Shown here: positions 1 through 64,000 of the stretch, piece by piece
Layout of the letters: each line of letters begins with the position of its first letter
Numbering within the stretch: the stretch's first letter is position 1
DNA from: Stieleria varia
Lineage (GTDB): Bacteria > Planctomycetota > Planctomycetia > Pirellulales > Pirellulaceae
DNA length: 64,000 nucleotides
Direction of reading: 5' to 3'
NCBI RefSeq assembly: GCF_038443385.1
Contig: NZ_CP151726.1
Coordinates: 1,860,001 to 1,924,000, forward strand
Notes under the pieces: model-generated
Seen by the model: the letters and a program-made list of their open reading frames with translations, nothing else
Told to the model about the DNA's origin: nothing
Database searches by the model: none
Position numbers and translations under genes: made by a program

Positions 1-1602
1 GCTTCGGCGAGTTTTGATGGGACGGTCAAGATATGGGACTTCGCATCGGGAACGGAACTGTTGCAATTCTCCGCCGAGGGAATTCACGACTTCACCGATG
101 TTGCTTGGAGTCCCGACGGGCTGCAACTCGCGGTCGGCACGGGATCGCGGGAAGTAGTCGTCTGGGGCACCTCTCAAGTACGTCCAACACCGATGACGGC
201 AACATTTGATGAAACAGGCACGATGATCGGAGCGGTCGACAGTGCTGTCGATACGAAGGTTGATTGCTTCAAGGCTGTACCCGCTCTCCCATGGCGGGTG
301 CCACTGAATGACTTGCAGCAAGCCGCACATGGCCCCGGAGTAAAGGTCGATCGTGCGCGGTTTGAACACTTTCTAAGTCAGTGGACCGACGGAACCACCA
401 GTCCAGATAACGGGCAGACCGATCTGATTCTTGCTTGGCGCGTCTTTATCGATGCTCAAGTCGACGACGAGTCCGCCATCTACCTCGCTGATCGACTCAT
501 CGATCATCTCGGCACATCGACGAATGAACTTCCAAGCAGCAAGCTTTTGCTCGAAACGCGTGTCCACGCAAGCCTCGCAAAAGCGGGGAGGCAACTAAAG
601 CTTAATTGGCCGGCCGAAAGTCTGAGCACGATGGATACCGCTGAACGTGATACCGAAGCACTGGTGACTCAATTTCCACAAGATGCGACCTGTTGGCGGC
701 TGCTCCAGAGCGTTCATCTGCAAAAATTCAATGTGGCAGTGCAAGCTTACGAGACCCTTGTGACTTCAACGGAAGCCGATGCCACAACATTGAAACAATG
801 GCTAGATCGCGTAGAGCAACTGTTCGATCACGCCGAAAATCTTCAGGCCAGATTTCCCAATCAAGCCCAAATACTGGAACCGGACGAATCACAAGCAGCA
901 ATGGAGCCACCCTGGACGACCGAAGCTCTTACGCGACTCTGTAAGGTTCAATTGCAGAATCAGCAAACCCTCGTGTTTCTCGATCGCTTGATGCTGCGGC
1001 TTGCCGGTCGGCTCGACCAAACGGGTACGTCATGGATTCGTGATTCCTATCTGGCGAATTGTCAACTCATGAAGGCGGATGATGACGAGTACCGGGCGAA
1101 CTGTTTACGAATGCTGGAGAAATATTGTGGCGAAGGAAACAAGTATTCCGAACTTGCTAGCGATAGCGAATTCGAAATGTTGACTTGGGTCGCATTTACC
1201 TGTGCCTTAGCGCCCAATGCGGTGGACGATTACGAAACAGCTTTGCAGGTAGCTCGTCGCATCGAGTCGCACGCCCTGGCGAAAGAGAACGCCGCAAGTT
1301 TTCGGGGTTACCTTTCCTATCGATCCGGTGACTATGACGTGGCGTTTGAAATCCTATCGCCTTTGATGGAACCATCCGGAGAGGCCGAGGCGTCTTGGCG
1401 TGATATGTTGTTTTTGTCGATGACTGAATGTCGACGAGGGAATCTAAACCAGGCGAAACATTGGTTCGAAATGGCCTCCTCGAGGATCGACGATCTGTTG
1501 GCAAACGGCAAGGCGGGAACAGATAAGTTCAGATGGGACTCGGTCGCGAGCGCGAGGATCTTGCGAAAAGAAGCCGCAGATCTTCTGTTCGATGAGCCTT
1601 GA
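1..1602 (+). CDS. C-terminal part of a WD40-repeat protein, probably the tail of a Ser/Thr kinase (5' truncated by window edge)
   Basis: Frame 1 is open from the first base, so the gene starts outside the window. The first ~55 residues hold one full and one partial WD40 blade (DGTVKIWD, then WSPDGLQLAVG and VVVW). The remaining ~480 residues are helical and look like a TPR-type tail (alternating A/L/W pairs, several YETAL-like stretches) with no catalytic motif. In Planctomycetes this arrangement usually ends long kinases of the kind seen complete at 23961-27980, but the kinase domain is not visible here, so the kinase link is inference. It probably acts as a protein-protein interaction scaffold at the membrane or in the cytosol. 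Confidence 0.85.
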   Translation, partial: ASASFDGTVKIWDFASGTELLQFSAEGIHDFTDVAWSPDGLQLAVGTGSREVVVWGTSQVRPTPMTATFDETGTMIGAVDSAVDTKVDCFKAVPALPWRVPLNDLQQAAHGPGVKVDRARFEHFLSQWTDGTTSPDNGQTDLILAWRVFIDAQVDDESAIYLADRLIDHLGTSTNELPSSKLLLETRVHASLAKAGRQLKLNWPAESLSTMDTAERDTEALVTQFPQDATCWRLLQSVHLQKFNVAVQAYETLVTSTEADATTLKQWLDRVEQLFDHAENLQARFPNQAQILEPDESQAAMEPPWTTEALTRLCKVQLQNQQTLVFLDRLMLRLAGRLDQTGTSWIRDSYLANCQLMKADDDEYRANCLRMLEKYCGEGNKYSELASDSEFEMLTWVAFTCALAPNAVDDYETALQVARRIESHALAKENAASFRGYLSYRSGDYDVAFEILSPLMEPSGEAEASWRDMLFLSMTECRRGNLNQAKHWFEMASSRIDDLLANGKAGTDKFRWDSVASARILRKEAADLLFDEP

Positions 1603-2078
1603 TCAGTCGTCGCCTCATTTTGGGAAACATTCTGAGTGCTGCTTTATCAACTAAGCAAGCCACAGAAGCCGAACGATCTCGGCTTCAAGCGGGAGCGGAA
1701 ATGTTTCTTGGAAGGACGCAATCCTGGGCTGATCAAAACTTGGCGTTGACACGGATTTTGGTTTTGCATGTTTCGTTCCGCGAAGCACCTTCTGTCGAGC
1801 TTGTCTCGGCGGAGGAAACAAGAAAAATATCTTGCGCAAAACGAGTCCACAACCTCAACTTTATGGCAGTCCAGGGCATTGCGCAACGGCAGGGCATTTC
1901 AGCGCGTTTTGCCCAGCGTAGGCCCCCTCCCGGATCTTGCTTCGCTCGATCCGACCTCCCCCAGCTGCGCCGGAAGAGGTGACAGAAACTTGCGCAGCGA
2001 CACAGTGCCACAACCCCAAATTTTGATCAGCCCAGCGCAATCCCAAAAAGCGACCTTAAAACCACGTAAATCACGGTC
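1603..2078. other. Intergenic stretch with a GC-rich hairpin-like repeat, no gene
   Basis: Several short ORFs cross this stretch in both directions, but none has family-like composition. Around 1915-1985 there is a purine/pyrimidine-skewed segment with GGATC and GATCC arms about 12 bases apart. It resembles the palindromic repeats common between planctomycete genes. No promoter or RNA gene was recognised. Confidence 0.4.
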
Positions 2079-2687
2079 TCAAGTTGCGGTGCTATGAGAG
2101 TTTTCATTCTTGCGGCTTGTCGCTATTGGAGTCCATTGGTAGCCATCGTACGCCACCGTATGCTCGAACTCTGCAAGCTCCACAATCGCTTTGCCCCATT
2201 GATCTGAGGTCACTTGGCAGCGAACCTGGAGCATCGATTCCGCATTCTCTGTGGTCCAGAACATCGCGTTACTTTTCAGCCGCAAGTTGATCACCCGACG
2301 GATTCCACTTTCGATCGCACCACTGCCGCAGGGCGGGCCTCGGGAGCGGAACGAGACATAACTCAGTTGGCCAGCCTCACCGTGGCGACGAAGGTAAGAG
2401 ATTTCTGTGCTCAACGCATCAATCGGATCATCTTCCCGCTGAAGCGAAGACAGTTCGTCAACCACACGACGCCATCGACCGTTTCGAAGAAGCGTACGGT
2501 GCTGCCGGTAAAGAGGATTTCGCTCCTCTTTGGATAAGCCCAACGCGGCCAACGTCAGCGATACGGGATGCACCGCATGGCAACAATCCAAGACCTCGAC
2601 CGTTTCGACGTTTTGCAATCCTGCCGTTCTAATGATCCAACTGATACGGTCCCAGATCCACTGAGCTCCGTCAGCAACGAAGGTCAC
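2079..2687 (-). pseudogene. Remnant of an ISKra4-like transposase (C-terminal part)
   Basis: About 200 residues match the C-terminal half of ISKra4-type DDE transposases, including the hallmark GSGAIESGIRRVINLRLK followed by MFW and ENAE. An in-frame TGA lies directly upstream of the GTG at 2687, and the neighbouring frame continues as FFGMAMSQRD just before it. The gene is therefore frameshifted and its N-terminal part has decayed or is missing. No terminal inverted repeats were recognised. It should be inactive and marks this region as a former insertion site. Confidence 0.75.
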
Positions 2688-2874
2688 GCTGGCTCATTGC
2701 CATCCCAAAAAACACCGCGTCTGAGTCGTTGCTCGACCAGTCATCAGCCCCGCCACAGTCTTTCTGGCTATTTCGATCCGAATCGTCGGTGCTGGGGCCG
2801 CTGAAAGGGATTGGCGAGAAGTTTTGCTCTCGCACAACAAATTTGGTGGCTGTTCATCAGCAATGCTCCGTTGC

Positions 2875-3294
2875 TTAATAACTGCCCAGCCAGACGGTGT
2901 GGAACGTCAGGTCGTTGTTGGGGTTGATGTCCGTGATGGCCGGTGTGATGTAAAGGACCGGAACCGGTTGCGGCCCAACGCTGGCGGGATTGATCGTTGT
3001 GAGGAAAGCACGCGTCTGTCCGGCCGGCACATCCACGATTGGCTGATTCATGACCATCTGCCATGTCCCGTTGCTGGGGTAATAGAACCAAAGCTGCACG
3101 CGTCGTCCGCCGTTCTGACTGTAGTTGAAAACCCCCACGTTCTTGACCCAGCCTCCGACGTACGGTTGGCCGCTCCAGTTGAAGCCGAAACTTGAATCTG
3201 CCGCCAAATCAGCCCTTGCTGTTTCGGCTGTTGTCAGTGTTCCGACCGCGACACAAGCCAACAACGCGACCACTCTGGATTTTTGGGCAAACAT
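2875..3294 (-). CDS. Secreted protein of unknown function, 139 aa
   Basis: A clear signal peptide (KSR, then a hydrophobic core VVALLACVAVGTL) ends near TARA-D at residues ~26-30. The mature part is about 110 residues, rich in Trp, Tyr and Gly, with alternating beta-like strands (GGWVKNVGVF, VQLWFYY, AFLTTI) and no Cys pairs. It looks like a small beta-sandwich exported to the periplasm or surface. I recognise no family. It is a single gene, with the transposase remnant downstream. Confidence 0.65.
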   Translation of the reverse strand: MFAQKSRVVALLACVAVGTLTTAETARADLAADSSFGFNWSGQPYVGGWVKNVGVFNYSQNGGRRVQLWFYYPSNGTWQMVMNQPIVDVPAGQTRAFLTTINPASVGPQPVPVLYITPAITDINPNNDLTFHTVWLGSY

Positions 3295-3674
3295 GTCTGT
3301 TCCTCAGTGAGGGGTTTGATTTCGCGGAGATCACCGCACAGACAGAGGAGCACTTTCCTCAGCCAAGACCGGACACAAAAAAGAAAAAAGACGGTCACAA
3401 GTCTCATGAATCTTGAGGGAGGTCGAGCAGGGCCCGTCAATCCCATGCGAGGGTGGCCCCATCAGCAAGGGACAAATGTGCGAAAGTGTTTGGCCCAGAC
3501 GATCCATCGACACCGTTCCGGCAACCAAAGGTACAATCAAAAAGCTTGACCCCTGTCCAATGGGTCACGTCTTCATCGACGGCGATTAGCTTTCGAATGT
3601 CGGACAGCGCATAACGAGTCAAGTAGCAACGATGTTCGAAGCATGATGAATCATCGATCTCAAAAGGTCATCCA
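3295..3674. other. Divergent intergenic region, no gene seen
   Basis: This 380-bp gap separates two divergent genes encoding secreted proteins and should hold both promoters. The short ORFs here lack coding character and overlap one another on both strands. I could not pick out a convincing -35/-10 pair or a terminator. Confidence 0.4.
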
Positions 3675-4811
3675 ATGGACTCCATTCTTTCTCGCTCGCT
3701 GTTCCTGCCGCTTTGCGTAGCGGTATTGCATTTTGGATTTGCCGACGACGGACCGAAAATCGCCGAGGACGCGTCCCCGCTCATCGAGGGCTGGGGACAA
3801 ACGATCGATCCCGATGGTGATAGTCAGGTTCATCTCGATGGTCAGTGTCTGACGATTGGTTTCGGTCCCGGCCCACACGCGTTGGACGCGGAAGGAGGCC
3901 GGATGAATTCGCCACGAGTCCTACAAGATTTGGCAGGTGATTTCTCGATTGAAGTCACCGTTGACGGAGACCTGCCACTTCCCGTACTCGACGGCGTGAA
4001 AACAGTGGCGTACATCAGCGGTGGTCTCTTTCTCATTCAAGATGACAAAAACTACATCCGCTTCGAACGTGCCAGCTTCACCCGAAACGGAACCGTATGG
4101 CACTATGCGAATTTCGAACAACGCATCGACGCAAAGAGGACACGGATGGGGCTCTTTGCAGACTTCCCCTTGCAGCCAAACATACCCGTCGAGTTGCGAT
4201 TGGAGGTAAAAGGTGAATCCGTACGCGCTCTTGTTCGCCACGTGGGCGACGATTGGCATGAATTGGGCATCGCCAGAATGCGGAATCGAGATCGCTTGTT
4301 GGCAGGCGTCTCCGGAGTCAAGACGGATCCGGGCAGAGCGGAAGTCAAGTTCAGGGATCTGAATGTGAGCGAAGACCTGGTGGCCGCGAAAGCCAAGTCG
4401 TCGTCGGAAATCGACCTCAATGAGATCAGGCAAATCATTCGAACGCCCCAGCCTGAAAACGTGCAATGGAGGTCGTTGATCAGAGAAGTCGAGGAGTTGC
4501 AGACCCGGGCCGAGTCGATCGGCGAGCTTTCACAGGTCGAGCAAACCCAACTGATCAACGAAGCGAAAAGAATTGGCACGATGAAGACACCAAGATTGAA
4601 CTCCTACTTGGGGCCGTCCATCGCACGGCGACTGGCAGAGCGTTTTTCGGACGCCGGTCTCCCCGAACAAGCCATTCGTGTCTACCGCGAATTCGCCGAA
4701 TCACTTGAACGCCTCAATGAACCAGGCCTGCGTGAGTCGATCCGGTCCTTGCGGGAATCCGCGGATCAACTCGAGCGGCAACAGACCGTCAATCAATCCG
4801 CCCAAGAGTGA
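3675..4811 (+). CDS. Secreted protein with a concanavalin-A-like (DUF1349-type) domain, 378 aa
   Basis: A signal peptide covers residues 1-23 (cleavage near FGFA-DD). Residues ~35-235 look like a DUF1349-type jelly roll, a fold often found at the end of xylosidases: FSIEVTVDG, VAYISGGLFLIQDDKNYIRFERA, ELRLEVKGESVRALVRH and AGVSGVKT strands in order. Residues ~245-378 are charged and helical with a short TPR-like unit (GLPEQAIRVYREFAESLERL). The family is a carbohydrate-binding or structural domain; no catalytic residues are claimed. A diverged, frameshifted partial copy of the last ~65 codons lies at 6661-6853, on the other side of the caspase gene. Confidence 0.65.
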   Translation: MDSILSRSLFLPLCVAVLHFGFADDGPKIAEDASPLIEGWGQTIDPDGDSQVHLDGQCLTIGFGPGPHALDAEGGRMNSPRVLQDLAGDFSIEVTVDGDLPLPVLDGVKTVAYISGGLFLIQDDKNYIRFERASFTRNGTVWHYANFEQRIDAKRTRMGLFADFPLQPNIPVELRLEVKGESVRALVRHVGDDWHELGIARMRNRDRLLAGVSGVKTDPGRAEVKFRDLNVSEDLVAAKAKSSSEIDLNEIRQIIRTPQPENVQWRSLIREVEELQTRAESIGELSQVEQTQLINEAKRIGTMKTPRLNSYLGPSIARRLAERFSDAGLPEQAIRVYREFAESLERLNEPGLRESIRSLRESADQLERQQTVNQSAQE

Positions 4812-4889
4812 CGTTGCCGAATGTGTCGAAGGTCGAAGCATGGAGCGGTACTGCCAGATCCCCGACGATGATCCTCAGCAATCACGCCA

Positions 4890-6410
4890 TCATTTGTCGA
4901 CCGTGAACAAGAGCCAAAAATCGTGATTCATATTGTCTCTGCGGATGACCAATTTCAACACATCATCCTTCTTCTTGAATCTGAATTTCTCTTGAAAATG
5001 GTTCAAGCTTTGGAAACGGGAGACGCCATTGTACAGAGAGGACGGAGTTGTCGTGTTCCCTGGTGGCTTAAAATAAATCCGGTCACCGGGTTTCAGACCT
5101 GATCCCGCTGCAGGGCCTTTTGGGTCTACTGAAGTGACCTGGATCGTTGCGTCGATGTAGTCTGCCTCGAATCCGAACAAACCCTCGTCGTCCGACGCCA
5201 AAAGGATCAACGGTCCCTGCCTGCGTAATCCCGACCCGGAAAGCACGCTGTACTCATTCAACGCGTAGTTGGTGGCGATTCTCTCCAATTTCTCGGATCG
5301 ATTGAGATCGCGAAGATCTAGGTTCGTATCACCTGAAGAGCTCTGAGTTTTGTCGCTGAACATGTCGGGCGTTTCGGACTTGAAGTCGAGCTTGCTCAGA
5401 TCAATCATTTCCGTTGAAGACAGGTCCGCGAATGGCGGAGCATTTTTCATCGCGTCAGTGCGTGGAGGGACCTTGACGACCGCATCTGGCGTATCCAGCT
5501 CTTTTCTTGCGACGTTGTCGCGGTGGGATTGGGTGGGTGTCCGATTAGCGGACATAACCAGCAGATTCATTACGCCGCGCGCAGAGCCAATTCGCTCCGG
5601 AGTTTGGGGTTCTCCCAAATGGATTCGAGTCCACTGCTGGACACGCTTGATCGTATAGGACTCCAGTTCCAAATGATCAATTGTCCCGTCACGGTCTTGG
5701 TCTGCTTTACCCGAGAAGGCTTCGTTGACGAAGTAAAAAAACACTCCATTCTCAAGTTCCTTGTGCTCGAACGAAAACTGCGAGGCACTGCAACTGAATA
5801 GAGCAACCGTTCCGCCGCTGGGCACAGGGGGTCGCCGACTCTTTACGTCTTCGATCGTGATTCGCCGAGGTGCCTTGCGAATGTTTGACAGGGGGTCGTT
5901 GCGGCATGCATCGACCAATAGAAACTTGGCCCCTGCTTTGCAAGCGTGTAGATCTTCGTAGATCGATGAGAGCGATATCAGAGTCGACTTGTCTTCCAGC
6001 GATGCGTCTGCAGGGCAAAAGTAGTTGACAGGGTCTCCCTTGAACTGCAGTCCATGTCCCGAGAATCCGATGATGATGCTGTCTTGTTCTGTAAGTTCCG
6101 AAAGGACCATCGACAGTTCTTTGCGGATCTGACGTGAGGTTGGAGTGTAGCGTGCTTGTTTTGCCGCAGCGGTCTGCGTCATTAACGTGATGTTTCCGGT
6201 GGGGACACCCGCTTGTTGCAGGGTTGTCGCAAGATCTTCTACGTCGTTTTCTGAGTAGCTCAGAGGTGTCAGCTCATTGTTGAGCGAATAGTCTCTCACG
6301 CCCACCAGGAAAGCATATTGGTCCGCGGACGCCTGCTTTCTGGATGCGAAAACGACCAAGATAAGGAGGCATAGGCTCACCAATCGTTTGGTAAATGACT
6401 TGTCCATCAC
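4890..6410 (-). CDS. Secreted caspase-family (C14) peptidase with C-terminal PDZ domain, 506 aa
   Basis: A signal peptide (residues ~1-29, ending ASA-D) precedes a caspase-like domain. The catalytic dyad is visible as His119 in FSGHG and Cys169 in LVDACRND, with the initial YAFLVGVRDY strand and the SENDVEDL motif typical of metacaspase-like p20 domains. Residues ~235-250 carry an acidic loop (DQDRDGTIDHLE) resembling an EF-hand and possibly Ca-binding. A PDZ domain spans roughly 400-475 (GFEADYIDATIQV, GPAAGSGLKPGDRI). It is predicted to be a Cys protease active outside the cytoplasm on basic sites, by analogy with bacterial C14 enzymes. It is transcribed alone, convergent with the gene at 3675. 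Confidence 0.85.
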   Translation of the reverse strand: MMDKSFTKRLVSLCLLILVVFASRKQASADQYAFLVGVRDYSLNNELTPLSYSENDVEDLATTLQQAGVPTGNITLMTQTAAAKQARYTPTSRQIRKELSMVLSELTEQDSIIIGFSGHGLQFKGDPVNYFCPADASLEDKSTLISLSSIYEDLHACKAGAKFLLVDACRNDPLSNIRKAPRRITIEDVKSRRPPVPSGGTVALFSCSASQFSFEHKELENGVFFYFVNEAFSGKADQDRDGTIDHLELESYTIKRVQQWTRIHLGEPQTPERIGSARGVMNLLVMSANRTPTQSHRDNVARKELDTPDAVVKVPPRTDAMKNAPPFADLSSTEMIDLSKLDFKSETPDMFSDKTQSSSGDTNLDLRDLNRSEKLERIATNYALNEYSVLSGSGLRRQGPLILLASDDEGLFGFEADYIDATIQVTSVDPKGPAAGSGLKPGDRIYFKPPGNTTTPSSLYNGVSRFQSLNHFQEKFRFKKKDDVLKLVIRRDNMNHDFWLLFTVDK

Positions 6411-6660
6411 ATCTCAATCTTTCAAGTTGAAATCCCAGCGGGAAATCGGTATCGAAACCGCCGTCACCAGTGGAACGTATTTAGGGGCTCAAGCTTCCCG
6501 TGTTTAGGTACGATCAATCATTTTGCAGCACAGTTCATGTGGCTCGATGTTCCCCACCGCGAGCCTCGGCGGGGATCGCCGAACCACTGATGGATTGCTG
6601 GTCCTTTGGCAACCAACTCTATCTTAGCAAGTGATTTCTGGAGAAACACTCGTCAAGTCG

Positions 6661-6853
6661 AGAGGAGGCTGACCGAAAGTTTCGTGCAAACCGGTCTTCC
6701 CGAGCAGGCCATTCGTGTCTACCGCGAGTTCGCTGAATCGATCGAGCGACTCATTGAGTCGGGTTTGGTGAGTCGATCCGGTCCTTGCGGGAATCCGCGG
6801 ATCAACTCGAGCGGCAACAGACCGTCAACAAAGCCGCCAAGGATTGACGTTGC
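6661..6853 (+). pseudogene. Degenerate partial copy of the 3' end of the gene at 3675-4811
   Basis: This stretch reads RRLTESFVQTGLPEQAIRV and matches RRLAERFSDAGLPEQAIRV in the gene at 3675-4811. The 3' half is almost identical at nucleotide level over about 60 bases (GAGTCGATCCGGTCCTTGCG onward). One base is missing near 6765 relative to the intact copy, so the frame shifts. The sequence upstream of 6650 does not match. It is a fossil of duplication or recombination around the caspase gene. Confidence 0.8.
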
Positions 6854-6880
6854 CAAACCAGCGGACAGGAAAATGAATCG

Positions 6881-8191
6881 TCATTTGGCCAGGTCCAACT
6901 GAAAGGTTGGCGAGGTCTTCAACGTGATTTCTCCGGGAATGAAGCCGGGGTCGACGAATGACGCTGAAATCACCTGCTCACCCTTGGTCAGCTTGTACTC
7001 GCCTACCTCGCGTGATTCCACAAGCGTCTCAATTTTCCAGCCCGCATCTTTGCATGATTGAATCCATTGACTCACCGCTGCTTTTGCGGTCCCTGAACGC
7101 ACGGTGAACTCCAACTTTTGTTTCGTTGCCTGTCTGATGTCAGCACCGTCAGGTCGGGCAATGACGATCCTGGTCGGATTCAACAGTCGGGCTTCGTCTG
7201 CATCACGCTTCGTCTGGGCCTGGAGCACCGCCATCTTTGCTTGTTGCGATTCCCGCTCGACTTGCTCTGCCGTTTGGAACCGAAGCTGGAACCGCGTCAC
7301 TGACTCAACCGTATAAAACGACAGCTCTGCCATCTCTTTTGCTTGGTTGACAAAGATCAAGTGATCACGGAAATCAATTTTTATCGGTTGCTCCGTCGTC
7401 GCGTTCCATCCCGCCTCTGTCAGCGTCTTACGATACGCGGTCGCAAACTCATCAACGCCCAGCGTGCTGTCACCATCCAAAGTCGTTGTCATATCCGAGT
7501 AAGCCACACGCACCAAATCGGGAACCATCGGCAGCGTCGATGACATCAACTCGGTCGAGTAGTGCAGCGTCGTTACGCCCGGCTGTGCGGGCGACTCGGA
7601 GCACATCACCTGCAGACGAACAGCATTTTGTCGCATGAAGAATGATACGGTCGTGTCACCAAACCACTCCCAACCAGCACCTTCGAGCAACTCGCGACAA
7701 CGTACCTTGGCTTGGTCGACGGACAGCTCACAGGTAAAGATCGCCGAGGCGGGTTGTACGTAAAGCTCTTTGCTTTCCGGCTTTGGCAACCCACGCAGAT
7801 TCACGTCGCCTTGATTCAGGAGGGTGACGGAGGCCACGTCCGGCATGCCACTTGGCATCACCATCAGACTGACGGTGAACCCAGACTTTTGGTAAACCGA
7901 ACTGCAGTATGCATCGGTAAAGCTTGCTCCGTCGAGTCTTGTGAAACCGCGCTGTTGCATGATCTCATCGAGCTGCTTCGCGATTTTGACGGTCTCTCCG
8001 TCGCACTGATATGACTGCGAAGCGATCCTCGTTTGCGGGTCACCGATGCAGTCGATCAACGGCTTGCCCGACAGATCCAAGACCGACTTGGCCTGTTCAA
8101 GCGTCGCAGCCCTGCCGGGCACCGCCCCCTGACCCCACGACATTCCATTGACCACGACGACCAACAACACAACCGCGAAAGACCTACGCAT
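6881..8191 (-). CDS. Secreted protein of unknown function, 436 aa
   Basis: An N-terminal signal peptide (MRRSFAVVLLVVVVNG, cleavage near SWG-QG) leads into ~410 residues of mixed alpha/beta sequence. Three similar modules can be made out, each pairing a short helix of the 'AxWxW/AGW' kind with strands: CRELLEGAGWEWFG, YRKTLTEAGWNATT and IQSCKDAGWKIET. I therefore read it as three repeats of a small alpha/beta domain. A charged helix (QVERESQQAKMAVLQAQTKR) separates modules two and three. No enzymatic motif is visible and no family is recognised. It starts divergently from the broken kinase at 8364. Confidence 0.65.
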   Translation of the reverse strand: MRRSFAVVLLVVVVNGMSWGQGAVPGRAATLEQAKSVLDLSGKPLIDCIGDPQTRIASQSYQCDGETVKIAKQLDEIMQQRGFTRLDGASFTDAYCSSVYQKSGFTVSLMVMPSGMPDVASVTLLNQGDVNLRGLPKPESKELYVQPASAIFTCELSVDQAKVRCRELLEGAGWEWFGDTTVSFFMRQNAVRLQVMCSESPAQPGVTTLHYSTELMSSTLPMVPDLVRVAYSDMTTTLDGDSTLGVDEFATAYRKTLTEAGWNATTEQPIKIDFRDHLIFVNQAKEMAELSFYTVESVTRFQLRFQTAEQVERESQQAKMAVLQAQTKRDADEARLLNPTRIVIARPDGADIRQATKQKLEFTVRSGTAKAAVSQWIQSCKDAGWKIETLVESREVGEYKLTKGEQVISASFVDPGFIPGEITLKTSPTFQLDLAK

Positions 8192-8363
8192 TTTTGGAAA
8201 GCCAGTTAGGTTGACATCTGCCGGTCACAAGGATGCACCCGCGCAGCTAGCCGATATCGTATCCGAGAGCTCTCCAGCCGATCAATCTGGCAAAACACCA
8301 CAAATCCGAGCTAACGTGGCATTGAGCAATCTTTGTCGGCGAGCCCTCGAATAGAATGGTGAC

Positions 8364-10305
8364 ATGGCAACCATCGACGAACCATCCAACGAATGCCCTC
8401 ATTGCGGGACACCGATTTCTAATGAGCTGACAGAAGCCGTCTGCCCTCGATGCTTGCTTGCCACAGTGATCGTGGATGCAACGGATGGCGCGATTGCCGA
8501 AACGATGGACACGGGTTCAATTGAACCGTCGCAATCTACGGATTGCGGAGTTTCGCGAACTGAATCCGGATTCTATGGCGATCGCTTCGAGAATCTCAGC
8601 GAGCAGCATGACCGCACTATGCACTTCGGCGACTATGTTCTCATCGAAGAACTCGCTCGTGGAGGCATGGGAGTGGTCTACCGTGCACGCCATCAAAAGC
8701 TTGGGCGCGAGGTTGCGATGAAGGTGATCCTGAGTGGCCAACTCGCGTCGACAAATGATGTGCGCCGGTTTGAAATGGAAGCAGAGTCTGCTGCAGCGCT
8801 CGATCATCCCGGAATCGTTCCGATCTACGTGCATTTGTCTCGATCGTTGCCCAGGTTGCCGAATCGATTGACTACGCCCACCGACGTGGAATTTTGCATC
8901 GCGATATCAAACCCCGAACATTCTGCTGGATAGCAATGGCCGACCGCTCGTTACCGACTTGGGGCTGGCAAAGCGAACGGAAGCGGATAACGATTTGACG
9001 CGTACCGGCGCAGTGGTTGGAACGCCCGCGTACATGCCGCCTGAGCAAGCGTCAGCCGCCAAGGAAATCACCACCGCGGCGGACGTTTACGCATTGGGGG
9101 CCATACTTTACGAAGGACTGACCGGCCGACCACCACATCAAGCGGATTCTGCGATCGCGACTTTGATGAAAGCAGCCAAGGAGAACATTGTCAAACCAAG
9201 CGAGCACAACGCGAAAGTCGACCGAGTGTTGGAACTGATTTGCATGAAGTGCTTGGAACGTGATCCCGGTCAACGCTACGGTTCTGCCTCCATGCTGCGA
9301 GACGACCTACTCCGCTGGCTTGCCGGCGAGTCGGTATCGGTCAAGCCGAGGTCTCTGGTGGCCATATTGGGTGATCTCGTCAACCATCAACTGCGTTCAG
9401 CAATTGGGGCAATGCTGCTGGGCGTCAGTGGCGGCTTTGCATTGGGGATCCCGCTCTACAGTGGCATCGCAAACCGATTGTTTGGTCGTCCAGAATCGAG
9501 ATTCAGCATCGAGGCGCTGCAGGAGAGTTTGCCGTCGTCGGCGCGCTCCACATCCTGGTGGCTCAGTCCGCCAGAGTTCCTCAATGGTCCTGCCGTGTTC
9601 TTCGGACTGTTATTCTGCCTGATGCTTGGGCTGTTGATCCGCAAACTGGTAAGACCCAAGCATGTTCAGGAAGCATTGGCGATCGGATTGGTCGCCGGTT
9701 TGCTGATGGCAATCGTAGAGTTTGGGCTGTACGGCATCGCAGCAGGCTGGCAAACGTTTGCGATTGTCAACGCGGACGAAATCGACATGCTGGCCAGCGC
9801 GGCTGTATCAAATGCTGTCGGCCGCGAGAAAGCGATAGAAGGGATCGTTGGCAAATTTCCCGATCTGCAAAACGTGCCAGAAGCACAGCGCGGAAAAGTG
9901 CTCGGCCAGATTGTATCGACGCAGATCATGCTTTCATCGCCGCCGGTGACATTGGTTTGCCTATCGGGATGCTTAGTCTTTGCCTGCATCTACTGCGTGG
10001 CAGGAACGATACATTCGTATCGATTGTCCAATCATTCGTTCTCGCGTGGAAATCGATTGCTGCGTTACGTTGAGGTCCTACTGTTGTTGACCATCGCTGG
10101 ATTTCTTTTCTGCGTGTCTGTCTTCACACTTTCCGGAATGATCTCGAGCAGCGACGGACGTGTTTCGCTGTCGTTTCGCGTATGGTTCTCATGTCTGGTG
10201 GCATGCGTTCTGGTCATCCCAGGATGGATAATGTGGAGATGGCATTTTCGCTGGGCCTCCTACGCGATCGGTCTGGGCTTGATCGTGCTTGCGTTATCCT
10301 TTTGA
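8364..10305 (+). pseudogene. Ser/Thr protein kinase with polytopic membrane tail, broken by a deletion and a frameshift
   Basis: The N-terminus has a zinc-ribbon-like CPHC...CPRC (Cys11/14/27/30), then a kinase domain starting [17 protein letters not shown] and AMKVI. After HPGIVPIY (near 8828) about 100 bases coding for the hinge and alphaD region are missing. The sequence resumes in another frame with [21 protein letters not shown]. One further base is missing at about 8915, where KP-AN should follow HRDIKP. From there the third frame is open to 10305 with the activation loop (LTRTGAVVGTPAYMPPEQ) and about six or seven transmembrane helices. Without the deleted segment the kinase should be inactive. 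It could still be an assembly error, but two lesions 80 bases apart argue for real decay. Confidence 0.8.
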
Positions 10306-10566
10306 GCACCCATTATCTTTGAGAGACGCGTTGGCGACATTGCTTTCCGCACACCTTATCTCTCCCCCTTGATCCAATGTCAAAAACCACAGGCTGCATG
10401 CTACATCTGCTTGACTTGCTCTCTATCCACGCTTGCCCTGGCGGAAGCAAAGACTCGCGAAGTCGATCTTGAAGCTGCGTGGTACGTATTCCGGCTTGAA
10501 CAGCATGGCAACTGAGGTACAACGCTACCCCGGCCACGCCGGATTTCACCGTGGGCAGTCAAGAGA

Positions 10567-11502
10567 CTACCGAAGCACGTACTCTAGGCCGAGAAATCCG
10601 CCGTGCAGAATCAGCGTGGAGTTCGTGCCGGAATCGCTAATGCTCTGGTAGGCGGGAAAGCTCTGCACGGTTGCGTTCTGAGCGGATAGGAACTCGCCAG
10701 CCAGTGAAAACCCGGAATACGCCTGAACCAAATACCCAGCACGCAATGCCCAACGCTCCGTCAATTGAGCCGTCCCAGTGACGCCGCCGCGAAGCATCAC
10801 GCTGAATTCTGACGCGTCCGCAGTATCGTCGAATGCGGGATTACCATGACCTGTGTCGGTAAAACGCAGTTGTGACCGACTGGAGTTTCCGCCAATGGCG
10901 GTCATGCCGTGCAACTGCAGGCCGAAGAATCCGAGTTGATGGGCTGATTGAATGCCCAGTTGCGGCCCAAAGAAGTCATTGCTCGTGTCGGACGACGTGT
11001 AATCCGAGCCGAAGATAGAAGTGCTTTCGATCTGAAACTGCTCGTTGAATCGAGTGTAGTTGAGTCCAAAAAGGACATCGAGCTGATCTCCTTCTCCGTT
11101 CCGCAAGTTGTGACGCAAGTTCAGCTCGACGTTGTGGAGCGAAGCGTCTTGTCGCAATGTGGTGGAAACATTGGAGTCACCGTGCCCTGATGCCGTGAAA
11201 TCTGACACGATCGAGCCGCCGCCAACGATCGTCCGTGACTCTGGCCAATCCCAGACTCCCAAGTAGCTTGCCTCAACCGCAACGGTATCGTTGAGGGGCA
11301 GGCCGTACAGGGATCGGTATCCCAACTCGGTGTCTGACGATTCGGCAGAAACGGCGTTGCCACCGATCGTTCCAAAATCAAACGTCCCGGACTTACGGGA
11401 AAGAAACATCAGGTCCCGTTGCGAGTAAAGCTGGGCTTCGGCTGGTGTGGCACCAACAAGAGCGGCGGTCATCAGAAATGACAAACAAAATAGGAGTCGC
11501 AT
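10567..11502 (-). CDS. BBP7-like outer-membrane beta-barrel protein
   Basis: I chose the ATG at 11502, ten codons inside the open frame, because GGAAGG lies just ahead of it and the signal peptide (MRLLFCLSFLMTAALVG, cut near AEA-Q) starts there. The mature ~290 residues alternate polar and hydrophobic residues as in barrel strands: VELNLRHNL, LDVLFGLNYTRF, FFGPQLGIQ, VMLRGGVTG and ALRAGYLVQAY. The last strand ends in an aromatic-rich LGLEYVLR. This pattern and the RDLMFLSR start match the planctomycete BBP7 family of outer-membrane proteins. The role (pore or surface structure) is unknown. Confidence 0.75.
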   Translation of the reverse strand: MRLLFCLSFLMTAALVGATPAEAQLYSQRDLMFLSRKSGTFDFGTIGGNAVSAESSDTELGYRSLYGLPLNDTVAVEASYLGVWDWPESRTIVGGGSIVSDFTASGHGDSNVSTTLRQDASLHNVELNLRHNLRNGEGDQLDVLFGLNYTRFNEQFQIESTSIFGSDYTSSDTSNDFFGPQLGIQSAHQLGFFGLQLHGMTAIGGNSSRSQLRFTDTGHGNPAFDDTADASEFSVMLRGGVTGTAQLTERWALRAGYLVQAYSGFSLAGEFLSAQNATVQSFPAYQSISDSGTNSTLILHGGFLGLEYVLR

Positions 11503-11532
11503 GGGTTCCTTCCCGAATCTCGACAACATCAT

Positions 11533-12061
11533 CCATGAACATCACTGCGTTGAAGCAGCGGTGCGGGATGTTTCGCACCTGACATCGATCGTCGTGACAG
11601 TGGATAAGTTCGAGAGAATCGACAAGATCCCTCACAGCCAAACCGTCGCATTCGATCGACCGCGATTTGAGGAGGCTTTCCGTCAAAATCGAACTACGAC
11701 GAGAGCCGTTTCGATCCGACTGCCCACACCGGATGGCCGAGCGCTGCAGTGGCCGAGAAGTCGCCCTGGAAGAGAAAAGGATTCCAGACGAGAAAAAGAA
11801 TCCAGAACGCGTTTCTGACGCTATCGAATGCCGTTTAAGATGCCACTAGCCGTACAGATGAGTGGTCCGTGTCTCGTCATGCACAGCATGACCTACGAAT
11901 ACTTGAGTCTTTTCGAAAAAAGACATGTGAATTCGCTGATGTGGATTGCGTCGTTTGGGGAAACAATTCCTGCTGATTCGAGTAGGCATTTCGCTGTGAT
12001 TGAGCGGGCGGAGTGGTAGTGTTCAGCGAACGAGTTTCCAAATCACAGGGGAGAATCACGC
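11533..12061. other. Divergent intergenic region, no gene seen
   Basis: About 530 bases separate the BBP7-like gene from the secreted protein at 12062. Short ORFs overlap on both strands without a recognisable start or composition. Just before 12062 the sequence CAGGGGAGAATCACGC provides a plausible ribosome-binding site. Nothing else was recognised. Confidence 0.4.
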
Positions 12062-12826
12062 ATGACACGACTGCTCATTATCTTGGCCGCCGTTGCAACG
12101 ATTTGTTGTAATGAAGCCCAGGCTCAAGTTTTTTTCAGGGGCGGATTGCTGCAGCGCGAGTTCGGTACGCGTGGGGTTGATGCCCGACGGCCGCAGGCGC
12201 CCAACCGCTATCGAACACCTTACCCCACATCCTCCCAGGGAATCAGCATCGGTGTCGGCAGTTACCCCTACTACAACTACCCACGTCCGGGGCAGTTTGA
12301 TCCTTATCGTTTCGACAACTACGTTCACGATCCCTATGCAACCGGCAGCTTCAAGGCTCCTGATCTGTTGAACGATCCGTACTTCCGTGAACGCCATCGC
12401 TATGACAGTCGGTTCCCCGGACGTTATCGTGTCCCCGCCGTTCCCTCACCTGAGGTTCCTTATCACCCTCATCAAGCCGTACAGGAACCACGGAGCCATT
12501 CGCACTACGCACCGGCTCCTCGCCAGATCGCGCCGGCCGAACGAACCAACAACCCAACCGGATTTGACGCCGGCCCAGAGCAGCTTGCCCGCAGTTTGAT
12601 GAATGGACGCGACAGTGACCTTTGGTTGGAGTTCTTGATGCCCGATCAAGTCAGCGCGATGATCGCCGAGGGAAACGAGGAGCAGTTGCGAGACTTGCTT
12701 GGCCGCTACGAAGGGATTCAGAATAGTGAAGAACTCGAATGGATCACAAAGCTGGACGGATTTGCCGCAACGAAGGCGTTATTGCGAAGCCACGTGAGCT
12801 TGCCCAACCAATCCCTCAGTCTGTAA
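12062..12826 (+). CDS. Secreted Pro/Tyr/Arg-rich protein, 254 aa
   Basis: The signal peptide MTRLLIILAAVATICCNEAQA is followed by ~130 residues rich in Pro, Tyr, Arg and His (YPYYNYPRPGQFDPYRFDNY), likely unstructured and surface-associated. The last ~85 residues are a compact helical part (DLWLEFLMPDQVSAMIAEG, EEQLRDLLGRYEGI). It starts after GGGGAGAA at a good spacing. No family is recognised. The 3' end overlaps an immunity-like remnant on the opposite strand. Confidence 0.65.
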   Translation: MTRLLIILAAVATICCNEAQAQVFFRGGLLQREFGTRGVDARRPQAPNRYRTPYPTSSQGISIGVGSYPYYNYPRPGQFDPYRFDNYVHDPYATGSFKAPDLLNDPYFRERHRYDSRFPGRYRVPAVPSPEVPYHPHQAVQEPRSHSHYAPAPRQIAPAERTNNPTGFDAGPEQLARSLMNGRDSDLWLEFLMPDQVSAMIAEGNEEQLRDLLGRYEGIQNSEELEWITKLDGFAATKALLRSHVSLPNQSLSL

Positions 12827-13054
12827 CGTCGAGGCATCGGTCGGAAGAAACTCTTGCTGCAGGGACAAGAAGCTATGTTTCCTGCTGATGACCAACTCGT
12901 CCAGGGACGCGTCTCCTGCAAAGAATCGTCGCGCTGTTTCGATCGCGTGTCGCGGGCGACCATCGTCGTCAACGTGACGCTCAAGAACGGGCAACACATG
13001 CTCGACACAGTCACATTCAAACCGGCGGCAAACTTCCGAGGGTAGCGACTTCAT
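12827..13054 (-). pseudogene. Possible Imm5-like immunity-protein remnant
   Basis: From the ATG at 13054 the frame reads CVEHVLPVLERHVDDDGRPR then AIETARRFFAGDASLDEL. This resembles the helical core of Imm5-like putative immunity proteins (DDDRPR followed by AIExAR). The reading frame runs past 12827 into the convergent gene, where it loses family character, so the gene is probably truncated. No toxin is nearby. The assignment is from recall of the family pattern only. Confidence 0.4.
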
Positions 13055-13066
13055 GGTCGAGCGAAT

Positions 13067-13138
13067 CTATTTGCCATCAGCATCGACGTGTTTCCCTGTG
13101 GCATCCAACAACAGTCGGATAAACTCGTCGTGCGTCAT
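13067..13138 (-). CDS. Very short ORF (23 aa) with a strong ribosome-binding site
   Basis: A GAGGAG two bases before the ATG at 13138 precedes 23 codons (MTHDEFIRLLLDATGKHVD...) ending in TAG. It lies 13 bases upstream of the Imm5-like remnant and about 75 bases after the last biosynthetic gene. It may be the intact start of the same, now broken, gene rather than an independent peptide. Confidence 0.35.
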   Translation of the reverse strand: MTHDEFIRLLLDATGKHVDADGK

Positions 13139-13212
13139 AGCTCCTCAACCACTCCCCTTGTCCTTTTCGTCCTGCGAAACCCGGTAGACAATCCTGAGAA
13201 TTCGGACACCCA

Positions 13213-14448
13213 CTAACCGATTCTTGGCCGCGGGAGAATGGTATTGTGCCCAAACCGATCTTCACCGTGCACCTGCATGCAACCAATACCGTCCTTGGCG
13301 AACTGGTGATCGCCTTCAGGGGTAGTGAATATGTCTCCATCGTGAACGGCGGTTACTCTGACATCGTTCGTGGTGTACCGCCCCGCGAGGGCCAGCCTGG
13401 TTTCTGTAGCTGTGATGTTTGGGTAGGAGGCATGCATGTTCATTGAAGTGAAGATGACGCACTGCCCAGCTTTCATCTCGATGTCCTCGATCACCGCATG
13501 TTCGAACAGGTCGGGAATCCTCTTCACAATGACATCAAACAGAAACTGAGCCTTGGTGAAGTTGCCCGTCGTGTGTTTCATGGCCCAAACTCCGTTCATC
13601 AGCTCCTCGTAGGAAAGTCCACGAAGTGCGCCGAATTGGTTGTCAAATAGTTCGTATGCCATCCGTTCAAAGCGACCATCTTCAAATGAGCATGGAAGAA
13701 ATCTCAGGCAACCATTGGCGACAGCACTGTCCGTCAGCGCCACCCACGCGGTCAATTGCACAAGACTCGGGTCGGTATCCGCGGCGGGAACAAGTTTCTG
13801 AGCCTTTGAGTTCTCTCGAAATGTCCCCGTCTGATGCCAGAACGTTCCATCGGCGCCTGGCTTCTTTTCGAAGAATTGCGAGCGCCACAAGATGAGGTCA
13901 TCGCCGAGCAGGCTTGCCAATCGATGCGTGATTGCTGGATGGTGGAGGACCGCGGCAAACTCCGGAAACCGTAGTGCTTGAAACATCCCGCTGTAGTTGA
14001 TCGACCACAGGCCAGCCCGGCGCATAATCGGAGCAATCTGATTGCCGATCAGGATTTTCCCGTCAAAATCGTTTTCATGGAGGTCCTCAGCACGATGGGA
14101 AAGGGCCGCCGAATCTTCCGTACTCAACACATCGAATGGACCAACGATACCTGTTTGTTCGAATGCCGCTACGTCTTCTCGTGACAGATAGAAGCCGCCC
14201 TTGGTCTCTGCAAATGAGGAGCCCTTCGTTTGAACCTTGAATCCGCGTGCTTCGCTAACGGTCGACGTAACCTGCCGCCATCCCGCAAGTTGTCGAATCT
14301 GAACGAACTGCTTCAACAGAAGGGCGAGCACCGCGCTACATGTCAAGCGAAGCTTGGTACCTCGCGAAAGCTGGCAACGACGTCGTTGGTCTCCGATCGG
14401 GACAAAGCCACGTAGCATTTCTAAAACGACTTCGTCACGATTACTCAT
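13213..14448 (-). CDS. SyrB2-like Fe(II)/2-oxoglutarate enzyme (chlorinating-enzyme/PhyH family), 411 aa
   Basis: Residues ~88-411 follow the SyrB2-type chlorinating-enzyme pattern: FWHQTGTF (His205), LTAWVALTDSAVANGCLRFL, then MKAGQCVIF...MHASYP (His339) and TRLALAGRY (candidate 2OG-binding Arg351/357). In hydroxylases the first motif is HxD; in SyrB2-type halogenases the Asp is Ala or Gly so that chloride can bind iron. Here the position is Thr207, so the carboxylate ligand is absent. From family knowledge this favours a halogenase-like site, but Thr is unusual and could also mean an inactive protein. The start overlaps the halogenase stop as ATGA at 14445-14448, giving an ~85-residue N-terminal extension of unknown role. 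It is the last gene of the operon. Likely substrate: the tailored acyl chain or its amide. Confidence 0.8.
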   Translation of the reverse strand: MSNRDEVVLEMLRGFVPIGDQRRRCQLSRGTKLRLTCSAVLALLLKQFVQIRQLAGWRQVTSTVSEARGFKVQTKGSSFAETKGGFYLSREDVAAFEQTGIVGPFDVLSTEDSAALSHRAEDLHENDFDGKILIGNQIAPIMRRAGLWSINYSGMFQALRFPEFAAVLHHPAITHRLASLLGDDLILWRSQFFEKKPGADGTFWHQTGTFRENSKAQKLVPAADTDPSLVQLTAWVALTDSAVANGCLRFLPCSFEDGRFERMAYELFDNQFGALRGLSYEELMNGVWAMKHTTGNFTKAQFLFDVIVKRIPDLFEHAVIEDIEMKAGQCVIFTSMNMHASYPNITATETRLALAGRYTTNDVRVTAVHDGDIFTTPEGDHQFAKDGIGCMQVHGEDRFGHNTILPRPRIG

Positions 14449-15511
14449 CGCGCGTGCGCCATTTGCTTAAGAAGAGCATAGTGATCTGGCATCGACGACG
14501 CGACGGTTGCGTTTTTAGCATGAATCTCATTCAGCAACGCATCGCCTTGTTCATAGCCGACGTGTTCAACAAGTGGATTCGGCACCGTCGGCAGCATTCC
14601 ACACCCATCGAGAATGCACGTGTAATTGAATGCCCAAAAGATAGAGAATCTCATGTCGTCAAAAACCGGAAGGTTGCTCTTGAAGAACTCGAGTTTGCAA
14701 TTGAGTGAATCTGGGACGTCGGTCTCGTTAGCAACTGCATTCCAAAAATCGGTATCCCTTCGCCAAGGGCATCATTTAAAAGTAGCCCGCGAAAACCGGT
14801 GCAATCGATGAACAAGTCAGCCGAAAGGCGGTTTTCTTGCTTGGTTTCGACGGCTGTGATAAACCCATTTCCCCCATGTTCAACGTTTGTGACGTGGCCC
14901 ACCACCCGTTTTACCCCACGCTTCGTCGCCACTTGTCGAAGAAATTCCCCCAGTCGTGTAACGTCAAGATGGTAAGCATATTCCTGGCTGAGTTCAGGCA
15001 TCAATGGATTTATGGGTGCCTTGTGCTGTTCACAAAGCGACTGGGTCGGAAGCAACATTTGCTGAATTGCTCGCGACTCTCCGTCTAAGCGATGCTTCAA
15101 CGCGTAATGCAGCAGCGATACACGTTGTCCGATTCCCATCGCGAAGGGGCAATGGTAGGGAAGCACTGACGGTTCAGGTCGGGAAATAAATGGATGCCAG
15201 TATTCGTGCGTGGCCCCGCCTGGACCGCAAGTGCACCAATTCACGAACTTGATCGCCGATTTGTATGTAGCTCCGACCTCTGGCATCCAATCCGAATCAC
15301 GGAACCCGAGAAATCCCATTGTCAGCCGCAGGGACGGAATCGTTGCTTCTCCCACGCCGATTGGGCCGATCGCATCGGATTCCACGACTGTGATGTGAAC
15401 GCTGCCCTTAAGCGCTTGATTGAGGTAGGCAGCAGACAACCATCCGGCGGTACCACCACCTACAATGACAATTCTATCTATTGGTTCGAAAGTGCCAGTG
15501 TATGACGTCAT
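14445..15511 (-). pseudogene. Flavin-dependent (tryptophan-halogenase family) halogenase with internal deletion and frameshift
   Basis: The start is the ATG at 15511, overlapping the oxidase stop (ATGA) with GGGAG ahead. The N-terminal ~250 residues are a PrnA-type FAD domain: IVIVGGGTAGWLSAAYL, GVGEATIPSL, and YKSAIKFVNW, whose Lys matches the catalytic lysine region, through to DCTGFRGLLLNDALGE. Near 14760 the frame changes and the text becomes RDTDFWNAVANETDVPDSL, the C-terminal part of the same family, running to 14445. About 150-180 residues are missing, including the WxWxIP motif and the region of the catalytic Glu. As read, translation would stop at 14651, and either product should be inactive for halogenation. 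The operon context says it once worked with the oxidase and the SyrB2-like enzyme. Confidence 0.82.
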
Positions 15512-17127
15512 CCTTCGTATCTCCCTGGTGCTATGACACGATTCGGATCCCAGAACGCTTTCAATTCCTGCATGACCTCCGATTGATCCGCTGTCCTGGA
15601 AGGGCCGTGGTCCATGGAGTCCACACCCAAGCGTATCGGAAAGTAGCCGTTGTTTACTAACTCTGAGTTTGTTCTGTGAAAGCAACGCGACGCGGTCGCA
15701 TCCTGTCCGGCTTGAGTTCGGTCGTACACCAGGCAACCCAGCATTCGCACGTGTCGTCCGGAACAGAATGCCAACGCGACATTGTCTTCAAACCCGCATG
15801 CGGAGAAATGCCGCTTCACGATCTCCGTTGCCCGAAGCACATCGTTGGCGCGGTTCGGCAACTCATGACAAAGCCACCTGACCCCACATGCGTCACGATG
15901 CGGATCGACGTCATCTGGTGCGGAAAACGTCTTTCGCCAATACAGACTTTTTAGGGCACCCGTCGTCGGATGACCGAGGAACACGGACCGCTTAAGAAGT
16001 GCTTCCACGACAGCAGAATTCACATTCTGCCGCGAACTGACCAACCGTTTGATGCTACCGAATGCATTCAGTGCCCAAACACGCCGGTCATCGAGGAGCA
16101 TGAAACGATTGCAGGCAGGTTTAATACGAGACTTTAGATAGGACTTCTTCGCTCGGCCGACCGCGGACGAACCAGACCCCACCCCGCCAAAAAGCATCCA
16201 TTTCATTCCGCGAAATGGCCTACCAACGGAGCCGACCCATTCTTCGATATCGAGTTCGCCCGTACGGGGATTTGGATGTTGACTCAAGGCGGCAGCAAAT
16301 TTGGCAGCACTCCATATCGCCGCACTGTAGGGGGGAATGATTTGTTGCTTAATCAGGCATCGTAGTTCTTCAACACAGTTGCGCAACTGTGACTCCGAAG
16401 TGATCACAGCAACGAAGGAAAAGAAGTCTCTTGGGGTTGGTGTCAACCAAACAGTTGATTCTGTTACAACACCGAAATTTGATTGAAAAAAAAGTCCGTC
16501 GAGCGAGGGTCCGACGCCCCAATTCGTAGTGGATGACAGCGTCGCGGATGGATCCATTTGACTGAATCCAGTACGTACGATCTTGGAACGCCCCGTTACA
16601 ACGGTTAAGTTGCAAATATGACGTGGTCGTTCTCCTGATGGGCCGAGCCCAGTTCCACGTTCTAGACAATTCCCAAGAACACTCGCATCAGGCGGACCAC
16701 CGCCGACTGCCAGATAATGAGTCGCGGCAATCTCTTGTTGGTAATCATAAACCTGTTGAAACGTTACACCGGGTTGCAGGGTGACGTATCCGAGTTCATC
16801 GTTGAACTCAATGATCCGATTCATCCGCTGAAGATCCATCAGCACGCAATCCGACTGGACCGGAACCTTTGAGCCCAGGCCCCAGTTCCGCCCGCGGCTG
16901 ATGGGATAGATCGGCGTGCGGAACTCATTGGCGATTTGGACGCACCGCTTAACGTCCTCCGTGCTGCCCGGGTAGATGATCGCCGGAATCCGTTGATCGG
17001 TCGGGAACGTGCATTGCTCCGCCTCACGTCTTGCGGAATCAACGATCGTGACGTATTGATCGCCAAGCGCGACTGTCCAGGCGTCGATAGCACGTTTTAA
17101 GTGATCACTTGAGGTGGAGTGCATCAT
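15508..17127 (-). CDS. FAD-dependent oxidase of the VAO/4-cresol dehydrogenase type, 539 aa
   Basis: I chose the ATG at 17127 because it overlaps the desaturase stop (ATGATGA context) with GAGAGG ahead; the frame is open 18 codons further up. The FAD_binding_4 domain is clear: IYPGSTEDVKRCVQIANEF, SRGRNWGLGSKVPVQSDCV, MDLQRMNRI, and LQPGVTFQQVYDYQQE. This run is close to p-cresol methylhydroxylase flavoprotein. The C-terminus ends WDPNRVIAPGRY as in that family. Known members oxidise para-alkylphenols at the benzylic carbon, so a p-hydroxyphenyl substrate such as an N-acyl-tyrosine is a reasonable inference. Length is close to the family norm (~520). No partner cytochrome gene is adjacent. 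Confidence 0.82.
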   Translation of the reverse strand: MMHSTSSDHLKRAIDAWTVALGDQYVTIVDSARREAEQCTFPTDQRIPAIIYPGSTEDVKRCVQIANEFRTPIYPISRGRNWGLGSKVPVQSDCVLMDLQRMNRIIEFNDELGYVTLQPGVTFQQVYDYQQEIAATHYLAVGGGPPDASVLGNCLERGTGLGPSGERPRHICNLTVVTGRSKIVRTGFSQMDPSATLSSTTNWGVGPSLDGLFFQSNFGVVTESTVWLTPTPRDFFSFVAVITSESQLRNCVEELRCLIKQQIIPPYSAAIWSAAKFAAALSQHPNPRTGELDIEEWVGSVGRPFRGMKWMLFGGVGSGSSAVGRAKKSYLKSRIKPACNRFMLLDDRRVWALNAFGSIKRLVSSRQNVNSAVVEALLKRSVFLGHPTTGALKSLYWRKTFSAPDDVDPHRDACGVRWLCHELPNRANDVLRATEIVKRHFSACGFEDNVALAFCSGRHVRMLGCLVYDRTQAGQDATASRCFHRTNSELVNNGYFPIRLGVDSMDHGPSRTADQSEVMQELKAFWDPNRVIAPGRYEG

Positions 17128-18209
17128 TGCCGAACAACCTCTCTTGGTTGAGAAGATTCGTTCTCGTTGAAACGCTTCCATTCCTGCATTCCAGGCTTAA
17201 AATCCTCGATGAGATTGCATTGGCGAAGCACGCTGACCAGGTATCGGAACGTCAGTTTTCGCTCAACGATTCGATCTGGGTACGTCTCTTTCAAGTGCCG
17301 ATAGGCGAGTCTGAGGTTGTAGTGTGGAATCGCAGCACAGACGTGATGAGGAACGTGCCAGGAAATGTCATGATTCAGCAGATCAACCCACCACGGGTAA
17401 ATGACGTGGATCGAGCATTCCAAACTCGCTTTCTCCCTGGTCCAAACATCTGGTGCCATGAAGGTCACATCGGGTGTAGTGTGATGCAGCAGCGTGAACA
17501 GGCTGAGCCAGAAATGGAACACAAATTGGGGAATCACAAACAGCATCAAGAGCCCGTACCAACCCGCGATGAGATACGAAACGCTGGCGTACACGGCACC
17601 AGCCAGCGCAGTGATCAGGACTGAAAAGAGAACTTCACAATGCTCTTGACTGGAAAGCCCCTTTCCTCGGACATAATCGCGAACCACCGTAGCCGTGAAA
17701 ATGATGGAACCTAAGTAAAATAACCACGTGCGCGCATATCGATAGATCATTCGATCCAGCCACGCGAGACGTTTGTAGATGAAGCCCGGCGCTGGCTTCC
17801 ATGCGACTTCCTTGTGGACGTGATGCGTGTGGCGGTGATGCGTGTTGTGACTGAGCCGCCATATATGAAAAGGCCAAAGCACCCACGATGTGGTGATGTG
17901 CCCAATGAAGTTGTTCCAACGACGTGAGCGGCAGAACGATCGGTGACCGGCATCATGCCCCAGAATGAACAAACCTGAGAGCACGGTTCCCAAAACACAC
18001 GAGATGGGAACCGCAATCCACCAAGATTGCGCCCATAGGATCGCGGTGACACAGAGGCCAATCAGTAGCCAATCCCAAACGAGCCAGGCGAACGCCTTGC
18101 GATAATTCCGTTGGTAACACTCTCGAGGAATCGTACGGAGTATCTGTTGCAGCGTGATCGGTTCGTCCCGAGCAATCTCAACAATCGAGACGCTTTGTTC
18201 AGCTTGCAT
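17124..18209 (-). CDS. Membrane fatty acid desaturase (FADS type), 361 aa
   Basis: Three His boxes are in the usual order: HDAGHRSF, HNTHHRHTHH and HVPHHV, the last two flanking paired transmembrane helices (e.g. LSLFTLLHHTT, VLWPFHIW). This box spacing fits the delta-12/omega-3 type of di-iron desaturase rather than the stearoyl-CoA type of its two neighbours. GGGAGG precedes the ATG at 18209, which overlaps the previous gene by 11 bases. It should act in the cytoplasmic membrane on an acyl-lipid or acyl carrier substrate. In FAAL/ACP contexts such enzymes can also form triple bonds, but the sequence alone does not show this. Confidence 0.88.
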   Translation of the reverse strand: MQAEQSVSIVEIARDEPITLQQILRTIPRECYQRNYRKAFAWLVWDWLLIGLCVTAILWAQSWWIAVPISCVLGTVLSGLFILGHDAGHRSFCRSRRWNNFIGHITTSWVLWPFHIWRLSHNTHHRHTHHVHKEVAWKPAPGFIYKRLAWLDRMIYRYARTWLFYLGSIIFTATVVRDYVRGKGLSSQEHCEVLFSVLITALAGAVYASVSYLIAGWYGLLMLFVIPQFVFHFWLSLFTLLHHTTPDVTFMAPDVWTREKASLECSIHVIYPWWVDLLNHDISWHVPHHVCAAIPHYNLRLAYRHLKETYPDRIVERKLTFRYLVSVLRQCNLIEDFKPGMQEWKRFNENESSQPREVVRQ

Positions 18210-19140
18210 CAGGACCTCCCACGATCTTGTCTGCTGCGGGAACTTTCACGTTCCAAGCCAAACCACAGAACTGCAGCAGGCGGATGACCAACCAGCCAAA
18301 ATCGAATTGCCACCAACGCAATCCAAACCGAGCTGATGTCGGAAAGGCGTGATGATTGTTATGCCACGATTCGCCGCAGGTCGGCACACAGATCAACGCG
18401 ACATTTCGGCTCTCGTCGCTGGTATGGTAACGTCTGTACCCAACAAAGTGACAGACGGAATTGATCGCCCAGATAAACTGGCTGGTTAGCGTCAATCGGA
18501 CCGCGCCAGTCCACAGTAACCCCAGCCAAACGGTTTGCCACGAGGGATCAAACGCGACCAATAAGGCAACTGGCACAAACAGCCCGACCAACATGACGCG
18601 GTAATAGTGTCGACTGAACCACATCAGGTCGGAATCTTTCAGGATGTCCGGTGTGTAGAACAACGGATTGGGCATATCGTGTTCCACCATCCAACCGCAA
18701 TGGGAATGCCAGAATGCGCGCAGCTTCGCCAATCCGCCTTGAGCCTCCGTCACCGGCGAATGCGGGTCACCTACATCATCGCTACAGTCATGATGTCGTC
18801 GATGCGTTGCGACCCAGGATGCAACGGGCCCCTGTCCGCCAATCGTGCCAAAAATCGCTAATATCAGCTTCACTGGTCGAGCGCACTCGAACGACCGATG
18901 TGTAAAGCAACGATGAAATCCAACACTTCCGCCGACTCCGAGTGTCAACGGCCACAGCACTACCAACGCAATCAACGTGGCAGGTGTCGGCGGATACCAA
19001 GGAAGTAACGCAAAAGCGATCAACGTTCCAATAAGCGGTAGAACGTTAACCAACAGAACGTGCTGCCTCTGATAACGCACAAATCGCCGCGCCGGAAGCG
19101 TCTTCTCGAAGCCATGTCCATCCGCGTTAACGGTGCTCAT
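18199..19140 (-). CDS. Acyl-CoA/ACP desaturase (stearoyl-CoA type), 313 aa
   Basis: His boxes HRCFTHRSF, HRRHHDCSD and HNNHHAFP, with four hydrophobic segments, identify a delta-9-type membrane di-iron desaturase. The SWVATHRRHH...GDPHSP stretch closely parallels the desaturase at 21156 (AWVAIHRRHH...GDPHSP), so the two are paralogues from duplication. The start forms an ATGA overlap with the ligase stop at 19137-19140. It presumably introduces a double bond in the chain carried by the cluster's carrier protein (inference). Confidence 0.9.
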   Translation of the reverse strand: MSTVNADGHGFEKTLPARRFVRYQRQHVLLVNVLPLIGTLIAFALLPWYPPTPATLIALVVLWPLTLGVGGSVGFHRCFTHRSFECARPVKLILAIFGTIGGQGPVASWVATHRRHHDCSDDVGDPHSPVTEAQGGLAKLRAFWHSHCGWMVEHDMPNPLFYTPDILKDSDLMWFSRHYYRVMLVGLFVPVALLVAFDPSWQTVWLGLLWTGAVRLTLTSQFIWAINSVCHFVGYRRYHTSDESRNVALICVPTCGESWHNNHHAFPTSARFGLRWWQFDFGWLVIRLLQFCGLAWNVKVPAADKIVGGPDAS

Positions 19141-20912
19141 GTGGGCACCTCCCTCGTGTTTTTCGGTGACACGATTTCAGGGTCTCCCTTGAACGGGACT
19201 CGGACAATGACATCCAGTGACTTGGCGAGGAAATGATTTCGACAGGCGCGACGGCGAATCTTTCCACTGGTTGTTCGCGGGAAAGTCCCAGGCCGGAGAA
19301 ATACGATTTCCCAGATATGCAAGTTCATGTTGTTCCAAACCGTTTGACGAAATGTGTCGATATCATTAGTCAATTGCTCAACATCTCCATGTCTCGCGTC
19401 TCGATATAATCCGCGCGACGTTTCCGCGACAACGACGACTTGTTCGCACGCGTCCACTTCCAAACCGAACACAGCCGTGCCATTCTTCACCGATGCGCTG
19501 ACAACCGCTTCAAATTCGGCTTCAATGTCCTGGGGGAACACGTTTCGACCGTTGACGATGACCAAGTCCTTGTGACGACCAGTCACGAATAATTCACCGT
19601 CATGTAGGAATCCAAGGTCGCCCGATCGCATGTACCGCGCGCCAGGATGATCGGGAATGGTCACGCCGAAGTCGCTGGCAGTCGCTTGAGGGTCATTCCA
19701 ATACCCTTTCGCGACGCTCGGGCTATCGATCAAGATCTCACCGATTTGGTCGTCAGCGGTGACTCGTGAGGTTTCAGGGGCAACAATTTGGACGTCACTC
19801 TCTGGATCAGGACGCCCACTGCTCACCAATTCCGTCGTATCTCCCGTGCCACCCTCATCGGAAAACAGAACGAGACCGCTTTCCAATGAACGCCGGTCGA
19901 GCCGCAAGCGGGGCGATTCAAAACCCGCTGGCCCGCCGCTGACAAACAACGTCGACTCGGCCAGCCCATAGCATGGGAAATGCATCGTGCTGCGAAAACC
20001 GATCCGACCAAAACGCTCAGTGAAGCGGTCGAGTGTGGATGCCCGAATCGGCTCGGCCCCGTTATACGCCACTTTCCAAGAGCTGAGATCAAGGCCGTCA
20101 AGCTCATCGTCAGCGATTCGATCTACGCAAACCTGAAAAGCGAAGTTTGGTCCACCCGTCACCGTGCCGCCGTATTTGCTGATGGCTCTAAACCACATTC
20201 CCGGCCGCGCGATGAAGTGGTTGGTCGCGAATATGACATTTCGGTACCCGACAAAAAGGCATTGCAAACCGCTGACCAGTCCCATGTCATGAAACATTGG
20301 GATCCACATCACACCAACACTGTCTGTCCGATTGCCGAACGCGTCCCGAATAGCTCGATTGTTGGCAACGAGATTTGAGTTTGTGATCATCACGCCTTTG
20401 GGAGTCGACGTGGACCCCGATGTATATTGTAGATAAGCAACCGAGTCAGGCTTGGCAAGACAAATTACATTCGGGGACTTCTCGCCACGAAGTTCTTGCA
20501 AAGCGATTATCCGCACGTCCGTAGATTGCGCCGCGATAGGATCGCGGTCGTTTTTATCGCACAGAACTGCAATCGGCTGACAATCGGACATCATCGCTGT
20601 GAAGCGATCATCTTGCCGATTGGTTCGCGGCGAATAGGCGGGCACCGCGATAATGCCCGCGTGCAAGCACGCAAGAAACGCTTGCAAGTAATCGATGCCG
20701 AATGGTAACGCCAACATCGCCCGCTCACCGCTCGGCACCTGCTCTCGCAGCGCTGTTGACAATTGACGCACTCCACGAGCCAACTCGGCGAACGTGCACT
20801 GTTGTTCAACCGCTTCGTCGCGTCCAAGCAACGAGCATGCGATTGCGTCCCCCTGCGATTGTTCGTGCGCAAAGATAGCGTCAAGAATGGTTGCGATGTG
20901 CGACTCAGGCAT
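19137..20912 (-). CDS. Fatty acyl-AMP ligase (FAAL), 591 aa
   Basis: An ANL-superfamily enzyme: P-loop YTSGSTSTPKGVMI (~residues 163-176), the FAAL-typical GGPNFAF, YGLAEST, SGDLGFLHDGELFVTGRHKD and C-terminal RTTSGKIRR with the adenylation lysine. The NGRNVFPQDIE sequence and overall length fit FAALs, which activate free fatty acids and hand them to an acyl carrier protein rather than to CoA. GGAGGG lies five bases before the ATG. It overlaps the carrier-protein gene by eight bases, which supports that protein as partner. Confidence 0.9.
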   Translation of the reverse strand: MPESHIATILDAIFAHEQSQGDAIACSLLGRDEAVEQQCTFAELARGVRQLSTALREQVPSGERAMLALPFGIDYLQAFLACLHAGIIAVPAYSPRTNRQDDRFTAMMSDCQPIAVLCDKNDRDPIAAQSTDVRIIALQELRGEKSPNVICLAKPDSVAYLQYTSGSTSTPKGVMITNSNLVANNRAIRDAFGNRTDSVGVMWIPMFHDMGLVSGLQCLFVGYRNVIFATNHFIARPGMWFRAISKYGGTVTGGPNFAFQVCVDRIADDELDGLDLSSWKVAYNGAEPIRASTLDRFTERFGRIGFRSTMHFPCYGLAESTLFVSGGPAGFESPRLRLDRRSLESGLVLFSDEGGTGDTTELVSSGRPDPESDVQIVAPETSRVTADDQIGEILIDSPSVAKGYWNDPQATASDFGVTIPDHPGARYMRSGDLGFLHDGELFVTGRHKDLVIVNGRNVFPQDIEAEFEAVVSASVKNGTAVFGLEVDACEQVVVVAETSRGLYRDARHGDVEQLTNDIDTFRQTVWNNMNLHIWEIVFLRPGTFPRTTSGKIRRRACRNHFLAKSLDVIVRVPFKGDPEIVSPKNTREVPT

Positions 20913-21159
20913 GCTTTCCCTCCACTACGGCAATCAGCTTGGGGACTAGCGCGTCGATCGTCTTCGCAGAGAACATCAAATCTGATTCGATAGGAACTTC
21001 GAGGAAGTTCTCTAGCTCTGAGGCGATCGCCACAAGTGTCATTGAGTCGATATCGAGTCGGTAGAACGGACTGTTGGTGGAGATGGTGTCCGGCGAGGTG
21101 CCAGTGATCTCAGCGACACGTCCGACAAGGAATTCTTTGATTTCGCTGGCGTTTTTCAT
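20905..21159 (-). CDS. Acyl carrier protein, 84 aa
   Basis: A single four-helix carrier domain with the 4'-phosphopantetheine attachment serine at Ser39 in LDIDSMTLVAIASELE. Acidic helices and length match stand-alone ACPs. It starts in an ATGA overlap with the upstream desaturase (21156-21159) and ends inside the ligase start, so the two are translationally coupled. It is likely the dedicated carrier of the acyl chain in this cluster, distinct from the housekeeping ACP, which would sit with fatty-acid synthase genes. Confidence 0.9.
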   Translation of the reverse strand: MKNASEIKEFLVGRVAEITGTSPDTISTNSPFYRLDIDSMTLVAIASELENFLEVPIESDLMFSAKTIDALVPKLIAVVEGKHA

Positions 21160-22118
21160 AGTCGCTTGGAAACTCGATGCTGATTGACAGTCCTTGCGAG
21201 TCCGCAGATTCGCAGAAAGAAAATAAATACGTATCCGACATCAAGTTGCCACCAGCGAAAGCCGAAACGCGCGGAAGTAGGATCAGCATGATGGTTGTTG
21301 TGCCAAGATTCACCCAACGTAGGCAGTGACAACCATACATTGTTGCGACTGTTATCGCCCGTGTCATAGGGTTGAACGCCGATTGCGTGGCAGATCGAAT
21401 TGATGGTGAAAATCAAGTGTGATGTTACAAACAGCCTAACACCACCGGCCCACAGTGCCACAAGTAGGAATTCGTGGAATGACACGCTTGAGATTCCAAA
21501 GACCGCTGCCGGGAGGAACACACCAGCCAAGACCAGCGGAACATAGAATCGACTGCAGAAAATCAACGCACGGTCGCGAAGCACATCGGGTGCGTACACC
21601 AAAGGATTTGGGACATCGTGCGTGCTCAGCCAGCCAACGTGTGCGTGCCATAGCCCCCTCAAAAATCGCCAGTTACCCGATGTCAGTGCGGGTGAATGCG
21701 GGTCGCCATCGACATCGCTGCGCTCGTGATGCCGACGATGAATGGCCACCCACGCACTGGCAGGTCCTTGTCCCGCCATTGAGCCTGCAACGGCCAGCAT
21801 CCAGTGAACCGAGCCACTAGTCGCAAAGCTGCGATGCGTGAACAAACGGTGATAACCAACGGTGACTCCCAGTCCGGTGACAAACCAACCAGCAAATGCC
21901 AAGTACAAATGCGAAAGTTTTGGTGGATACCAAAATGAAATTGCAACCGCGATCAGGGTCGCAATGGCGGGCAAGATGTTGAATAGGAGCACATGCGTTC
22001 GGTGTTGACGTCGAAACGACCGCGATGGCAGCACGCGAGGAATTCCGTCGCCTTGAAACTCGTGAAGTTTCGTCGCCGCCTGCCGCGAGACTTCCGATTG
22101 ATCACGTGTCCGACTCAT
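21156..22118 (-). CDS. Acyl-CoA/ACP desaturase (stearoyl-CoA type), 320 aa
   Basis: His boxes HRLFTHRSF, HRRHHERSD and HNNHHADP with four membrane helices. I chose the ATG at 22118 since GAGG stands six bases ahead; an in-frame ATG at 22154 lacks a ribosome-binding site. It overlaps the N-acyltransferase gene by 17 bases at the start and the ACP gene by ATGA at the end. It is a paralogue of the desaturase at 18199. Predicted to act in the membrane on the bound acyl chain. Confidence 0.9.
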   Translation of the reverse strand: MSRTRDQSEVSRQAATKLHEFQGDGIPRVLPSRSFRRQHRTHVLLFNILPAIATLIAVAISFWYPPKLSHLYLAFAGWFVTGLGVTVGYHRLFTHRSFATSGSVHWMLAVAGSMAGQGPASAWVAIHRRHHERSDVDGDPHSPALTSGNWRFLRGLWHAHVGWLSTHDVPNPLVYAPDVLRDRALIFCSRFYVPLVLAGVFLPAAVFGISSVSFHEFLLVALWAGGVRLFVTSHLIFTINSICHAIGVQPYDTGDNSRNNVWLSLPTLGESWHNNHHADPTSARFGFRWWQLDVGYVFIFFLRICGLARTVNQHRVSKRL

Positions 22119-22839
22119 TTGATACCTCGCTGTTGACCCGTGCATTTGGATCATGAGTCAGAAACAATTCCACTGTGGTTGGGTATCCAGTTCGATACAA
22201 TCCAGGATGCCCCTCTCTCCAGTAGCCAGGGTACTCGTCGAATAGTTTGCCATGTTCCTCGTTCAACTGAATTCCCGCCGCCTGGACCACGGGAACGTAA
22301 CAATAGTGCTTAATAAACATGGCGACGTGAAGCGGTAGCACCGCCCAAAGCTGATTGTATCCGTACTGTTCGAGTAGCAAATGCGACGCATTGTGCAGTC
22401 GGCGAAACACTGTGATGCGTCGCAAAACGGCTTCGTCCGTGTTTCCGTCACAAGTGTCCGAGTAGGCGAAGCGACAAGACTCTGCAGCAATCCGTGCATC
22501 AAAGCCACATTCAGAAAACGAATCCCACCCAACATCAGGCGTGAGCAATTCCATGAATTCCAGTCGATGAGTTACTTCGTTCCTCAAACGAACCGATGCC
22601 GTACCAAGCGCTTGAACTTTCGAGTGATTTGAGGTGGCACCAACTGCAAGCAACACTCGGCTGGACCTTAGGGAAGACGCGAAGTATGAATGCGAACGAT
22701 CATGCGAGAGTGATGGCGCGTAGAGTTTGATGTATTGGCGCACACACATCCTGATCGCCAAATCCAAGAGTTGCGGGCGCGTCGTGACGTCAATAACCCA
22801 AACATCCTCCGGAGGCATCATCGTTTCCCAAGTCGACAT
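22102..22839 (-). CDS. GNAT-fold acyltransferase, FeeM/autoinducer-synthase-like, 245 aa
   Basis: The order of elements fits the FeeM/LuxI-like branch of GNATs, which take acyl-ACP as donor: an N-terminal RMCVRQYIKLY helix, GTASVRLRN strand, AAESCRFAYSD (the strand with conserved E-x-x-R), a LHNASHLLLEQYG helix, and LWAVLPLHVAMFIKHY. The C-terminal EYPGYWREGHPGLY is unlike ordinary acetyltransferases. FeeM makes N-acyl-tyrosine from acyl-ACP, so N-acylation of an amino acid is my preferred role, stated as inference. It is the first gene of the operon and has only a weak ribosome-binding site; ATGs at codons 7-8 are alternatives. Confidence 0.6.
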   Translation of the reverse strand: MSTWETMMPPEDVWVIDVTTRPQLLDLAIRMCVRQYIKLYAPSLSHDRSHSYFASSLRSSRVLLAVGATSNHSKVQALGTASVRLRNEVTHRLEFMELLTPDVGWDSFSECGFDARIAAESCRFAYSDTCDGNTDEAVLRRITVFRRLHNASHLLLEQYGYNQLWAVLPLHVAMFIKHYCYVPVVQAAGIQLNEEHGKLFDEYPGYWREGHPGLYRTGYPTTVELFLTHDPNARVNSEVSNESDT

Positions 22840-23304
22840 GTGCGTGTCTTGAACGTTTTGCTTTAGACTTGATGGGGAGGCGAGCTATTTTGACTGTTTC
22901 GCGATGTTCGGCAGGAAAGATTCGTGGACTCGGGCATTTTCGTATTCAGGCGTAAGGGACCGGTCAGATTCAGGATTGGCTGATGCGAGGGAAGAAATTT
23001 GGTGGCTCCTCGCCTCTATATGAGACACGCGAAGTGGCCAGCCGGACCTTCAAAGATTCCGCAAATTTCTTTGGATCGGTTCCAAAACTGCGATTTCTCA
23101 ACTGATCTGGGCAGCGCCCGGTCGAGAGAACTGATGGCCACCAGCAAAAAGTCGGGCTAACCTATAGATCCCTGCGACGGACCCGCGACGGTAGACAATT
23201 CCATTTCCAGAACCGTTGACCAAGAGCCGTCAACCCAGAGCCGTCAACACTGGGCCATTCGCCACTGGACCGTCCTCACCACGCTCACCAATGAACTTGC
23301 CCCC
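22840..23304. other. Divergent intergenic region between the lipid cluster and the ECF sigma gene
   Basis: This 465-bp gap should hold the operon promoter on the minus strand and the sigma-gene promoter on the plus strand. I could not assign a clear -35/-10 pair. At 23223-23234 and 23237-23248 there are two exact copies of a 12-base sequence (AGAGCCGTCAAC) with a two-base spacer, 57 bases before the sigma start, and a related CCGTTGAC just ahead. They could be a regulator site. Confidence 0.45.
23223..23248 (+). repeat. Two direct 12-bp repeats upstream of the ECF sigma gene
   Basis: AGAGCCGTCAAC occurs twice with 14-base periodicity, close to one and a third helical turns. The position before the sigma start is suitable for an operator, but this is inference; the repeat could also be chance slippage. 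Confidence 0.5.
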
Positions 23305-23934
23305 ATGACTCTCCAGCCAGCATCGGTCAGCCTGCTCCTGCAGCAGTTGAAGACCGGTGATGAATTCGCCTCCACCGAAATCTGGAAGCGCTACATCGAG
23401 CAGTTGTTGCCGCTGGCCCGTGAGAAGTTGAAGGGGCTGCGAAGTAGTTGCGCTGACGAGGATGATATACTGCTGTCGGTCTTCGATCGTTTTTTTCGAG
23501 CCGTGAAAGAGGAGAGGTTCGCACACCTGCAGAATCGAGAAGACCTTTGGCAAGTCCTGCTGGTGTTAACGGACCGACGTATTGCTGACCAGTTTCGAAA
23601 GTCACATGCCCAGAAACGTGGTGGCGGGAAGATTGTATCTCTCGATGATGTGATCCTCAGCGAATCAACTCACTCGGACAATTTGATGGAGCTTGCTGAC
23701 CGAGGTCCAACGCCTGAATTCGCGACCGCCTTTGCGAATCAACTTGAAGTTGCCCTCGAACGACTTGATGAGGGATCGAGTCGCGAGGTGGCGGTGTTGA
23801 GGATGGAGGGATATAGCACGAAAGAAATCGGCGAGCAGCTTGGCATCAGCCTCAGTGCCGTCGAACGCAAACTGCGAATGATTCGAGACGTATGGAGCGA
23901 GATACTCGGGCAAGACCCTGACGCGGAAAACTGA
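23305..23934 (+). CDS. ECF-type RNA polymerase sigma factor, 209 aa
   Basis: Region 2 (residues ~20-95) shows the ECF pattern with DEDDILLSVFDRFFR, DLWQVLLVLTDRRIADQFRK, and region 4 (~145-200) ends with a helix-turn-helix: LRMEGYSTKEIGEQLGISLSAVERKLRMIR. The linker between is about 40 residues. Planctomycetes carry large ECF groups located beside Ser/Thr kinases. The kinase gene here starts 27 bases downstream on the same strand, so the kinase is a likely regulator of this sigma factor. No separate anti-sigma gene is present. Confidence 0.88.
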   Translation: MTLQPASVSLLLQQLKTGDEFASTEIWKRYIEQLLPLAREKLKGLRSSCADEDDILLSVFDRFFRAVKEERFAHLQNREDLWQVLLVLTDRRIADQFRKSHAQKRGGGKIVSLDDVILSESTHSDNLMELADRGPTPEFATAFANQLEVALERLDEGSSREVAVLRMEGYSTKEIGEQLGISLSAVERKLRMIRDVWSEILGQDPDAEN

Positions 23935-23960
23935 TTGGCAATCCAAGCTGCAGACCTGAG

Positions 23961-26900
23961 ATGGACATACAAGAAATCGACCGTTTATGCGACGAGTTTG
24001 AACGGCGTGTACGTGGGGAATCGCGATTAAGTGTGGAGGATTTCCTAAGAGACGTTGAGGGCGGCGACTGCGAGGAGTTGATTGTCGAATTACTGAAGAT
24101 CGAAGCTGAGTTAGTGACTCCATCGATCCGGCTAGGCTTGCAAGCGAGTGAACGATTGCAGTCCGCGCACTTGACCGATAAACAGAGCGAACGAGCGATG
24201 AAAATCGCGAGGCTGAGAAAATCGCTTGCGTTCCAGATGTCGGAAACTTTCAAATCGGGTCCAGACAGCGAGAGCGTGCGTATCGATCCACCAAACAAGT
24301 CGTTTGGCGAATATGAGATCGAAGAAGAAATCTCGCGTGGCGGAATGGGCATTGTCTACCGCGCGCGACACACAAGGCTCAACCGAGTTGTCGCACTCAA
24401 GATGATCCTCGCCGGACAACTGGCTGGCGAAGTGGATGTTCTGCGTTTCCAGGCTGAAGCGGAGATGGCCGCGCAACTTGATCACCCCAATATCGTCCCG
24501 ATCTTCGAAGTCGGCCAGCACGACGGACAACATTACTTTTCGATGGGATTTGTGGAAGGCGAAAGCCTCGCCCAACGCATCAAAGAGGGTCCGTTTCCAT
24601 CCGCCGAGGCAGCGGAAGTGACACGGATTATCAGTGAGGCCATCGCCTACGCCCATCGCCGCGGCGTCATTCATCGCGATCTGAAGCCTGCCAATATCCT
24701 CCTTGCTACCAAAGCCGATCCACTCGGCTCGGATACCTCGCGTCTCGCATCGCCCCATTCCTCACGCCCCTCCTCCACGCATTCGTCGCGTCCCCCATCC
24801 ACTCGTGCCCGTCACTTGTCCTACTCGCCGAAAATCACTGACTTCGGTCTTGCCAAGAAGACGGCAGAGGACCAAGGTCTGACCGCGACGGGGCAAATTC
24901 TTGGCACGCCTGCTTTCATGCCTCCCGAACAAGCCTGCGGCGAGATTTCGAAACTGACCGAGACTGGCGATGTCTATTCGCTTGGTGCGATCCTCTACAC
25001 ACTGCTTGTCGGACGCCCCCCGTTCCAGGCGGCCAGCACGATGGACACGATTCTGCAAGTTCGCCACTCCGCCCCGGTCCCGCCGCGACAATTCAATCCC
25101 TCAGTCCCTCGCGATCTTGAAACGATCTGTTTGAAGTGTCTCGAAAAGGACGGTCGCAAACGTTACGGCTCGGCAACGGACTTGGCCGACGAACTGCAAC
25201 GTTATCTTAACGGCGAACCGATCCTTGCTCGGCCCGTCTCTCGGTTCGAGCACGCCTGGCGTTTGTGTCTTCGCAACCCAGTCATCGCTACTTTGTCGGG
25301 GACCGCTGTCCTGCTATTGGTCGTCGGAACGATCGTTTCAGCTTACTTTGCCGTCAAGTCGCGACGCGAGTCTGCGACCGCAGTCTCCCAAACCAATTTC
25401 GCACTTGAAAAAGCCGAACAAGCTCGAATTGCTGAAGGCCTGGCGAGGGAACGGCTTGAGCAAGTAGAGGCCGCCAACGCGGAAACGGAGCAGGCGTTCT
25501 TTCAACTCAATACCTCACTTGGTTTGACGTACGCCCAGCAGAATCAGCCGCGCGACGCAATGTTGTGGTTTTCCAACGCGGCAAGGATCGCGCGGCCCAA
25601 TTCGCCACAAGCCCGCGCAAGCCTGGTCCGCGTCAATACCTGGCAGCACGCCTCCTCCAAGCCCTTGCGGATGTTGTGGCACGACGGGGAGGAACTCCAG
25701 CAAACGATTGTGAACCCGCAACGCCTTCAAATCGCCACATTGACGTTGCAGCATCGCTGTACCCTCTGGGATCCCATTGAGAACATTTCGCACGCTGTTT
25801 CCCAAGAGGCGTCCGCAATCGATTGGAGCCCCGATGGTTCACTATTGGCCGTCGGTTGCACCCACGGCAATGTACTACTTATCGATTCTCAAACGAAGAA
25901 AGTCGAGGCGACGATCTCGCTGAACGAAGGTTCCGGCGACCCGATCACCGCTGTTCGATTCGGTCCTGATGGTTCGCGGATTGCACTTGCCAATTCGATG
26001 GTGCGTGTGTGGGACATCGAAAGAGAGGTGTTCATCACGCCACCGCTGGTTCATCCCAAGGCCGTGCAGTCCGTCTGCTTTTCTTCGACAGATCCGCTGA
26101 TATCGACTGCCTGCGAGGACAACTATGTGCGGCTGTTTCCTATCGATCCCAATATCGCCGATCCTGCCTTAGAACCGCTTCATCACATGTTACGAATCTG
26201 GCCAATGCAACCTCCCTACGACCCGTGTTTCGTGGGCGACGGTCGATATGTGGCTACCCTGCCAAGGTCAAATGCCACAGCACTTGTCGATGTCAAAACG
26301 GGGAAAGTCGCCTTTGAAATCCAGCTTGATAGCGCCGCCATTACGCGTCAAAGGCTCAGCAGAGACGGTCGATTGCTGGCCGTCGTCAGTTCCGCGGGCG
26401 CTCAGGTTTGGGACTGCCAAACCCGCTCCCAAATCAGCTCCGTAGATGCGAACCTTCGTCTTCTAGCCATACGGCCTGATAATGCGGAGCTGTTAGTCAC
26501 CACCGATACCGAAGCGATCGGCCAATGGTCAATCGCGGAGCAGAATTGGACCGCAGAAGGTATCGCGCCCGAGTTAACCGGAATAGAAGACATCGCCTAT
26601 ACGTTCGATGGCGAACGCTTCGTAACAAGTTATCCTGAAGGCATGGTTTGCTTGTGGGCCATGCCGCTCGGCGAGGCTCGGAACCGGAGCATCCAATTGG
26701 CCGGTGGCGGCTCGGCGATGAAACTCAGTCGCGATGGACAATACCTGCTTCCGACAGGTGCCGGCTGGTTCTGGGGAAACCTTCATCAGACTCAATTGTG
26801 CTCCGCTGCCGATCTCTCAACCCTTGGCCGGCCTCTGACCGCAAACGCCCTGCTAATCGACTGCGATATTACTTCCGACAATGAAACCGTCGCCACGGCC

Positions 26901-27980
26901 AGTTATGACGCCATCGAATTCTGGAACTGGCGAACGGCTGAGCGAATCACACCGACGATTCCCCTCGAATCTGAACCACTCGCGATCGGCTTTCCGTTGA
27001 ATAGCAAAGACTTGATCGTCGTTCGCGCGGATGCCACCATCTCGAAATTCGACACCAAGACGGGAGAATCAATCTTTGATGTTACGCACGGCGAGCAGCA
27101 GGAAGTGCGTATTAAACGCTATGGAACAGGGAGCCATCGTTACCAAGATAGCGATGGCAGAGCGACAGGGTATCCGAAGACAACGCGCAGTCTCCATCTC
27201 AGTGATGATGGCGATTGGTTCGTCAGCGGAGCTCTTAGTGACGAGGTGCATGTCCGACGCGTGCGCGACGGATCACTAAGATACCCACCCTTGCCACATG
27301 ACCAGCCGGCCACTGCAACCGGGCTCAGCGCCGACGAGCGGTTCTTGGCGACAGCCAGCGGCAACAACGCCTACGTCTGGGATTTCACCACCGGCAGCTG
27401 CATCTCACCTCCGTTGCAGCATAGTAGCCAAGTGAATCATGCCGTTTTCAGTTCCCAAGGCGACCAACTTTTGACACTAACGAATGACGGTACGGCGCTG
27501 CTATGGAACTGGAGAACGGCTGTCGTGGATATCCCTCCGCTCAACCATGAAGAACCGATATTCGACGGCGCTTTTGTCAGCGATGGCGAGTGGCTGGTAA
27601 CGGTCGGCCGAAGATCGGCCAAATTCTGGAGTCGACAAACCGGTCGTATCGTGACGCCACCGGTTACTCTCAATGTGAACGTCACCGCACGCGTTCTATC
27701 GTCTCGCGACGACACCTGGGTGTTCGTTTCTGGCGGAGCCGGATCGAACAACGCAGCAAGAAACGAAGGCAGGTCGATCACCGCAATCCCACTTCACGAC
27801 TTCGAAATTCAACCCGACGACAAACTCATTGTCGAAATTGGAGCGTTCGCAGAGCTCATCGCCAACAAACGAATTGACGACGGCGTGCCCGTACCTCTCA
27901 ATAGCCGCGAGTGGCGCGATCGATTCACGGAACTCTTGGTCAACCGGCCCGAATGGTTCGACTCCATCTATTCGCCGTAA
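23961..27980 (+). CDS. Ser/Thr protein kinase with transmembrane segment and WD40 repeats, 1339 aa
   Basis: The kinase domain covers ~118-395: glycine loop EEISRGGMGIVY, Lys147 in VALKMIL, HRDLKPANILL (Asp240), ITDFGLAK, and TGQILGTPAFMPPEQA. Between the catalytic loop and DFG is an unusual ~35-residue Ser/Arg/Pro/His insertion (252-288). A single transmembrane helix follows near 440-465 (ATLSGTAVLLLVVGTIVSAY), then a coiled coil and ~800 residues of WD40-type blades (e.g. IDWSPDGSLLAVGCTHG, VWDIEREVF, FVSDGEWLVTVG). The kinase should be cytoplasmic; by topology the WD40 part would face the other side of the membrane, or the hydrophobic segment may not be crossed fully. Spacing of 27 bases to the sigma gene suggests one transcript. 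Confidence 0.92.
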   Translation: MDIQEIDRLCDEFERRVRGESRLSVEDFLRDVEGGDCEELIVELLKIEAELVTPSIRLGLQASERLQSAHLTDKQSERAMKIARLRKSLAFQMSETFKSGPDSESVRIDPPNKSFGEYEIEEEISRGGMGIVYRARHTRLNRVVALKMILAGQLAGEVDVLRFQAEAEMAAQLDHPNIVPIFEVGQHDGQHYFSMGFVEGESLAQRIKEGPFPSAEAAEVTRIISEAIAYAHRRGVIHRDLKPANILLATKADPLGSDTSRLASPHSSRPSSTHSSRPPSTRARHLSYSPKITDFGLAKKTAEDQGLTATGQILGTPAFMPPEQACGEISKLTETGDVYSLGAILYTLLVGRPPFQAASTMDTILQVRHSAPVPPRQFNPSVPRDLETICLKCLEKDGRKRYGSATDLADELQRYLNGEPILARPVSRFEHAWRLCLRNPVIATLSGTAVLLLVVGTIVSAYFAVKSRRESATAVSQTNFALEKAEQARIAEGLARERLEQVEAANAETEQAFFQLNTSLGLTYAQQNQPRDAMLWFSNAARIARPNSPQARASLVRVNTWQHASSKPLRMLWHDGEELQQTIVNPQRLQIATLTLQHRCTLWDPIENISHAVSQEASAIDWSPDGSLLAVGCTHGNVLLIDSQTKKVEATISLNEGSGDPITAVRFGPDGSRIALANSMVRVWDIEREVFITPPLVHPKAVQSVCFSSTDPLISTACEDNYVRLFPIDPNIADPALEPLHHMLRIWPMQPPYDPCFVGDGRYVATLPRSNATALVDVKTGKVAFEIQLDSAAITRQRLSRDGRLLAVVSSAGAQVWDCQTRSQISSVDANLRLLAIRPDNAELLVTTDTEAIGQWSIAEQNWTAEGIAPELTGIEDIAYTFDGERFVTSYPEGMVCLWAMPLGEARNRSIQLAGGGSAMKLSRDGQYLLPTGAGWFWGNLHQTQLCSAADLSTLGRPLTANALLIDCDITSDNETVATASYDAIEFWNWRTAERITPTIPLESEPLAIGFPLNSKDLIVVRADATISKFDTKTGESIFDVTHGEQQEVRIKRYGTGSHRYQDSDGRATGYPKTTRSLHLSDDGDWFVSGALSDEVHVRRVRDGSLRYPPLPHDQPATATGLSADERFLATASGNNAYVWDFTTGSCISPPLQHSSQVNHAVFSSQGDQLLTLTNDGTALLWNWRTAVVDIPPLNHEEPIFDGAFVSDGEWLVTVGRRSAKFWSRQTGRIVTPPVTLNVNVTARVLSSRDDTWVFVSGGAGSNNAARNEGRSITAIPLHDFEIQPDDKLIVEIGAFAELIANKRIDDGVPVPLNSREWRDRFTELLVNRPEWFDSIYSP

Positions 27981-27997
27981 TCGTTTGTCCTCGGCAC

Positions 27998-28019
27998 CGA
28001 CGTCTCGCAGTTGACGTCG
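27998..28019 (+). terminator. Possible transcription terminator after the WD40 kinase
   Basis: A perfect 7-bp stem (CGACGTC / GACGTCG, loop of 8) begins 18 bases after the kinase stop codon. No T-tract follows, so it is not a textbook intrinsic terminator. Confidence 0.3.
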
Positions 28020-28056
28020 CCGTGGAGGCTTGTTGATCAGCGTTGGGGAAATCCGC

Positions 28057-28248
28057 TCATTCGGCAAACGGGTTGCTCTGCATTGAGCTGGATGACCCGC
28101 CTGAGCTAGAACGCCCTTTGGCATGATCCTGGCCGACATGCCACGACGACGAGGGTTCGCCTTTGATGGCTCTTTTGATTCTCTCAATCCGAAAAATGAT
28201 GCCGAACGCTACGAGTACGATGAGGATGGTGTTTCCAATCAACTTCAT
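28057..28248 (-). CDS. Small single-pass membrane protein, 63 aa
   Basis: The N-terminus is one hydrophobic helix (MKLIGNTILIVLVAFGIIF) followed by a basic stretch (RIERIKRAIKG) and a Ser/Gly-rich tail (SSSGGSSSSMQSNPFAE), the layout of a small inner-membrane protein with a cytoplasmic tail. There is no strong ribosome-binding site. It is short and without a recognised family, so its reality is moderately supported by composition only. Confidence 0.45.
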   Translation of the reverse strand: MKLIGNTILIVLVAFGIIFRIERIKRAIKGEPSSSWHVGQDHAKGRSSSGGSSSSMQSNPFAE

Positions 28249-28605
28249 GGTGCAACCTGCAGTAAAGTCCAGCGTCTAGGGCGATTGATGAAATCTGGCA
28301 CGTTCCAGCGAACTGGATGCTGAAATCTAGGTCAAATAACCGTGGGTTTCGCTCCTACCACCGAAAGTGTCTCTAATGAGCGAGTGTTCACAAAACCACG
28401 TTACGTGGATGGCTGTTTGACCTGCTGCCAACTTGGCTGAGGTCAGTAGTGGCTATTGATCGCGTTCCTTGCGTTGGACGCTCAAATAGTTCATGTGGAG
28501 GGCAGTTCCCCCACTCAGACATCGGATCTGCTGTGACTTAAACAGTTCCTCAATGGTGCAGATGACATGGCGTTGACTTGCGGCGATTTGGAAACAGGAT
28601 TTCGA
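28249..28605. other. Intergenic stretch, no gene seen
   Basis: This 357-bp AT-richer gap lies between two minus-strand genes. No ORF, hairpin or repeat worth naming was found; it may hold the promoter of the small membrane protein. Confidence 0.4.
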
Positions 28606-29223
28606 TCAAGCGTTTGCTTTGAGATTGACGACAGCTTTATCGCCGGCGGATTTCACAATCGACTCGATGGCCTCTAAGGTACCTTCCCCATCGGCGGAAT
28701 GCACACACACACTTTCTCCATCAGTGAACTTGATGTCGGCTTGCAGGAAGTCTCTACCTTTCTTTCTGACTTCACAAACACGAACCGATTCGATGAATTG
28801 AAAGGAACGCGAGACCTGCCGAATTCCCTTCATGAATTGAATCCAATGAGGATTTTGGATCGTGTAGCGGATCTCGTAGACCAGGTGCAAGCCACTTTCG
28901 TATACCGAGAGACGGGAACTTAAGTAGACGCTTCTGACACAACGTCGAACAAACCTCAGTACAAGGAATGCCACCACGAAGAAAACGATGCAGACGACGC
29001 CCATGCCGATCAGTCCGATCACAGGCCTGTCAGGTGCTTGCGCCATCCAAGCAATGCATACTTTCGCCAATAGCCACAGTGACAATGGCGCAAGAACGGT
29101 CAGGACGGATGTTACAACTGCGAGTAGTGGCAAGCTGAGCGTGGGCGTTCGAGCGTCGCAGCTTGTCTTGAGCTGTCCAAATTGAGGTCGATAAGGAGCC
29201 TCGTAGTATTCAAGGTGATTCAT
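28606..29223 (-). CDS. Membrane protein with two helices and a PH-like C-terminal part, 205 aa
   Basis: Two transmembrane helices (LLAVVTSVLTVLAPLSLWLLA and VIGLIGMGVVCIVFFVVAFLVLRF) are followed by basic residues (RFVRRCVRSVYL) and a ~100-residue beta-rich domain (SRLSVYESGLHLVYE, SVRVCEVRKKGRDFLQADIKF). This resembles bacterial PH-like domains. The next gene upstream (29230) has the same layout, so the two look like an operon of distant paralogues, 6 bases apart. Function unknown. Confidence 0.6.
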   Translation of the reverse strand: MNHLEYYEAPYRPQFGQLKTSCDARTPTLSLPLLAVVTSVLTVLAPLSLWLLAKVCIAWMAQAPDRPVIGLIGMGVVCIVFFVVAFLVLRFVRRCVRSVYLSSRLSVYESGLHLVYEIRYTIQNPHWIQFMKGIRQVSRSFQFIESVRVCEVRKKGRDFLQADIKFTDGESVCVHSADGEGTLEAIESIVKSAGDKAVVNLKANA

Positions 29224-29229
29224 TGCGAT

Positions 29230-29880
29230 CTACTTGTTATAGCCTTCTGGGTTTTCGACGATGTAGTGACAGCGTGTCATGAAAGCTTGAAATACACCTT
29301 CGACGTTTCCTTCGAAACTCGAAGCCCAGTTGACGGCTGACCGTTTGCCATATCGCGCATGAAGGAAAAGTTGAGGCTTAAGTCCATGGCCTCCGGAAAA
29401 ACTGCTCACGGTCACGCGGCTGAATTCTGACCAAGGAATTCTTTTCACAGAGTTTCTTTTGACCACCTCCAGCCCGTCCTCGTAAGCCGCCAACCCGAAA
29501 CGTCTTTGCAGCCCCCACAGCGTGACAAAGACCAACCCAATGACGACACCGAATCCCGCGATAGCTCCACCACACCAACTCATCCGATTCAAGAATTCGT
29601 CTCGCGTCAGGTTTTCAGGAACCGATCCAAGAAAACCTAATCCGACAAGCAGAAGGCCAAGGCAAATAAAGAGCAGAGGAATGAGCAATGTGGAAATTCC
29701 ACCCAGGTCAGACTTTGAAACGCAGCACGCCAACGGCGCATCATGATCCTGTTGCGAGTCAGTCGACGGTTCAGGGATCTCTTGATTGATGGAAACGAAA
29801 TTGACATCAGGGAAATCCTTCTGATCAGCGTTCAGAAACGCTGACGAGACCAGTGGAACATTTGACACGGCTTCATTCAT
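29230..29880 (-). CDS. Membrane protein with two helices and a PH-like C-terminal part, 216 aa
   Basis: A ~65-residue polar N-terminus precedes two transmembrane helices (ISTLLIPLLFICLGLLLVGL and GGAIAGFGVVIGLVFVTLWGL). A beta-rich domain follows: FGLAAYEDGLEVVKRN, IPWSEFSRVTVSS. 'YEDGLEV...I.W.E' is a pattern seen in PH-like membrane proteins. It is the first gene of a pair with 28606-29223. Role unknown. Confidence 0.6.
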   Translation of the reverse strand: MNEAVSNVPLVSSAFLNADQKDFPDVNFVSINQEIPEPSTDSQQDHDAPLACCVSKSDLGGISTLLIPLLFICLGLLLVGLGFLGSVPENLTRDEFLNRMSWCGGAIAGFGVVIGLVFVTLWGLQRRFGLAAYEDGLEVVKRNSVKRIPWSEFSRVTVSSFSGGHGLKPQLFLHARYGKRSAVNWASSFEGNVEGVFQAFMTRCHYIVENPEGYNK

Positions 29881-30313
29881 TATTTCGATTCACCTGCGTG
29901 GTTTGCTGAACGACCCTCAAAGAAGTTCGGTGAAGGATAGCTCTCTGCTATGCAGTGCTCTCCCCAGCATCTTGAGCCGGCCCAAAAAATCTCGAGATTC
30001 GAAATCGTCAAGATCGGCAAGACACGAGCGACGCCCAAACGCACCCGAACTCACAGCCACACTGCTGGATCGGTTTTTCTGCGAGTTTTGCGGATGAGAC
30101 GTTTTGTGTTGAATGATCCGTTGAGGCCACACCGAGTGGGATACGTGCTCATTTCCGAACAGTAAGAAGTTCCATGGGATGTTGGTCACTGCCGGACGAG
30201 ATCCATGGATCGAGAATGTGCAGTTCAAGGAGAATGAGCTGACCGTGGCCTGCTGACCGTTATTTTGAACGACGGCCACTCGCCGCCGAATCGACGGTTC
30301 ATAACAGTCATTC
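29881..30313. other. Intergenic stretch, no convincing gene
   Basis: A 120-codon open frame on the minus strand (29917-30279) exists, but its Ser/His/Arg-rich composition and lack of a ribosome-binding site argue against coding. No repeat or RNA was recognised. Confidence 0.35.
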
Positions 30314-31156
30314 TCAATGGTTTCGTCCGTGACTCTTGAGGCTGCGAATCGGTGAAGTGGCGTTTTGCAACCAACCGCGGTTGTCCGTGGGGACGCACGG
30401 AGGTGGGCTGGAGCATTGGCAATCGTCGATGATTGGGTCGTTGACCTGTCGTGGTGGAATCACCCGAGCAGGCGGAGTGGCTTCGATCGCTGGTGCGGGC
30501 AGTGACCCTGCTTCACTCGCCGTCGTGAACTGATTGTTGCTCACGTTTCCGGCTCGAAAGGGGTTCGCATTTGCGAACGTCGTCGACATCTTTAGCAATG
30601 CTTCTTTGATCTCCGCGACAGTGGGAAATGTGTTTCCGAATCCCGGCAGTGCCAGTAGGGAGCACATGATGGCGACAACGCACACGCGGATGAGGGTTTG
30701 CATGAAGACACCATGGAAGCCCCGTTCGAATGTGGGGTTGTCGATCGAAGAACGATTCTTCCATCGAAAAAAGAGACCAAACACATCGAAGGAAATTCTA
30801 AATCTTCTTTTTCGTTCTTCTTTCTCCGGATCGCGACAAATGATCAGTCGAAGGCGTGCTTGGCCACCTGAGATGACTTGAGCGGGAGTCGCTGCAGTGA
30901 CCGGAATTCGATGTCCGTCTACTCGGAGTTTGATTCTCGACTGTCGATTTATCTTCCTCGCAGATTTTTGCGGCAAGCGGATCATGAATCCCGTCTGTGA
31001 CGCTTGACGAATGAGAACGGGAATGCAATGCCGTCCAAACTCAAGCTTTGCTCGGATTTCGTTGCGTGGACGGGAACGATGGGCACGTATTGTTCGCACG
31101 GGTATGACCCTTGGGTGTGTCGGTGTACGAAGTGATGGAAGTTCCGATTGCTTCAT
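30314..31156 (-). CDS. Membrane protein with a possible PilZ-like N-terminal domain, ~280 aa
   Basis: The frame is open from 31246, but the ATG at 31156 (MKQSELPSL) is a likelier start because the preceding residues are of low quality. Residues ~15-110 hold a beta-rich, Arg-rich region (RPRNEIRAKLEFG, VLIRQASQTGFMI, RLRLIICRD) that recalls PilZ, although the usual DxSxxG Asp is absent. A hydrophobic helix (LIRVCVVAIMCSLLALPGFG) lies near residue 170. The C-terminal ~90 residues are Pro/Ala-rich with CQCSSPPPC. The topology is odd for PilZ proteins, and two fused genes are possible. Confidence 0.45.
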   Translation of the reverse strand: MKQSELPSLRTPTHPRVIPVRTIRAHRSRPRNEIRAKLEFGRHCIPVLIRQASQTGFMIRLPQKSARKINRQSRIKLRVDGHRIPVTAATPAQVISGGQARLRLIICRDPEKEERKRRFRISFDVFGLFFRWKNRSSIDNPTFERGFHGVFMQTLIRVCVVAIMCSLLALPGFGNTFPTVAEIKEALLKMSTTFANANPFRAGNVSNNQFTTASEAGSLPAPAIEATPPARVIPPRQVNDPIIDDCQCSSPPPCVPTDNRGWLQNATSPIRSLKSHGRNH

Positions 31157-31246
31157 GCCCTTATTTTTTGCGCTCACCGACCTGTCACGATCCTCCATTT
31201 CGAGGGCGTGCAACGACAGCAACGCCGCGTCGCTTGAATGCAGCAC

Positions 31247-31659
31247 ACAGTCAACTCACCGTGGCAAGCTTCACGGAGCCCGACAGAGGGGGCGCAGTAA
31301 GTGAGTACCGCCCATCGGGATGGCGTTCACTACTCATCAATAGGCCAGCCCTAACCAAATGACGGTAAACCGTCAGTTCATTGGCAAAATATCAGGAAGC
31401 CTACTTGCCGTTTTTTTCCGGACAGATGTCGTCATTGGAACAACCGGTCGAACCGGACGACGAAGAGTTGAAGCATGTACACTTGAGGCGTTTGGAGATC
31501 CGCACACTGCGATTTCGAGATGAAGTCGTCGATGAGATTGGCGGCGGGAGGACACGGGCGTCATCCATTGAGATAGGAATTCTCACGCATCTTCTCGCCA
31601 AGTCGATGTGACCTCTCGTCGGAACCAGTCCGGCTTGGGCGTGCGTACGGCGATGAACC
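31247..31659. other. Intergenic stretch, weak ORFs only
   Basis: A minus-strand frame ends at 31401 with a Cys/Ser-rich tail (CTCFNSSSSGSTGCSND) that could belong to a very short gene starting near 31569. There is no ribosome-binding site and no known family. A plus-strand 76-codon ORF overlaps it. I make no gene call. Confidence 0.3.
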
Positions 31660-33174
31660 TCAACTGACAAACACGTCTGCCCAGGGGCCTGTGATGGCGA
31701 AGGTAATGCCTGGGGTTTGAATGTTGACAAACATCCAGTTGCCGTCAGGGCTGAAGGTTGCCCCGGCCCATTCTTTGGTTCGGAAATCGCCTTGGAAACC
31801 GTTCTTCTCTCCCTGCAGACGCACGTTGTTTTCCGCAAACAATCCCAACTTGCCATCGGGTGAAAGCGAAAAAATACGTTGCGGGTACTCGTTCGCGCCG
31901 TAGTCATTGTCTTCGCACAGCATCAATCCGCCTTGAGGGCTGACGCACAGGTTGTCGGGCATGTTCAACGTCGGCTTGTTGGGTGATTCGAACAGCAGTT
32001 TCAGCTTTTGTTGTTTCGGATCAAACTGCCAGATCTGCCCGGCCTCAGCCGCACCACCGCTGGTGGCATCAAAGTAAACGAGTCCGTTGCCGAACCAGCA
32101 TCCTTCCAAGCGAGAGAACATCGAACCACCGGCCCGCTGACCTTGTTTGAAAACACCCAATTCGTCACCGATCGTGAACCGAGATGTCGCTTCGATCTGC
32201 TTGCCTGCTTTCCGAGCCACCTCTTGTTTTCTCAATTCCGTTTCCCATTGCCGAGGCGTCGGGACCACCGAAGTGCCTTTGGTGTGCGCCAACGACGGAT
32301 CATCGATGCGATGCCAGCGGACATCGAACTCGGCCCCGTTTGGGAATCCGCCACGCAAGTCGGGTTGGCCGACGACCTCGGCCATCTCCAGCGTGCCTCC
32401 GGCGGCGAGTTTGCCGGGGACGTTGGGCGTAAAACGATAGAACCCCGATGTCGCTCGGTCCTCTGTTTCGTAGACGATGCCCGTTTCATGGTCGATGGCG
32501 ATCGCTTCATGCACAAAGCGTCCCATGTCCCTGATCGGTTGTGGAGTTGTCGCCATCGCTTGTCCATCAACGTTCACTTCGAAAACCCAGCCGTGAGTTT
32601 TCTGGAATTCTCGAATCACGCCTGATTTGTAGTAGTCGCGGTCGTTTGGCCCCATCACGGTTTCCTCCGCAGTCAACCATGTCCCCCAAGGCGTCACACC
32701 GCCGGCACAATTGCGGCTGGTTCCCGACATGGCCACTCGACTGCTCAGCCATTGCCCTAGTTTGGTGTCAAAGGTCAGTGTCGTACAACCGCCGCCGGCC
32801 ATCGGGTCGTAGGCGTGTCCCAGCGGATGCGGTATGGCTTGGCAGTCTTCGCTGATTTCATGGTTTCGACAAAGGGTCAGAACGTCACCGTCAACCCGGA
32901 TCACGCCCATGCCATCGTGAGCCTCTGGTGTCGGGACGCCGTCAACCATTGGATCGCCGGTCCATCCAAAGCTTCGATAGCGAAATCCAGGAGGCAATCT
33001 CAGCAGCGGCAATCCGGTTGTGTCGTCAATCGTTTCGGACAAGTCACTACGATGGCTCGCGGACTCGCCGAGTGCGAATCGAGACCCGAGCGAACCGAAT
33101 GCTCCGGCGACGGCGAAACCTGCGGCGGCGGAGAAATTGTCAGAAAGAAATTTTCGGCGAGATTGTGCGGGCAT
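31660..33174 (-). CDS. PhoX-like phosphatase/DUF839 beta-propeller protein, 504 aa
   Basis: The start is set at the ATG 33174, with GGAGGG four bases upstream; the frame is open 39 codons further. The N-terminus is a Tat-type signal (QSRRKFLSDNFSAAAGFAVAGA), so a folded, cofactor-bearing protein is exported. The body follows the PhoX/DUF839 pattern: LPPGFRYRSFGWTG, DGMGVIRVDGDVLTLCRNHE, GGCTTLTFDTK, GTSRNCAGGVTPWGTWLTAEE, EAIAIDHETGIVYETED, and DNLCVSPQGGLMLCEDN. PhoX enzymes are Ca/Fe alkaline phosphatases; the AGG-T-WL-AEE stretch is a family hallmark. It is divergent from the ABC operon. Confidence 0.85.
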   Translation of the reverse strand: MPAQSRRKFLSDNFSAAAGFAVAGAFGSLGSRFALGESASHRSDLSETIDDTTGLPLLRLPPGFRYRSFGWTGDPMVDGVPTPEAHDGMGVIRVDGDVLTLCRNHEISEDCQAIPHPLGHAYDPMAGGGCTTLTFDTKLGQWLSSRVAMSGTSRNCAGGVTPWGTWLTAEETVMGPNDRDYYKSGVIREFQKTHGWVFEVNVDGQAMATTPQPIRDMGRFVHEAIAIDHETGIVYETEDRATSGFYRFTPNVPGKLAAGGTLEMAEVVGQPDLRGGFPNGAEFDVRWHRIDDPSLAHTKGTSVVPTPRQWETELRKQEVARKAGKQIEATSRFTIGDELGVFKQGQRAGGSMFSRLEGCWFGNGLVYFDATSGGAAEAGQIWQFDPKQQKLKLLFESPNKPTLNMPDNLCVSPQGGLMLCEDNDYGANEYPQRIFSLSPDGKLGLFAENNVRLQGEKNGFQGDFRTKEWAGATFSPDGNWMFVNIQTPGITFAITGPWADVFVS

Positions 33175-33178
33175 TGTC

Positions 33179-33185
33179 GCCCTCC
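33179..33185 (-). promoter_or_regulatory. Ribosome-binding site that decides the PhoX-like start
   Basis: On the minus strand GGAGGGC is followed by four bases and ATG at 33174. It selects this start over the upstream in-frame one and places the Tat motif near the N-terminus, as expected. Confidence 0.6.
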
Positions 33186-33415
33186 GGTGGATGAACGATA
33201 GAATCTCGCGGTAGCTTAATGATCCGTTGCCAATGTCAAGAGTGACCCGGCAAGACGTGCGTCCCAGAAAGTCTGCGATTGATAATTTCATAGCCGCTTT
33301 CGGGGCATGAACCTCAGATGAAGATCTGGTTAAACTACTGTTCGCGTGAATTGCGCCCGCTCGCCTCGTTTTCGGAGTCTCATTTTTGCCGCAAGATCAC
33401 ACGCAACACAGCCTC

Positions 33416-36082
33416 ATGGTTGAGGGTTTGCCATCCCCCAAAGCTACCCCTCAAGCACTTGCGATTTACCTCGGCGCTGTTTTGCTGTGGAGCGTTCTCG
33501 CGGCGTTGGGTCACACGCAATCGGCAACAGAACCCCCTGGAAACGTAGAAGTCTCTGCTGCTGCGTCAGGCGATGTCTCGCAAGATGCGACTTCACAGGC
33601 CGATGCGCCGCGGGGCGTCTCGATGGCCGTCAGCCCGGGCGGGTTGCAACGGCATGTTGCTGGACGTTGGTCGACGCTAATGGTGTCCGGAGCCAACCGG
33701 ACCACGGAAGATGCGGAGGACACGATTGTGGTCTCGGTGGGCGACGAGATTGGGCTGCAATATGCCCGGCGAATGTGGATCCCGGCCGGTGCACGCAGAC
33801 AGTCATGGTTGCCCATTGAAATCCCCGCTGACATTCCCGCTGATCAGCTTCAGGTCGACGCCAAATCGATGCGATTGACTCAGGCGGCGGACGGCGAGCA
33901 GTTTCAATCCAACTTCGTGGGTGAACCCATTTCTCGACGTTCGTTGCTGATCGATCACGATCAATCCACAGCGGCCATCATCCTGGATCGGGAAATGCCC
34001 GATCAGCCGGCCCACTCGGTGACTGAGTTTCAACGCAGTTTGGTCTACGCGGCGCGCCAGCGTCTGAGACTCTCACAGCAGGATCTGTTGCTGCCTGAAT
34101 TTGCATCCGACTGGATGCCGCCCACGCCCAAATCGCTCGATGCGATCGACCAATTGGTGATCGGATCCGATCGGCTTTTTTCAGACTCAGGCTTCGTCGC
34201 CCAGCTGGCTCGTTGGGTGCGCGGCGGAGGCCGTCTGTGGATCATGCTGGACCGTATCGATCCTGATGCGGTGCATCAATTGCTTGGCGACGACCATTGT
34301 TTCACGACAGTGGATTCCGTCGAGCTGAACAGGTTCCGTGTGGAAACGGTGGACTTGATGGATTCAAAATCACTGCAAAAGGCGGAGCCATGGGAGTCAG
34401 AAAGGCCAGCCCAAATGCTGCGAATTCTTGCTCATACCGACGACGTCAGTGCGCGCGTGGACGGATGGCCGGCCGCATTCTGGATTCCATTCGGCGATGG
34501 CGAAGTCTTGATGACGACATTGGATGCCTCCGGATGGTTTGTCGACGGTGACCCCGAAGGCGGCATCACGACCGCGATGCACACCGTGGCGCTTCGGTTC
34601 TTTGATCGACGCGTTGAACCACAGAGTCATCTGGCAGCAGTGACCCCGATGGTGGACAAGCAGATCGGATACACGATTCCAGCCCGATCGATGATCGCAA
34701 CCATTCTTGGGCTTCACTCGGTCGCCCTATTGTTCGTTGGCGTCTGGCTGCTGCGTACTCGCCGGTTGCAACTGTTGGCTGCCGTGGTGCCGACGATCGC
34801 ATTGGTGGCGACGGTTTCACTGCTGGTGATCGGATATCGGAAATCAAGATCGATTCCGCCGACAATCGCGAGTGGTCAGATTGCGATCGTTTCCACGGAT
34901 GGCAGCAGCAGACGTACCGAAACGGTTTCCGCTATTTACCGAGGCGATCGTCAACCGCTTTCGATCGTTTCGCCACCGAAATCGACCACTGAGTTGTTGA
35001 CGGATTCATCCGACAGCCAAACCAAACGAATCCTCTGGGACGATGCCTGGCAAGAGACTTGGCAGTTCGTTACCCAGCGCCCGGGCGTCGTGCAACATGC
35101 CAGGACCATTTCGGTCTCGCATCATGCTCAACCGTGGATCGCCGATGGGACCTTTGATGAAAACGGCTTCACGGCAACCATCCATGGCGTCGGTAACTTT
35201 GCAGATCCCGTGGTGGTCGCACCGTCGACACCCACTCTGTCGTTGACAGGATCGACCGACAGCTCGAATCAAGTCCGCGGCTCGATCGATGATGTCCTAC
35301 CACCAGGACGGTTCATCAAAGACAGCTTGATGTCACAATCGCAACAGCAGCGTCAGCAGTTCTTGCAACAGACGCAAACGACAGACACCAGTCAAATGCT
35401 GACACAGGACGCTTCGCGGCGACGACAAGCTGTCTTGGCCTGGACCGATATGACCGACTCGCCCGTTTCATTCAGCGGCGACTATGCACTGAAAGGATGG
35501 TCGTTGGTGTCGATCCCCATTCACTTGCGTCGCCCCGCACCTGATCGCACCTTTCAGATCCCCGCGACCTTTGTGCGATTGGATACGCTGGCCGGTACGG
35601 AGGGAGCATCACTGGTCTTCGATCCTCGAACCGGAAAATGGCTCGCCGAATTGACGGGAGCCAAGCGAGTGGCATTGCGTTGCGTCCTGCCGGATGAAAT
35701 CCTGCCGTGCCGGATCACCAAGGTTTCGGTCGCGATCAAGATCAGTGCGCCCTCACGAACGCTGTCCGTCGAGCACGCGTCGGGGGAAGAAACCGTTGTG
35801 ATCTATGAAAAAGCAAACCCCACGGGGCTTCAAGTATTCGAATTTGATGACACATCGGTGTTAGACCAAGCCGCTGCCGGGGAGTTGAACCTGTCTGTAT
35901 CCGTCTCCGCAACTGATTCCGAAATCGCAGCTGGCCAAATCGCAGCTGGCCAAATCACGAGAACGCCTGCGACAACCGATGAATTGAGCTCTCGCTCCCC
36001 CATCAACCCCGCCGCCTCCGCCAGTCAAAGCACGTGGAGTATTCAGTACATGCACGTGAGTGTCCACGCTACGAGTGAATGA
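33416..36082 (+). CDS. Large membrane protein of an ABC export operon, ~888 aa
   Basis: A TTG at 33386 is also possible, but the ATG at 33416 is preferred. One N-terminal helix (LAIYLGAVLLWSVLAAL) is followed by ~370 extracytoplasmic residues containing a GATase-like Rossmann region (LDAIDQLVIGSDRLFSD, LARWVRGGGRLWIML). A helix pair lies near 415-480 (MIATILGLHSVALLFVGVWLL, AVVPTIALVATVSLLVIGY), and the remaining ~400 residues are beta-rich. This layout is common next to ABC-2 exporters and gliding-type ABC systems. The stop is three bases before the ATPase start. A 15-base in-frame tandem repeat near 35928-35957 codes for IAAGQ twice. Confidence 0.75.
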   Translation: MVEGLPSPKATPQALAIYLGAVLLWSVLAALGHTQSATEPPGNVEVSAAASGDVSQDATSQADAPRGVSMAVSPGGLQRHVAGRWSTLMVSGANRTTEDAEDTIVVSVGDEIGLQYARRMWIPAGARRQSWLPIEIPADIPADQLQVDAKSMRLTQAADGEQFQSNFVGEPISRRSLLIDHDQSTAAIILDREMPDQPAHSVTEFQRSLVYAARQRLRLSQQDLLLPEFASDWMPPTPKSLDAIDQLVIGSDRLFSDSGFVAQLARWVRGGGRLWIMLDRIDPDAVHQLLGDDHCFTTVDSVELNRFRVETVDLMDSKSLQKAEPWESERPAQMLRILAHTDDVSARVDGWPAAFWIPFGDGEVLMTTLDASGWFVDGDPEGGITTAMHTVALRFFDRRVEPQSHLAAVTPMVDKQIGYTIPARSMIATILGLHSVALLFVGVWLLRTRRLQLLAAVVPTIALVATVSLLVIGYRKSRSIPPTIASGQIAIVSTDGSSRRTETVSAIYRGDRQPLSIVSPPKSTTELLTDSSDSQTKRILWDDAWQETWQFVTQRPGVVQHARTISVSHHAQPWIADGTFDENGFTATIHGVGNFADPVVVAPSTPTLSLTGSTDSSNQVRGSIDDVLPPGRFIKDSLMSQSQQQRQQFLQQTQTTDTSQMLTQDASRRRQAVLAWTDMTDSPVSFSGDYALKGWSLVSIPIHLRRPAPDRTFQIPATFVRLDTLAGTEGASLVFDPRTGKWLAELTGAKRVALRCVLPDEILPCRITKVSVAIKISAPSRTLSVEHASGEETVVIYEKANPTGLQVFEFDDTSVLDQAAAGELNLSVSVSATDSEIAAGQIAAGQITRTPATTDELSSRSPINPAASASQSTWSIQYMHVSVHATSE

Positions 36083-36085
36083 ACC

Positions 36086-37159
36086 ATGAACCAAATCCAA
36101 TCTGCCAACAGAGATGTCGAGCCGGTGGTCGTCATCAAAGACTTGACCAAGCGATACGGCGAGTTCACCGCGCTCGACTCATTGACGATGCACGTCGGTC
36201 GTGGACAGATCCTGGGTTTCATCGGACCCAATGGTGCCGGCAAGACGACGACCATCAAGATTCTGGTCGGATTGCTCAAGGCAACAAGCGGTCAAGCGTC
36301 CATCGCAGGCGCGGACTGTTTGCGTGATTCCCGCAAGATCAAACGAATGGTCGGGTACATGCCGGATGACTTTGGCAAGTACAACAACATGCGTGTCGCC
36401 GAGTACCTGGACTTCTTTGGCGCAGCCTATTCGATCGGTCGACGAGAACGCAACATTCGAATTGATGAAGTGCTGGAGATTGCCGGGGCGACTCACATGA
36501 AGGATTTGTTCGTCGACGCATTGAGCCGAGGAATGCAGCAGCGGGTCGCAATCGCACGTACTTTGATGCATGATCCTCAAGTCCTGATCTTGGATGAACC
36601 GGCCAACGGGTTGGATCCTCAAGCACGGATTGACATGCGAGTGATGCTGCTGAGGCTCGCTGAGATGCAAAAGACGTTGATCGTGACCAGTCATATCTTG
36701 CCCGAGTTGGCCAGGATCTGCGACACCGTCGCGATGATCACCAAAGGCAAACTGCGTGCATTCGGCACCGTCGACGAGATCATGCGAGACATTCAACAAC
36801 GACGGACTTTCGAAATCTTGCTGCCCGACGATGTGTCGATCGAATCGGTCGGCCAACGCGTTCGGACTTGGTTGGACTCTCATGCCCGAGACACGCAAGC
36901 CGACGATGTGCAGAACGCGACCGCGGAAACGATGGTGCGTTTCAAGACAAGCCTGAGTGATCAGGAGATCGGCGGGCTGCTGACACACTTGATCCAACAA
37001 GGAGACACCGTGTTACAGTTCCGTGAGGTCATGGCCGACCTGGAAGACGCTTTCTTGTCAGTTGCGGGCGATGCGTCTGAGGCAGGTTCCGATGTAGAGC
37101 GATCAACATCAGATACAAACGAGACGGTCGGGAGTGGATCGGTGGGAGAAACCTCGTGA
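36086..37159 (+). CDS. ABC transporter ATP-binding protein, 357 aa
   Basis: Walker A GPNGAGKTT (~residues 48-56), Q-loop region, signature LSRGMQQRVAIARTL, Walker B VLILDEPANGLDP, and the switch His in TSHILPE. The C-terminal ~110 residues are an extension typical of ABC-2 exporter ATPases such as those for antibiotics or surface polymers. It overlaps the permease gene by a GTGA at 37156-37159, so the two subunits are coupled. Substrate is unknown. Confidence 0.95.
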   Translation: MNQIQSANRDVEPVVVIKDLTKRYGEFTALDSLTMHVGRGQILGFIGPNGAGKTTTIKILVGLLKATSGQASIAGADCLRDSRKIKRMVGYMPDDFGKYNNMRVAEYLDFFGAAYSIGRRERNIRIDEVLEIAGATHMKDLFVDALSRGMQQRVAIARTLMHDPQVLILDEPANGLDPQARIDMRVMLLRLAEMQKTLIVTSHILPELARICDTVAMITKGKLRAFGTVDEIMRDIQQRRTFEILLPDDVSIESVGQRVRTWLDSHARDTQADDVQNATAETMVRFKTSLSDQEIGGLLTHLIQQGDTVLQFREVMADLEDAFLSVAGDASEAGSDVERSTSDTNETVGSGSVGETS

Positions 37160-38826
37160 TCAACCCCGTCATCCAACGAGAGTTCTTTGGGATCCTGCGA
37201 TCACCCAAGACACTCTTCATGCTGCTGGCGTTGACGACCGTGTTTTCGCTGACGGTGTTGATTCGGTGGCCGGCGGATTCCGCCGTGGACCTCAGCGGCA
37301 GTCAGTCGCGTGAAGTGTTCCGGATTTTCGGTTACGCGTTGCTGGGCGGGATCGTCTTTCTCGTCCCCGCGTTTCCCGCGACTTCGGTCGTGAACGAACG
37401 CAACAGTGGCACATTGGCCTTGCTGCTCAATTCGCCGCTGAGTAGCGCTTCGATTTATTTCGGCAAGATCTCCGGCGTGCTGCTGTACAGCTTTCTGGTT
37501 CTGCTGTGCAGCCTGCCGGCGTCGGCCGCTTGTTTCGCGCTCGGCGGGATCGATTTGAGCAGCGAATTGGGAATGCTGTACCTCGTGCTGACCTTGCTGG
37601 TCATTCAGTATGCGACGTTGGGCATGTTGGTCAGCAGTTATGCGCAATCAGCCGATGCAGCGGTTCGTGTGACCTACATGGCGATCTTGGGTTTGTTTTT
37701 CCTGACGCTGGTTCCCGCCGCATTCTTGCGAGGCACGGGGCTCTGGGAATCGAGTCCGGTCATCGCGTCGGTTGGCGGATGGATCCGCAGTCTCTCGCCG
37801 TTGCCCGCAGTGATGGAGATCATGGGACAAAGCGACCTCGGATCGTCGGGTCTCAAGACGGCATCTCATACGATGAGTTTTGTGATCTGCACCGCGATCA
37901 GTTGTGTGGTGTTCGCCGGAATCACGATTTCGCGATTGAACTATCGCATTTTTGATCGTTCACGATCTCAAGGCGTGATGACGAACGAACGCGGTTTGAT
38001 GGCGAGGACGGTTCGACGATTGGTTTACATCGTTGATCCGCAACGACGCAAAGCGGGCATCCCTTGGTATCTCAATCCGGTGATGGTCAAGGAATTTCGC
38101 TGTCGCAAGTTCGGCCGGTCCCAGTGGCTGTTGCGTCTGGTTTCCGTGTGTGCGGTCACCTCGATGGTGTTGACTTTCATGGCCGCCACGAGCGCGACCT
38201 CTTGGGGCGTGGAGACGATCGGCGGGCTACTGGTCTTGTTGCAAGTCATCTTGATCGTCGTGCTGACACCGAGTTTGGCGTCCGGGTTGATCAGTGGCGA
38301 GCGAGATGGCGGCGGCTGGGAACTGTTGCGTTTGACGCCTTTGTCAGCCATAGCAGTGGTCAGCGGAAAGCTGCTGAGTGTGTTGTGGACGATGTCATTG
38401 GTCTTGTTGGCCACGTTGCCGGGTTACCTGGTCATGATCTGGATCGAGCCCACGATGTGGTTGCAAGTCAACCTTGTCTTGATCTGCTTGGCCGTCACGA
38501 TCGTTTACGCCCTGGCTGTCAGCGCGGCCGTGGGTTGCTTGTTCCGCTCCACGGCGGTGTCCACCAGCGTGGCGTACATCGTCGTCATCTTGTTGTTCCT
38601 GTTACCGATCCTGGTTTGGCTCTCGCGTGATGCGCCCTTTGGCTATTCCACCGTTCAAACGGCGTTGACGCTTACGCCGCTGGGTGCGGCGTTGAGCGTG
38701 ATCGGTACACCTGGTTTTGAAGTTTACAATTTGCTGCCCGCCGCTTGGTGGGTCGCCGGTGTCGTCACGACGCTGATGTTTTTCGTTTTGGGAGCTCAAG
38801 TATGGCGACTGACCCGAGCCGTTTGA
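37156..38826 (+). CDS. ABC-2 type permease, double-length, 556 aa
   Basis: Starts at GTG in the GTGA overlap. About twelve hydrophobic segments fall in two similar halves, with NPVIQREFFGILRSPKTLF at the start of the first and NPVMVKEFRCRKFGRSQWLL at the start of the second. It therefore looks like a fusion or duplication of two six-helix permease units. Typical ABC-2 motifs such as VNERNSGTLALLLNSPLS and ISGERDGGGWELLRLTPLS appear at matching positions. It would form the membrane channel with the ATPase at 36086. Confidence 0.92.
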   Translation: MINPVIQREFFGILRSPKTLFMLLALTTVFSLTVLIRWPADSAVDLSGSQSREVFRIFGYALLGGIVFLVPAFPATSVVNERNSGTLALLLNSPLSSASIYFGKISGVLLYSFLVLLCSLPASAACFALGGIDLSSELGMLYLVLTLLVIQYATLGMLVSSYAQSADAAVRVTYMAILGLFFLTLVPAAFLRGTGLWESSPVIASVGGWIRSLSPLPAVMEIMGQSDLGSSGLKTASHTMSFVICTAISCVVFAGITISRLNYRIFDRSRSQGVMTNERGLMARTVRRLVYIVDPQRRKAGIPWYLNPVMVKEFRCRKFGRSQWLLRLVSVCAVTSMVLTFMAATSATSWGVETIGGLLVLLQVILIVVLTPSLASGLISGERDGGGWELLRLTPLSAIAVVSGKLLSVLWTMSLVLLATLPGYLVMIWIEPTMWLQVNLVLICLAVTIVYALAVSAAVGCLFRSTAVSTSVAYIVVILLFLLPILVWLSRDAPFGYSTVQTALTLTPLGAALSVIGTPGFEVYNLLPAAWWVAGVVTTLMFFVLGAQVWRLTRAV

Positions 38827-40634
38827 TGCGGTTTCTGATCTCGCTGACGACGATCACGTCAAGGGCATCGGTGCTGCGGTGCACCGTGACTTTGTTGACT
38901 GCTGGATGGATCATTTGCGGTGCGGGTGACATCACGCACCTGTCTGCTGCCGATCCGTTTGCTCGGTACGAGATGCAAATGTATCACCGACCCGAATTGC
39001 CCACCCAGCAGCAACGAGAGCGGTTTCCGGAGGGGATTGTTGAGTTGTGGGCCAAAGCATTGCAGCGTCCCGATCCGCAACTGCAGAGAATGATGGTCGA
39101 CCAGATCGCCGATGCGTATCGTCGGGGGATGCCTGGCCTGGAGTCCTTCATTCCCACGATGGTGGAGCTTGCCGAAAAACCCGATCAGTCCCTGGATGTG
39201 GTTCGTGCGGTCGCGCAGACGCTGATCACGATGGAGGCCAAAGATCACACGGATCGACTGGCGCGATGGGCCGTTCGATATGGACTGCCCATTGGAAAAC
39301 ACGTGGAACCGGTCTTGGCGCAGTGGCAATCCACGGCAATGCGTGAGCAGTGGATCGCACGGATCAATCAGTCCGCAAACAACGACTCCGAGTTGTTGCT
39401 TGCGATCAACGGTGCCGGCGCAATCGGTCTCGACTCAGTCGTCAACCAATTGACCCAGTGGGTGATCGACGAATCACAGTCGCCATCGATCCGAATGGCC
39501 GCTGCTCGCGCTCTGGCAAGCATCGATCACGAAGGTGTCGCGGCGACCGCAGGCCAGATCTTGCAGGGAACCAGGCAGAATCCCATGTTGGACGAGATCT
39601 TGGCTGTCGAACTGCTTCGCAAGCAAACGGACAAACAGTTGATTCCCCTGTTGTCTCGTTTGGCCGACAGCAAGACATCGGCGGTTCAAGCCGGTGCGTT
39701 ACAGATTCTGATCGCGATCGACCCCGAATTGATCGATCCGTACGTGGACTCAGCCATTCTCAGCCCCGACGTCAACTTGCGGTGGGTTTGTGTTCAAGGC
39801 ATTGCCCAGGCTCCTCAATCGAATCGAATGGTCCAGCTGGCTCGACTGCTGGATGACCTGAATCCAACCCTTCGACGCGATGTGGCGTCCCTGTTGGTCC
39901 AACTGGCAGACGACGAGATCTTGTCCGACGAAATCATCGCCGGAACAAAGGCCGTGTTGAATGAAAACAGTTGGCGTGGATGCGAGCAGGCTTGCGTGGT
40001 GATGGCCAATCTGGATCACAAAGCGGCCGGAGTTCGAATCGTTGAGCTGTTGCCGCACCCGCGAGGTGAAGTCCGAGTGGCCTCCGCGTGGGCGTTGTCG
40101 CAGTTGGGTGTGGAAACGTTGATGCCCGACATGGTTGAGCATGGTGAGGAAGTGCTGCAGAAGTTCAAGGACGGGACGTTTACCAACTTGATGCCGGGCT
40201 ACGTCGAGCAAATGGCCCACTTGTTCATCGCATTTGGGAAACAAGGCTACCGACCGGCTCGAGGACTGATGTCCAAGTACATGCCCAAGGACTACAGCTT
40301 GGGAACTCATGCCAGGGCCGCAGCATGTTGGGCACTGGGCATGATTTACGAAGGTGAACTCGACAAAGACCTCGTGAAAACGATGGAGGATCAGTTGCTG
40401 GATTCGGAATCGATGTTTCCCGAAGAAGTGCCTGTTCGGCGAATGGCTGCGATCGGCTTGGGCCGCATGAACGCAGAGTCCGCGATCCCATCGCTGCGGA
40501 AATACCTCAAGGGTTACGGTGAGGTGCCCTTGGGATGCCACTGGGCATTGAACAAGATGCTGGGCGAACCCATCCCCACGATCCCAGATAGCATCGTGGA
40601 AATCGACGGATGGATCCTTTCGCCGGCGAAGTGA
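38826..40634 (+). CDS. Exported HEAT-repeat protein, 602 aa
   Basis: I place the start at the ATG overlapping the permease stop (TGATG, 38824-38828); an in-frame ATG at 38802 is an alternative. A hydrophobic N-terminal helix (VTLLTAGWIICGAGDITHLSA) acts as signal or anchor. The remainder shows HEAT-type helix pairs (IRMAAARALASIDHEG, VRVASAWALSQLGVE, VRRMAAIGLGRMNAES), which bind proteins or polymers. As the last gene of the ABC operon it may be an accessory factor for the exporter (inference). Confidence 0.75.
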   Translation: MRFLISLTTITSRASVLRCTVTLLTAGWIICGAGDITHLSAADPFARYEMQMYHRPELPTQQQRERFPEGIVELWAKALQRPDPQLQRMMVDQIADAYRRGMPGLESFIPTMVELAEKPDQSLDVVRAVAQTLITMEAKDHTDRLARWAVRYGLPIGKHVEPVLAQWQSTAMREQWIARINQSANNDSELLLAINGAGAIGLDSVVNQLTQWVIDESQSPSIRMAAARALASIDHEGVAATAGQILQGTRQNPMLDEILAVELLRKQTDKQLIPLLSRLADSKTSAVQAGALQILIAIDPELIDPYVDSAILSPDVNLRWVCVQGIAQAPQSNRMVQLARLLDDLNPTLRRDVASLLVQLADDEILSDEIIAGTKAVLNENSWRGCEQACVVMANLDHKAAGVRIVELLPHPRGEVRVASAWALSQLGVETLMPDMVEHGEEVLQKFKDGTFTNLMPGYVEQMAHLFIAFGKQGYRPARGLMSKYMPKDYSLGTHARAAACWALGMIYEGELDKDLVKTMEDQLLDSESMFPEEVPVRRMAAIGLGRMNAESAIPSLRKYLKGYGEVPLGCHWALNKMLGEPIPTIPDSIVEIDGWILSPAK

Positions 40635-40897
40635 TGCTGACATCTTAAACAACATAGCCTGGGGTCGCGGCGAAGCCAGCGCACCCCGGGTTAGCTCCGA
40701 TAGCTGCGGAGCAGCGACAGCATACAGCATGGGGTGCCATCCCCATGTTTCCGCAAGCGAGTCCGCCGAGAAGCTGCGGAGCAGCGACAGCATAAAACGT
40801 TTGGTGTAAGCCCACAGCACGCGGTGGTCCGGATGCAATCTGTCGCCGCTCCGCGGCTTGTTGGCGGCGTCGGGCGTTGTTCACCTGGGGCTCGCGC
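40635..40897. repeat. Intergenic repeat mosaic with several palindromes
   Basis: No gene. A CCTGGGGT...ACCCCGGG imperfect hairpin lies at 40658-40690. A 23-base segment beginning AGCTGCGGAGCAGCGACAGC occurs exactly twice, at 40702-40724 and 40772-40794. A perfect CATGGGG/CCCCATG hairpin lies between them at 40728-40747. This has the look of REP-type repeats. Confidence 0.7.
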
Positions 40898-42419
40898 CCT
40901 CTTTATCCTACACATCTCCGATGAGCCTTTTGTAGGCGAGGAAAGCTTCGTGGTACGACTCGATTTTCCGCATTCCTCGCCAGATCGTTGTGGAGCCGGG
41001 CGGGCCTTGGCCTTTCTTGTCCAGATAGCCGCCAAGCTTGGCGACCACCAGCATCCATTCGCCGATCGTGGGAGGTGTTTCGGGAACCTCACGTCCGGCA
41101 AAGACCACGAGGTACGTCGCCTTCCAAAAACTGGCATCGTAGAAACGCTCGCAACTGACTTGCGGACAAACTCGATTGGCGGTCTTGAGTTGCTCGACTC
41201 GAAACCCAGTGATCATCAAAAGCGTCACCGCACGCACGTATGTATCGATCTGCTCGTACTTCAGCTTCTCAATCTTCATGCCGCTCTTGAGCGTCTTGAA
41301 ATACAGTTCGATGTCCCAGCGGCGACAATAAGAACCAATGACTCGTTCGATTTCCGAGATCGTCGAAATGGGGAGCGATGTAAAAAGTAACCAGCGGATC
41401 GGCTCTTCGCCTTCGGGTGCGTCCGTTTCGACGGCCTCGACAACATTGATCGTCACGTCGGGAGCACGACCACCAGGGCGTGCCGGGCCGCGTAAAGTGA
41501 CCTGCCGGGCACGAATCGAAATCGATGCTACCCGGGCACTGCGACTCATCCGACGAGCACGCGTTTCTCCGATAATTAATGACTTTCGCTCGCTTAAATC
41601 GATTTCACGCTGAAACTGAAACTCCGTCTCCTGCATCACTTCGGAGATCGTCCTGGTTTCACCTTGATCGAGCACTGTGCGATCTTGGCAACCACGAATG
41701 ACGTAGTCATAGTTGGCCGCCAGATCATCGGTTTGCGCTAGCAATTCATAAATATCAGACTCGCTGTCCGAGACGCCAATGTAGTGCGTCTGGGGATGAG
41801 CCAGTGCGATTTGCTCGCCACTTTGAAACATCTCCAGCCAACGGTAGCTTTCTTTTTCTTCAAAGGCTTGCTGGCGTCGCAGGTTGACTTTTTCTGTTTT
41901 GTTCAGATCCGTCTTGATGTCATCACGCGTCCAAATGCACTGATCGACCGTGCCCAGAACAAGTCCATCCTCGGTGATCGCATAGAGTGGGTGCAGAAAG
42001 AAACCGAATTTGTCCCGACTCTCCAACGGCCCGGCCCCGCGGACTTGCCGCTGTGGTTTGGTGAGATCACAGACGGTGGTATCCTGGGATAGGATGACGA
42101 CCGGTTGCTCGGCGGTGCGAGCGATTGAAGCATCATTGTGGGCTTTGAGAATGCCGTCCACAGGGATATTTCGATTGTTTACCAAACGGTAGGTTGCCTC
42201 AAGTTTCGCGTTGTCCTTACACGCACTGGGCGTAGATTCGGCAATCTCGGACTGTTGCTCAAGAATCAGGGCGACACGTCGCTCCCGCCGCTTATCACCT
42301 AAATCCAAAGTCCGAAGCTCATCTTTTATCCAGCTTGCCATTGTCCCGATCCCTGGGGAAGTGTTTTGTCGACTCCAACCGACCAAAGGGTAGAAAAAAA
42401 GATGTGTAGGATAAAGAGG
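40898..42419 (-). mobile_element. IS4-type insertion sequence, 1522 bp, apparently intact
   Basis: Perfect terminal inverted repeats of at least 20 bases (CCTCTTTATCCTACACATCT and its complement) lie at 40898-40917 and 42400-42419. An 8-base direct repeat GCTCGCGC flanks both ends (40890-40897 and 42420-42427), the target-site duplication. Removing the element rebuilds a perfect palindrome, CCTGGGGC-TCGC-GCCCCAGG, so it inserted in the loop of a hairpin. One transposase gene fills it. Confidence 0.9.
40908..42341 (-). CDS. IS4 family (Tn5-like) transposase, 477 aa
   Basis: The open frame extends to 42452, outside the element, so the first ATG inside the element after the terminal repeat (42341, MASWIKDELRTLDLGD) is chosen. 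Tn5-type N-terminal DNA-binding region (KRRERRVALI...CKDNAKLEATYRLVNN) precedes the DDE nuclease: Asp in LSQDTTVCDL, Asp in GVSDSESDIY, and Glu in YCRRWDIELYFKTLKSG. The stop codon TAG lies within the left inverted repeat. The frame has no lesions, so it may still be active. Confidence 0.9.
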   Translation of the reverse strand: MASWIKDELRTLDLGDKRRERRVALILEQQSEIAESTPSACKDNAKLEATYRLVNNRNIPVDGILKAHNDASIARTAEQPVVILSQDTTVCDLTKPQRQVRGAGPLESRDKFGFFLHPLYAITEDGLVLGTVDQCIWTRDDIKTDLNKTEKVNLRRQQAFEEKESYRWLEMFQSGEQIALAHPQTHYIGVSDSESDIYELLAQTDDLAANYDYVIRGCQDRTVLDQGETRTISEVMQETEFQFQREIDLSERKSLIIGETRARRMSRSARVASISIRARQVTLRGPARPGGRAPDVTINVVEAVETDAPEGEEPIRWLLFTSLPISTISEIERVIGSYCRRWDIELYFKTLKSGMKIEKLKYEQIDTYVRAVTLLMITGFRVEQLKTANRVCPQVSCERFYDASFWKATYLVVFAGREVPETPPTIGEWMLVVAKLGGYLDKKGQGPPGSTTIWRGMRKIESYHEAFLAYKRLIGDV

Positions 42420-42617
42420 GCTCGCGCCCCAGGCTGTATGCTGTCGTCGCATCCGCGACTGAGGGGATTGCTGGGAACGTGAAGAATGAACCGGCGATGA
42501 TCGCTGCGCTCTATCGCCAGCTACCGTCTGTGACCGCTACACGGTCATATGCAGCAACAATACTTTTCACGTTCCTCGGGACGTGCGATTAATAAGTTAC
42601 CGCTTGCGGATTGTCGT

Positions 42618-43103
42618 TCAACGGTAAGGATATCCGCGGACTTCCGCCTCTGGGTCAGCCTTCAATTCTCGGGGACCAAACCGGACGGAATACGTCCCGT
42701 CACCGTGAAATGTGACACCCTGGCAATTCAGGTAGATGTATTCCGGAAAGTACCGAGGATTCCGTTCTTTTTCAAAATCAGGAGAGATTCGCAGGATCAT
42801 CTTGTTGATGGTGTACGAATCACGCTCGATGGAGAGATCCAGACGCGTTTGAGTATCGACAGCGTAGAACTGCTCTCGGGGAGGAAGCGGATCGGAAAGC
42901 TTTTCACGCGTGATGTACCCGATTGCACCATTGTCCCTCGTCCTGGCCACTTTTGCGTCACGAAGCACCTGTTCTGCTTTGTCTTGCTTCATTCCTATCG
43001 TGACGGATAACGTTGCATTCTCGTCCCCGCTGACACTTGACTCAGTGAGACATGGCAGCAGAAGAACAACGAGTAACAATCTGAATTGCATCAGCGGCCT
43101 CAA
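42618..43103 (-). CDS. Secreted protein of unknown function, 161 aa
   Basis: Signal peptide MRPLMQFRLLLVVLLLPCLTESSVSG precedes ~135 residues of mixed alpha/beta sequence. A GMKQDKAEQVLRDA helix and paired strands (LDLSIERDSYTINKMIL, GVTFHGDGTYSVRF) follow. The opening 'V-x-x-GMxxxxAxxxL' resembles a SmpA/OmlA- or BLIP-like start, but this is weak. Not clearly in an operon. Confidence 0.55.
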   Translation of the reverse strand: MRPLMQFRLLLVVLLLPCLTESSVSGDENATLSVTIGMKQDKAEQVLRDAKVARTRDNGAIGYITREKLSDPLPPREQFYAVDTQTRLDLSIERDSYTINKMILRISPDFEKERNPRYFPEYIYLNCQGVTFHGDGTYSVRFGPRELKADPEAEVRGYPYR

Positions 43104-43162
43104 TAAAATTATTGCGGTGGAACGATTGAACGAAAGCAGCTGGGCGGATCACCACCGGATTT

Positions 43163-43187
43163 GTCAGCCTAGAAAGGCTAACGTACG
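43163..43187 (-). repeat. REP-like palindrome at the 3' end of the NIF3-like gene
   Basis: GTCAGCCT agaa AGGCTAAC followed by GTACG; the stop codon of the gene lies inside it. This is a variant of the two copies at 46022-46082, with a substitution in each arm. The 8-bp stem could act as a transcript end. Confidence 0.6.
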
Positions 43188-43975
43188 AGAGGGTGTACTG
43201 GATCGGACTCTTGGTGGCTCGGCCAGATGGTGAGGTCGGGGTGCAGTTTGGACAACTGCGCGGCGAGGTATTCCATCGCGAATCGCTCGCTCCAGTAATG
43301 CCCCAGCAGCCCCAAGGCGATGCCGGTCGATTCGGCTTCCAAGCACGAGTGAAAGTTGGCTTCGCCGGTGATCAGCAGGTCACATCCGCGACGACGTGCG
43401 GCGGGTAAGAAACTGCCGCCGCTGCCGCATGCGAAACCGATCTTGTTAACGATGTGATCAGACTCTCCGACCAAACGCGGGCAAGTCGCTCCGACAGCCT
43501 GGGAGGCTTGCACCAGGATCTCGGCGGCCGTGGACGGGGCGGCGAGCTTGCCGTAGCGACCGCTGCCCAGCGGGACATCATCCTGAGGATCGATCAGCGC
43601 GGCGACATCGGTCAGTTGAAACAAGTTGGTCCAGCGAGTGTTGATCCCATCGGCGGCGGAATCGAATGCGGTGTGCGCGCTATAGATCGCCACACCGGCT
43701 CGGATCAAACGCAGCAGCATGACGCCGGTGACGTTGTCCGAGGTGATCTTGGCAAGTGGTTGAAACGGTAGCGGATGATGCGTGATGATCACATCTGCAT
43801 TCTCCGCGACGGCTTCGTCCACCACCGTGGGCGAGATGGTCAGGCAGGTCATGACCCGGGTGATCGTTTGCGAACGATCACCGATCAGAAGGCCGACATT
43901 GTCCCACGACTCGGCCAGTTTCAGCGGCGCGAGTTGAGCGAGGGACTGGCAGAGGTTATCCAGGGGAATCGTCAC
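43178..43975 (-). CDS. NIF3-like dinuclear metal-centre protein (YbgI/YqfO type), 265 aa
   Basis: Family motifs are in order: SWDNVGLLIGD, CLTISPTVVDEAVAENADVIITHHPL with the metal-binding His pair, GVAIYSAHTAFDSAADGIN with His/Asp ligands, and a second metal part near CDLLITGEANFHSCLEAE and LGLLGHYWSERFAMEYL. These proteins form hexameric rings with two metals per subunit; the cellular role is not settled. It sits directly downstream of infC on the same strand with a 27-base gap. Confidence 0.9.
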   Translation of the reverse strand: MTIPLDNLCQSLAQLAPLKLAESWDNVGLLIGDRSQTITRVMTCLTISPTVVDEAVAENADVIITHHPLPFQPLAKITSDNVTGVMLLRLIRAGVAIYSAHTAFDSAADGINTRWTNLFQLTDVAALIDPQDDVPLGSGRYGKLAAPSTAAEILVQASQAVGATCPRLVGESDHIVNKIGFACGSGGSFLPAARRRGCDLLITGEANFHSCLEAESTGIALGLLGHYWSERFAMEYLAAQLSKLHPDLTIWPSHQESDPVHPLVR

Positions 43976-44002
43976 GTGGTCGGATTTCCTCGCGACGCTG
44001 GT

Positions 44003-44599
44003 CTACTTGGGAGCAATCATGCAGATCATCCGTCGACCGTGCTGCTGCGGCGTCGTTTCGACTTTGCCGTGTTCGCTGAGCAGCTCGATGACTTGTTCCA
44101 TGACCTTTCGGCCTTCTTCGATGTGAGCCATCTCACGACCGCGGAACAGGACGCTGACTTGCACTTTGTCTTTGTGCTCCAAGAATTTCTCCGCGCGACG
44201 GATCTTCGTGCGGATGTCCTCGTCACCGGTCTTGGGACGCAACCGAATCTCTTTGGTCTTGGTATGCGTCTGGTGGCGATTGGTTTTCTTGTTCTTGTCG
44301 TACTTGTACTTGCCGTAATCCATGATTCGGCAAACCGGCGGTCGCTCATTGGGCGCCACCTCGACGAGATCAAGCCCGGCTTCCCTGGCTCGTTCCAACG
44401 CTTCTTCAGTCGGGATGACCCCTAACTGTTCCCCGGTTTCGCTAACGACGCGAATGGGGGTGATGCGGATGTTGTTGTTGATGCGAGTTTGATCGCGATT
44501 CTCTGGTTGGTTGTTTCTGCGTGCCAATGCCACAAAAGGTAAGTCTCCGGCTGGTGGGCGTTCCAGCGCATCTTGGGATGAAGAGGATTCGTACGGCAC
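44003..44599 (-). CDS. infC: Translation initiation factor IF-3
   Basis: The body (from [14 protein letters not shown] onward) matches IF-3 over its full two-domain length: [15 protein letters not shown] in the N domain/linker and [35 protein letters not shown] in the C domain, ending MICMIAP. It binds the 30S subunit and checks the initiator codon. The start is uncertain: the frame opens at GTG 44599, but GTG 44533 or TTG 44527 just before ARRNN, with GGAG upstream, would give the usual length. No rpmI or rplT follows as in many bacteria; a NIF3-like gene does instead. Confidence 0.93.
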
Positions 44600-44895
44600 T
44601 CGGTAGGTGTGCCGCGTAGGGTCCTACAAGACCCGACATGGATTCCAAAACAAAGGTGAAAGGGACAGGATGCTATCAGATCGTTTGATCTCACAGCTTA
44701 CAAACAATAGGTCATCGGGAGGGGGATTTAAGCCCCGACTCCCCTTGACTGGTGTTGACGCAAGTATCCGGGGGTGTGATAGCGAGCGTCAACAGTGAAA
44801 AACACGGATTCCCCGAGTTTTAACGCTTATCCGAGTCCCGGAAGGGCGCCGACGGGTCAAAAACGGAAACTTTCGGCCAAGTTTTTACGCGCAGG
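44600..44895. other. IF-3 leader region, hairpins but no gene
   Basis: This stretch holds several small hairpins on the infC-coding strand, e.g. GGGTC-ttgta-GACCC-like arms near 44618-44635 and GGGG...CCCC near 44720-44740. infC leaders are often regulated in bacteria, but I could not identify a known control element. Confidence 0.35.
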
Positions 44896-45948
44896 CTACT
44901 GCATCTTGGCGGCTTCGGCGTTCCATTGAGGGCTGCCGGGCGGGTCGGGATACTCGGTGGGCTTGCCCAAATCGAAGTCGCTGGGCTGCATGTTTCGATC
45001 GGCAAAGTAGCTTTTTTCCTTGATAAAACCGTAGAAACTGGGGTGAAATGGATCGACGAATTCCACGTCCGCCTTGGCAGGCACGTCACGACCGGTCAGG
45101 TGAAAGGCGGCGTTGACGATCAGACGACGCAGGTCTGCGTCCAGAAAATCAACCGAGGCACCCGCCGTCGTGCAAAACGAATTTCCTTTTTTGCCCGAAT
45201 CGGACACATAGGGGTGCAGCCAAGCAAGCGGTTGCATCGGGTCGTTCTTGGGGCCATCCACATTGGGCGATTCCGGATCGAGCGTCTGAGTGACGGCGGC
45301 TCGCAGCAGAATCGAATCGGCATCGGTCAAGTGCGTCACGCCGTAGACATCCGAGAGCGCAAAGATCTCGCCCACGGAATTGAGGATGGGATGCTTTTCG
45401 TTTTCCGCAACGACAACGCTGCGGGCACCCTCGCGTTTGTGTTGTCCATGGTGGTTGACCCACTGTTCGCCCAACACCAGCAAGCCGAACTTGCCGTACG
45501 AGATACTGTCGCCAAAGGAGCCTCTGCCATTGAACGCGTGGGTCGAGGTTCGAATCCCAATCACCGGTTTTCCCGCGTTGAGAAAGTCGGTGATGTATTT
45601 GGCGTCCTCTTCGCTCGGGGTTCGGAACCGAGTTCCAATGATCATCAAATCGGCGTCCGCCAGCGAGTCCCAGCCCCGTACGCCTTGCGAGTTGTTGGGG
45701 TCGATGTAACTGCCGTCGGCCGAAAGTGAAAACAGGACGGTGCAATGGAAGCCATGTTTCTTGCTGAGCAACTTGGCCAGCATCGGCATCGTTTCTTCGG
45801 TGCGATACTCCTCGTCGCCGGAAACCAACACGACTCGTTTGGCGTTGGCGTCGTCAACGGCAAAGACCAATCGGTCCGGCTGTGCAGCGGAAAGGACGGA
45901 TGAGCTGATCCAAGCGATCAGCAACATGGGGGCGAAAACTCGAAGCAT
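44896..45948 (-). CDS. Secreted ThuA-like protein, 350 aa
   Basis: A signal peptide (residues ~1-21, LSA-AQ) leads into a ThuA-type class-I-GATase-like fold: VVLVSGDEEYRTEETMPMLAKLL, SLADADLMIIGTRFRTPS, FLNAGKPVIGIRTSTHAF and GEQWVNHHGQHK. Planctomycetes carry many such proteins, often linked to sugar utilisation, but the biochemical role is not settled. The C-terminal ~60 residues (FVDPFHPSFYGF...) are an extension. It stands alone, downstream of repeats at 46022-46097. Confidence 0.85.
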   Translation of the reverse strand: MLRVFAPMLLIAWISSSVLSAAQPDRLVFAVDDANAKRVVLVSGDEEYRTEETMPMLAKLLSKKHGFHCTVLFSLSADGSYIDPNNSQGVRGWDSLADADLMIIGTRFRTPSEEDAKYITDFLNAGKPVIGIRTSTHAFNGRGSFGDSISYGKFGLLVLGEQWVNHHGQHKREGARSVVVAENEKHPILNSVGEIFALSDVYGVTHLTDADSILLRAAVTQTLDPESPNVDGPKNDPMQPLAWLHPYVSDSGKKGNSFCTTAGASVDFLDADLRRLIVNAAFHLTGRDVPAKADVEFVDPFHPSFYGFIKEKSYFADRNMQPSDFDLGKPTEYPDPPGSPQWNAEAAKMQ

Positions 45949-46021
45949 GGCGTGCTTCCTGCCGATGGAGGGAATGGGACGGGAGAGTCCAAGATTATAC
46001 TCGGTTTTGAGACCGGGGCAG

Positions 46022-46097
46022 GTCAGCCTGGAAAGGCTGACGTACGGGTTGTCGCGAGTCAGCCTGGAAAGGCTGACGTACGATAGGCTGACGTACG
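46022..46097 (-). repeat. Two and a half REP-like palindromic repeats after the protease operon
   Basis: GTCAGCCT-ggaa-AGGCTGAC plus GTACG occurs at 46022-46046 and 46058-46082, and a half copy (AGGCTGACGTACG) at 46085-46097. They begin immediately after the stop codon of the gene at 46098. Orientation relative to transcription is the same as the copy at 43163. The arms form strong hairpins that could end or protect transcripts. Confidence 0.8.
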
Positions 46098-48152
46098 TTA
46101 GATGGTTTGCAGCAGGCGAATCCAGCGGAGCAGATCGGTGCGATCACAGGTGATGCCGCCTTGAACAATCGGATAGCCCGCCTTGGACAATGCCGCGCCC
46201 CAACTGGGCAGCTCGTCATCGCTTTCGATGGGCAGCAATAGCTGCAGGGACCGGTCCGGTTCGTTCTCTCGCAATCGTACGGCAGGTGGCCGAGTCTTGG
46301 CCGACACCGCGACGCCAAAGAACGTGCGACTGTCGGACATGGCAACCGCGAGCGCCATCGCATCAGCCGCCGACGCTTCGCCTCCGGCGATCGCGCCGGG
46401 AGTTGCGATCCCGACGGCGGATTCCGCGATCGGATGCCGCTTCAAAACAGCCATCGCCATGCGGGATACCACATCGATTTCTTGAGGTTGCCAACGATTT
46501 TCTTCCGCGGGCGTGACGATGCAAATGACAACGCCTTGCGAGGCCGCGATGTCCATCCATGCTTTGAGCGATTCCTCGGGTGAGCCATCGCCTGGGGCGG
46601 ACAACACGATCAGCAAACCCAATCGATCCGGTCCAGCGTCGGCGTTTTCCTTGGGTGCCAAGACGGCGGCCACGTTGGATACGTCGGGCAGCTTCATGGG
46701 CGTGATTTCCCAAGCCGGTTTCTTGTCCGCGTCTTCGACGGGTTTTTCAGCAGGTTTCCACATCGGCAGGGTTTCGGCAAAGGCTTTGCCTGCGATACTT
46801 GTTGGGACGATGGTGACCTGCTGTTCGCTGCCCTGACGTGAAATTGTCAACGTGACTTCTTTCTTGGGCTCGGCGGAGATCAGTTTTCGACGCAGGGTGT
46901 TCAGGTCATTGATCTCCGCATCATCCAGTTTGACCAACGTGTCACCGGTCTGCAGTTTTCCGTCGGCAGCAGATCCGGGAACAACGTCGTCGATAACGAT
47001 GTCGGCAACGGCGTCTTCGGAATCAGATGAGTCGTTTTCGGGCGGATCATTTTCGGGTGAATCGGCGGGCGTTGTTTCACTGACCAGAACGCCCAGTCTC
47101 TGTGGTTGCAGGGGCGGGATGGTTTCCGCCAACGTGACTTCGACGTCGGATTCCGTCTTGTCGCGGCGGTACTGGATCTTGATGACTTCGCCCGCATCAA
47201 ACCGCCCGAGGACTTGGCGGATCTCTTGGAAACGTTTGACTGGAGTGCCATCAATGGCGACGATCACGTCACCGGATTTCAAGCCGGCATTCTCGGCGGG
47301 CGAACGTGTGCGAACGGCGGCCAGTTCGGTGCCATTTTTGTACGGGTCGTTGGTTTTGGGAACGATGCCGATCAAACCTTTTCGGATGTCGGTGCCGTCG
47401 ATCATTCGATCGAGTTTTCGTTTCAGCACATCGGTGGGAACGGCGAATGCAATTCCCGAGTCATACCAACTGGTGGCATCGGGAGCGCCGCCTTCGGCGA
47501 CGGCCGGGATCAAGACGCCGATCGGTTTTCCGTACAGGTCCACCAAGACGCCGCCGTAGAAAGATGGCGAAACGCGCGCGTCGGTTTGCAACGCGATTCC
47601 GTCAAGTCGCTCCACGGCGCTGAGGATTCCGCTGCTGACCAGTGGCGATTGCGAGGGACCGTAGCGTCCGGTCGCGACCACCGTGCTGCCGATCGTGAGG
47701 TCCAGCTCGGCGGGCAAAGTCAATGCGGTGAGTTCTTTGTCGGTGGTGATCTTCAGCAGCACGAGGTTGCGATGCCAGTCCCGCGAGACGACTTTCGCGG
47801 CGTGGCGTGAACCATCGGGCAACACAACCAGCACGCTCGCCGATGGGCGACGCAGCACGATGTCGGAGCAAACCACGTAACCGCGATCATCGACGATGAA
47901 CCCGCATGTGGGAGCGTCCTTTTCCAACTCACTCTGATCGTCTTGGCTGGTCACGTCCGACGCATTGACGATCTCGATCGTCACGATGGACGGCAGGACT
48001 TCGTTCGCCGCGTCTCGAACCGCCCTGGCCATCGCGACACGCAATGTCTGTGGGTCAGCTGATTGCGCGATCGACAGTACAATGAATTGGCATGCGAAGA
48101 TCACGCAAGTAAACGCGAGTGCGATGCGCAGTGGTTTGACGATGCGATTCAT
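46098..48152 (-). CDS. HtrA-like pseudoprotease with two PDZ domains and a C-terminal hydrolase-like domain, 684 aa
   Basis: A signal peptide or anchor (residues 12-30) is followed by a trypsin-like domain (~35-225) whose catalytic positions are all replaced. GYVVCSDIV carries Asp97 where His belongs, DWHRNLVLLKI has Asn129 for Asp, and VSPSFYGGVLVD has Tyr199 for the serine of GNSGG. Two PDZ domains follow (GLKSGDVIVAIDGTPVK, AADGKLQTGDTLVKLDD). The last ~170 residues resemble a dienelactone/esterase-type alpha/beta fold (LLIVLSAPGDGSPEESLKAW). It cannot be a serine protease as read; a scaffold or regulator of the intact protease at 49409 is plausible. It is the last gene of the operon. Confidence 0.8.
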   Translation of the reverse strand: MNRIVKPLRIALAFTCVIFACQFIVLSIAQSADPQTLRVAMARAVRDAANEVLPSIVTIEIVNASDVTSQDDQSELEKDAPTCGFIVDDRGYVVCSDIVLRRPSASVLVVLPDGSRHAAKVVSRDWHRNLVLLKITTDKELTALTLPAELDLTIGSTVVATGRYGPSQSPLVSSGILSAVERLDGIALQTDARVSPSFYGGVLVDLYGKPIGVLIPAVAEGGAPDATSWYDSGIAFAVPTDVLKRKLDRMIDGTDIRKGLIGIVPKTNDPYKNGTELAAVRTRSPAENAGLKSGDVIVAIDGTPVKRFQEIRQVLGRFDAGEVIKIQYRRDKTESDVEVTLAETIPPLQPQRLGVLVSETTPADSPENDPPENDSSDSEDAVADIVIDDVVPGSAADGKLQTGDTLVKLDDAEINDLNTLRRKLISAEPKKEVTLTISRQGSEQQVTIVPTSIAGKAFAETLPMWKPAEKPVEDADKKPAWEITPMKLPDVSNVAAVLAPKENADAGPDRLGLLIVLSAPGDGSPEESLKAWMDIAASQGVVICIVTPAEENRWQPQEIDVVSRMAMAVLKRHPIAESAVGIATPGAIAGGEASAADAMALAVAMSDSRTFFGVAVSAKTRPPAVRLRENEPDRSLQLLLPIESDDELPSWGAALSKAGYPIVQGGITCDRTDLLRWIRLLQTI

Positions 48153-48190
48153 GAATGGAACAACTACCGCGGAGGGGAACGCACAGCCAT

Positions 48191-48234
48191 TTATTTTGGC
48201 TGTACAGACAGGTTATTTTGGCTGTACGGACAGG
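48191..48234 (-). repeat. 22-bp tandem duplication covering a stop codon
   Basis: TTATTTTGGCTGTACAGACAGG occurs twice in direct succession (second copy one base different: 48191-48212 and 48213-48234). On the coding strand each unit encodes the end of the upstream gene plus its TAA, so the gene's last six residues and stop are duplicated behind it. Confidence 0.85.
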
Positions 48235-49412
48235 GGCAAAATTTCTGTGTCACGTTGGACGGTCAGCTCGACATTGTCTCGACGATCAATGCGACGCAAC
48301 ATTTCGATCAACGACGCTTGACTCTTGACACGCTGTCCGTTGAGCAGCAGGATCAAATCGTCCGGGCGGACGTCGACGGATGCGGCCGGACCACCGGGGA
48401 CGACCGCGTCGACGAAAGCCGGCGTGGACTCGAGCACGTTGGGCACCAGGATCAGGCCAAGCGTTTCGAGGTTGTGAGAACGCTCGCGTGGCAACATCGG
48501 TTCTTCGCTGCTGGCCACCGAAGTGACTTTGCCCGAGATGATGTCCCCGATGACGCTTCTCAGCTCGCTGGCGGGCAAGGCGTAGTTGAGCCAAACACCG
48601 GTGGCGCTATCACGCAACTCTTTGCCGAGCATGCCGACCAGGTTTCCCGACACGTCGACCACCGCACCGCCGGCGGCACCCGGATTGTTTGCGATCAAGT
48701 CCAACACCAGCACGGGGCCGCGATAGGTTGTTTTGAAGGTTCCGCGTCGCGCGTCCAGCGGTGAGATCGATGCAATGATGCCCTGCATCACACTTGCCGG
48801 CTCATCTCCGCTGGCGATGCCAAAGAGATTACTGACGGCCAAGATCGGGTCGCCCCACGTGACATCGGTTTCCTTTGAAACGGTGAAATAGGGCAAGTCG
48901 CTGGCGTCGATCTTCAGGACGGCCAAATCCAGCGACGGTTGAAAGCCGACGATCTCCGATTCGAACCGACGCCCGTCGTCGAGCACCACAACGGGTTCGA
49001 CGTCCAACACGTAACTCCAAGCCGTTGCGATGTGCCCGTCGGGTGAAACAAAAAATCCACTCTGATAGGCTTCCAATCCGGTCAAGCCGCCCGCACCGTA
49101 GATTTTCACCACGCGTTGTTGGGCTTCACGCGACGGGTCGGCCAACGTTGGCTGAGACGCAGGGTCCTGCTTGGCCTCGTCTGCGTTTGTCTTTGCCGAA
49201 ACAATTTCTTGGGCCGTTGCAGGCGTTGCCATGAACAACGTGCAGGCGAGCGTCCAACAAAACGCGAGGAGCAACGAAAGGCTTGATGACGAACTAGGTA
49301 GTGGGTTTCGCCAGAACCCCTTTCGCATCCAACGTCTGGCGAAATCCAATCGAACGACCATTGACCGTTGGTTCCTAACGTTGCAAAGCGTGATCATGGA
49401 CCGACGTTTCAT
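48213..49412 (-). CDS. HtrA-like pseudoprotease with one PDZ domain, 399 aa
   Basis: The ATGA overlap at 49409-49412 supports this start, giving a long basic N-terminus before a hydrophobic export segment (SLSLLLAFCWTLACTLFMA, cut near TAQ-E). The trypsin-like domain (~95-300) retains Asp162 in LDLAVLKI, but His is Ser133 (GHIATAWSYV) and the nucleophile is Ala247 (NNPGAAGGAVVD). A C-terminal PDZ domain (~310-398) follows, with VVPGGPAASVDVRPDDLILLLNGQ. Without His and Ser it should not cleave peptides. Likely partner of the active protease upstream (inference). Confidence 0.82.
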   Translation of the reverse strand: MKRRSMITLCNVRNQRSMVVRLDFARRWMRKGFWRNPLPSSSSSLSLLLAFCWTLACTLFMATPATAQEIVSAKTNADEAKQDPASQPTLADPSREAQQRVVKIYGAGGLTGLEAYQSGFFVSPDGHIATAWSYVLDVEPVVVLDDGRRFESEIVGFQPSLDLAVLKIDASDLPYFTVSKETDVTWGDPILAVSNLFGIASGDEPASVMQGIIASISPLDARRGTFKTTYRGPVLVLDLIANNPGAAGGAVVDVSGNLVGMLGKELRDSATGVWLNYALPASELRSVIGDIISGKVTSVASSEEPMLPRERSHNLETLGLILVPNVLESTPAFVDAVVPGGPAASVDVRPDDLILLLNGQRVKSQASLIEMLRRIDRRDNVELTVQRDTEILPLSVQPK

Positions 49413-51322
49413 GGGGTCACCTCTTTGTCGGTATCCGCTGCGGCATCGATCGGCTTAGTCGGCTCGATCGGCTCTGTCGTCCATGAGTCGATGTTCAGGG
49501 AAAGTTCGTTTTCCAATCCGTAACGCAGATCAAAGCCGGCGATCTTGTCGCCCTCGTAACGCACCCACAGCTCCGCGGGGTCTTCGTCGCGATCCGCTTG
49601 GACCTCGATGCACTCCAGTCGCATCGTGTCGGGATGGTACAACCAGCGAATCTCCATTTCGCCATCGATGCCGACAAAGCAATGACGCAGGGGACGCTCG
49701 CCGCCCAGCGGCATGGTGCCCCAGTAATACGATTCGCCGAAACGTTTCGGGCCGTCGCGAAGCATACGCCGCCAAGCGCTCAATGCAGGCAGGATGCCGC
49801 CGACGGTTTGGGCATCGACGCCGTTGTAGAGATCGGCTTTGGTCCTGCCTTCGATCGCAGTGCTGCCGACCAGCATCGCGTAGCGTCCCGGTTCGATTCG
49901 AATATTGACGGGCTGCTGGGCGCCGTCGGCGTTCTTGCCTTCAATGCCTTTGCCTTGGATCACCCACGCCAAGTCATCCGTCGCGTTCTCGACCGGAGCC
50001 GACTTGCGGAGCGAATCGATGAACTCGGTCTGCAACATTTCGTTGAAGTGATAGTTGGCGTAGCCGTGTCGAGCGGTGATGAGTTCCTCGACAGCCTTGG
50101 GAATGGCGGCACCTTTCGAGGGAGCATGCGGATTTGCGTCGCGTCCACGATTGGGAGCGTTCTCACCGTCGTTGTCACCTTCGCCCTTGTTCTCGCCTTC
50201 TCCCTCTGGGCCTTCTCCCTCTGGGCCTTCTCCTTTTTCGTCGGGCGATTCTTCGATCGGCGGAGGCGGCGGCAACGCGGATGCCATCTTCTCCAGCAAT
50301 TCGTCTTGCAAGTGAACGCCCATCAGGCGAACCAGCGTTTCGGTCGTGCGTCCTTCATTTTGCATCACCAGTTTGACTCGCCAGCCGCTGGGCAGAGTTC
50401 CCAAGACGTTTTGAACATCGTTGGCCGTGGTGACGGGACGTCCATCGATTTCGATGATCTCGGAATCGTATCTCAAGCCACGTCGGAACGCGTCGCTGGA
50501 CTCCAGGATGTTGCTGACCACGACGCCACCGTCGGGATCGGTGGTCACCGTCGCACCGAGCGTGGCGTGATCCACGATGCGACCGCTACGCAGGCAACCG
50601 AGAAAATTCTTGGCTTGATTGATCGAGATCGCGTAGCCGACTCCCACGTTGACTCGTCCACGTTTTTCAAAGGATGCACGTCCGACGATTCCCAACAAGT
50701 GCCCTTTGGCATCGTAGATTGGGCCGCCTGAGTTACCTGGGTTGATCGACGCATCGGTCTGCAGGCAGTCCGCGTATTCCAACAGCGTGCCCGAGGGATA
50801 CTGATAACGTCCGACCCCGCTGAGGATTCCCCACGTGACGGTCGGCTGCAGATTGGATGCCAGCAAGAACGGATTGCCGATCACCATGCACCAATCGCCC
50901 GCGCGAGCGTTCAAGCTGTTGGCGATCGTGGCGTAGGGAAAGTCATCGCGTCCCAGCAACCGGATCATGGCCAAGTCACCGACAGGGTCAATGCCGACCA
51001 AGACCGCGTCATAGATGTTGCCGTCGCTCAAGCCGCAACGCATGAAGGTGCCGGCCGGGCTGGTGACGTGAAAGTTGGTCAAGGCGTAGCCGTCCGGTGA
51101 AATCAACACGCCGCTACCGCCACCACCTCCACCGGGAACAAATACGCTGACCGCAGATGGCCTGGCGACGTTGATCGCCGCAATCCTTTCTTGCTCGGCC
51201 GACTGAACCAACGGGTCCAAAGTGATTTCTGCCCGGGCAGTGCCAGAGGCCATCAGATGGCAGAAAAGCACAGCGAGGCTACACGCAAGGAACGCACGTT
51301 GTTTTGTTTTCAGCAGCATCAT
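49409..51322 (-). CDS. Trypsin-like (S1C/HtrA) serine protease with PDZ domain, 637 aa
   Basis: Exported (signal peptide to ~residue 31, TARA-E). The full catalytic triad is present: His85 in LTNFHV, Asp116 in GDLAMI, Ser198 in NPGNSGGP. A PDZ domain lies at ~255-345 (FRRGLRYDSEIIEIDGRPV). A Glu/Gly/Asn-rich linker (EGPEGEGPEGEG, coded by short tandem repeats at ~50195-50235) joins it to a ~210-residue C-terminal domain without recognised family. It is the only intact protease of the operon, overlapping its neighbours at both ends by ATGA. Probable role: quality control of envelope proteins. Confidence 0.9.
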   Translation of the reverse strand: MMLLKTKQRAFLACSLAVLFCHLMASGTARAEITLDPLVQSAEQERIAAINVARPSAVSVFVPGGGGGGSGVLISPDGYALTNFHVTSPAGTFMRCGLSDGNIYDAVLVGIDPVGDLAMIRLLGRDDFPYATIANSLNARAGDWCMVIGNPFLLASNLQPTVTWGILSGVGRYQYPSGTLLEYADCLQTDASINPGNSGGPIYDAKGHLLGIVGRASFEKRGRVNVGVGYAISINQAKNFLGCLRSGRIVDHATLGATVTTDPDGGVVVSNILESSDAFRRGLRYDSEIIEIDGRPVTTANDVQNVLGTLPSGWRVKLVMQNEGRTTETLVRLMGVHLQDELLEKMASALPPPPPIEESPDEKGEGPEGEGPEGEGENKGEGDNDGENAPNRGRDANPHAPSKGAAIPKAVEELITARHGYANYHFNEMLQTEFIDSLRKSAPVENATDDLAWVIQGKGIEGKNADGAQQPVNIRIEPGRYAMLVGSTAIEGRTKADLYNGVDAQTVGGILPALSAWRRMLRDGPKRFGESYYWGTMPLGGERPLRHCFVGIDGEMEIRWLYHPDTMRLECIEVQADRDEDPAELWVRYEGDKIAGFDLRYGLENELSLNIDSWTTEPIEPTKPIDAAADTDKEVTP

Positions 51323-52482
51323 TTCAACAGCCTTGGTCGAATGATTCGGACCAGATCGCCGACGTCGCCGTCGTCGGCAGGATCGATTTCGATGCGAACA
51401 CGCTTTGCATCATCCAGCGGGATTTGAAATCCGAGTTGTTCAGGGTTCGTCAACTTTTCCTCCCAGGCGACTTTACCGTCCAGCGAGATGCGAACGATGA
51501 CTTGTCCCGCTGATGCGACTTGAGACTCGCGTCGCACCGCACCAGCGAGCGTTTGGTATTCACTGCCGAGTCGATACTCGACGGCCGCTCCGCCACTGAT
51601 CACCAAGTCATCTTGTTCGGATTGGGGTTCGAACCACGCCGCCAACGTTTTGCTCGGCAACGCGGTGCCCACGTATGGCTGATAGCTGGACTCCGCACTC
51701 GCTTCACGAGCGAGCAGTTGCTCGCCTGTCCCCCAAGACATCGACTTGAGATGCTTGAGCGGCAGCTCGTGTGTGATCGAGTCGGTCAAACGCAATCGCA
51801 AAGGTTCACCGGTGGCGCTGGGAGCAAGCGACATGACCTGCCATGTGGAGCCATAAACGTCGGTGACCTGAATCTTGGCCGAGGGCGAATCTGACGCGGT
51901 GCCGCCAAAGACGATTCCTTCCAATCGAGCCAAAGGTGCGTTGATCTTGTCACCATCCAAATCAAAGATCACTTCGCCCGACGCTAGGCCTTCAACGACA
52001 CCGCTGATGGGATCCAGTTTGTCTCCCGGGCGCAGGATCACCATCACGTCTCCCCGCGATTCAGCTTCCGTGATTCCCAGCCATTGGGCATCGGTCGTCA
52101 CCGCCGAGGGACGAAAGCGAATCGAAGCGACTTCCGCGACCGGAACCTTCAGCGGTTTTTGTCGGCGAGGCTCGATCGTCAACTCGCTGCCGGACATCGA
52201 GAAATCTTGGGCCGCGATCACGCTGCCGCTTCGCAAAGTCGCCCGCATCGCCGGCCCCGTCAGCCCTTCGTCGATGACCAGCGGTGTGACGGCGGCAAGA
52301 GCGTCGTAGGAAAATTCTTTGACGCCATCGGCTTGCTCGATCGTGATGAACGCCTCGTTAACCGTCGTCAAATCGCCCGTGACGGTATGCCCGGTCAGGG
52401 TGGTGACGCGGACGGGCAAGACCGCGGCCGCGAGTAGCGCCGAGCAATGAAACAACACCGACGCGAGAGGACTGATGATCAT
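51319..52482 (-). CDS. Secreted protein with C-terminal NPCBM-type domain, 387 aa
   Basis: The ATG at 52482 (MIISPLASVLFHCSALLAAAV) gives a normal signal peptide and is preferred over 52557. The first ~270 residues have repeated beta-rich motifs (VTTLTGHTVTGDLTTVNEAFITIEQ, ATLRSGSVIAAQDFSM) resembling short barrel repeats. Residues ~280-387 match the NPCBM carbohydrate-binding module (VEYRLGSEYQTLAGAVR, VIVRISLDGKVAWEEKL, RVRIEIDPADDGDVGDLV). It is the first gene of the protease operon, overlapping the next by ATGA. It may target the complex to a glycan. Confidence 0.78.
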   Translation of the reverse strand: MIISPLASVLFHCSALLAAAVLPVRVTTLTGHTVTGDLTTVNEAFITIEQADGVKEFSYDALAAVTPLVIDEGLTGPAMRATLRSGSVIAAQDFSMSGSELTIEPRRQKPLKVPVAEVASIRFRPSAVTTDAQWLGITEAESRGDVMVILRPGDKLDPISGVVEGLASGEVIFDLDGDKINAPLARLEGIVFGGTASDSPSAKIQVTDVYGSTWQVMSLAPSATGEPLRLRLTDSITHELPLKHLKSMSWGTGEQLLAREASAESSYQPYVGTALPSKTLAAWFEPQSEQDDLVISGGAAVEYRLGSEYQTLAGAVRRESQVASAGQVIVRISLDGKVAWEEKLTNPEQLGFQIPLDDAKRVRIEIDPADDGDVGDLVRIIRPRLLK

Positions 52483-52565
52483 TGCGGAAATGAGATCCGG
52501 AATCGGGGAGAATGTGTTCGCAGTGCACCACACACGGCGCTTCACATTGTAACACACAAAGCAAC

Positions 52566-52592
52566 AAGCCCGGCTTTGGAGAAGCCGGGCTT
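52566..52592 (-). terminator. Perfect 11-bp hairpin, probable terminator
   Basis: AAGCCCGGCTT and AAGCCGGGCTT flank a five-base loop. On the minus strand it lies about 125 bases after the lipoprotein stop and before the NPCBM/protease operon, and is followed by a T-rich GTTGCTTTGTGTG. It probably separates the two transcripts. Confidence 0.6.
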
Positions 52593-52717
52593 GATGGCAA
52601 TGGTCGGGCCGGTGGAGGATGCCTGGTGGAGAAGCTACCGCGTGACTTCGCCGATCAGGCCGGCGATCTCGATCCGTTGAAGGGATCCGAATGCTTCTGG
52701 CTCCCAGGCTTACTCTC

Positions 52718-53020
52718 TTACTCTGCGGCAGCTTCCTCGGCGGGAGCTTCTGCTGCAGGAGCGTCCTCAGTGGGGGCTTCTGCTGCAGGGGTGTCCGCTG
52801 CGGGGGCTTCTGGCGTTTCCGCCGCTGGGGTTTCGCTGCCGGCAGTCGTGTTGCTGCCAGTGGTGTTGCTGCCAGTGTCGGCGGTGTCCGTGTCGGTTGC
52901 AGTAACTGTGTCGCCGCCGGCTGGAGCCGGTGCTGGGCGGTCTGGCTGGCAACCGGTGGTGACGATGCTCAACAGGGCGACGGCCGTGAATCCGAGTGCA
53001 AATCGCTGGATTGCTTTCAT
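52718..53020 (-). CDS. Small Ala/Glu/Thr-rich lipoprotein, 100 aa
   Basis: The ATG at 53020 starts a lipoprotein signal (MKAIQRFALGFTAVALLSIV) with lipobox TTGC. The mature ~75 residues are low complexity: Thr/Asp/Gly repeats, then APAAE-type repeats (ETPEAPAADTPAAEAPTEDA). It is likely anchored to a membrane with a flexible, acidic tail. The frame is open upstream to 53074, but that start has no signal. Confidence 0.65.
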   Translation of the reverse strand: MKAIQRFALGFTAVALLSIVTTGCQPDRPAPAPAGGDTVTATDTDTADTGSNTTGSNTTAGSETPAAETPEAPAADTPAAEAPTEDAPAAEAPAEEAAAE

Positions 53021-53499
53021 GATGGTCTCCGAAGGACAATTGTGGTGGTACGAGGCGTCAGCGATTCGTTGCACCGACGCGGGAACAGAAATGCAGTGTT
53101 AGGGAAGTCCGCTGGGTAGCGACGTCACCTGGATGTCGAGGTGAATTGCGTCGCCCGACTGGGCGTGTATCAGCACTCGACGCCCCCCATCTTTCATCAA
53201 AACCACATCGATGACCATCCCTTGTGCGGGTCGAAACCCGCGGAAACTCTAACGAATAGCACTTCGGGAGCCAAATAATCCCTACCAACCCTCCTCCGAA
53301 TGTGAATTGCCCCCTGTTTTGACCAGAGCGAATGCATCTCCCCTGCGTACTCCGCCGACCTTTTCCCCAGGGCTCGTAGATAACGGCTCGTTGATCGAGC
53401 AAATCAATCTGCACCCAGATTCTGCGGGTGTTCGGTATTTACGGGTGTTTTTACCCCCAATGTGATTTGGCTAATTGATTCGAAAAGTCGGTAATTCCT
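53021..53499. other. Divergent intergenic region, no gene seen
   Basis: This 480-bp gap lies between two divergent genes. Minus-strand ORFs here are Arg-rich and unlikely to be coding. A small GGGTG-ttttt-ACCC hairpin sits near 53446-53458, ahead of the next gene. Confidence 0.4.
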
Positions 53500-53889
53500 A
53501 TGAAAACGCAATGGCTCGCCACTTTATTGGTCACGACGGCCCTGTTTGCCGGTCAATGCGTCGCTCAGGATCTCGACAGCAGCGACCCATTTGCCACACC
53601 GGGTGACGACGCGGCGGCTGCCACGTTTGAGCAAAGCCAACCCGCCGGCAGCGGAATCTTCGGCCCCGCTGAAACGCGAGTCAGCAACTCGAGCGTCATC
53701 ACCAGCAAACCGACCGTTTCTGAGCTGCGACAAGCTCGAGCGATGTACGAGTCTCAGCAGCGGATGGCCAGGCTGGAGCGAAATCGCTGGATGGGCTACG
53801 ACCCCCACCGCCCAAACTGGGCGTCGGTGCACATGATGCAAAGCCGATACTCACGCCCGACCGTCTACATCCCAGTCTATGTCTGGTAA
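53500..53889 (+). CDS. Secreted protein of unknown function, 129 aa
   Basis: Signal peptide MKTQWLATLLVTTALFAGQCVA (cut before QD). The mature part is acidic and disordered at first, then basic and helical (SELRQARAMYESQQRMARLE), and ends in an aromatic tail (RPTVYIPVYVW). No motif is recognised. Monocistronic. Confidence 0.6.
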   Translation: MKTQWLATLLVTTALFAGQCVAQDLDSSDPFATPGDDAAAATFEQSQPAGSGIFGPAETRVSNSSVITSKPTVSELRQARAMYESQQRMARLERNRWMGYDPHRPNWASVHMMQSRYSRPTVYIPVYVW

Positions 53890-54219
53890 CGTTCGCGTTA
53901 GTGCCCAACGCCCGATTGAAAGTCGTGATTCGGCGTAAATCCCGCATTGCAAGCGTTTTCTGAACCGGCTCCACGCCCCGTCATGAACCAGTCCGCCTGC
54001 CACCTGTGCGGGATAGGCCTGTTTTAGAGAGGCGAAATCGAGTATTTTAGAGGGGCGTTGTGGTGAGCCCCAATTCTGGGCGCGGAACCCGGCGTGTACT
54101 GAGTGCCAGCGTGTATCGGGCGGGTAGCTGTTGAGTTTTTTACTCGGCAACTGGTTGCCAATCACGTTATCCACCACGGGCTCGGTCTTATATTCCTCCC
54201 TCCGAGTTAGGTTCCCCTG
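53890..54219. other. Intergenic stretch, no gene seen
   Basis: This 330-bp gap lies between two plus-strand genes. Two similar segments (TTTTAGAGAGG and TTTTAGAGGGG, near 54021 and 54045) are the only structure seen. Confidence 0.35.
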
Positions 54220-54642
54220 ATGGCGGCTAGCGAAGCAGAAACTGAAAACATCGAATTCAAGATCTCCGAGAGTGATCAAGACCAAAACGGCTTTGTCAGC
54301 ATTTGGAATATCGCCTCGGCAACCTGTGATGGCGACGTGGAAGCCACCCGTTCGCTTGCCTCCAAGCTGTTGAACTTCTTGTGCAAGCGGGACTGCGATT
54401 TCATCGTCTGCAGCTCAGCGGACGCCGAGTACCTGGACCAGAAATTCGAAAAGGACAAGAAAATCCTTTACGATTGGAAACCAGAGAGCGAACACGTGGA
54501 CATCTTGGCACAACATGCCGAAGTGCCCGCCAAAGCGTTCATGTCGTTCCTGGCGACGCACAAGTTCAATCCCGATACCAAGTACAACCCGCGTCGTGCG
54601 GATCGAGTGGAGTGGTTTACCAGTCGCTGGTCGATCGGCTGA
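54220..54642 (+). CDS. Hypothetical cytosolic protein, 140 aa
   Basis: Acidic protein without signal peptide: a strand-rich start (IEFKISESDQDQNGF), an N-terminal helix carrying two Cys (LLNFLCKRDCDFIVC), and a basic C-terminus (KYNPRRADRVEWFTSRW). Composition supports coding. No family is recognised, and the next gene starts 58 bases downstream on the same strand. Confidence 0.55.
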   Translation: MAASEAETENIEFKISESDQDQNGFVSIWNIASATCDGDVEATRSLASKLLNFLCKRDCDFIVCSSADAEYLDQKFEKDKKILYDWKPESEHVDILAQHAEVPAKAFMSFLATHKFNPDTKYNPRRADRVEWFTSRWSIG

Positions 54643-54700
54643 TCACAAGCTGCCCGATCCGGTGGGAGCAATGAAACACTATTGTTGAGCAATTGAGTCC

Positions 54701-55966
54701 ATGACAGTTCAACGCCCGTTTCCCCCACCCGCCGTCAGACTGCCCACCGACAAGCTGCTGTTCGTCTTCGCCGCCATCGCGTTGGTCTCCTTCCTCGCGC
54801 CCCTGCAAATCATCGCACCCTGTAGCGCCGATGACGGCGATGTGGCAACGGCCAACGCAGACACGACGGCCTCCCAGGATGTGTCCGACTCGGCCGATTC
54901 CGACTCGGTCGATTCCAGTCTGGACCCTCAGTACTGGGCCGAGCAATTGGGGCACGATCGATTCCTGCGTCGCGAATCGGCCACGCGAGAGCTGATCCAG
55001 TTGGGCGACGCCGCGGTGGACCCGTTGGTAGCCGTGATCGACAACGGCAACCTCGAAGTCAACCAGCGTGCGATCTCGATCCTTTCGGCCATCGCACTGC
55101 AACAGTCCCCCAAAGAAGACGACGGCGCTTACGGAGCCCTGCTGACTTTGTCAGACACCTCCGCCGGCTCGCGACTCTCCATGGTCCAGCGTGCCTTAGC
55201 GGAAATCGCTGCCACGCGCCGTGAACAGGCCGAATCGATCCTCCGCGACGCAGGTTACTTCATTGGCGCGGACCACTTTTCGTTTAGCCTTTCGACGCTC
55301 ATCATCCCCGTCAAAATGCTTCGTGTGGATGGCTCGTGGAAAGACGAACCCGACACCGTGACCTGGCTTCGCTGGCTCACCGACATTCAGTATGCGGAAA
55401 TCCGTGGCGATGCCGTTTGCACCGATGTCATCAAACAACTCGCTAAGATGCCGTCGCTGCAGTATCTGGCGATCATCGATGGAGACCTCGATGCCGAGGC
55501 GATCTCTGAAATGAAATCCATGGCACAACTCAAAGAACTGGAGCTTCGCTACGTTTCATTGGACGATGAGAAACGCGAACTGCTGTCCAGCGTCCCCATT
55601 CGATTGACCTTGAGCATCATGGGCACCGGCACCAGTGAGGAACAAGCCGACCAGATGAGACGTGACCTGCCAGGCTTGGCCATCATTCATCACAACGGCG
55701 GCTTCCTGGGCGTCAACTGCTCCACTCGCAGCGAAGCGTGCATCATCGATGCGATCGTGCGAGAGAGCGCCGCGGAAGCCGCTGGCCTGCGTCCAGGCGA
55801 CATGATCATCGGAATCGATCAAACCGAGGTCGAGCAGTTCAGTGACCTGCAACAAGCGGTCAAGCAACGCAAGGCGGGGGACGAGATCGAAGTCCGCTAC
55901 CGACGATTGAACTTGGGCGAAGTCGCAACGGTGAAAGCGACGCTGCGCAAATACAGGTCACGATGA
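54701..55966 (+). CDS. Exported protein with HEAT-like and PDZ domains, 421 aa
   Basis: A hydrophobic segment near residues 20-45 (LLFVFAAIALVSFLAPLQII) serves as signal or anchor. Residues ~85-175 show HEAT-like helices (RRESATRELIQLGDAAVDPL, QRAISILSAIALQ), and ~200-310 leucine-rich strands (LQYLAIIDGDLDAEAIS, LKELELRYVSLDDE). A PDZ domain closes the protein (GGFLGVNCSTRS, SAAEAAGLRPGDMIIGIDQ). No protease domain is present. It overlaps mutY by ATGA at 55963-55966. Confidence 0.75.
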   Translation: MTVQRPFPPPAVRLPTDKLLFVFAAIALVSFLAPLQIIAPCSADDGDVATANADTTASQDVSDSADSDSVDSSLDPQYWAEQLGHDRFLRRESATRELIQLGDAAVDPLVAVIDNGNLEVNQRAISILSAIALQQSPKEDDGAYGALLTLSDTSAGSRLSMVQRALAEIAATRREQAESILRDAGYFIGADHFSFSLSTLIIPVKMLRVDGSWKDEPDTVTWLRWLTDIQYAEIRGDAVCTDVIKQLAKMPSLQYLAIIDGDLDAEAISEMKSMAQLKELELRYVSLDDEKRELLSSVPIRLTLSIMGTGTSEEQADQMRRDLPGLAIIHHNGGFLGVNCSTRSEACIIDAIVRESAAEAAGLRPGDMIIGIDQTEVEQFSDLQQAVKQRKAGDEIEVRYRRLNLGEVATVKATLRKYRSR

Positions 55967-57147
55967 CACGCGTCGGACAACCGGACCACGATCCCATCTG
56001 GTCGGACTCTCGTTGGCGCAGCCGCATTCGCAAGCGATTGTTGGATTGGTTCCAGGACAACGCCCGCGAGCTTCCTTGGCGCAGCGATCCGACTCCCTAT
56101 CACGTTTGGATCAGCGAGATCATGCTGCAACAAACGCAGGTAGCAACGGTGCTGCCGTACTACCAACGCTTCATGAAATCCTTTCCCACGGTCCAGAGTT
56201 TGGCCGCTGCGGATGAATCGGAGTTGATGAAACACTGGGAAGGACTCGGGTACTATCGACGCGCTCGCTCCATGCACGCGGCGGCAAAGGTCATCATGGA
56301 GCAATACGATGGCGAGTTTCCGCTGCAATTCGATCAAGTCCTGGCGTTGCCCGGTATCGGCCGCTACACCGCCGGCGCAATCCTTTCAATCTCGTCGGGC
56401 CAGCGGTTGCCGATCCTGGAGGGCAACACACATCGCGTGTACAGCCGCTGGATCGCACTGCGAGAACCGCCCATGGAAAAGGCCGCCAACGCGTTGTTGT
56501 GGCAATTCGCCGAATCCATCCTGCCTCGCAAATCCGACGCCCACGGCAGCGGCCAGTTCAATCAAGCTGCGATGGAGTTGGGGGCGTTGGTCTGTTTGCC
56601 AAAGAATCCGAAATGTGATGCCTGCCCCGTGCGACGTGACTGTCGTGCAGCCGCATCGGGCCTGCAGGATCAAATCCCGGGCAAAATGACCAAGACTCGA
56701 TACGAAGACCGCACGGAGTTTGCTCTCATTCTCGCCCAGGCACCCAGCAGGACTTCGTCTGCTAAAATGAATTCCACCCATTTAGCAAAATACCTGTTGC
56801 GCCCGCTGCCGACCGACGGTCGATGGGGCGGTCTATGGGACTTCCCGCGTCCCACCCACGGCGATCTGGAGTCGGTCATCGCAGCGGCACAGTGGTTGAG
56901 TGATGAGATTGGACACCCGGTCGATTCGGGGGTCTGCTTGAAAACCATCAAACACGCGGTGACGAAATACCGCATCACCCTGCACGTCCACATGGCCCAG
57001 GCACGACTGATGAAGGGGTGGCGACCGCCGGCCCCGTGGCAGTGGATGACGGTCAACGAAATGTTAGACTTGCCGATGAGCGTGACCGGTCGAAAGATTG
57101 TTGAATTCCTCAACCAAACCGATCAAATGTTCCTGCCTTTGGAGTAG
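55963..57147 (+). CDS. mutY: A/G-specific adenine DNA glycosylase
   Basis: Order of motifs matches MutY: LPWR, WISEIMLQQTQV (catalytic Glu52), helix-hairpin-helix LPGIGRYTAGAI, and the [4Fe-4S] cysteines Cys211/218/221/227 (CxxxxxxC, CDAC, CPVRRDC). A NUDIX-like C-terminal domain follows (~230-390). It removes adenine opposite 8-oxoguanine. The catalytic Asp of the DGN motif reads Glu153 here (ILEGNTHRV); in enteric MutY this Asp is needed for activity, but LExN variants may be normal in this phylum. Coupled to the PDZ gene upstream. Confidence 0.9.
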   Translation: MTRVGQPDHDPIWSDSRWRSRIRKRLLDWFQDNARELPWRSDPTPYHVWISEIMLQQTQVATVLPYYQRFMKSFPTVQSLAAADESELMKHWEGLGYYRRARSMHAAAKVIMEQYDGEFPLQFDQVLALPGIGRYTAGAILSISSGQRLPILEGNTHRVYSRWIALREPPMEKAANALLWQFAESILPRKSDAHGSGQFNQAAMELGALVCLPKNPKCDACPVRRDCRAAASGLQDQIPGKMTKTRYEDRTEFALILAQAPSRTSSAKMNSTHLAKYLLRPLPTDGRWGGLWDFPRPTHGDLESVIAAAQWLSDEIGHPVDSGVCLKTIKHAVTKYRITLHVHMAQARLMKGWRPPAPWQWMTVNEMLDLPMSVTGRKIVEFLNQTDQMFLPLE

Positions 57148-57195
57148 GCTTTCCAGTCCTCCAGCCATCCTCGAATCCCACCGCGAGAGACAGAC

Positions 57196-58464
57196 ATGTT
57201 ACGACGAACTGCTTTCCGAGCTTCCGCAGGCCTCCTGGCTTGCTTTGCCGCCATCGCCATCCCTGCCAACACCTGGGCTGAGCCCAAAGAAAGCGATTCG
57301 CCCAAGCCAAGCACCGTTGTCTTGGGCGAAGACACCGAGTTGCTCAAAGGAATCCCAGGCGAGGGCGGCGTCACGATGGAACAAGTCCAAGCGTGGTTGG
57401 CCGATCCTACCAATCACGAACCGCTGACGGTCAAGCTGCCCAAGGGCCTCAGCGCAGCCGAAGGCAACATCTACATCCCCGCCGACAACCCGATGACGCG
57501 GGCCAAGATCGAACTCGGCCGACAACTTTACTTCGACACCCGTTTGTCCAACGACAACACGATCTCCTGCGCCTCCTGCCACGATCCGTCGATGGGCTAC
57601 GGCGCGAACACACAGTTCGGCGTCGGTGTGCTTGGTCAGACCGGCGGCCGAAACTCACCGGTCTCCTACAACCGAATCATCAGCACGCTGCAATTCTGGG
57701 ATGGACGCGCAGCTTCCTTGGAGGAACAAGCCGTTGGGCCGATCGCCAATCCGATCGAGATGGGAAACAGCCATGACGCTTGCATCGCCTCGTTGAAAAA
57801 AATCCCGGTTTATACCGCCCAGTTCAACTCCGTCTTTTCCGACGGAGTGACGATCGACAACGTCGGTCGAGCCATCGCGGCGTTCGAACGAACGCTCGTG
57901 ACCGGACCCGCGCCGTATGACTATCAAGTGCAAGTCGATCAGTTCGAAAAAGTGTTCGCTGATGACTTGGAGTTTCTCGACGAAGAACCCGAACTGAAAG
58001 CCAAATACGATGCCTTCAAGAAAGCCGCCGCCTCGGCGCCGATGAGCGAATCGGCCAAACGTGGAATGAAACTGTTCGCGGGCAAAGCTAACTGCGCCGC
58101 CTGTCACGCTGGTGCAAACTTCAGTGACGAACAGTACCACAACTTGGGTGTCGGGATGGACGGCGAAAAACCAGACTTGGGTCGTTACGAAATCACCAAA
58201 GAAGAAAAAGACAAAGGTGCTTTCAAAACCCCCACCTTGCGCAACGTCGCTTTGTCTGCGCCATACATGCACGACGGCAGCCAAAAGACGTTGGAGGAAG
58301 TCGTCGAGTGGTACAACAAGGGCGGTCACAAGAACCCATGGTTAAGCGACAAGATGAAACCATTGAACTTGACCCCGCAAGAAGCCGCAGATGTCGTCGC
58401 GTTCATGAAGGAAGGACTGACGGGAACGTTCCCCGAGGTGGAAACCAATCGTCTGCCCGAATGA
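57196..58464 (+). CDS. Di-haem cytochrome c peroxidase (MauG/CcpA type), 422 aa
   Basis: A signal peptide (residues ~1-29) leads to a periplasmic enzyme with two CxxCH haem sites: CASCH near residue 125 and CAACH near 299. The family stretch YFDTRLSNDNTISC, GQTGGRNSPVSYNRI and FKTPTLRNVALSAPYMHDGS is present. It reduces hydrogen peroxide or performs a MauG-type oxidation. It is followed by a secreted protein only 14 bases away, so the two are probably co-transcribed and may act on one another. Confidence 0.92.
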   Translation: MLRRTAFRASAGLLACFAAIAIPANTWAEPKESDSPKPSTVVLGEDTELLKGIPGEGGVTMEQVQAWLADPTNHEPLTVKLPKGLSAAEGNIYIPADNPMTRAKIELGRQLYFDTRLSNDNTISCASCHDPSMGYGANTQFGVGVLGQTGGRNSPVSYNRIISTLQFWDGRAASLEEQAVGPIANPIEMGNSHDACIASLKKIPVYTAQFNSVFSDGVTIDNVGRAIAAFERTLVTGPAPYDYQVQVDQFEKVFADDLEFLDEEPELKAKYDAFKKAAASAPMSESAKRGMKLFAGKANCAACHAGANFSDEQYHNLGVGMDGEKPDLGRYEITKEEKDKGAFKTPTLRNVALSAPYMHDGSQKTLEEVVEWYNKGGHKNPWLSDKMKPLNLTPQEAADVVAFMKEGLTGTFPEVETNRLPE

Positions 58465-58478
58465 TCGGCGACTGACCC

Positions 58479-60410
58479 ATGAATCGCGCTTCATTGATCG
58501 CCCTGGTTTGCCTCGCGATCATCACGTCGCTCTGTGCCGTCACACCCTTGACGGCTGCGTCGGGTGATCCCCAAATCCGCACGGACCATCCGTGGTACCC
58601 CGGCGAACTCGCAATCTCTACCTTCGACCGCTTGTTCGCCACACAAGCGGAGTTGTACCAACGCGTCACAGGTTTGCCGGTCGACTCCGATCAGAGCAAA
58701 GCACTGGCGTCATGGTATTGGCGCAATACGCACTACTGGCACGGCGAAACGGGCAAGCGGGATTTGTGGGGCAGCGGCTCAAACACCAACGCGGACACTC
58801 GGCCTCGTGAATACTGGAACGGCCTGTTCGGGTTCGGCTTTGGACTCTGTGGCACGACTCATTCGCAGTGGACTGCTGAATTGGAGCACTTGCTGGGACA
58901 CGGTCGCGGGCGCGGCGTCGGAGCCGCAGGTCACAATGCCTTTGAAGTCTTCCTGACCGGTGGTCCCTATGGTCCACAAGGCCAATGGGCGTTGCTGGAC
59001 CATGATCTTTCGACCGTGATCTTTGATACGTCTGGACGCCGGCTGCTGGGATTGGACGAAATGCAACCCAACGTCACCCAGTGGATCGATCGTGGCTTTC
59101 AACCAGACAAACAACACGGCTGGCTCGTGTGTGGACTGCATCCCAACGATGGCGAGTCGTATCGCAAGTACGCCGTGGCGGAATACTTGGCAGGGTACGC
59201 CGGCCCACCGCCGATCGTGGAACTGCGACGCGGCGAACGCATGCGGCGTTACTTTGCCCCCGGTTTGGCTGACGGAAAGACGTTCGTCTTCTGGGGACGC
59301 AACTATAACACCGACGGGATTCCCGGCCCTGAACGATCACGAACCTGGGTCAATCAACCGGAAAAGATGCACGGCAGCAAAACCGGCACCCCGCACCGAA
59401 ACGGGCAAGCTCGGTTCGCGAACGTGGAATACGTTTATCAGCCGGACTTCACCACAAACGACTATCGCGAAGCAGCGGTTCGCGAAGACGACCAGCACGT
59501 CGTGTTTTCGTTTCAGACGCCCTACGTAATCGCAGCCACTCCGCCCAATGATCAACCTTGGGGGATCTACGATGCGGGCTGCACAAACGGGCTTGTCTTG
59601 AATGGACAAGCCGACTGCGACGTCGCGGTCTCTACCGACGCCGGACGCACGTGGCTGACCAGCCAGCCTCTCATCGACTCTCTGGATTTAACGGATCAAG
59701 TCAAAGGCCACTCACAGTACTGGCTACGTTTTTCCTGTGCCGCAGCAAAGCTACGAGACTCACAGTTGACGATTCGAACCGTTTGCCAAGCCAACGTGGC
59801 GGTCCTGCCACGACTGAAGGACAACGGCACAACCGTCCAATACGCAGCGAGCGGACAGAGTGTGTTATCGATGGGTCCCGAATTCGAACTGGCGAAAACC
59901 TTTCTGACCGCAGGTGATTTCGGACAACCCAATGTCACCTTGACTGCCGTGCCCGACAACAAGACGATTCGCATTCACGCTGCCGCGCACGTGGCATCAG
60001 GCAGCCCACCGGATCCAAAGGTCCGCTACCAAATCCAATACAGCCACGACGATGGAAAGACTTGGCGACCGATCGTCGCGGATTGGACGGTGCCGCGTCG
60101 AGGCATTGAACCAAACGACTTCTGGTCACAGAGTCTCTGCTACGGTGAGGCGGACGTGCAAGTCGATCCAGGGCAGCCGATCCAAATTCGGTTCACCAAC
60201 GACGGTGGGAAACGCTATCTGCGAGCGGAAGCACACTTGATTGAGTACTCCAGCCTCAACGATCCCGTGAAAGTGACGTACGACTGGACAGACTCTATTG
60301 GCAATCACCAACAGTCGCACGTCTTCGGCTCATCCGCCCCATGGCACTTGGACACCGCAAGCGACGTTCTCACGCATTGGGTCGAGATGGAACCCTTTCC
60401 GAAGCAGTAA
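58479..60410 (+). CDS. Secreted protein with transglutaminase-like triad, 643 aa
   Basis: Signal peptide (residues ~1-26, TAA-SG). The segment FGFGLCGTTHSQWTAELE (Cys ~124), AAGHNAFEVF (His ~152) and WALLDHDLST (Asp ~173) resembles the Cys-His-Asp order of a transglutaminase-like domain. A beta-sandwich-rich C-terminal half follows (DAGRTWLTSQP, DDGKTWRPIV), with sequences like sialidase Asp-box repeats. The role could be protein cross-linking or peptide cleavage on the surface. It is downstream of the di-haem peroxidase in one operon. Confidence 0.6.
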   Translation: MNRASLIALVCLAIITSLCAVTPLTAASGDPQIRTDHPWYPGELAISTFDRLFATQAELYQRVTGLPVDSDQSKALASWYWRNTHYWHGETGKRDLWGSGSNTNADTRPREYWNGLFGFGFGLCGTTHSQWTAELEHLLGHGRGRGVGAAGHNAFEVFLTGGPYGPQGQWALLDHDLSTVIFDTSGRRLLGLDEMQPNVTQWIDRGFQPDKQHGWLVCGLHPNDGESYRKYAVAEYLAGYAGPPPIVELRRGERMRRYFAPGLADGKTFVFWGRNYNTDGIPGPERSRTWVNQPEKMHGSKTGTPHRNGQARFANVEYVYQPDFTTNDYREAAVREDDQHVVFSFQTPYVIAATPPNDQPWGIYDAGCTNGLVLNGQADCDVAVSTDAGRTWLTSQPLIDSLDLTDQVKGHSQYWLRFSCAAAKLRDSQLTIRTVCQANVAVLPRLKDNGTTVQYAASGQSVLSMGPEFELAKTFLTAGDFGQPNVTLTAVPDNKTIRIHAAAHVASGSPPDPKVRYQIQYSHDDGKTWRPIVADWTVPRRGIEPNDFWSQSLCYGEADVQVDPGQPIQIRFTNDGGKRYLRAEAHLIEYSSLNDPVKVTYDWTDSIGNHQQSHVFGSSAPWHLDTASDVLTHWVEMEPFPKQ

Positions 60411-60539
60411 CGCCTTCGACTTGCTTGGACAATTGTCGCTCGACTTTCCAAGTCGATAGCGTCGCCCGCCAAACGTTTTGCCATTCCCCATCGTTGACTT
60501 GCGCAAACCGGCCTCCTCCCTCGCATTCACACAAAACCA

Positions 60540-62393
60540 TCAATCTAATTCAAACTGCGATAAGTGCTCTTCTGCTTGATACTCCGCCGCCCTTGGTTGA
60601 CCTGCTTTTTTGAGCACAACGTTCTCCAACACCAACACATCCATGTTGGTCGCCATGAAACACCGATACGCGTCGGCGGGTGTGCAAACGATCGGTTCGC
60701 CACGCACATTGAAACTGGTGTTGATCAGCACCGGGCAACCCGTGCGATCATAGAACGCACGAAGCAAACGCTCGAAATCCGGATTGCGAACCGCATCGAC
60801 GGTTTGCACGCGGGCGGAATGGTCCACGTGCGTGACCGCCGGAATCGTGCTGCGTACTTCGTTCACCCGCTGTAGCCCGCCGTCGGTCTCGGTCATGCCA
60901 CTCATCGACTCGACCCATTTCGACTTCGCAACATTGAACACCAACAACATGTACGGGCTATCGTGCCCGTGCGGAATATCAAAGTAATCGGCCGCGTGGT
61001 CGGCCAACACGACCGGTGCGAACGGGCGAAAGGACTCGCGAAACTTGATCTTCTGGTTCATCACCGACTGCATTTCATCGCTGCGAGGGTCCCCCAAGAT
61101 GCTTCGGTTTCCCAAAGCACGCGGTCCGAACTCCATTCGACCAGACACTCGCCCCACCACGTTGCCATCGGCAAGCAACTGGGCGACGTCACCCGCCAAT
61201 CGCTCCGCATCGTCGTATCGCGTGTAGATCGCTTGGTGCTCATCAAGCGATTGCAGGATGTCCGATTCAGTGAATCGCGGCCCGAGCAAACTGCCGTGTT
61301 GCCGGTCGAGCTGGCTTGTCGAATTCAAATGCGGGCGAGGCTGCCCAAGCAACTGATGCCAGATCAACAGGGCGATCCCCAACGCACCACCGGCGTCACC
61401 AGCGGCCGGTTGTATCCAAATGTTTTCAAAGGGACCTTCACGGAGCAACCGACCATTGGCAACACAGTTCAACGCAACTCCGCCGGCCATGCACAGGTTG
61501 CGTTGTTTGGTTTTCTCGTGCAAGTGAATCGCCGACTTCAGGACAACTTGTTCTGTCACCTCCTGCACCGACGCGGCCAAGTCCATGTCGAGTTGTGAGA
61601 TCGGCATCTCAGGCTTCCTCGGACCACGCCCAAAGAGCTGGTGAAATCGAGATGACGTCATCGTCAAACCCTGACAGTAGTTGAAATACCGCAGGTCCAG
61701 TTGAAATGATCCATCCTCACGAACTTCGATCAAATGCCGCAGAATCAAATCGCTGTACTGTGGACTGCCGTACGGTGCCAAACCCATTAACTTGTATTCG
61801 CCCGAGTTGACGCGAAATCCGCAGTAGTGGGTGAATGCGGAATACAGCAAACCCAGCGAATGGGGAAACCGAATTTCATCGGTCAGCTCGATTCGATGAC
61901 CAAGCCCGACGCCAAGACTGGTGGTGGTCCATTCACCGACTCCATCCAACGTCAGGATGGCGGCTTCGTCAAACGGCGATGGAAAAAAAGCACTGGCGGC
62001 GTGCGACTCATGATGTTCGCAAAACGCAAACCGACCACGATAGCGATCGGATAATCCACGCCGAATCTCTCGACGCAGATGCAGTTTTTGTCCGATCCAC
62101 TGCGGCATGGCCTTGGCAAAGGATCGCAAGCCAGCGGGGGCATAGCTGAGGTAAGTCTCCAGCAGTCGCTCAAACTTCAACAGCGGTTTTTCATAGAAAC
62201 CGACATGGTCGAGTTGCTCGATGCTCAAACCGGCTTCGGCGAGGCAATAGTCGATTGCATGTTTCGGAAATCCCGCATCGTGCTTCTTTCTCGTGAATCG
62301 CTCTTCCTGTGCCGCAGCGATGATCTCGCCATCGACCACCAGTGCGGCGGCGGAGTCATGATAAAAGGCAGAGATGCCGAGAATCGCGGTCAA
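60540..62393 (-). CDS. NodU/CmcH-type carbamoyltransferase, 617 aa
   Basis: N-terminal Kae1-like domain with ILGISAFYHDSAAALV, HHESHAASAFFPSPFDEAA and MAGGVALNCVANGRL, and C-terminal GRMEFGPRALGNRSILGDPR, HVDHSARVQ and INTSFNVRGEPIV match O-carbamoyltransferases that use carbamoyl phosphate and ATP. Length is in the family range. No natural-product genes adjoin it, so its acceptor (a sugar or secondary metabolite) is unknown. It is convergent with the gene at 58479. Confidence 0.88.
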   Translation of the reverse strand: MTAILGISAFYHDSAAALVVDGEIIAAAQEERFTRKKHDAGFPKHAIDYCLAEAGLSIEQLDHVGFYEKPLLKFERLLETYLSYAPAGLRSFAKAMPQWIGQKLHLRREIRRGLSDRYRGRFAFCEHHESHAASAFFPSPFDEAAILTLDGVGEWTTTSLGVGLGHRIELTDEIRFPHSLGLLYSAFTHYCGFRVNSGEYKLMGLAPYGSPQYSDLILRHLIEVREDGSFQLDLRYFNYCQGLTMTSSRFHQLFGRGPRKPEMPISQLDMDLAASVQEVTEQVVLKSAIHLHEKTKQRNLCMAGGVALNCVANGRLLREGPFENIWIQPAAGDAGGALGIALLIWHQLLGQPRPHLNSTSQLDRQHGSLLGPRFTESDILQSLDEHQAIYTRYDDAERLAGDVAQLLADGNVVGRVSGRMEFGPRALGNRSILGDPRSDEMQSVMNQKIKFRESFRPFAPVVLADHAADYFDIPHGHDSPYMLLVFNVAKSKWVESMSGMTETDGGLQRVNEVRSTIPAVTHVDHSARVQTVDAVRNPDFERLLRAFYDRTGCPVLINTSFNVRGEPIVCTPADAYRCFMATNMDVLVLENVVLKKAGQPRAAEYQAEEHLSQFELD

Positions 62394-62454
62394 TAGTCGT
62401 CGTCCAATGCAGAATCAGTGAAGGCAAGGTTCAATCACGAGACCAGGATCTCGT

Positions 62455-63489
62455 TCAATCACGGACGGCCACAGCGGTCATCAGTCGAGCAACGGCGTAG
62501 GCCGGGGCCGACCTCGCGATCACTTCACCCCATTGTTCGTCCAAACGTATGACCGTGCGATCTGCGATCACGTCACGCGGCAACAAGTCGCCTCCATGGC
62601 CACTGAGCACGAGCGTGGTGTTGGGTGCGAAGCCGTAGAGCGATTGTACCTTGCGAATGCCGTGCTGGATTCTCTCGCGCGCTGCCGCCATGATCTGCGT
62701 TGCCAATGTACGTGCCGCCTCGTCGTCTACGGATCGATGATCCAAGCCGATCATCCGTGCCAAACGGTTTCTCGCGTGGAAAGCATCGCGGGGTGCATTG
62801 TCCGCGCTCGCCCGATCGCCTGGACACTCTTTTTCGAGACCAAGCACCACTCGTGCATCATCCACCGTCGCGAACCACTCATTCATCACCGTTGCGTTTT
62901 CTCCCTGGTACTGTAACTCATTGACCAACGCGCAAACCGGCGTGCGTGCGCACCCGACGTAAACGAGCGAACCCTCGACCAAGCGATCGTGATCCGTCTT
63001 TGCGGGCGTCGCAACGCGGCCTGCGGACAAGGGTACGATATCAGTGGTTGTCGAACCGATGTCCACCAACATTGCGTCCGAGCAAACTTCGCCTGCTACG
63101 AGAGTTGCCAACGCGTGCCAGTTGGATGCTGCGACATCATCAATCCTCGCAACGGCTTGTGCGGCGTTAAAGAATTCACCTGTCACACTATAATACCGAG
63201 TCTGCGTGTTCCGCGTGGCCTGCTCAACCGATTCCACGATGTGACGCACACCGATTTCACGATCCAGAAAACAGTCGGCCAACTCGCCTGTCATGGTGAC
63301 GGCGATCGGCAACCCTTTGCCAAAACGGCTCAAGTCATCGACCAAGGTCTCCGACAGATCGCGATGATGTTTCCACATCGCAAATTCCCGGGAAAATGAT
63401 TTGCCGCCCGAGCTGGCGTACTTGAGATTCGCACCCCCGATGTCGATGCCGACCACGGGTGCTGCAACGCTTGAACGACTAAAAGTCAC
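62455..63489 (-). CDS. Hydantoinase/oxoprolinase-like protein of H4MPT-linked C1 metabolism, ~344 aa
   Basis: The GTG at 63489 is preferred: CGAGG precedes it and it overlaps the sulfatase stop by 11 bases; an ATG at 63528 is in frame too. ASKHA-type motifs are present: VVGIDIGGANLKYA, LVDIGSTTTDIVPLS, CARTPVCALV and LVLSGHGGDLLP. This set is typical of the family tied to tetrahydromethanopterin cofactor synthesis, present in many Planctomycetes. The overlap with the sulfatase gene suggests a shared transcript. Confidence 0.82.
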   Translation of the reverse strand: MTFSRSSVAAPVVGIDIGGANLKYASSGGKSFSREFAMWKHHRDLSETLVDDLSRFGKGLPIAVTMTGELADCFLDREIGVRHIVESVEQATRNTQTRYYSVTGEFFNAAQAVARIDDVAASNWHALATLVAGEVCSDAMLVDIGSTTTDIVPLSAGRVATPAKTDHDRLVEGSLVYVGCARTPVCALVNELQYQGENATVMNEWFATVDDARVVLGLEKECPGDRASADNAPRDAFHARNRLARMIGLDHRSVDDEAARTLATQIMAAARERIQHGIRKVQSLYGFAPNTTLVLSGHGGDLLPRDVIADRTVIRLDEQWGEVIARSAPAYAVARLMTAVAVRD

Positions 63490-64000
63490 GGAAGGGGCCT
63501 CGTGGAGGAGCTGCATCCATTTCGGCATCCCAATCGGACAATCGCTGTTTCATTTCACGCACGACCTCGGGGTGTTTTTCCGTCAAGTCCGTGCGCTCGC
63601 TGATGTCTGCGTTTAAATCAAATAACGCGGTCTTTCCGCCCATGGAAACGTATTTCCAATCCGCCGCGCGGACCGCCCAATCGTCCTTACGGCGCCAAAA
63701 CATTTCGGAGCGCGGTGAGGATGATTCGCCTCTCAATGTCGGCCACCAGTCGAATCCATCGAGTTTCAAATCCTTCGGCGTCGGCGTTGACGTTGCCGCC
63801 AACAAGCTGGGAACGATTTCCAGGCTCGTCAGGAACTCACCACAGACTCGCGCCGCCGGAATATTGCCACCGGGCCATCTGACCAAACACGGAACGCGAA
63901 TGCCGCCTTCCCAAAGCTGTGCCTTGTGCCCCCTCAGAGGCGAATTGTCGGCACCCGAGCTGCCTCCGTTGTCGGAGAAAAAGATGATGATCGTATTGTC
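63479..64000 (-). CDS. Sulfatase, C-terminal part (5' end beyond the window)
   Basis: The frame is open to the window edge. It reads IIIFFSDNGGSSG (metal-ligand Asp-Asn), then LRGHKAQLWEGGIRVP with the substrate-binding Lys of type-I sulfatases, and a C-terminal tail with KYV, LFDLNADISERTDL typical of the family. The formylglycine site is outside the window. It should hydrolyse sulfate esters, as in algal polysaccharides. It overlaps the next gene by 11 bases. Confidence 0.92.
   Translation of the reverse strand, partial: DNTIIIFFSDNGGSSGADNSPLRGHKAQLWEGGIRVPCLVRWPGGNIPAARVCGEFLTSLEIVPSLLAATSTPTPKDLKLDGFDWWPTLRGESSSPRSEMFWRRKDDWAVRAADWKYVSMGGKTALFDLNADISERTDLTEKHPEVVREMKQRLSDWDAEMDAAPPRGPFRDF

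Follow-up and report, generated by a model that had tools for sequence, protein, structure and literature searches.

Nine co-directional genes of the marine planctomycete Stieleria varia form one operon on the minus strand of a 64,000-nucleotide stretch of contig NZ_CP151726.1 (the window, whose numbering is used here). We consider the chances about even that the product of this operon is an N-acyl amino acid, probably an aromatic one, with an unsaturated and perhaps acetylenic chain. Such a product would be made by a fatty acyl-AMP ligase (FAAL), an acyl carrier protein (ACP), and desaturases, with chain transfer by a putative N-acyl amino acid synthase (NAS-like) acyltransferase. We present evidence that the FAAL, ACP, and two of the desaturases resemble a recurrent cassette, and that a flavin-dependent halogenase gene within the operon is a pseudogene.

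Results

Operon structure and gene content

The operon spans positions 13213 to 22839 (-) (Table 1). Five of its eight junctions are 4-bp ATGA overlaps (14445-14448, 15508-15511, 17124-17127, 19137-19140, and 21156-21159), and the other three are overlaps of 8, 11, and 17 to 53 bp, depending on start choice. In-frame ATGs of des1 lie at 22154, 22145, and 22118; the VAO ORF opens at 17181, with a likely start at ATG 17127. The original prediction of a single operon with near end-to-end, mostly ATGA overlaps is thus confirmed, and the gene families are largely as it named them; the flavin halogenase is not a whole gene, and profiles do not show the first gene to be a GNAT. All but one of the nine ORFs run without interruption. 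None of the nine matched a thioesterase, PKS, NRPS, rubredoxin, ThiF, or nitroreductase model in Pfam or NCBIfam.

Table 1. Features of the operon, in order of transcription (window coordinates).
Feature	Position	Strand	Basis
Putative N-acyl amino acid synthase (NAS-like acyltransferase), first gene	22102..22839	-	gene context; no Pfam/NCBIfam match
des1, DesA-type fatty-acid desaturase	21156..22154	-	PF00487
Acyl carrier protein (ACP), DSM motif	20905..21159	-	PF00550
Fatty acyl-AMP ligase (FAAL)	19137..20912	-	PF00501 + PF23024
des2, DesA-type desaturase	18199..19140	-	PF00487
des3, desaturase	17124..18209	-	PF00487 + NCBIfam matches
VAO/PCMH-family flavin oxidase	15508..17127	-	PF01565; PCMH/VAO structures
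N-terminal part of broken flavin-dependent halogenase gene	14651..15511	-	Trp_halogenase Pfam; 6UL2
C-terminal remnant of same halogenase, different frame	14445..14687	-	Trp-6-halogenase match; codon usage
SyrB2/CytC3-like Fe(II)/2OG enzyme, HQT motif	13213..14448	-	TIGR01762; SyrB2; PhyH/chlorinating-enzyme-like matches

The FAAL, ACP, and desaturases

FAAL-type models and structures were among the best matches of the operon FAAL, and a motif check found YTSGST..PKG in this protein, the DSM serine in the ACP, and histidine boxes in the desaturases. FAAL, ACP, and desaturase genes lying side by side recur across several phyla with varied partner genes, and the FAAL, ACP, des1, and des2 of the operon resemble this cassette. 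The des1 and des2 products are 49% identical and are sisters (support 1.0) in a desaturase tree built without characterised JamB and without a characterised polyyne desaturase. Their clade (support 0.995) is FAAL-adjacent in 28 of 30 members including both operon genes and in 26 of 28 without them; outside it, FAAL adjacency was found in 5 of 69 members. These two genes appear to be a duplicated pair of FAAL-linked desaturases. The nearest NCBIfam models of des3 (DesA Delta5, DesB Delta10, and GntB) differ from those of des1 and des2. A plasmid of Streptomyces sp. Mg1 carries a polyyne-like cluster (gene order TE-FAAL-des-des-ACP-des-hydrolase-rubredoxin-P450) whose third desaturase shares 30% identity with the des3 product; this desaturase was the only ORF in 87 scanned loci to have des3 as its best match. 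The FAAL-linked clade and the recurrent gene association bear out the earlier proposal that FAAL, ACP, and three desaturases constitute an acyl-modifying core.

The NAS-like acyltransferase

Indirect gene context supports the assignment of the first gene as an N-acyltransferase. Because searches with its product matched nothing in Pfam to E 5 and nothing in NCBIfam to E 0.001, the earlier GNAT label is not borne out by profile. The structure prediction has a mean pLDDT of 40, a very low confidence. Searches of 241 family genomes returned the protein itself and one relative, in genome G012 (25% identity, E 8e-7); among 392 phylum genomes only the protein itself was found. The G012 gene overlaps a ThiF-nitroreductase fusion gene by 4 bp, and it is this overlap that sustains the acyltransferase part of the earlier claim. 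PMC10404671 describes the OxzA acyltransferase of Pseudoalteromonas rubra as paired with OxzB, a ThiF-nitroreductase fusion, the two specifying acyl-tyrazolones; the G012 pair has an OxzA-OxzB-like arrangement. In the G012 fusion, the nitroreductase half matches (27-29% identity) genes lying ~3-7 kb from FeeM-type synthases in four genomes (G208, G209, G210, and G211), and these are four of its eight best matches, self excluded.

The NAS-like protein was also considered as a FeeM and rejected: profile comparisons were at noise, with E 0.33 where an unrelated control gave 0.86 and a comparison of two FeeM groups 4e-18, and in a decoy test it ranked 11 (E 4.3). The FeeM family PF21926 had no match in the NAS-like protein or in the host genome.

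The VAO-family oxidase

The oxidase had been described as a phenol-type VAO. Membership of the VAO/PCMH family is supported by sequence and by structure matches; the phenol type is not, since both expected phenolate-binding tyrosines are absent. Those of VAO, Tyr108 and Tyr503, are replaced by Leu102 and Ile516 (residues numbered along the 557-aa ORF), with Arg517 kept, and the Ile516 position is Tyr in 18 of 18 aligned relatives. An N-acyl synthase was absent at all six loci of Leu-type VAOs, one of these a 5.4-kb contig. A single-protein search of genome contigs with the VAO returned no relative.

At 5 of 19 loci of relatives, a FeeM-type synthase gene lies directly beside a VAO gene, L063:7754-10603 being one example, and N-acyl synthase and VAO therefore constitute a recurring pair.

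The halogenase-family genes

The Trp_halogenase ORF covers only positions 1-233 of the 458 of the Pfam model and aligns only with residues 5-251 of the 529-aa halogenase 6UL2. An 80-aa frame matches residues 463-531 of the 534 of a Trp-6-halogenase (E 2e-5), such that the final ~70 halogenase residues directly follow the N-terminal half in another frame and ~210 central residues are gone. By codon usage, a noisy measure, 9 of the 12 windows that start between 15500 and 14840 favour the first frame, and all 5 that start between 14780 and 14540 favour the second. The operon flavin halogenase gene is a pseudogene, and this strain appears to have lost the flavin halogenase step; such damage within the operon may be a sign that the pathway as a whole is in decay. 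A second flavin halogenase in the host genome is encoded by an uninterrupted 575-aa frame.

The Fe(II)/2OG enzyme matches SyrB2 (E 2.5e-29) and scores 148 bits against TIGR01762, under the 226-bit cut-off. Its iron-binding carboxylate is absent, as in halogenases, with Thr instead of the halogenase-type Ala or Gly. None of 30 aligned relatives has the HQT motif; the residue at the iron-ligand position in these proteins is D (22), A (5), G (1), V (1), or unclear (1). We considered the ~84-residue N-terminal extension as a decayed carrier protein and rejected this, as a Pfam search to E 5 gave no match. Two ORFs of locus L243, neighbours of an HQA-type relative, yielded nothing useful. The expectation of two halogenases for tailoring is not upheld, the flavin enzyme gene being a pseudogene and the Fe(II)/2OG enzyme having an atypical HQT, and halogenation of the product is doubtful.

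Relatives of the gene set

Relatives of the VAO, Fe(II)/2OG enzyme, and flavin halogenase were each sought in 240 family genomes, and 392 phylum genomes were searched for chlorinating-enzyme matches. No second cluster gene (E 1e-3 or 1e-4) was found at the 20 + 9 larger loci around such relatives. Besides VAOs, 11 loci around FeeM genes held only weak matches to operon proteins: AMP-binding proteins matching the FAAL (46 and 51 bits, loci L203 and L204) and a PhyH protein (62 bits, L209). Among 80 named loci with des1-like genes (the best 80 of 587), 17 had a FAAL match above 200 bits and one had a weak VAO match; matches to des3, NAS, flavin halogenase, or the Fe(II)/2OG enzyme were absent from these best 80. 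Homologues that occur scattered and unlinked had been named beforehand as evidence against a cluster, and this pattern was found in part: the family or phylum contains relatives of the VAO, Fe(II)/2OG enzyme, and flavin halogenase, and no linked cluster set was seen at the fetched loci. The operon set is known from a single genome and, as originally stated, no described cluster with this content appeared among the literature listings searched.

Discussion

In the pathway that we favour, the FAAL would activate a fatty acid and load it onto the small ACP, where des1, des2, and des3 would add several unsaturations, possibly including a triple bond. The NAS-like acyltransferase would take the chain off the ACP and attach it to the amino group of a probably aromatic amino acid, and the VAO-family flavoenzyme would then oxidise the product; the SyrB2-like enzyme may alter the chain while it is carrier-bound. 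The genes present, their order and overlaps, the broken halogenase, and the place of des1 and des2 in a FAAL-linked clade are observed, whereas we infer the reaction order, amide formation by the NAS-like protein, the aromatic nature of the amino acid, any triple bond, and every substrate. This reading is favoured by the operon structure, the recurrence of FAAL, ACP, and desaturase genes, and the FAAL-linked des1/des2 clade; by the G012 pair, the FeeM-near nitroreductase matches, and the recurring FeeM-VAO pair; and by the lack of any thioesterase, PKS, or NRPS match. It is disfavoured by the NAS-like protein, which has no profile link to FeeM, a modest link to G012, and a poor model, by the VAO, with its missing tyrosines and the lack of N-acyl synthases at Leu-type loci, and by the broken gene, possible pathway decay, and restriction of the set to one genome.

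The same core could instead yield a polyyne or terminal alkyne, the acyltransferase merely replacing the usual releasing thioesterase. PMC8406139 lists FAAL, ACP, and three desaturases in polyyne clusters too and reports an alkyne cassette in 2 Planctomycetes genomes, and the Mg1 third desaturase best-matches des3. However, the nine ORFs have no thioesterase or rubredoxin match, des1 and des2 are mutual sisters, and their clade includes neither of the Mg1 DesA-type desaturases; we hold this outcome to be unlikely. A similarly low probability attaches to a decaying operon that makes nothing, or merely an unhalogenated precursor. The deletion and frame change in the flavin halogenase, the HQT of the Fe(II)/2OG enzyme, Ile516 in place of an otherwise invariant Tyr among aligned VAOs, and the lack of a related set at the family loci examined all point this way, but the other eight ORFs are uninterrupted, the checked desaturase, FAAL, and ACP motifs are intact, and the overlaps are retained even at the broken gene (14445-14448). 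Finally, the two halogenases originally envisaged might both be active and the product a halogenated, unsaturated N-acyl phenol. Halogenase family matches, the missing iron-binding carboxylate, the chondrochloren precedent (PMC3039461 and PMC8762209), and the other host flavin halogenase, which might act in trans, are in accord with such a product; the broken operon halogenase, the atypical HQT, and the VAO without the two tyrosines count against it, and we regard it as very improbable.

If the N-acyl amino acid reading is true, one short operon joins the desaturation of a carrier-bound chain to the making of N-acyl amino acids, and a new acyltransferase family is added to the N-acyl amino acid pathways of planctomycetes, whose genes are described in PMC12479983 as often dispersed. 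The FeeM-VAO neighbours in relatives offer a route to test whether planctomycetes make FeeG-type aminovinyl phenols.

Comparison with known systems

The operon shares adjacent FAAL, ACP, and DesA-type desaturases with jamABC-type alkyne cassettes but has three desaturases, an N-acyltransferase, and oxidases, with no PKS match. Bacterial polyyne clusters (caryoynencin, protegencin, and cepacin) likewise have a FAAL, ACP, and three desaturases, beside which the definition quoted from PMC8406139, with exceptions noted there, places a thioesterase and rubredoxin, neither of which is matched in the operon; the position of the Mg1 desaturases comes from a tree without a characterised polyyne desaturase. 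The likeness to the oxzAB and tyzABC N-acyl tyrosine (tyrazolone) pathways lies in the G012 relative, which overlaps its ThiF-nitroreductase fusion as OxzA does OxzB, whereas the operon itself has a VAO and neither ThiF nor nitroreductase. The Stieleriacine loci of Stieleria, which PMC12479983 describes as having NasY (FeeM), ThiF, and nitroreductase genes, are from the same genus, and an N-acylated amino acid is expected in both; we rejected the operon as a stieleriacine cluster, and the host genome (G000), alone among 14 genus genomes, has no FeeM match. With the fee system (FeeM, FeeG) and chondrochloren biosynthesis, in which an acylated tyrosine undergoes oxidative decarboxylation (PMC3039461 and PMC8762209), the operon shares an N-acyl synthase-like gene and an FAD oxidase in one operon, but its NAS-like protein is not FeeM by profile and its VAO has neither tyrosine.

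Organization of the operon

The window is part of one contig of 9,719,866 bases (G000:C1:1860001-1924000). The original prediction of nine minus-strand genes acting as one operon holds: nine ORFs fill the interval, and five of the junctions are ATGA (see table). The overlaps at the remaining junctions are 8 bp (ACP/FAAL), 11 bp (des2/des3), and 17-53 bp depending on the start chosen (NAS/des1). Pfam and NCBIfam families comprise the fatty acyl-AMP ligase (FAAL), ACP, three desaturases, a FAD_binding_4 oxidase, a Trp_halogenase, and a PhyH/chlorinating-enzyme-like protein. NAS, the putative N-acyltransferase encoded by the first gene, matches neither collection. This is a real operon, seen in one genome only, that joins a known kind of core for acyl modification to partners in a new combination. 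No described cluster with such gene content appeared among the openly licensed papers listed.

Coordinates of the operon and of loci discussed in the text (window positions unless a genome or locus is named)
Feature	Position	Strand	Remark
Nine-gene operon	13213-22839	minus	
ATGA junction	14445-14448		
ATGA junction	15508-15511		
ATGA junction	17124-17127		
ATGA junction	19137-19140		
ATGA junction	21156-21159		
Halogenase C-terminus	14687-14445		different frame
ECF sigma gene	starts 23305	plus	outside operon
Uninterrupted flavin halogenase	G000:C1:5984955-5985704		S. varia
FAAL-desaturase pair and further desaturase set	L103:1736-12209		Burkholderia sp. TSV86
Leu-type VAO locus	L053:5313-14532		genome G210
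OxzA-OxzB-like pair	L065:9460-12632		planctomycete genome G012
FeeM-VAO pair	L058:6257-10127		Pirellulaceae
FeeM-VAO pair	L060:8306-10963		Pirellulaceae
FeeM-VAO pair	L063:7754-10603		Pirellulaceae
FeeM-VAO pair	L067:7977-10831		Pirellulaceae
FeeM-VAO pair	L068:9151-11635		Pirellulaceae

The acyl-modifying core

In a midpoint-rooted tree of 99 DesA-type desaturases, from which JamB itself is absent, des1 and des2 are sisters (support 1.0) within a clade of 30 (support 0.995). A FAAL lies within 6 kb of 28 members of this clade (26 of 28 when des1 and des2 are excluded) and of 5 of the 69 desaturases outside it, in a sample collected with an alignment built from such cassette desaturases and in which some FAALs may be missed on short contigs. 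Those five include the two DesA-type desaturases found in the polyyne-like cluster of Streptomyces Mg1. In actinobacteria and Thalassospira the cassette is accompanied by a methyltransferase, a P450 and a hydrolase, and in cyanobacteria and others by PKS genes; these varying neighbours mark it as a known kind of cassette with exchangeable partners. One report places the alkyne cassette in two Planctomycetes genomes (PMC8406139). On the strand opposite the Burkholderia pair lies another desaturase-methyltransferase-hydrolase set.

Halogenase-family genes

Two halogenase families had been proposed, and both are recognized by family match, but the flavin halogenase is dead and the activity of the Fe/2OG enzyme is uncertain. 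The Trp_halogenase ORF spans positions 1-233 of the 458-position Pfam model and aligns to residues 5-251 of the 529-residue 6UL2, while a separate segment encodes a C-terminus equivalent to residues 463-531 of 534 in 6IB5 (E 2e-5), leaving about 210 residues absent between the two parts. Codon-usage log-odds are a noisy measure; of the 12 windows with starts at 15500-14840 they prefer frame 1 in 9, and for the 5 that start at 14780-14540 they always prefer frame 0. Homologues among the matches listed are mostly open frames of about 500-640 aa. An assembly error may be the source of the break; as assembled, the operon flavin halogenase is a dead gene. Another flavin halogenase in the same genome has a 575-aa frame.

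The Fe/2OG enzyme has three matches among solved structures, led by SyrB2 and CytC3 (both HQA), and scores 148 bits against TIGR01762, whose cut-off is 226 bits. The diagnostic position in this family is Asp in oxygenases and Ala or Gly in halogenases. The operon enzyme has Thr there, and thus lacks the carboxylate as halogenases do, yet the residue is unusual: the 30 relatives that yielded an alignment, from 31 other loci, have 22 Asp, 5 Ala, 1 Gly, 1 Val, 1 unclear residue, and no Thr.

The VAO-family oxidase

The nearest solved structures to the operon oxidase (557-aa ORF numbering) are PCMH/VAO-type enzymes. In an alignment with 18 relatives (G047, also fetched, was left out), the site we take as VAO Tyr108 is Leu in the operon enzyme and in 6 of 18 relatives and Tyr in the other 12; the presumed Tyr503 site is Ile in the operon enzyme and Tyr in 18 of 18, and the Arg directly following it is retained. 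These replacements make phenol oxidation doubtful, and the proposed phenol-type oxidase is not supported. In a midpoint-rooted tree the operon enzyme clusters with four Leu-type VAOs of its own genus (support 1.0); the remaining two have other positions in the tree, and Leu-type VAOs therefore do not form a single clade. One Leu-type locus, in G210, also encodes a B12-radical-SAM enzyme, an O-methyltransferase, a kumamolisin-type S8 peptidase, and an APH plus HopA1-domain fusion; it resembles a class V lanthipeptide-type RiPP locus.

NAS and comparison with known systems

Among 241 family genomes, NAS matches occur only in S. varia and G012 (25% identity, E 8e-7), and a two-row profile found nothing beyond S. 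varia in 392 phylum genomes. Assignment of NAS as FeeM-type was rejected: profile comparisons were at noise (E 0.33 and 0.23, versus 0.86 for an unrelated control), and the match came at rank 11 in a decoy test (E 4.3), while two FeeM groups detected each other at E 4e-18. The predicted structure (mean pLDDT 40) was too poor for use. S. varia is also the only one of 14 genus genomes without a FeeM match; G210 has three and G208 four. The literature gives Stieleria neptunia three N-acyl amino acid synthase genes and S. maiorica a region with four (PMC12479983), and describes nasY clusters as missing from strain K23_9, S. varia, and S. tagensis, mentioning loss of growth for K23_9 (PMC12254169).

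In G012 the NAS relative shares a 4-bp overlap with a gene for a 791-aa ThiF-nitroreductase fusion. The nitroreductase half is 27-29% identical to genes in G208, G209, G210, and G211, which are found some 3-7 kb away from FeeM-type synthases and make up four of its eight best matches, self excluded. P. rubra acyl-tyrazolones are specified by the acyltransferase OxzA and the ThiF-nitroreductase fusion OxzB, the OxzA model shares the TyzA scaffold despite low identity, and FeeM is among the closest structural homologues of TyzA (PMC10404671). The G012 relative is likewise an acyltransferase-type gene paired with such a fusion, and this gene context of a single relative is the best, if indirect, indication that NAS may have an N-acyl amino acid role.

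FeeM-type synthases also occur near VAO genes. The 19 loci examined surround the better-scoring VAO matches and omit some weaker hits and second copies; three of the 19 are on contigs shorter than 6 kb. By raw count 6 of 19 include a FeeM-type synthase. In five, the two genes share a strand, with the synthase upstream and its end 101-253 bp away from the VAO gene, and in the sixth, L057, the synthase lies within 5 kb. All six VAOs are Tyr type; none of the six Leu-type loci contains a FeeM-type synthase. L202-L204 also carry both genes, having been chosen for that, and are uncounted. Published work describes oxidative decarboxylation of N-acyl tyrosine by FeeG (PMC8762209) and a FAD-dependent oxidative decarboxylase for chondrochloren, by a presumed quinone methide route (PMC3039461); we infer that both enzymes belong to the VAO family. 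By this analogy the pairs in relatives are plausibly FeeM-FeeG-like and of the oxidative decarboxylation type. The S. varia operon likewise joins an N-acyl synthase-like gene to a VAO, both of them divergent.
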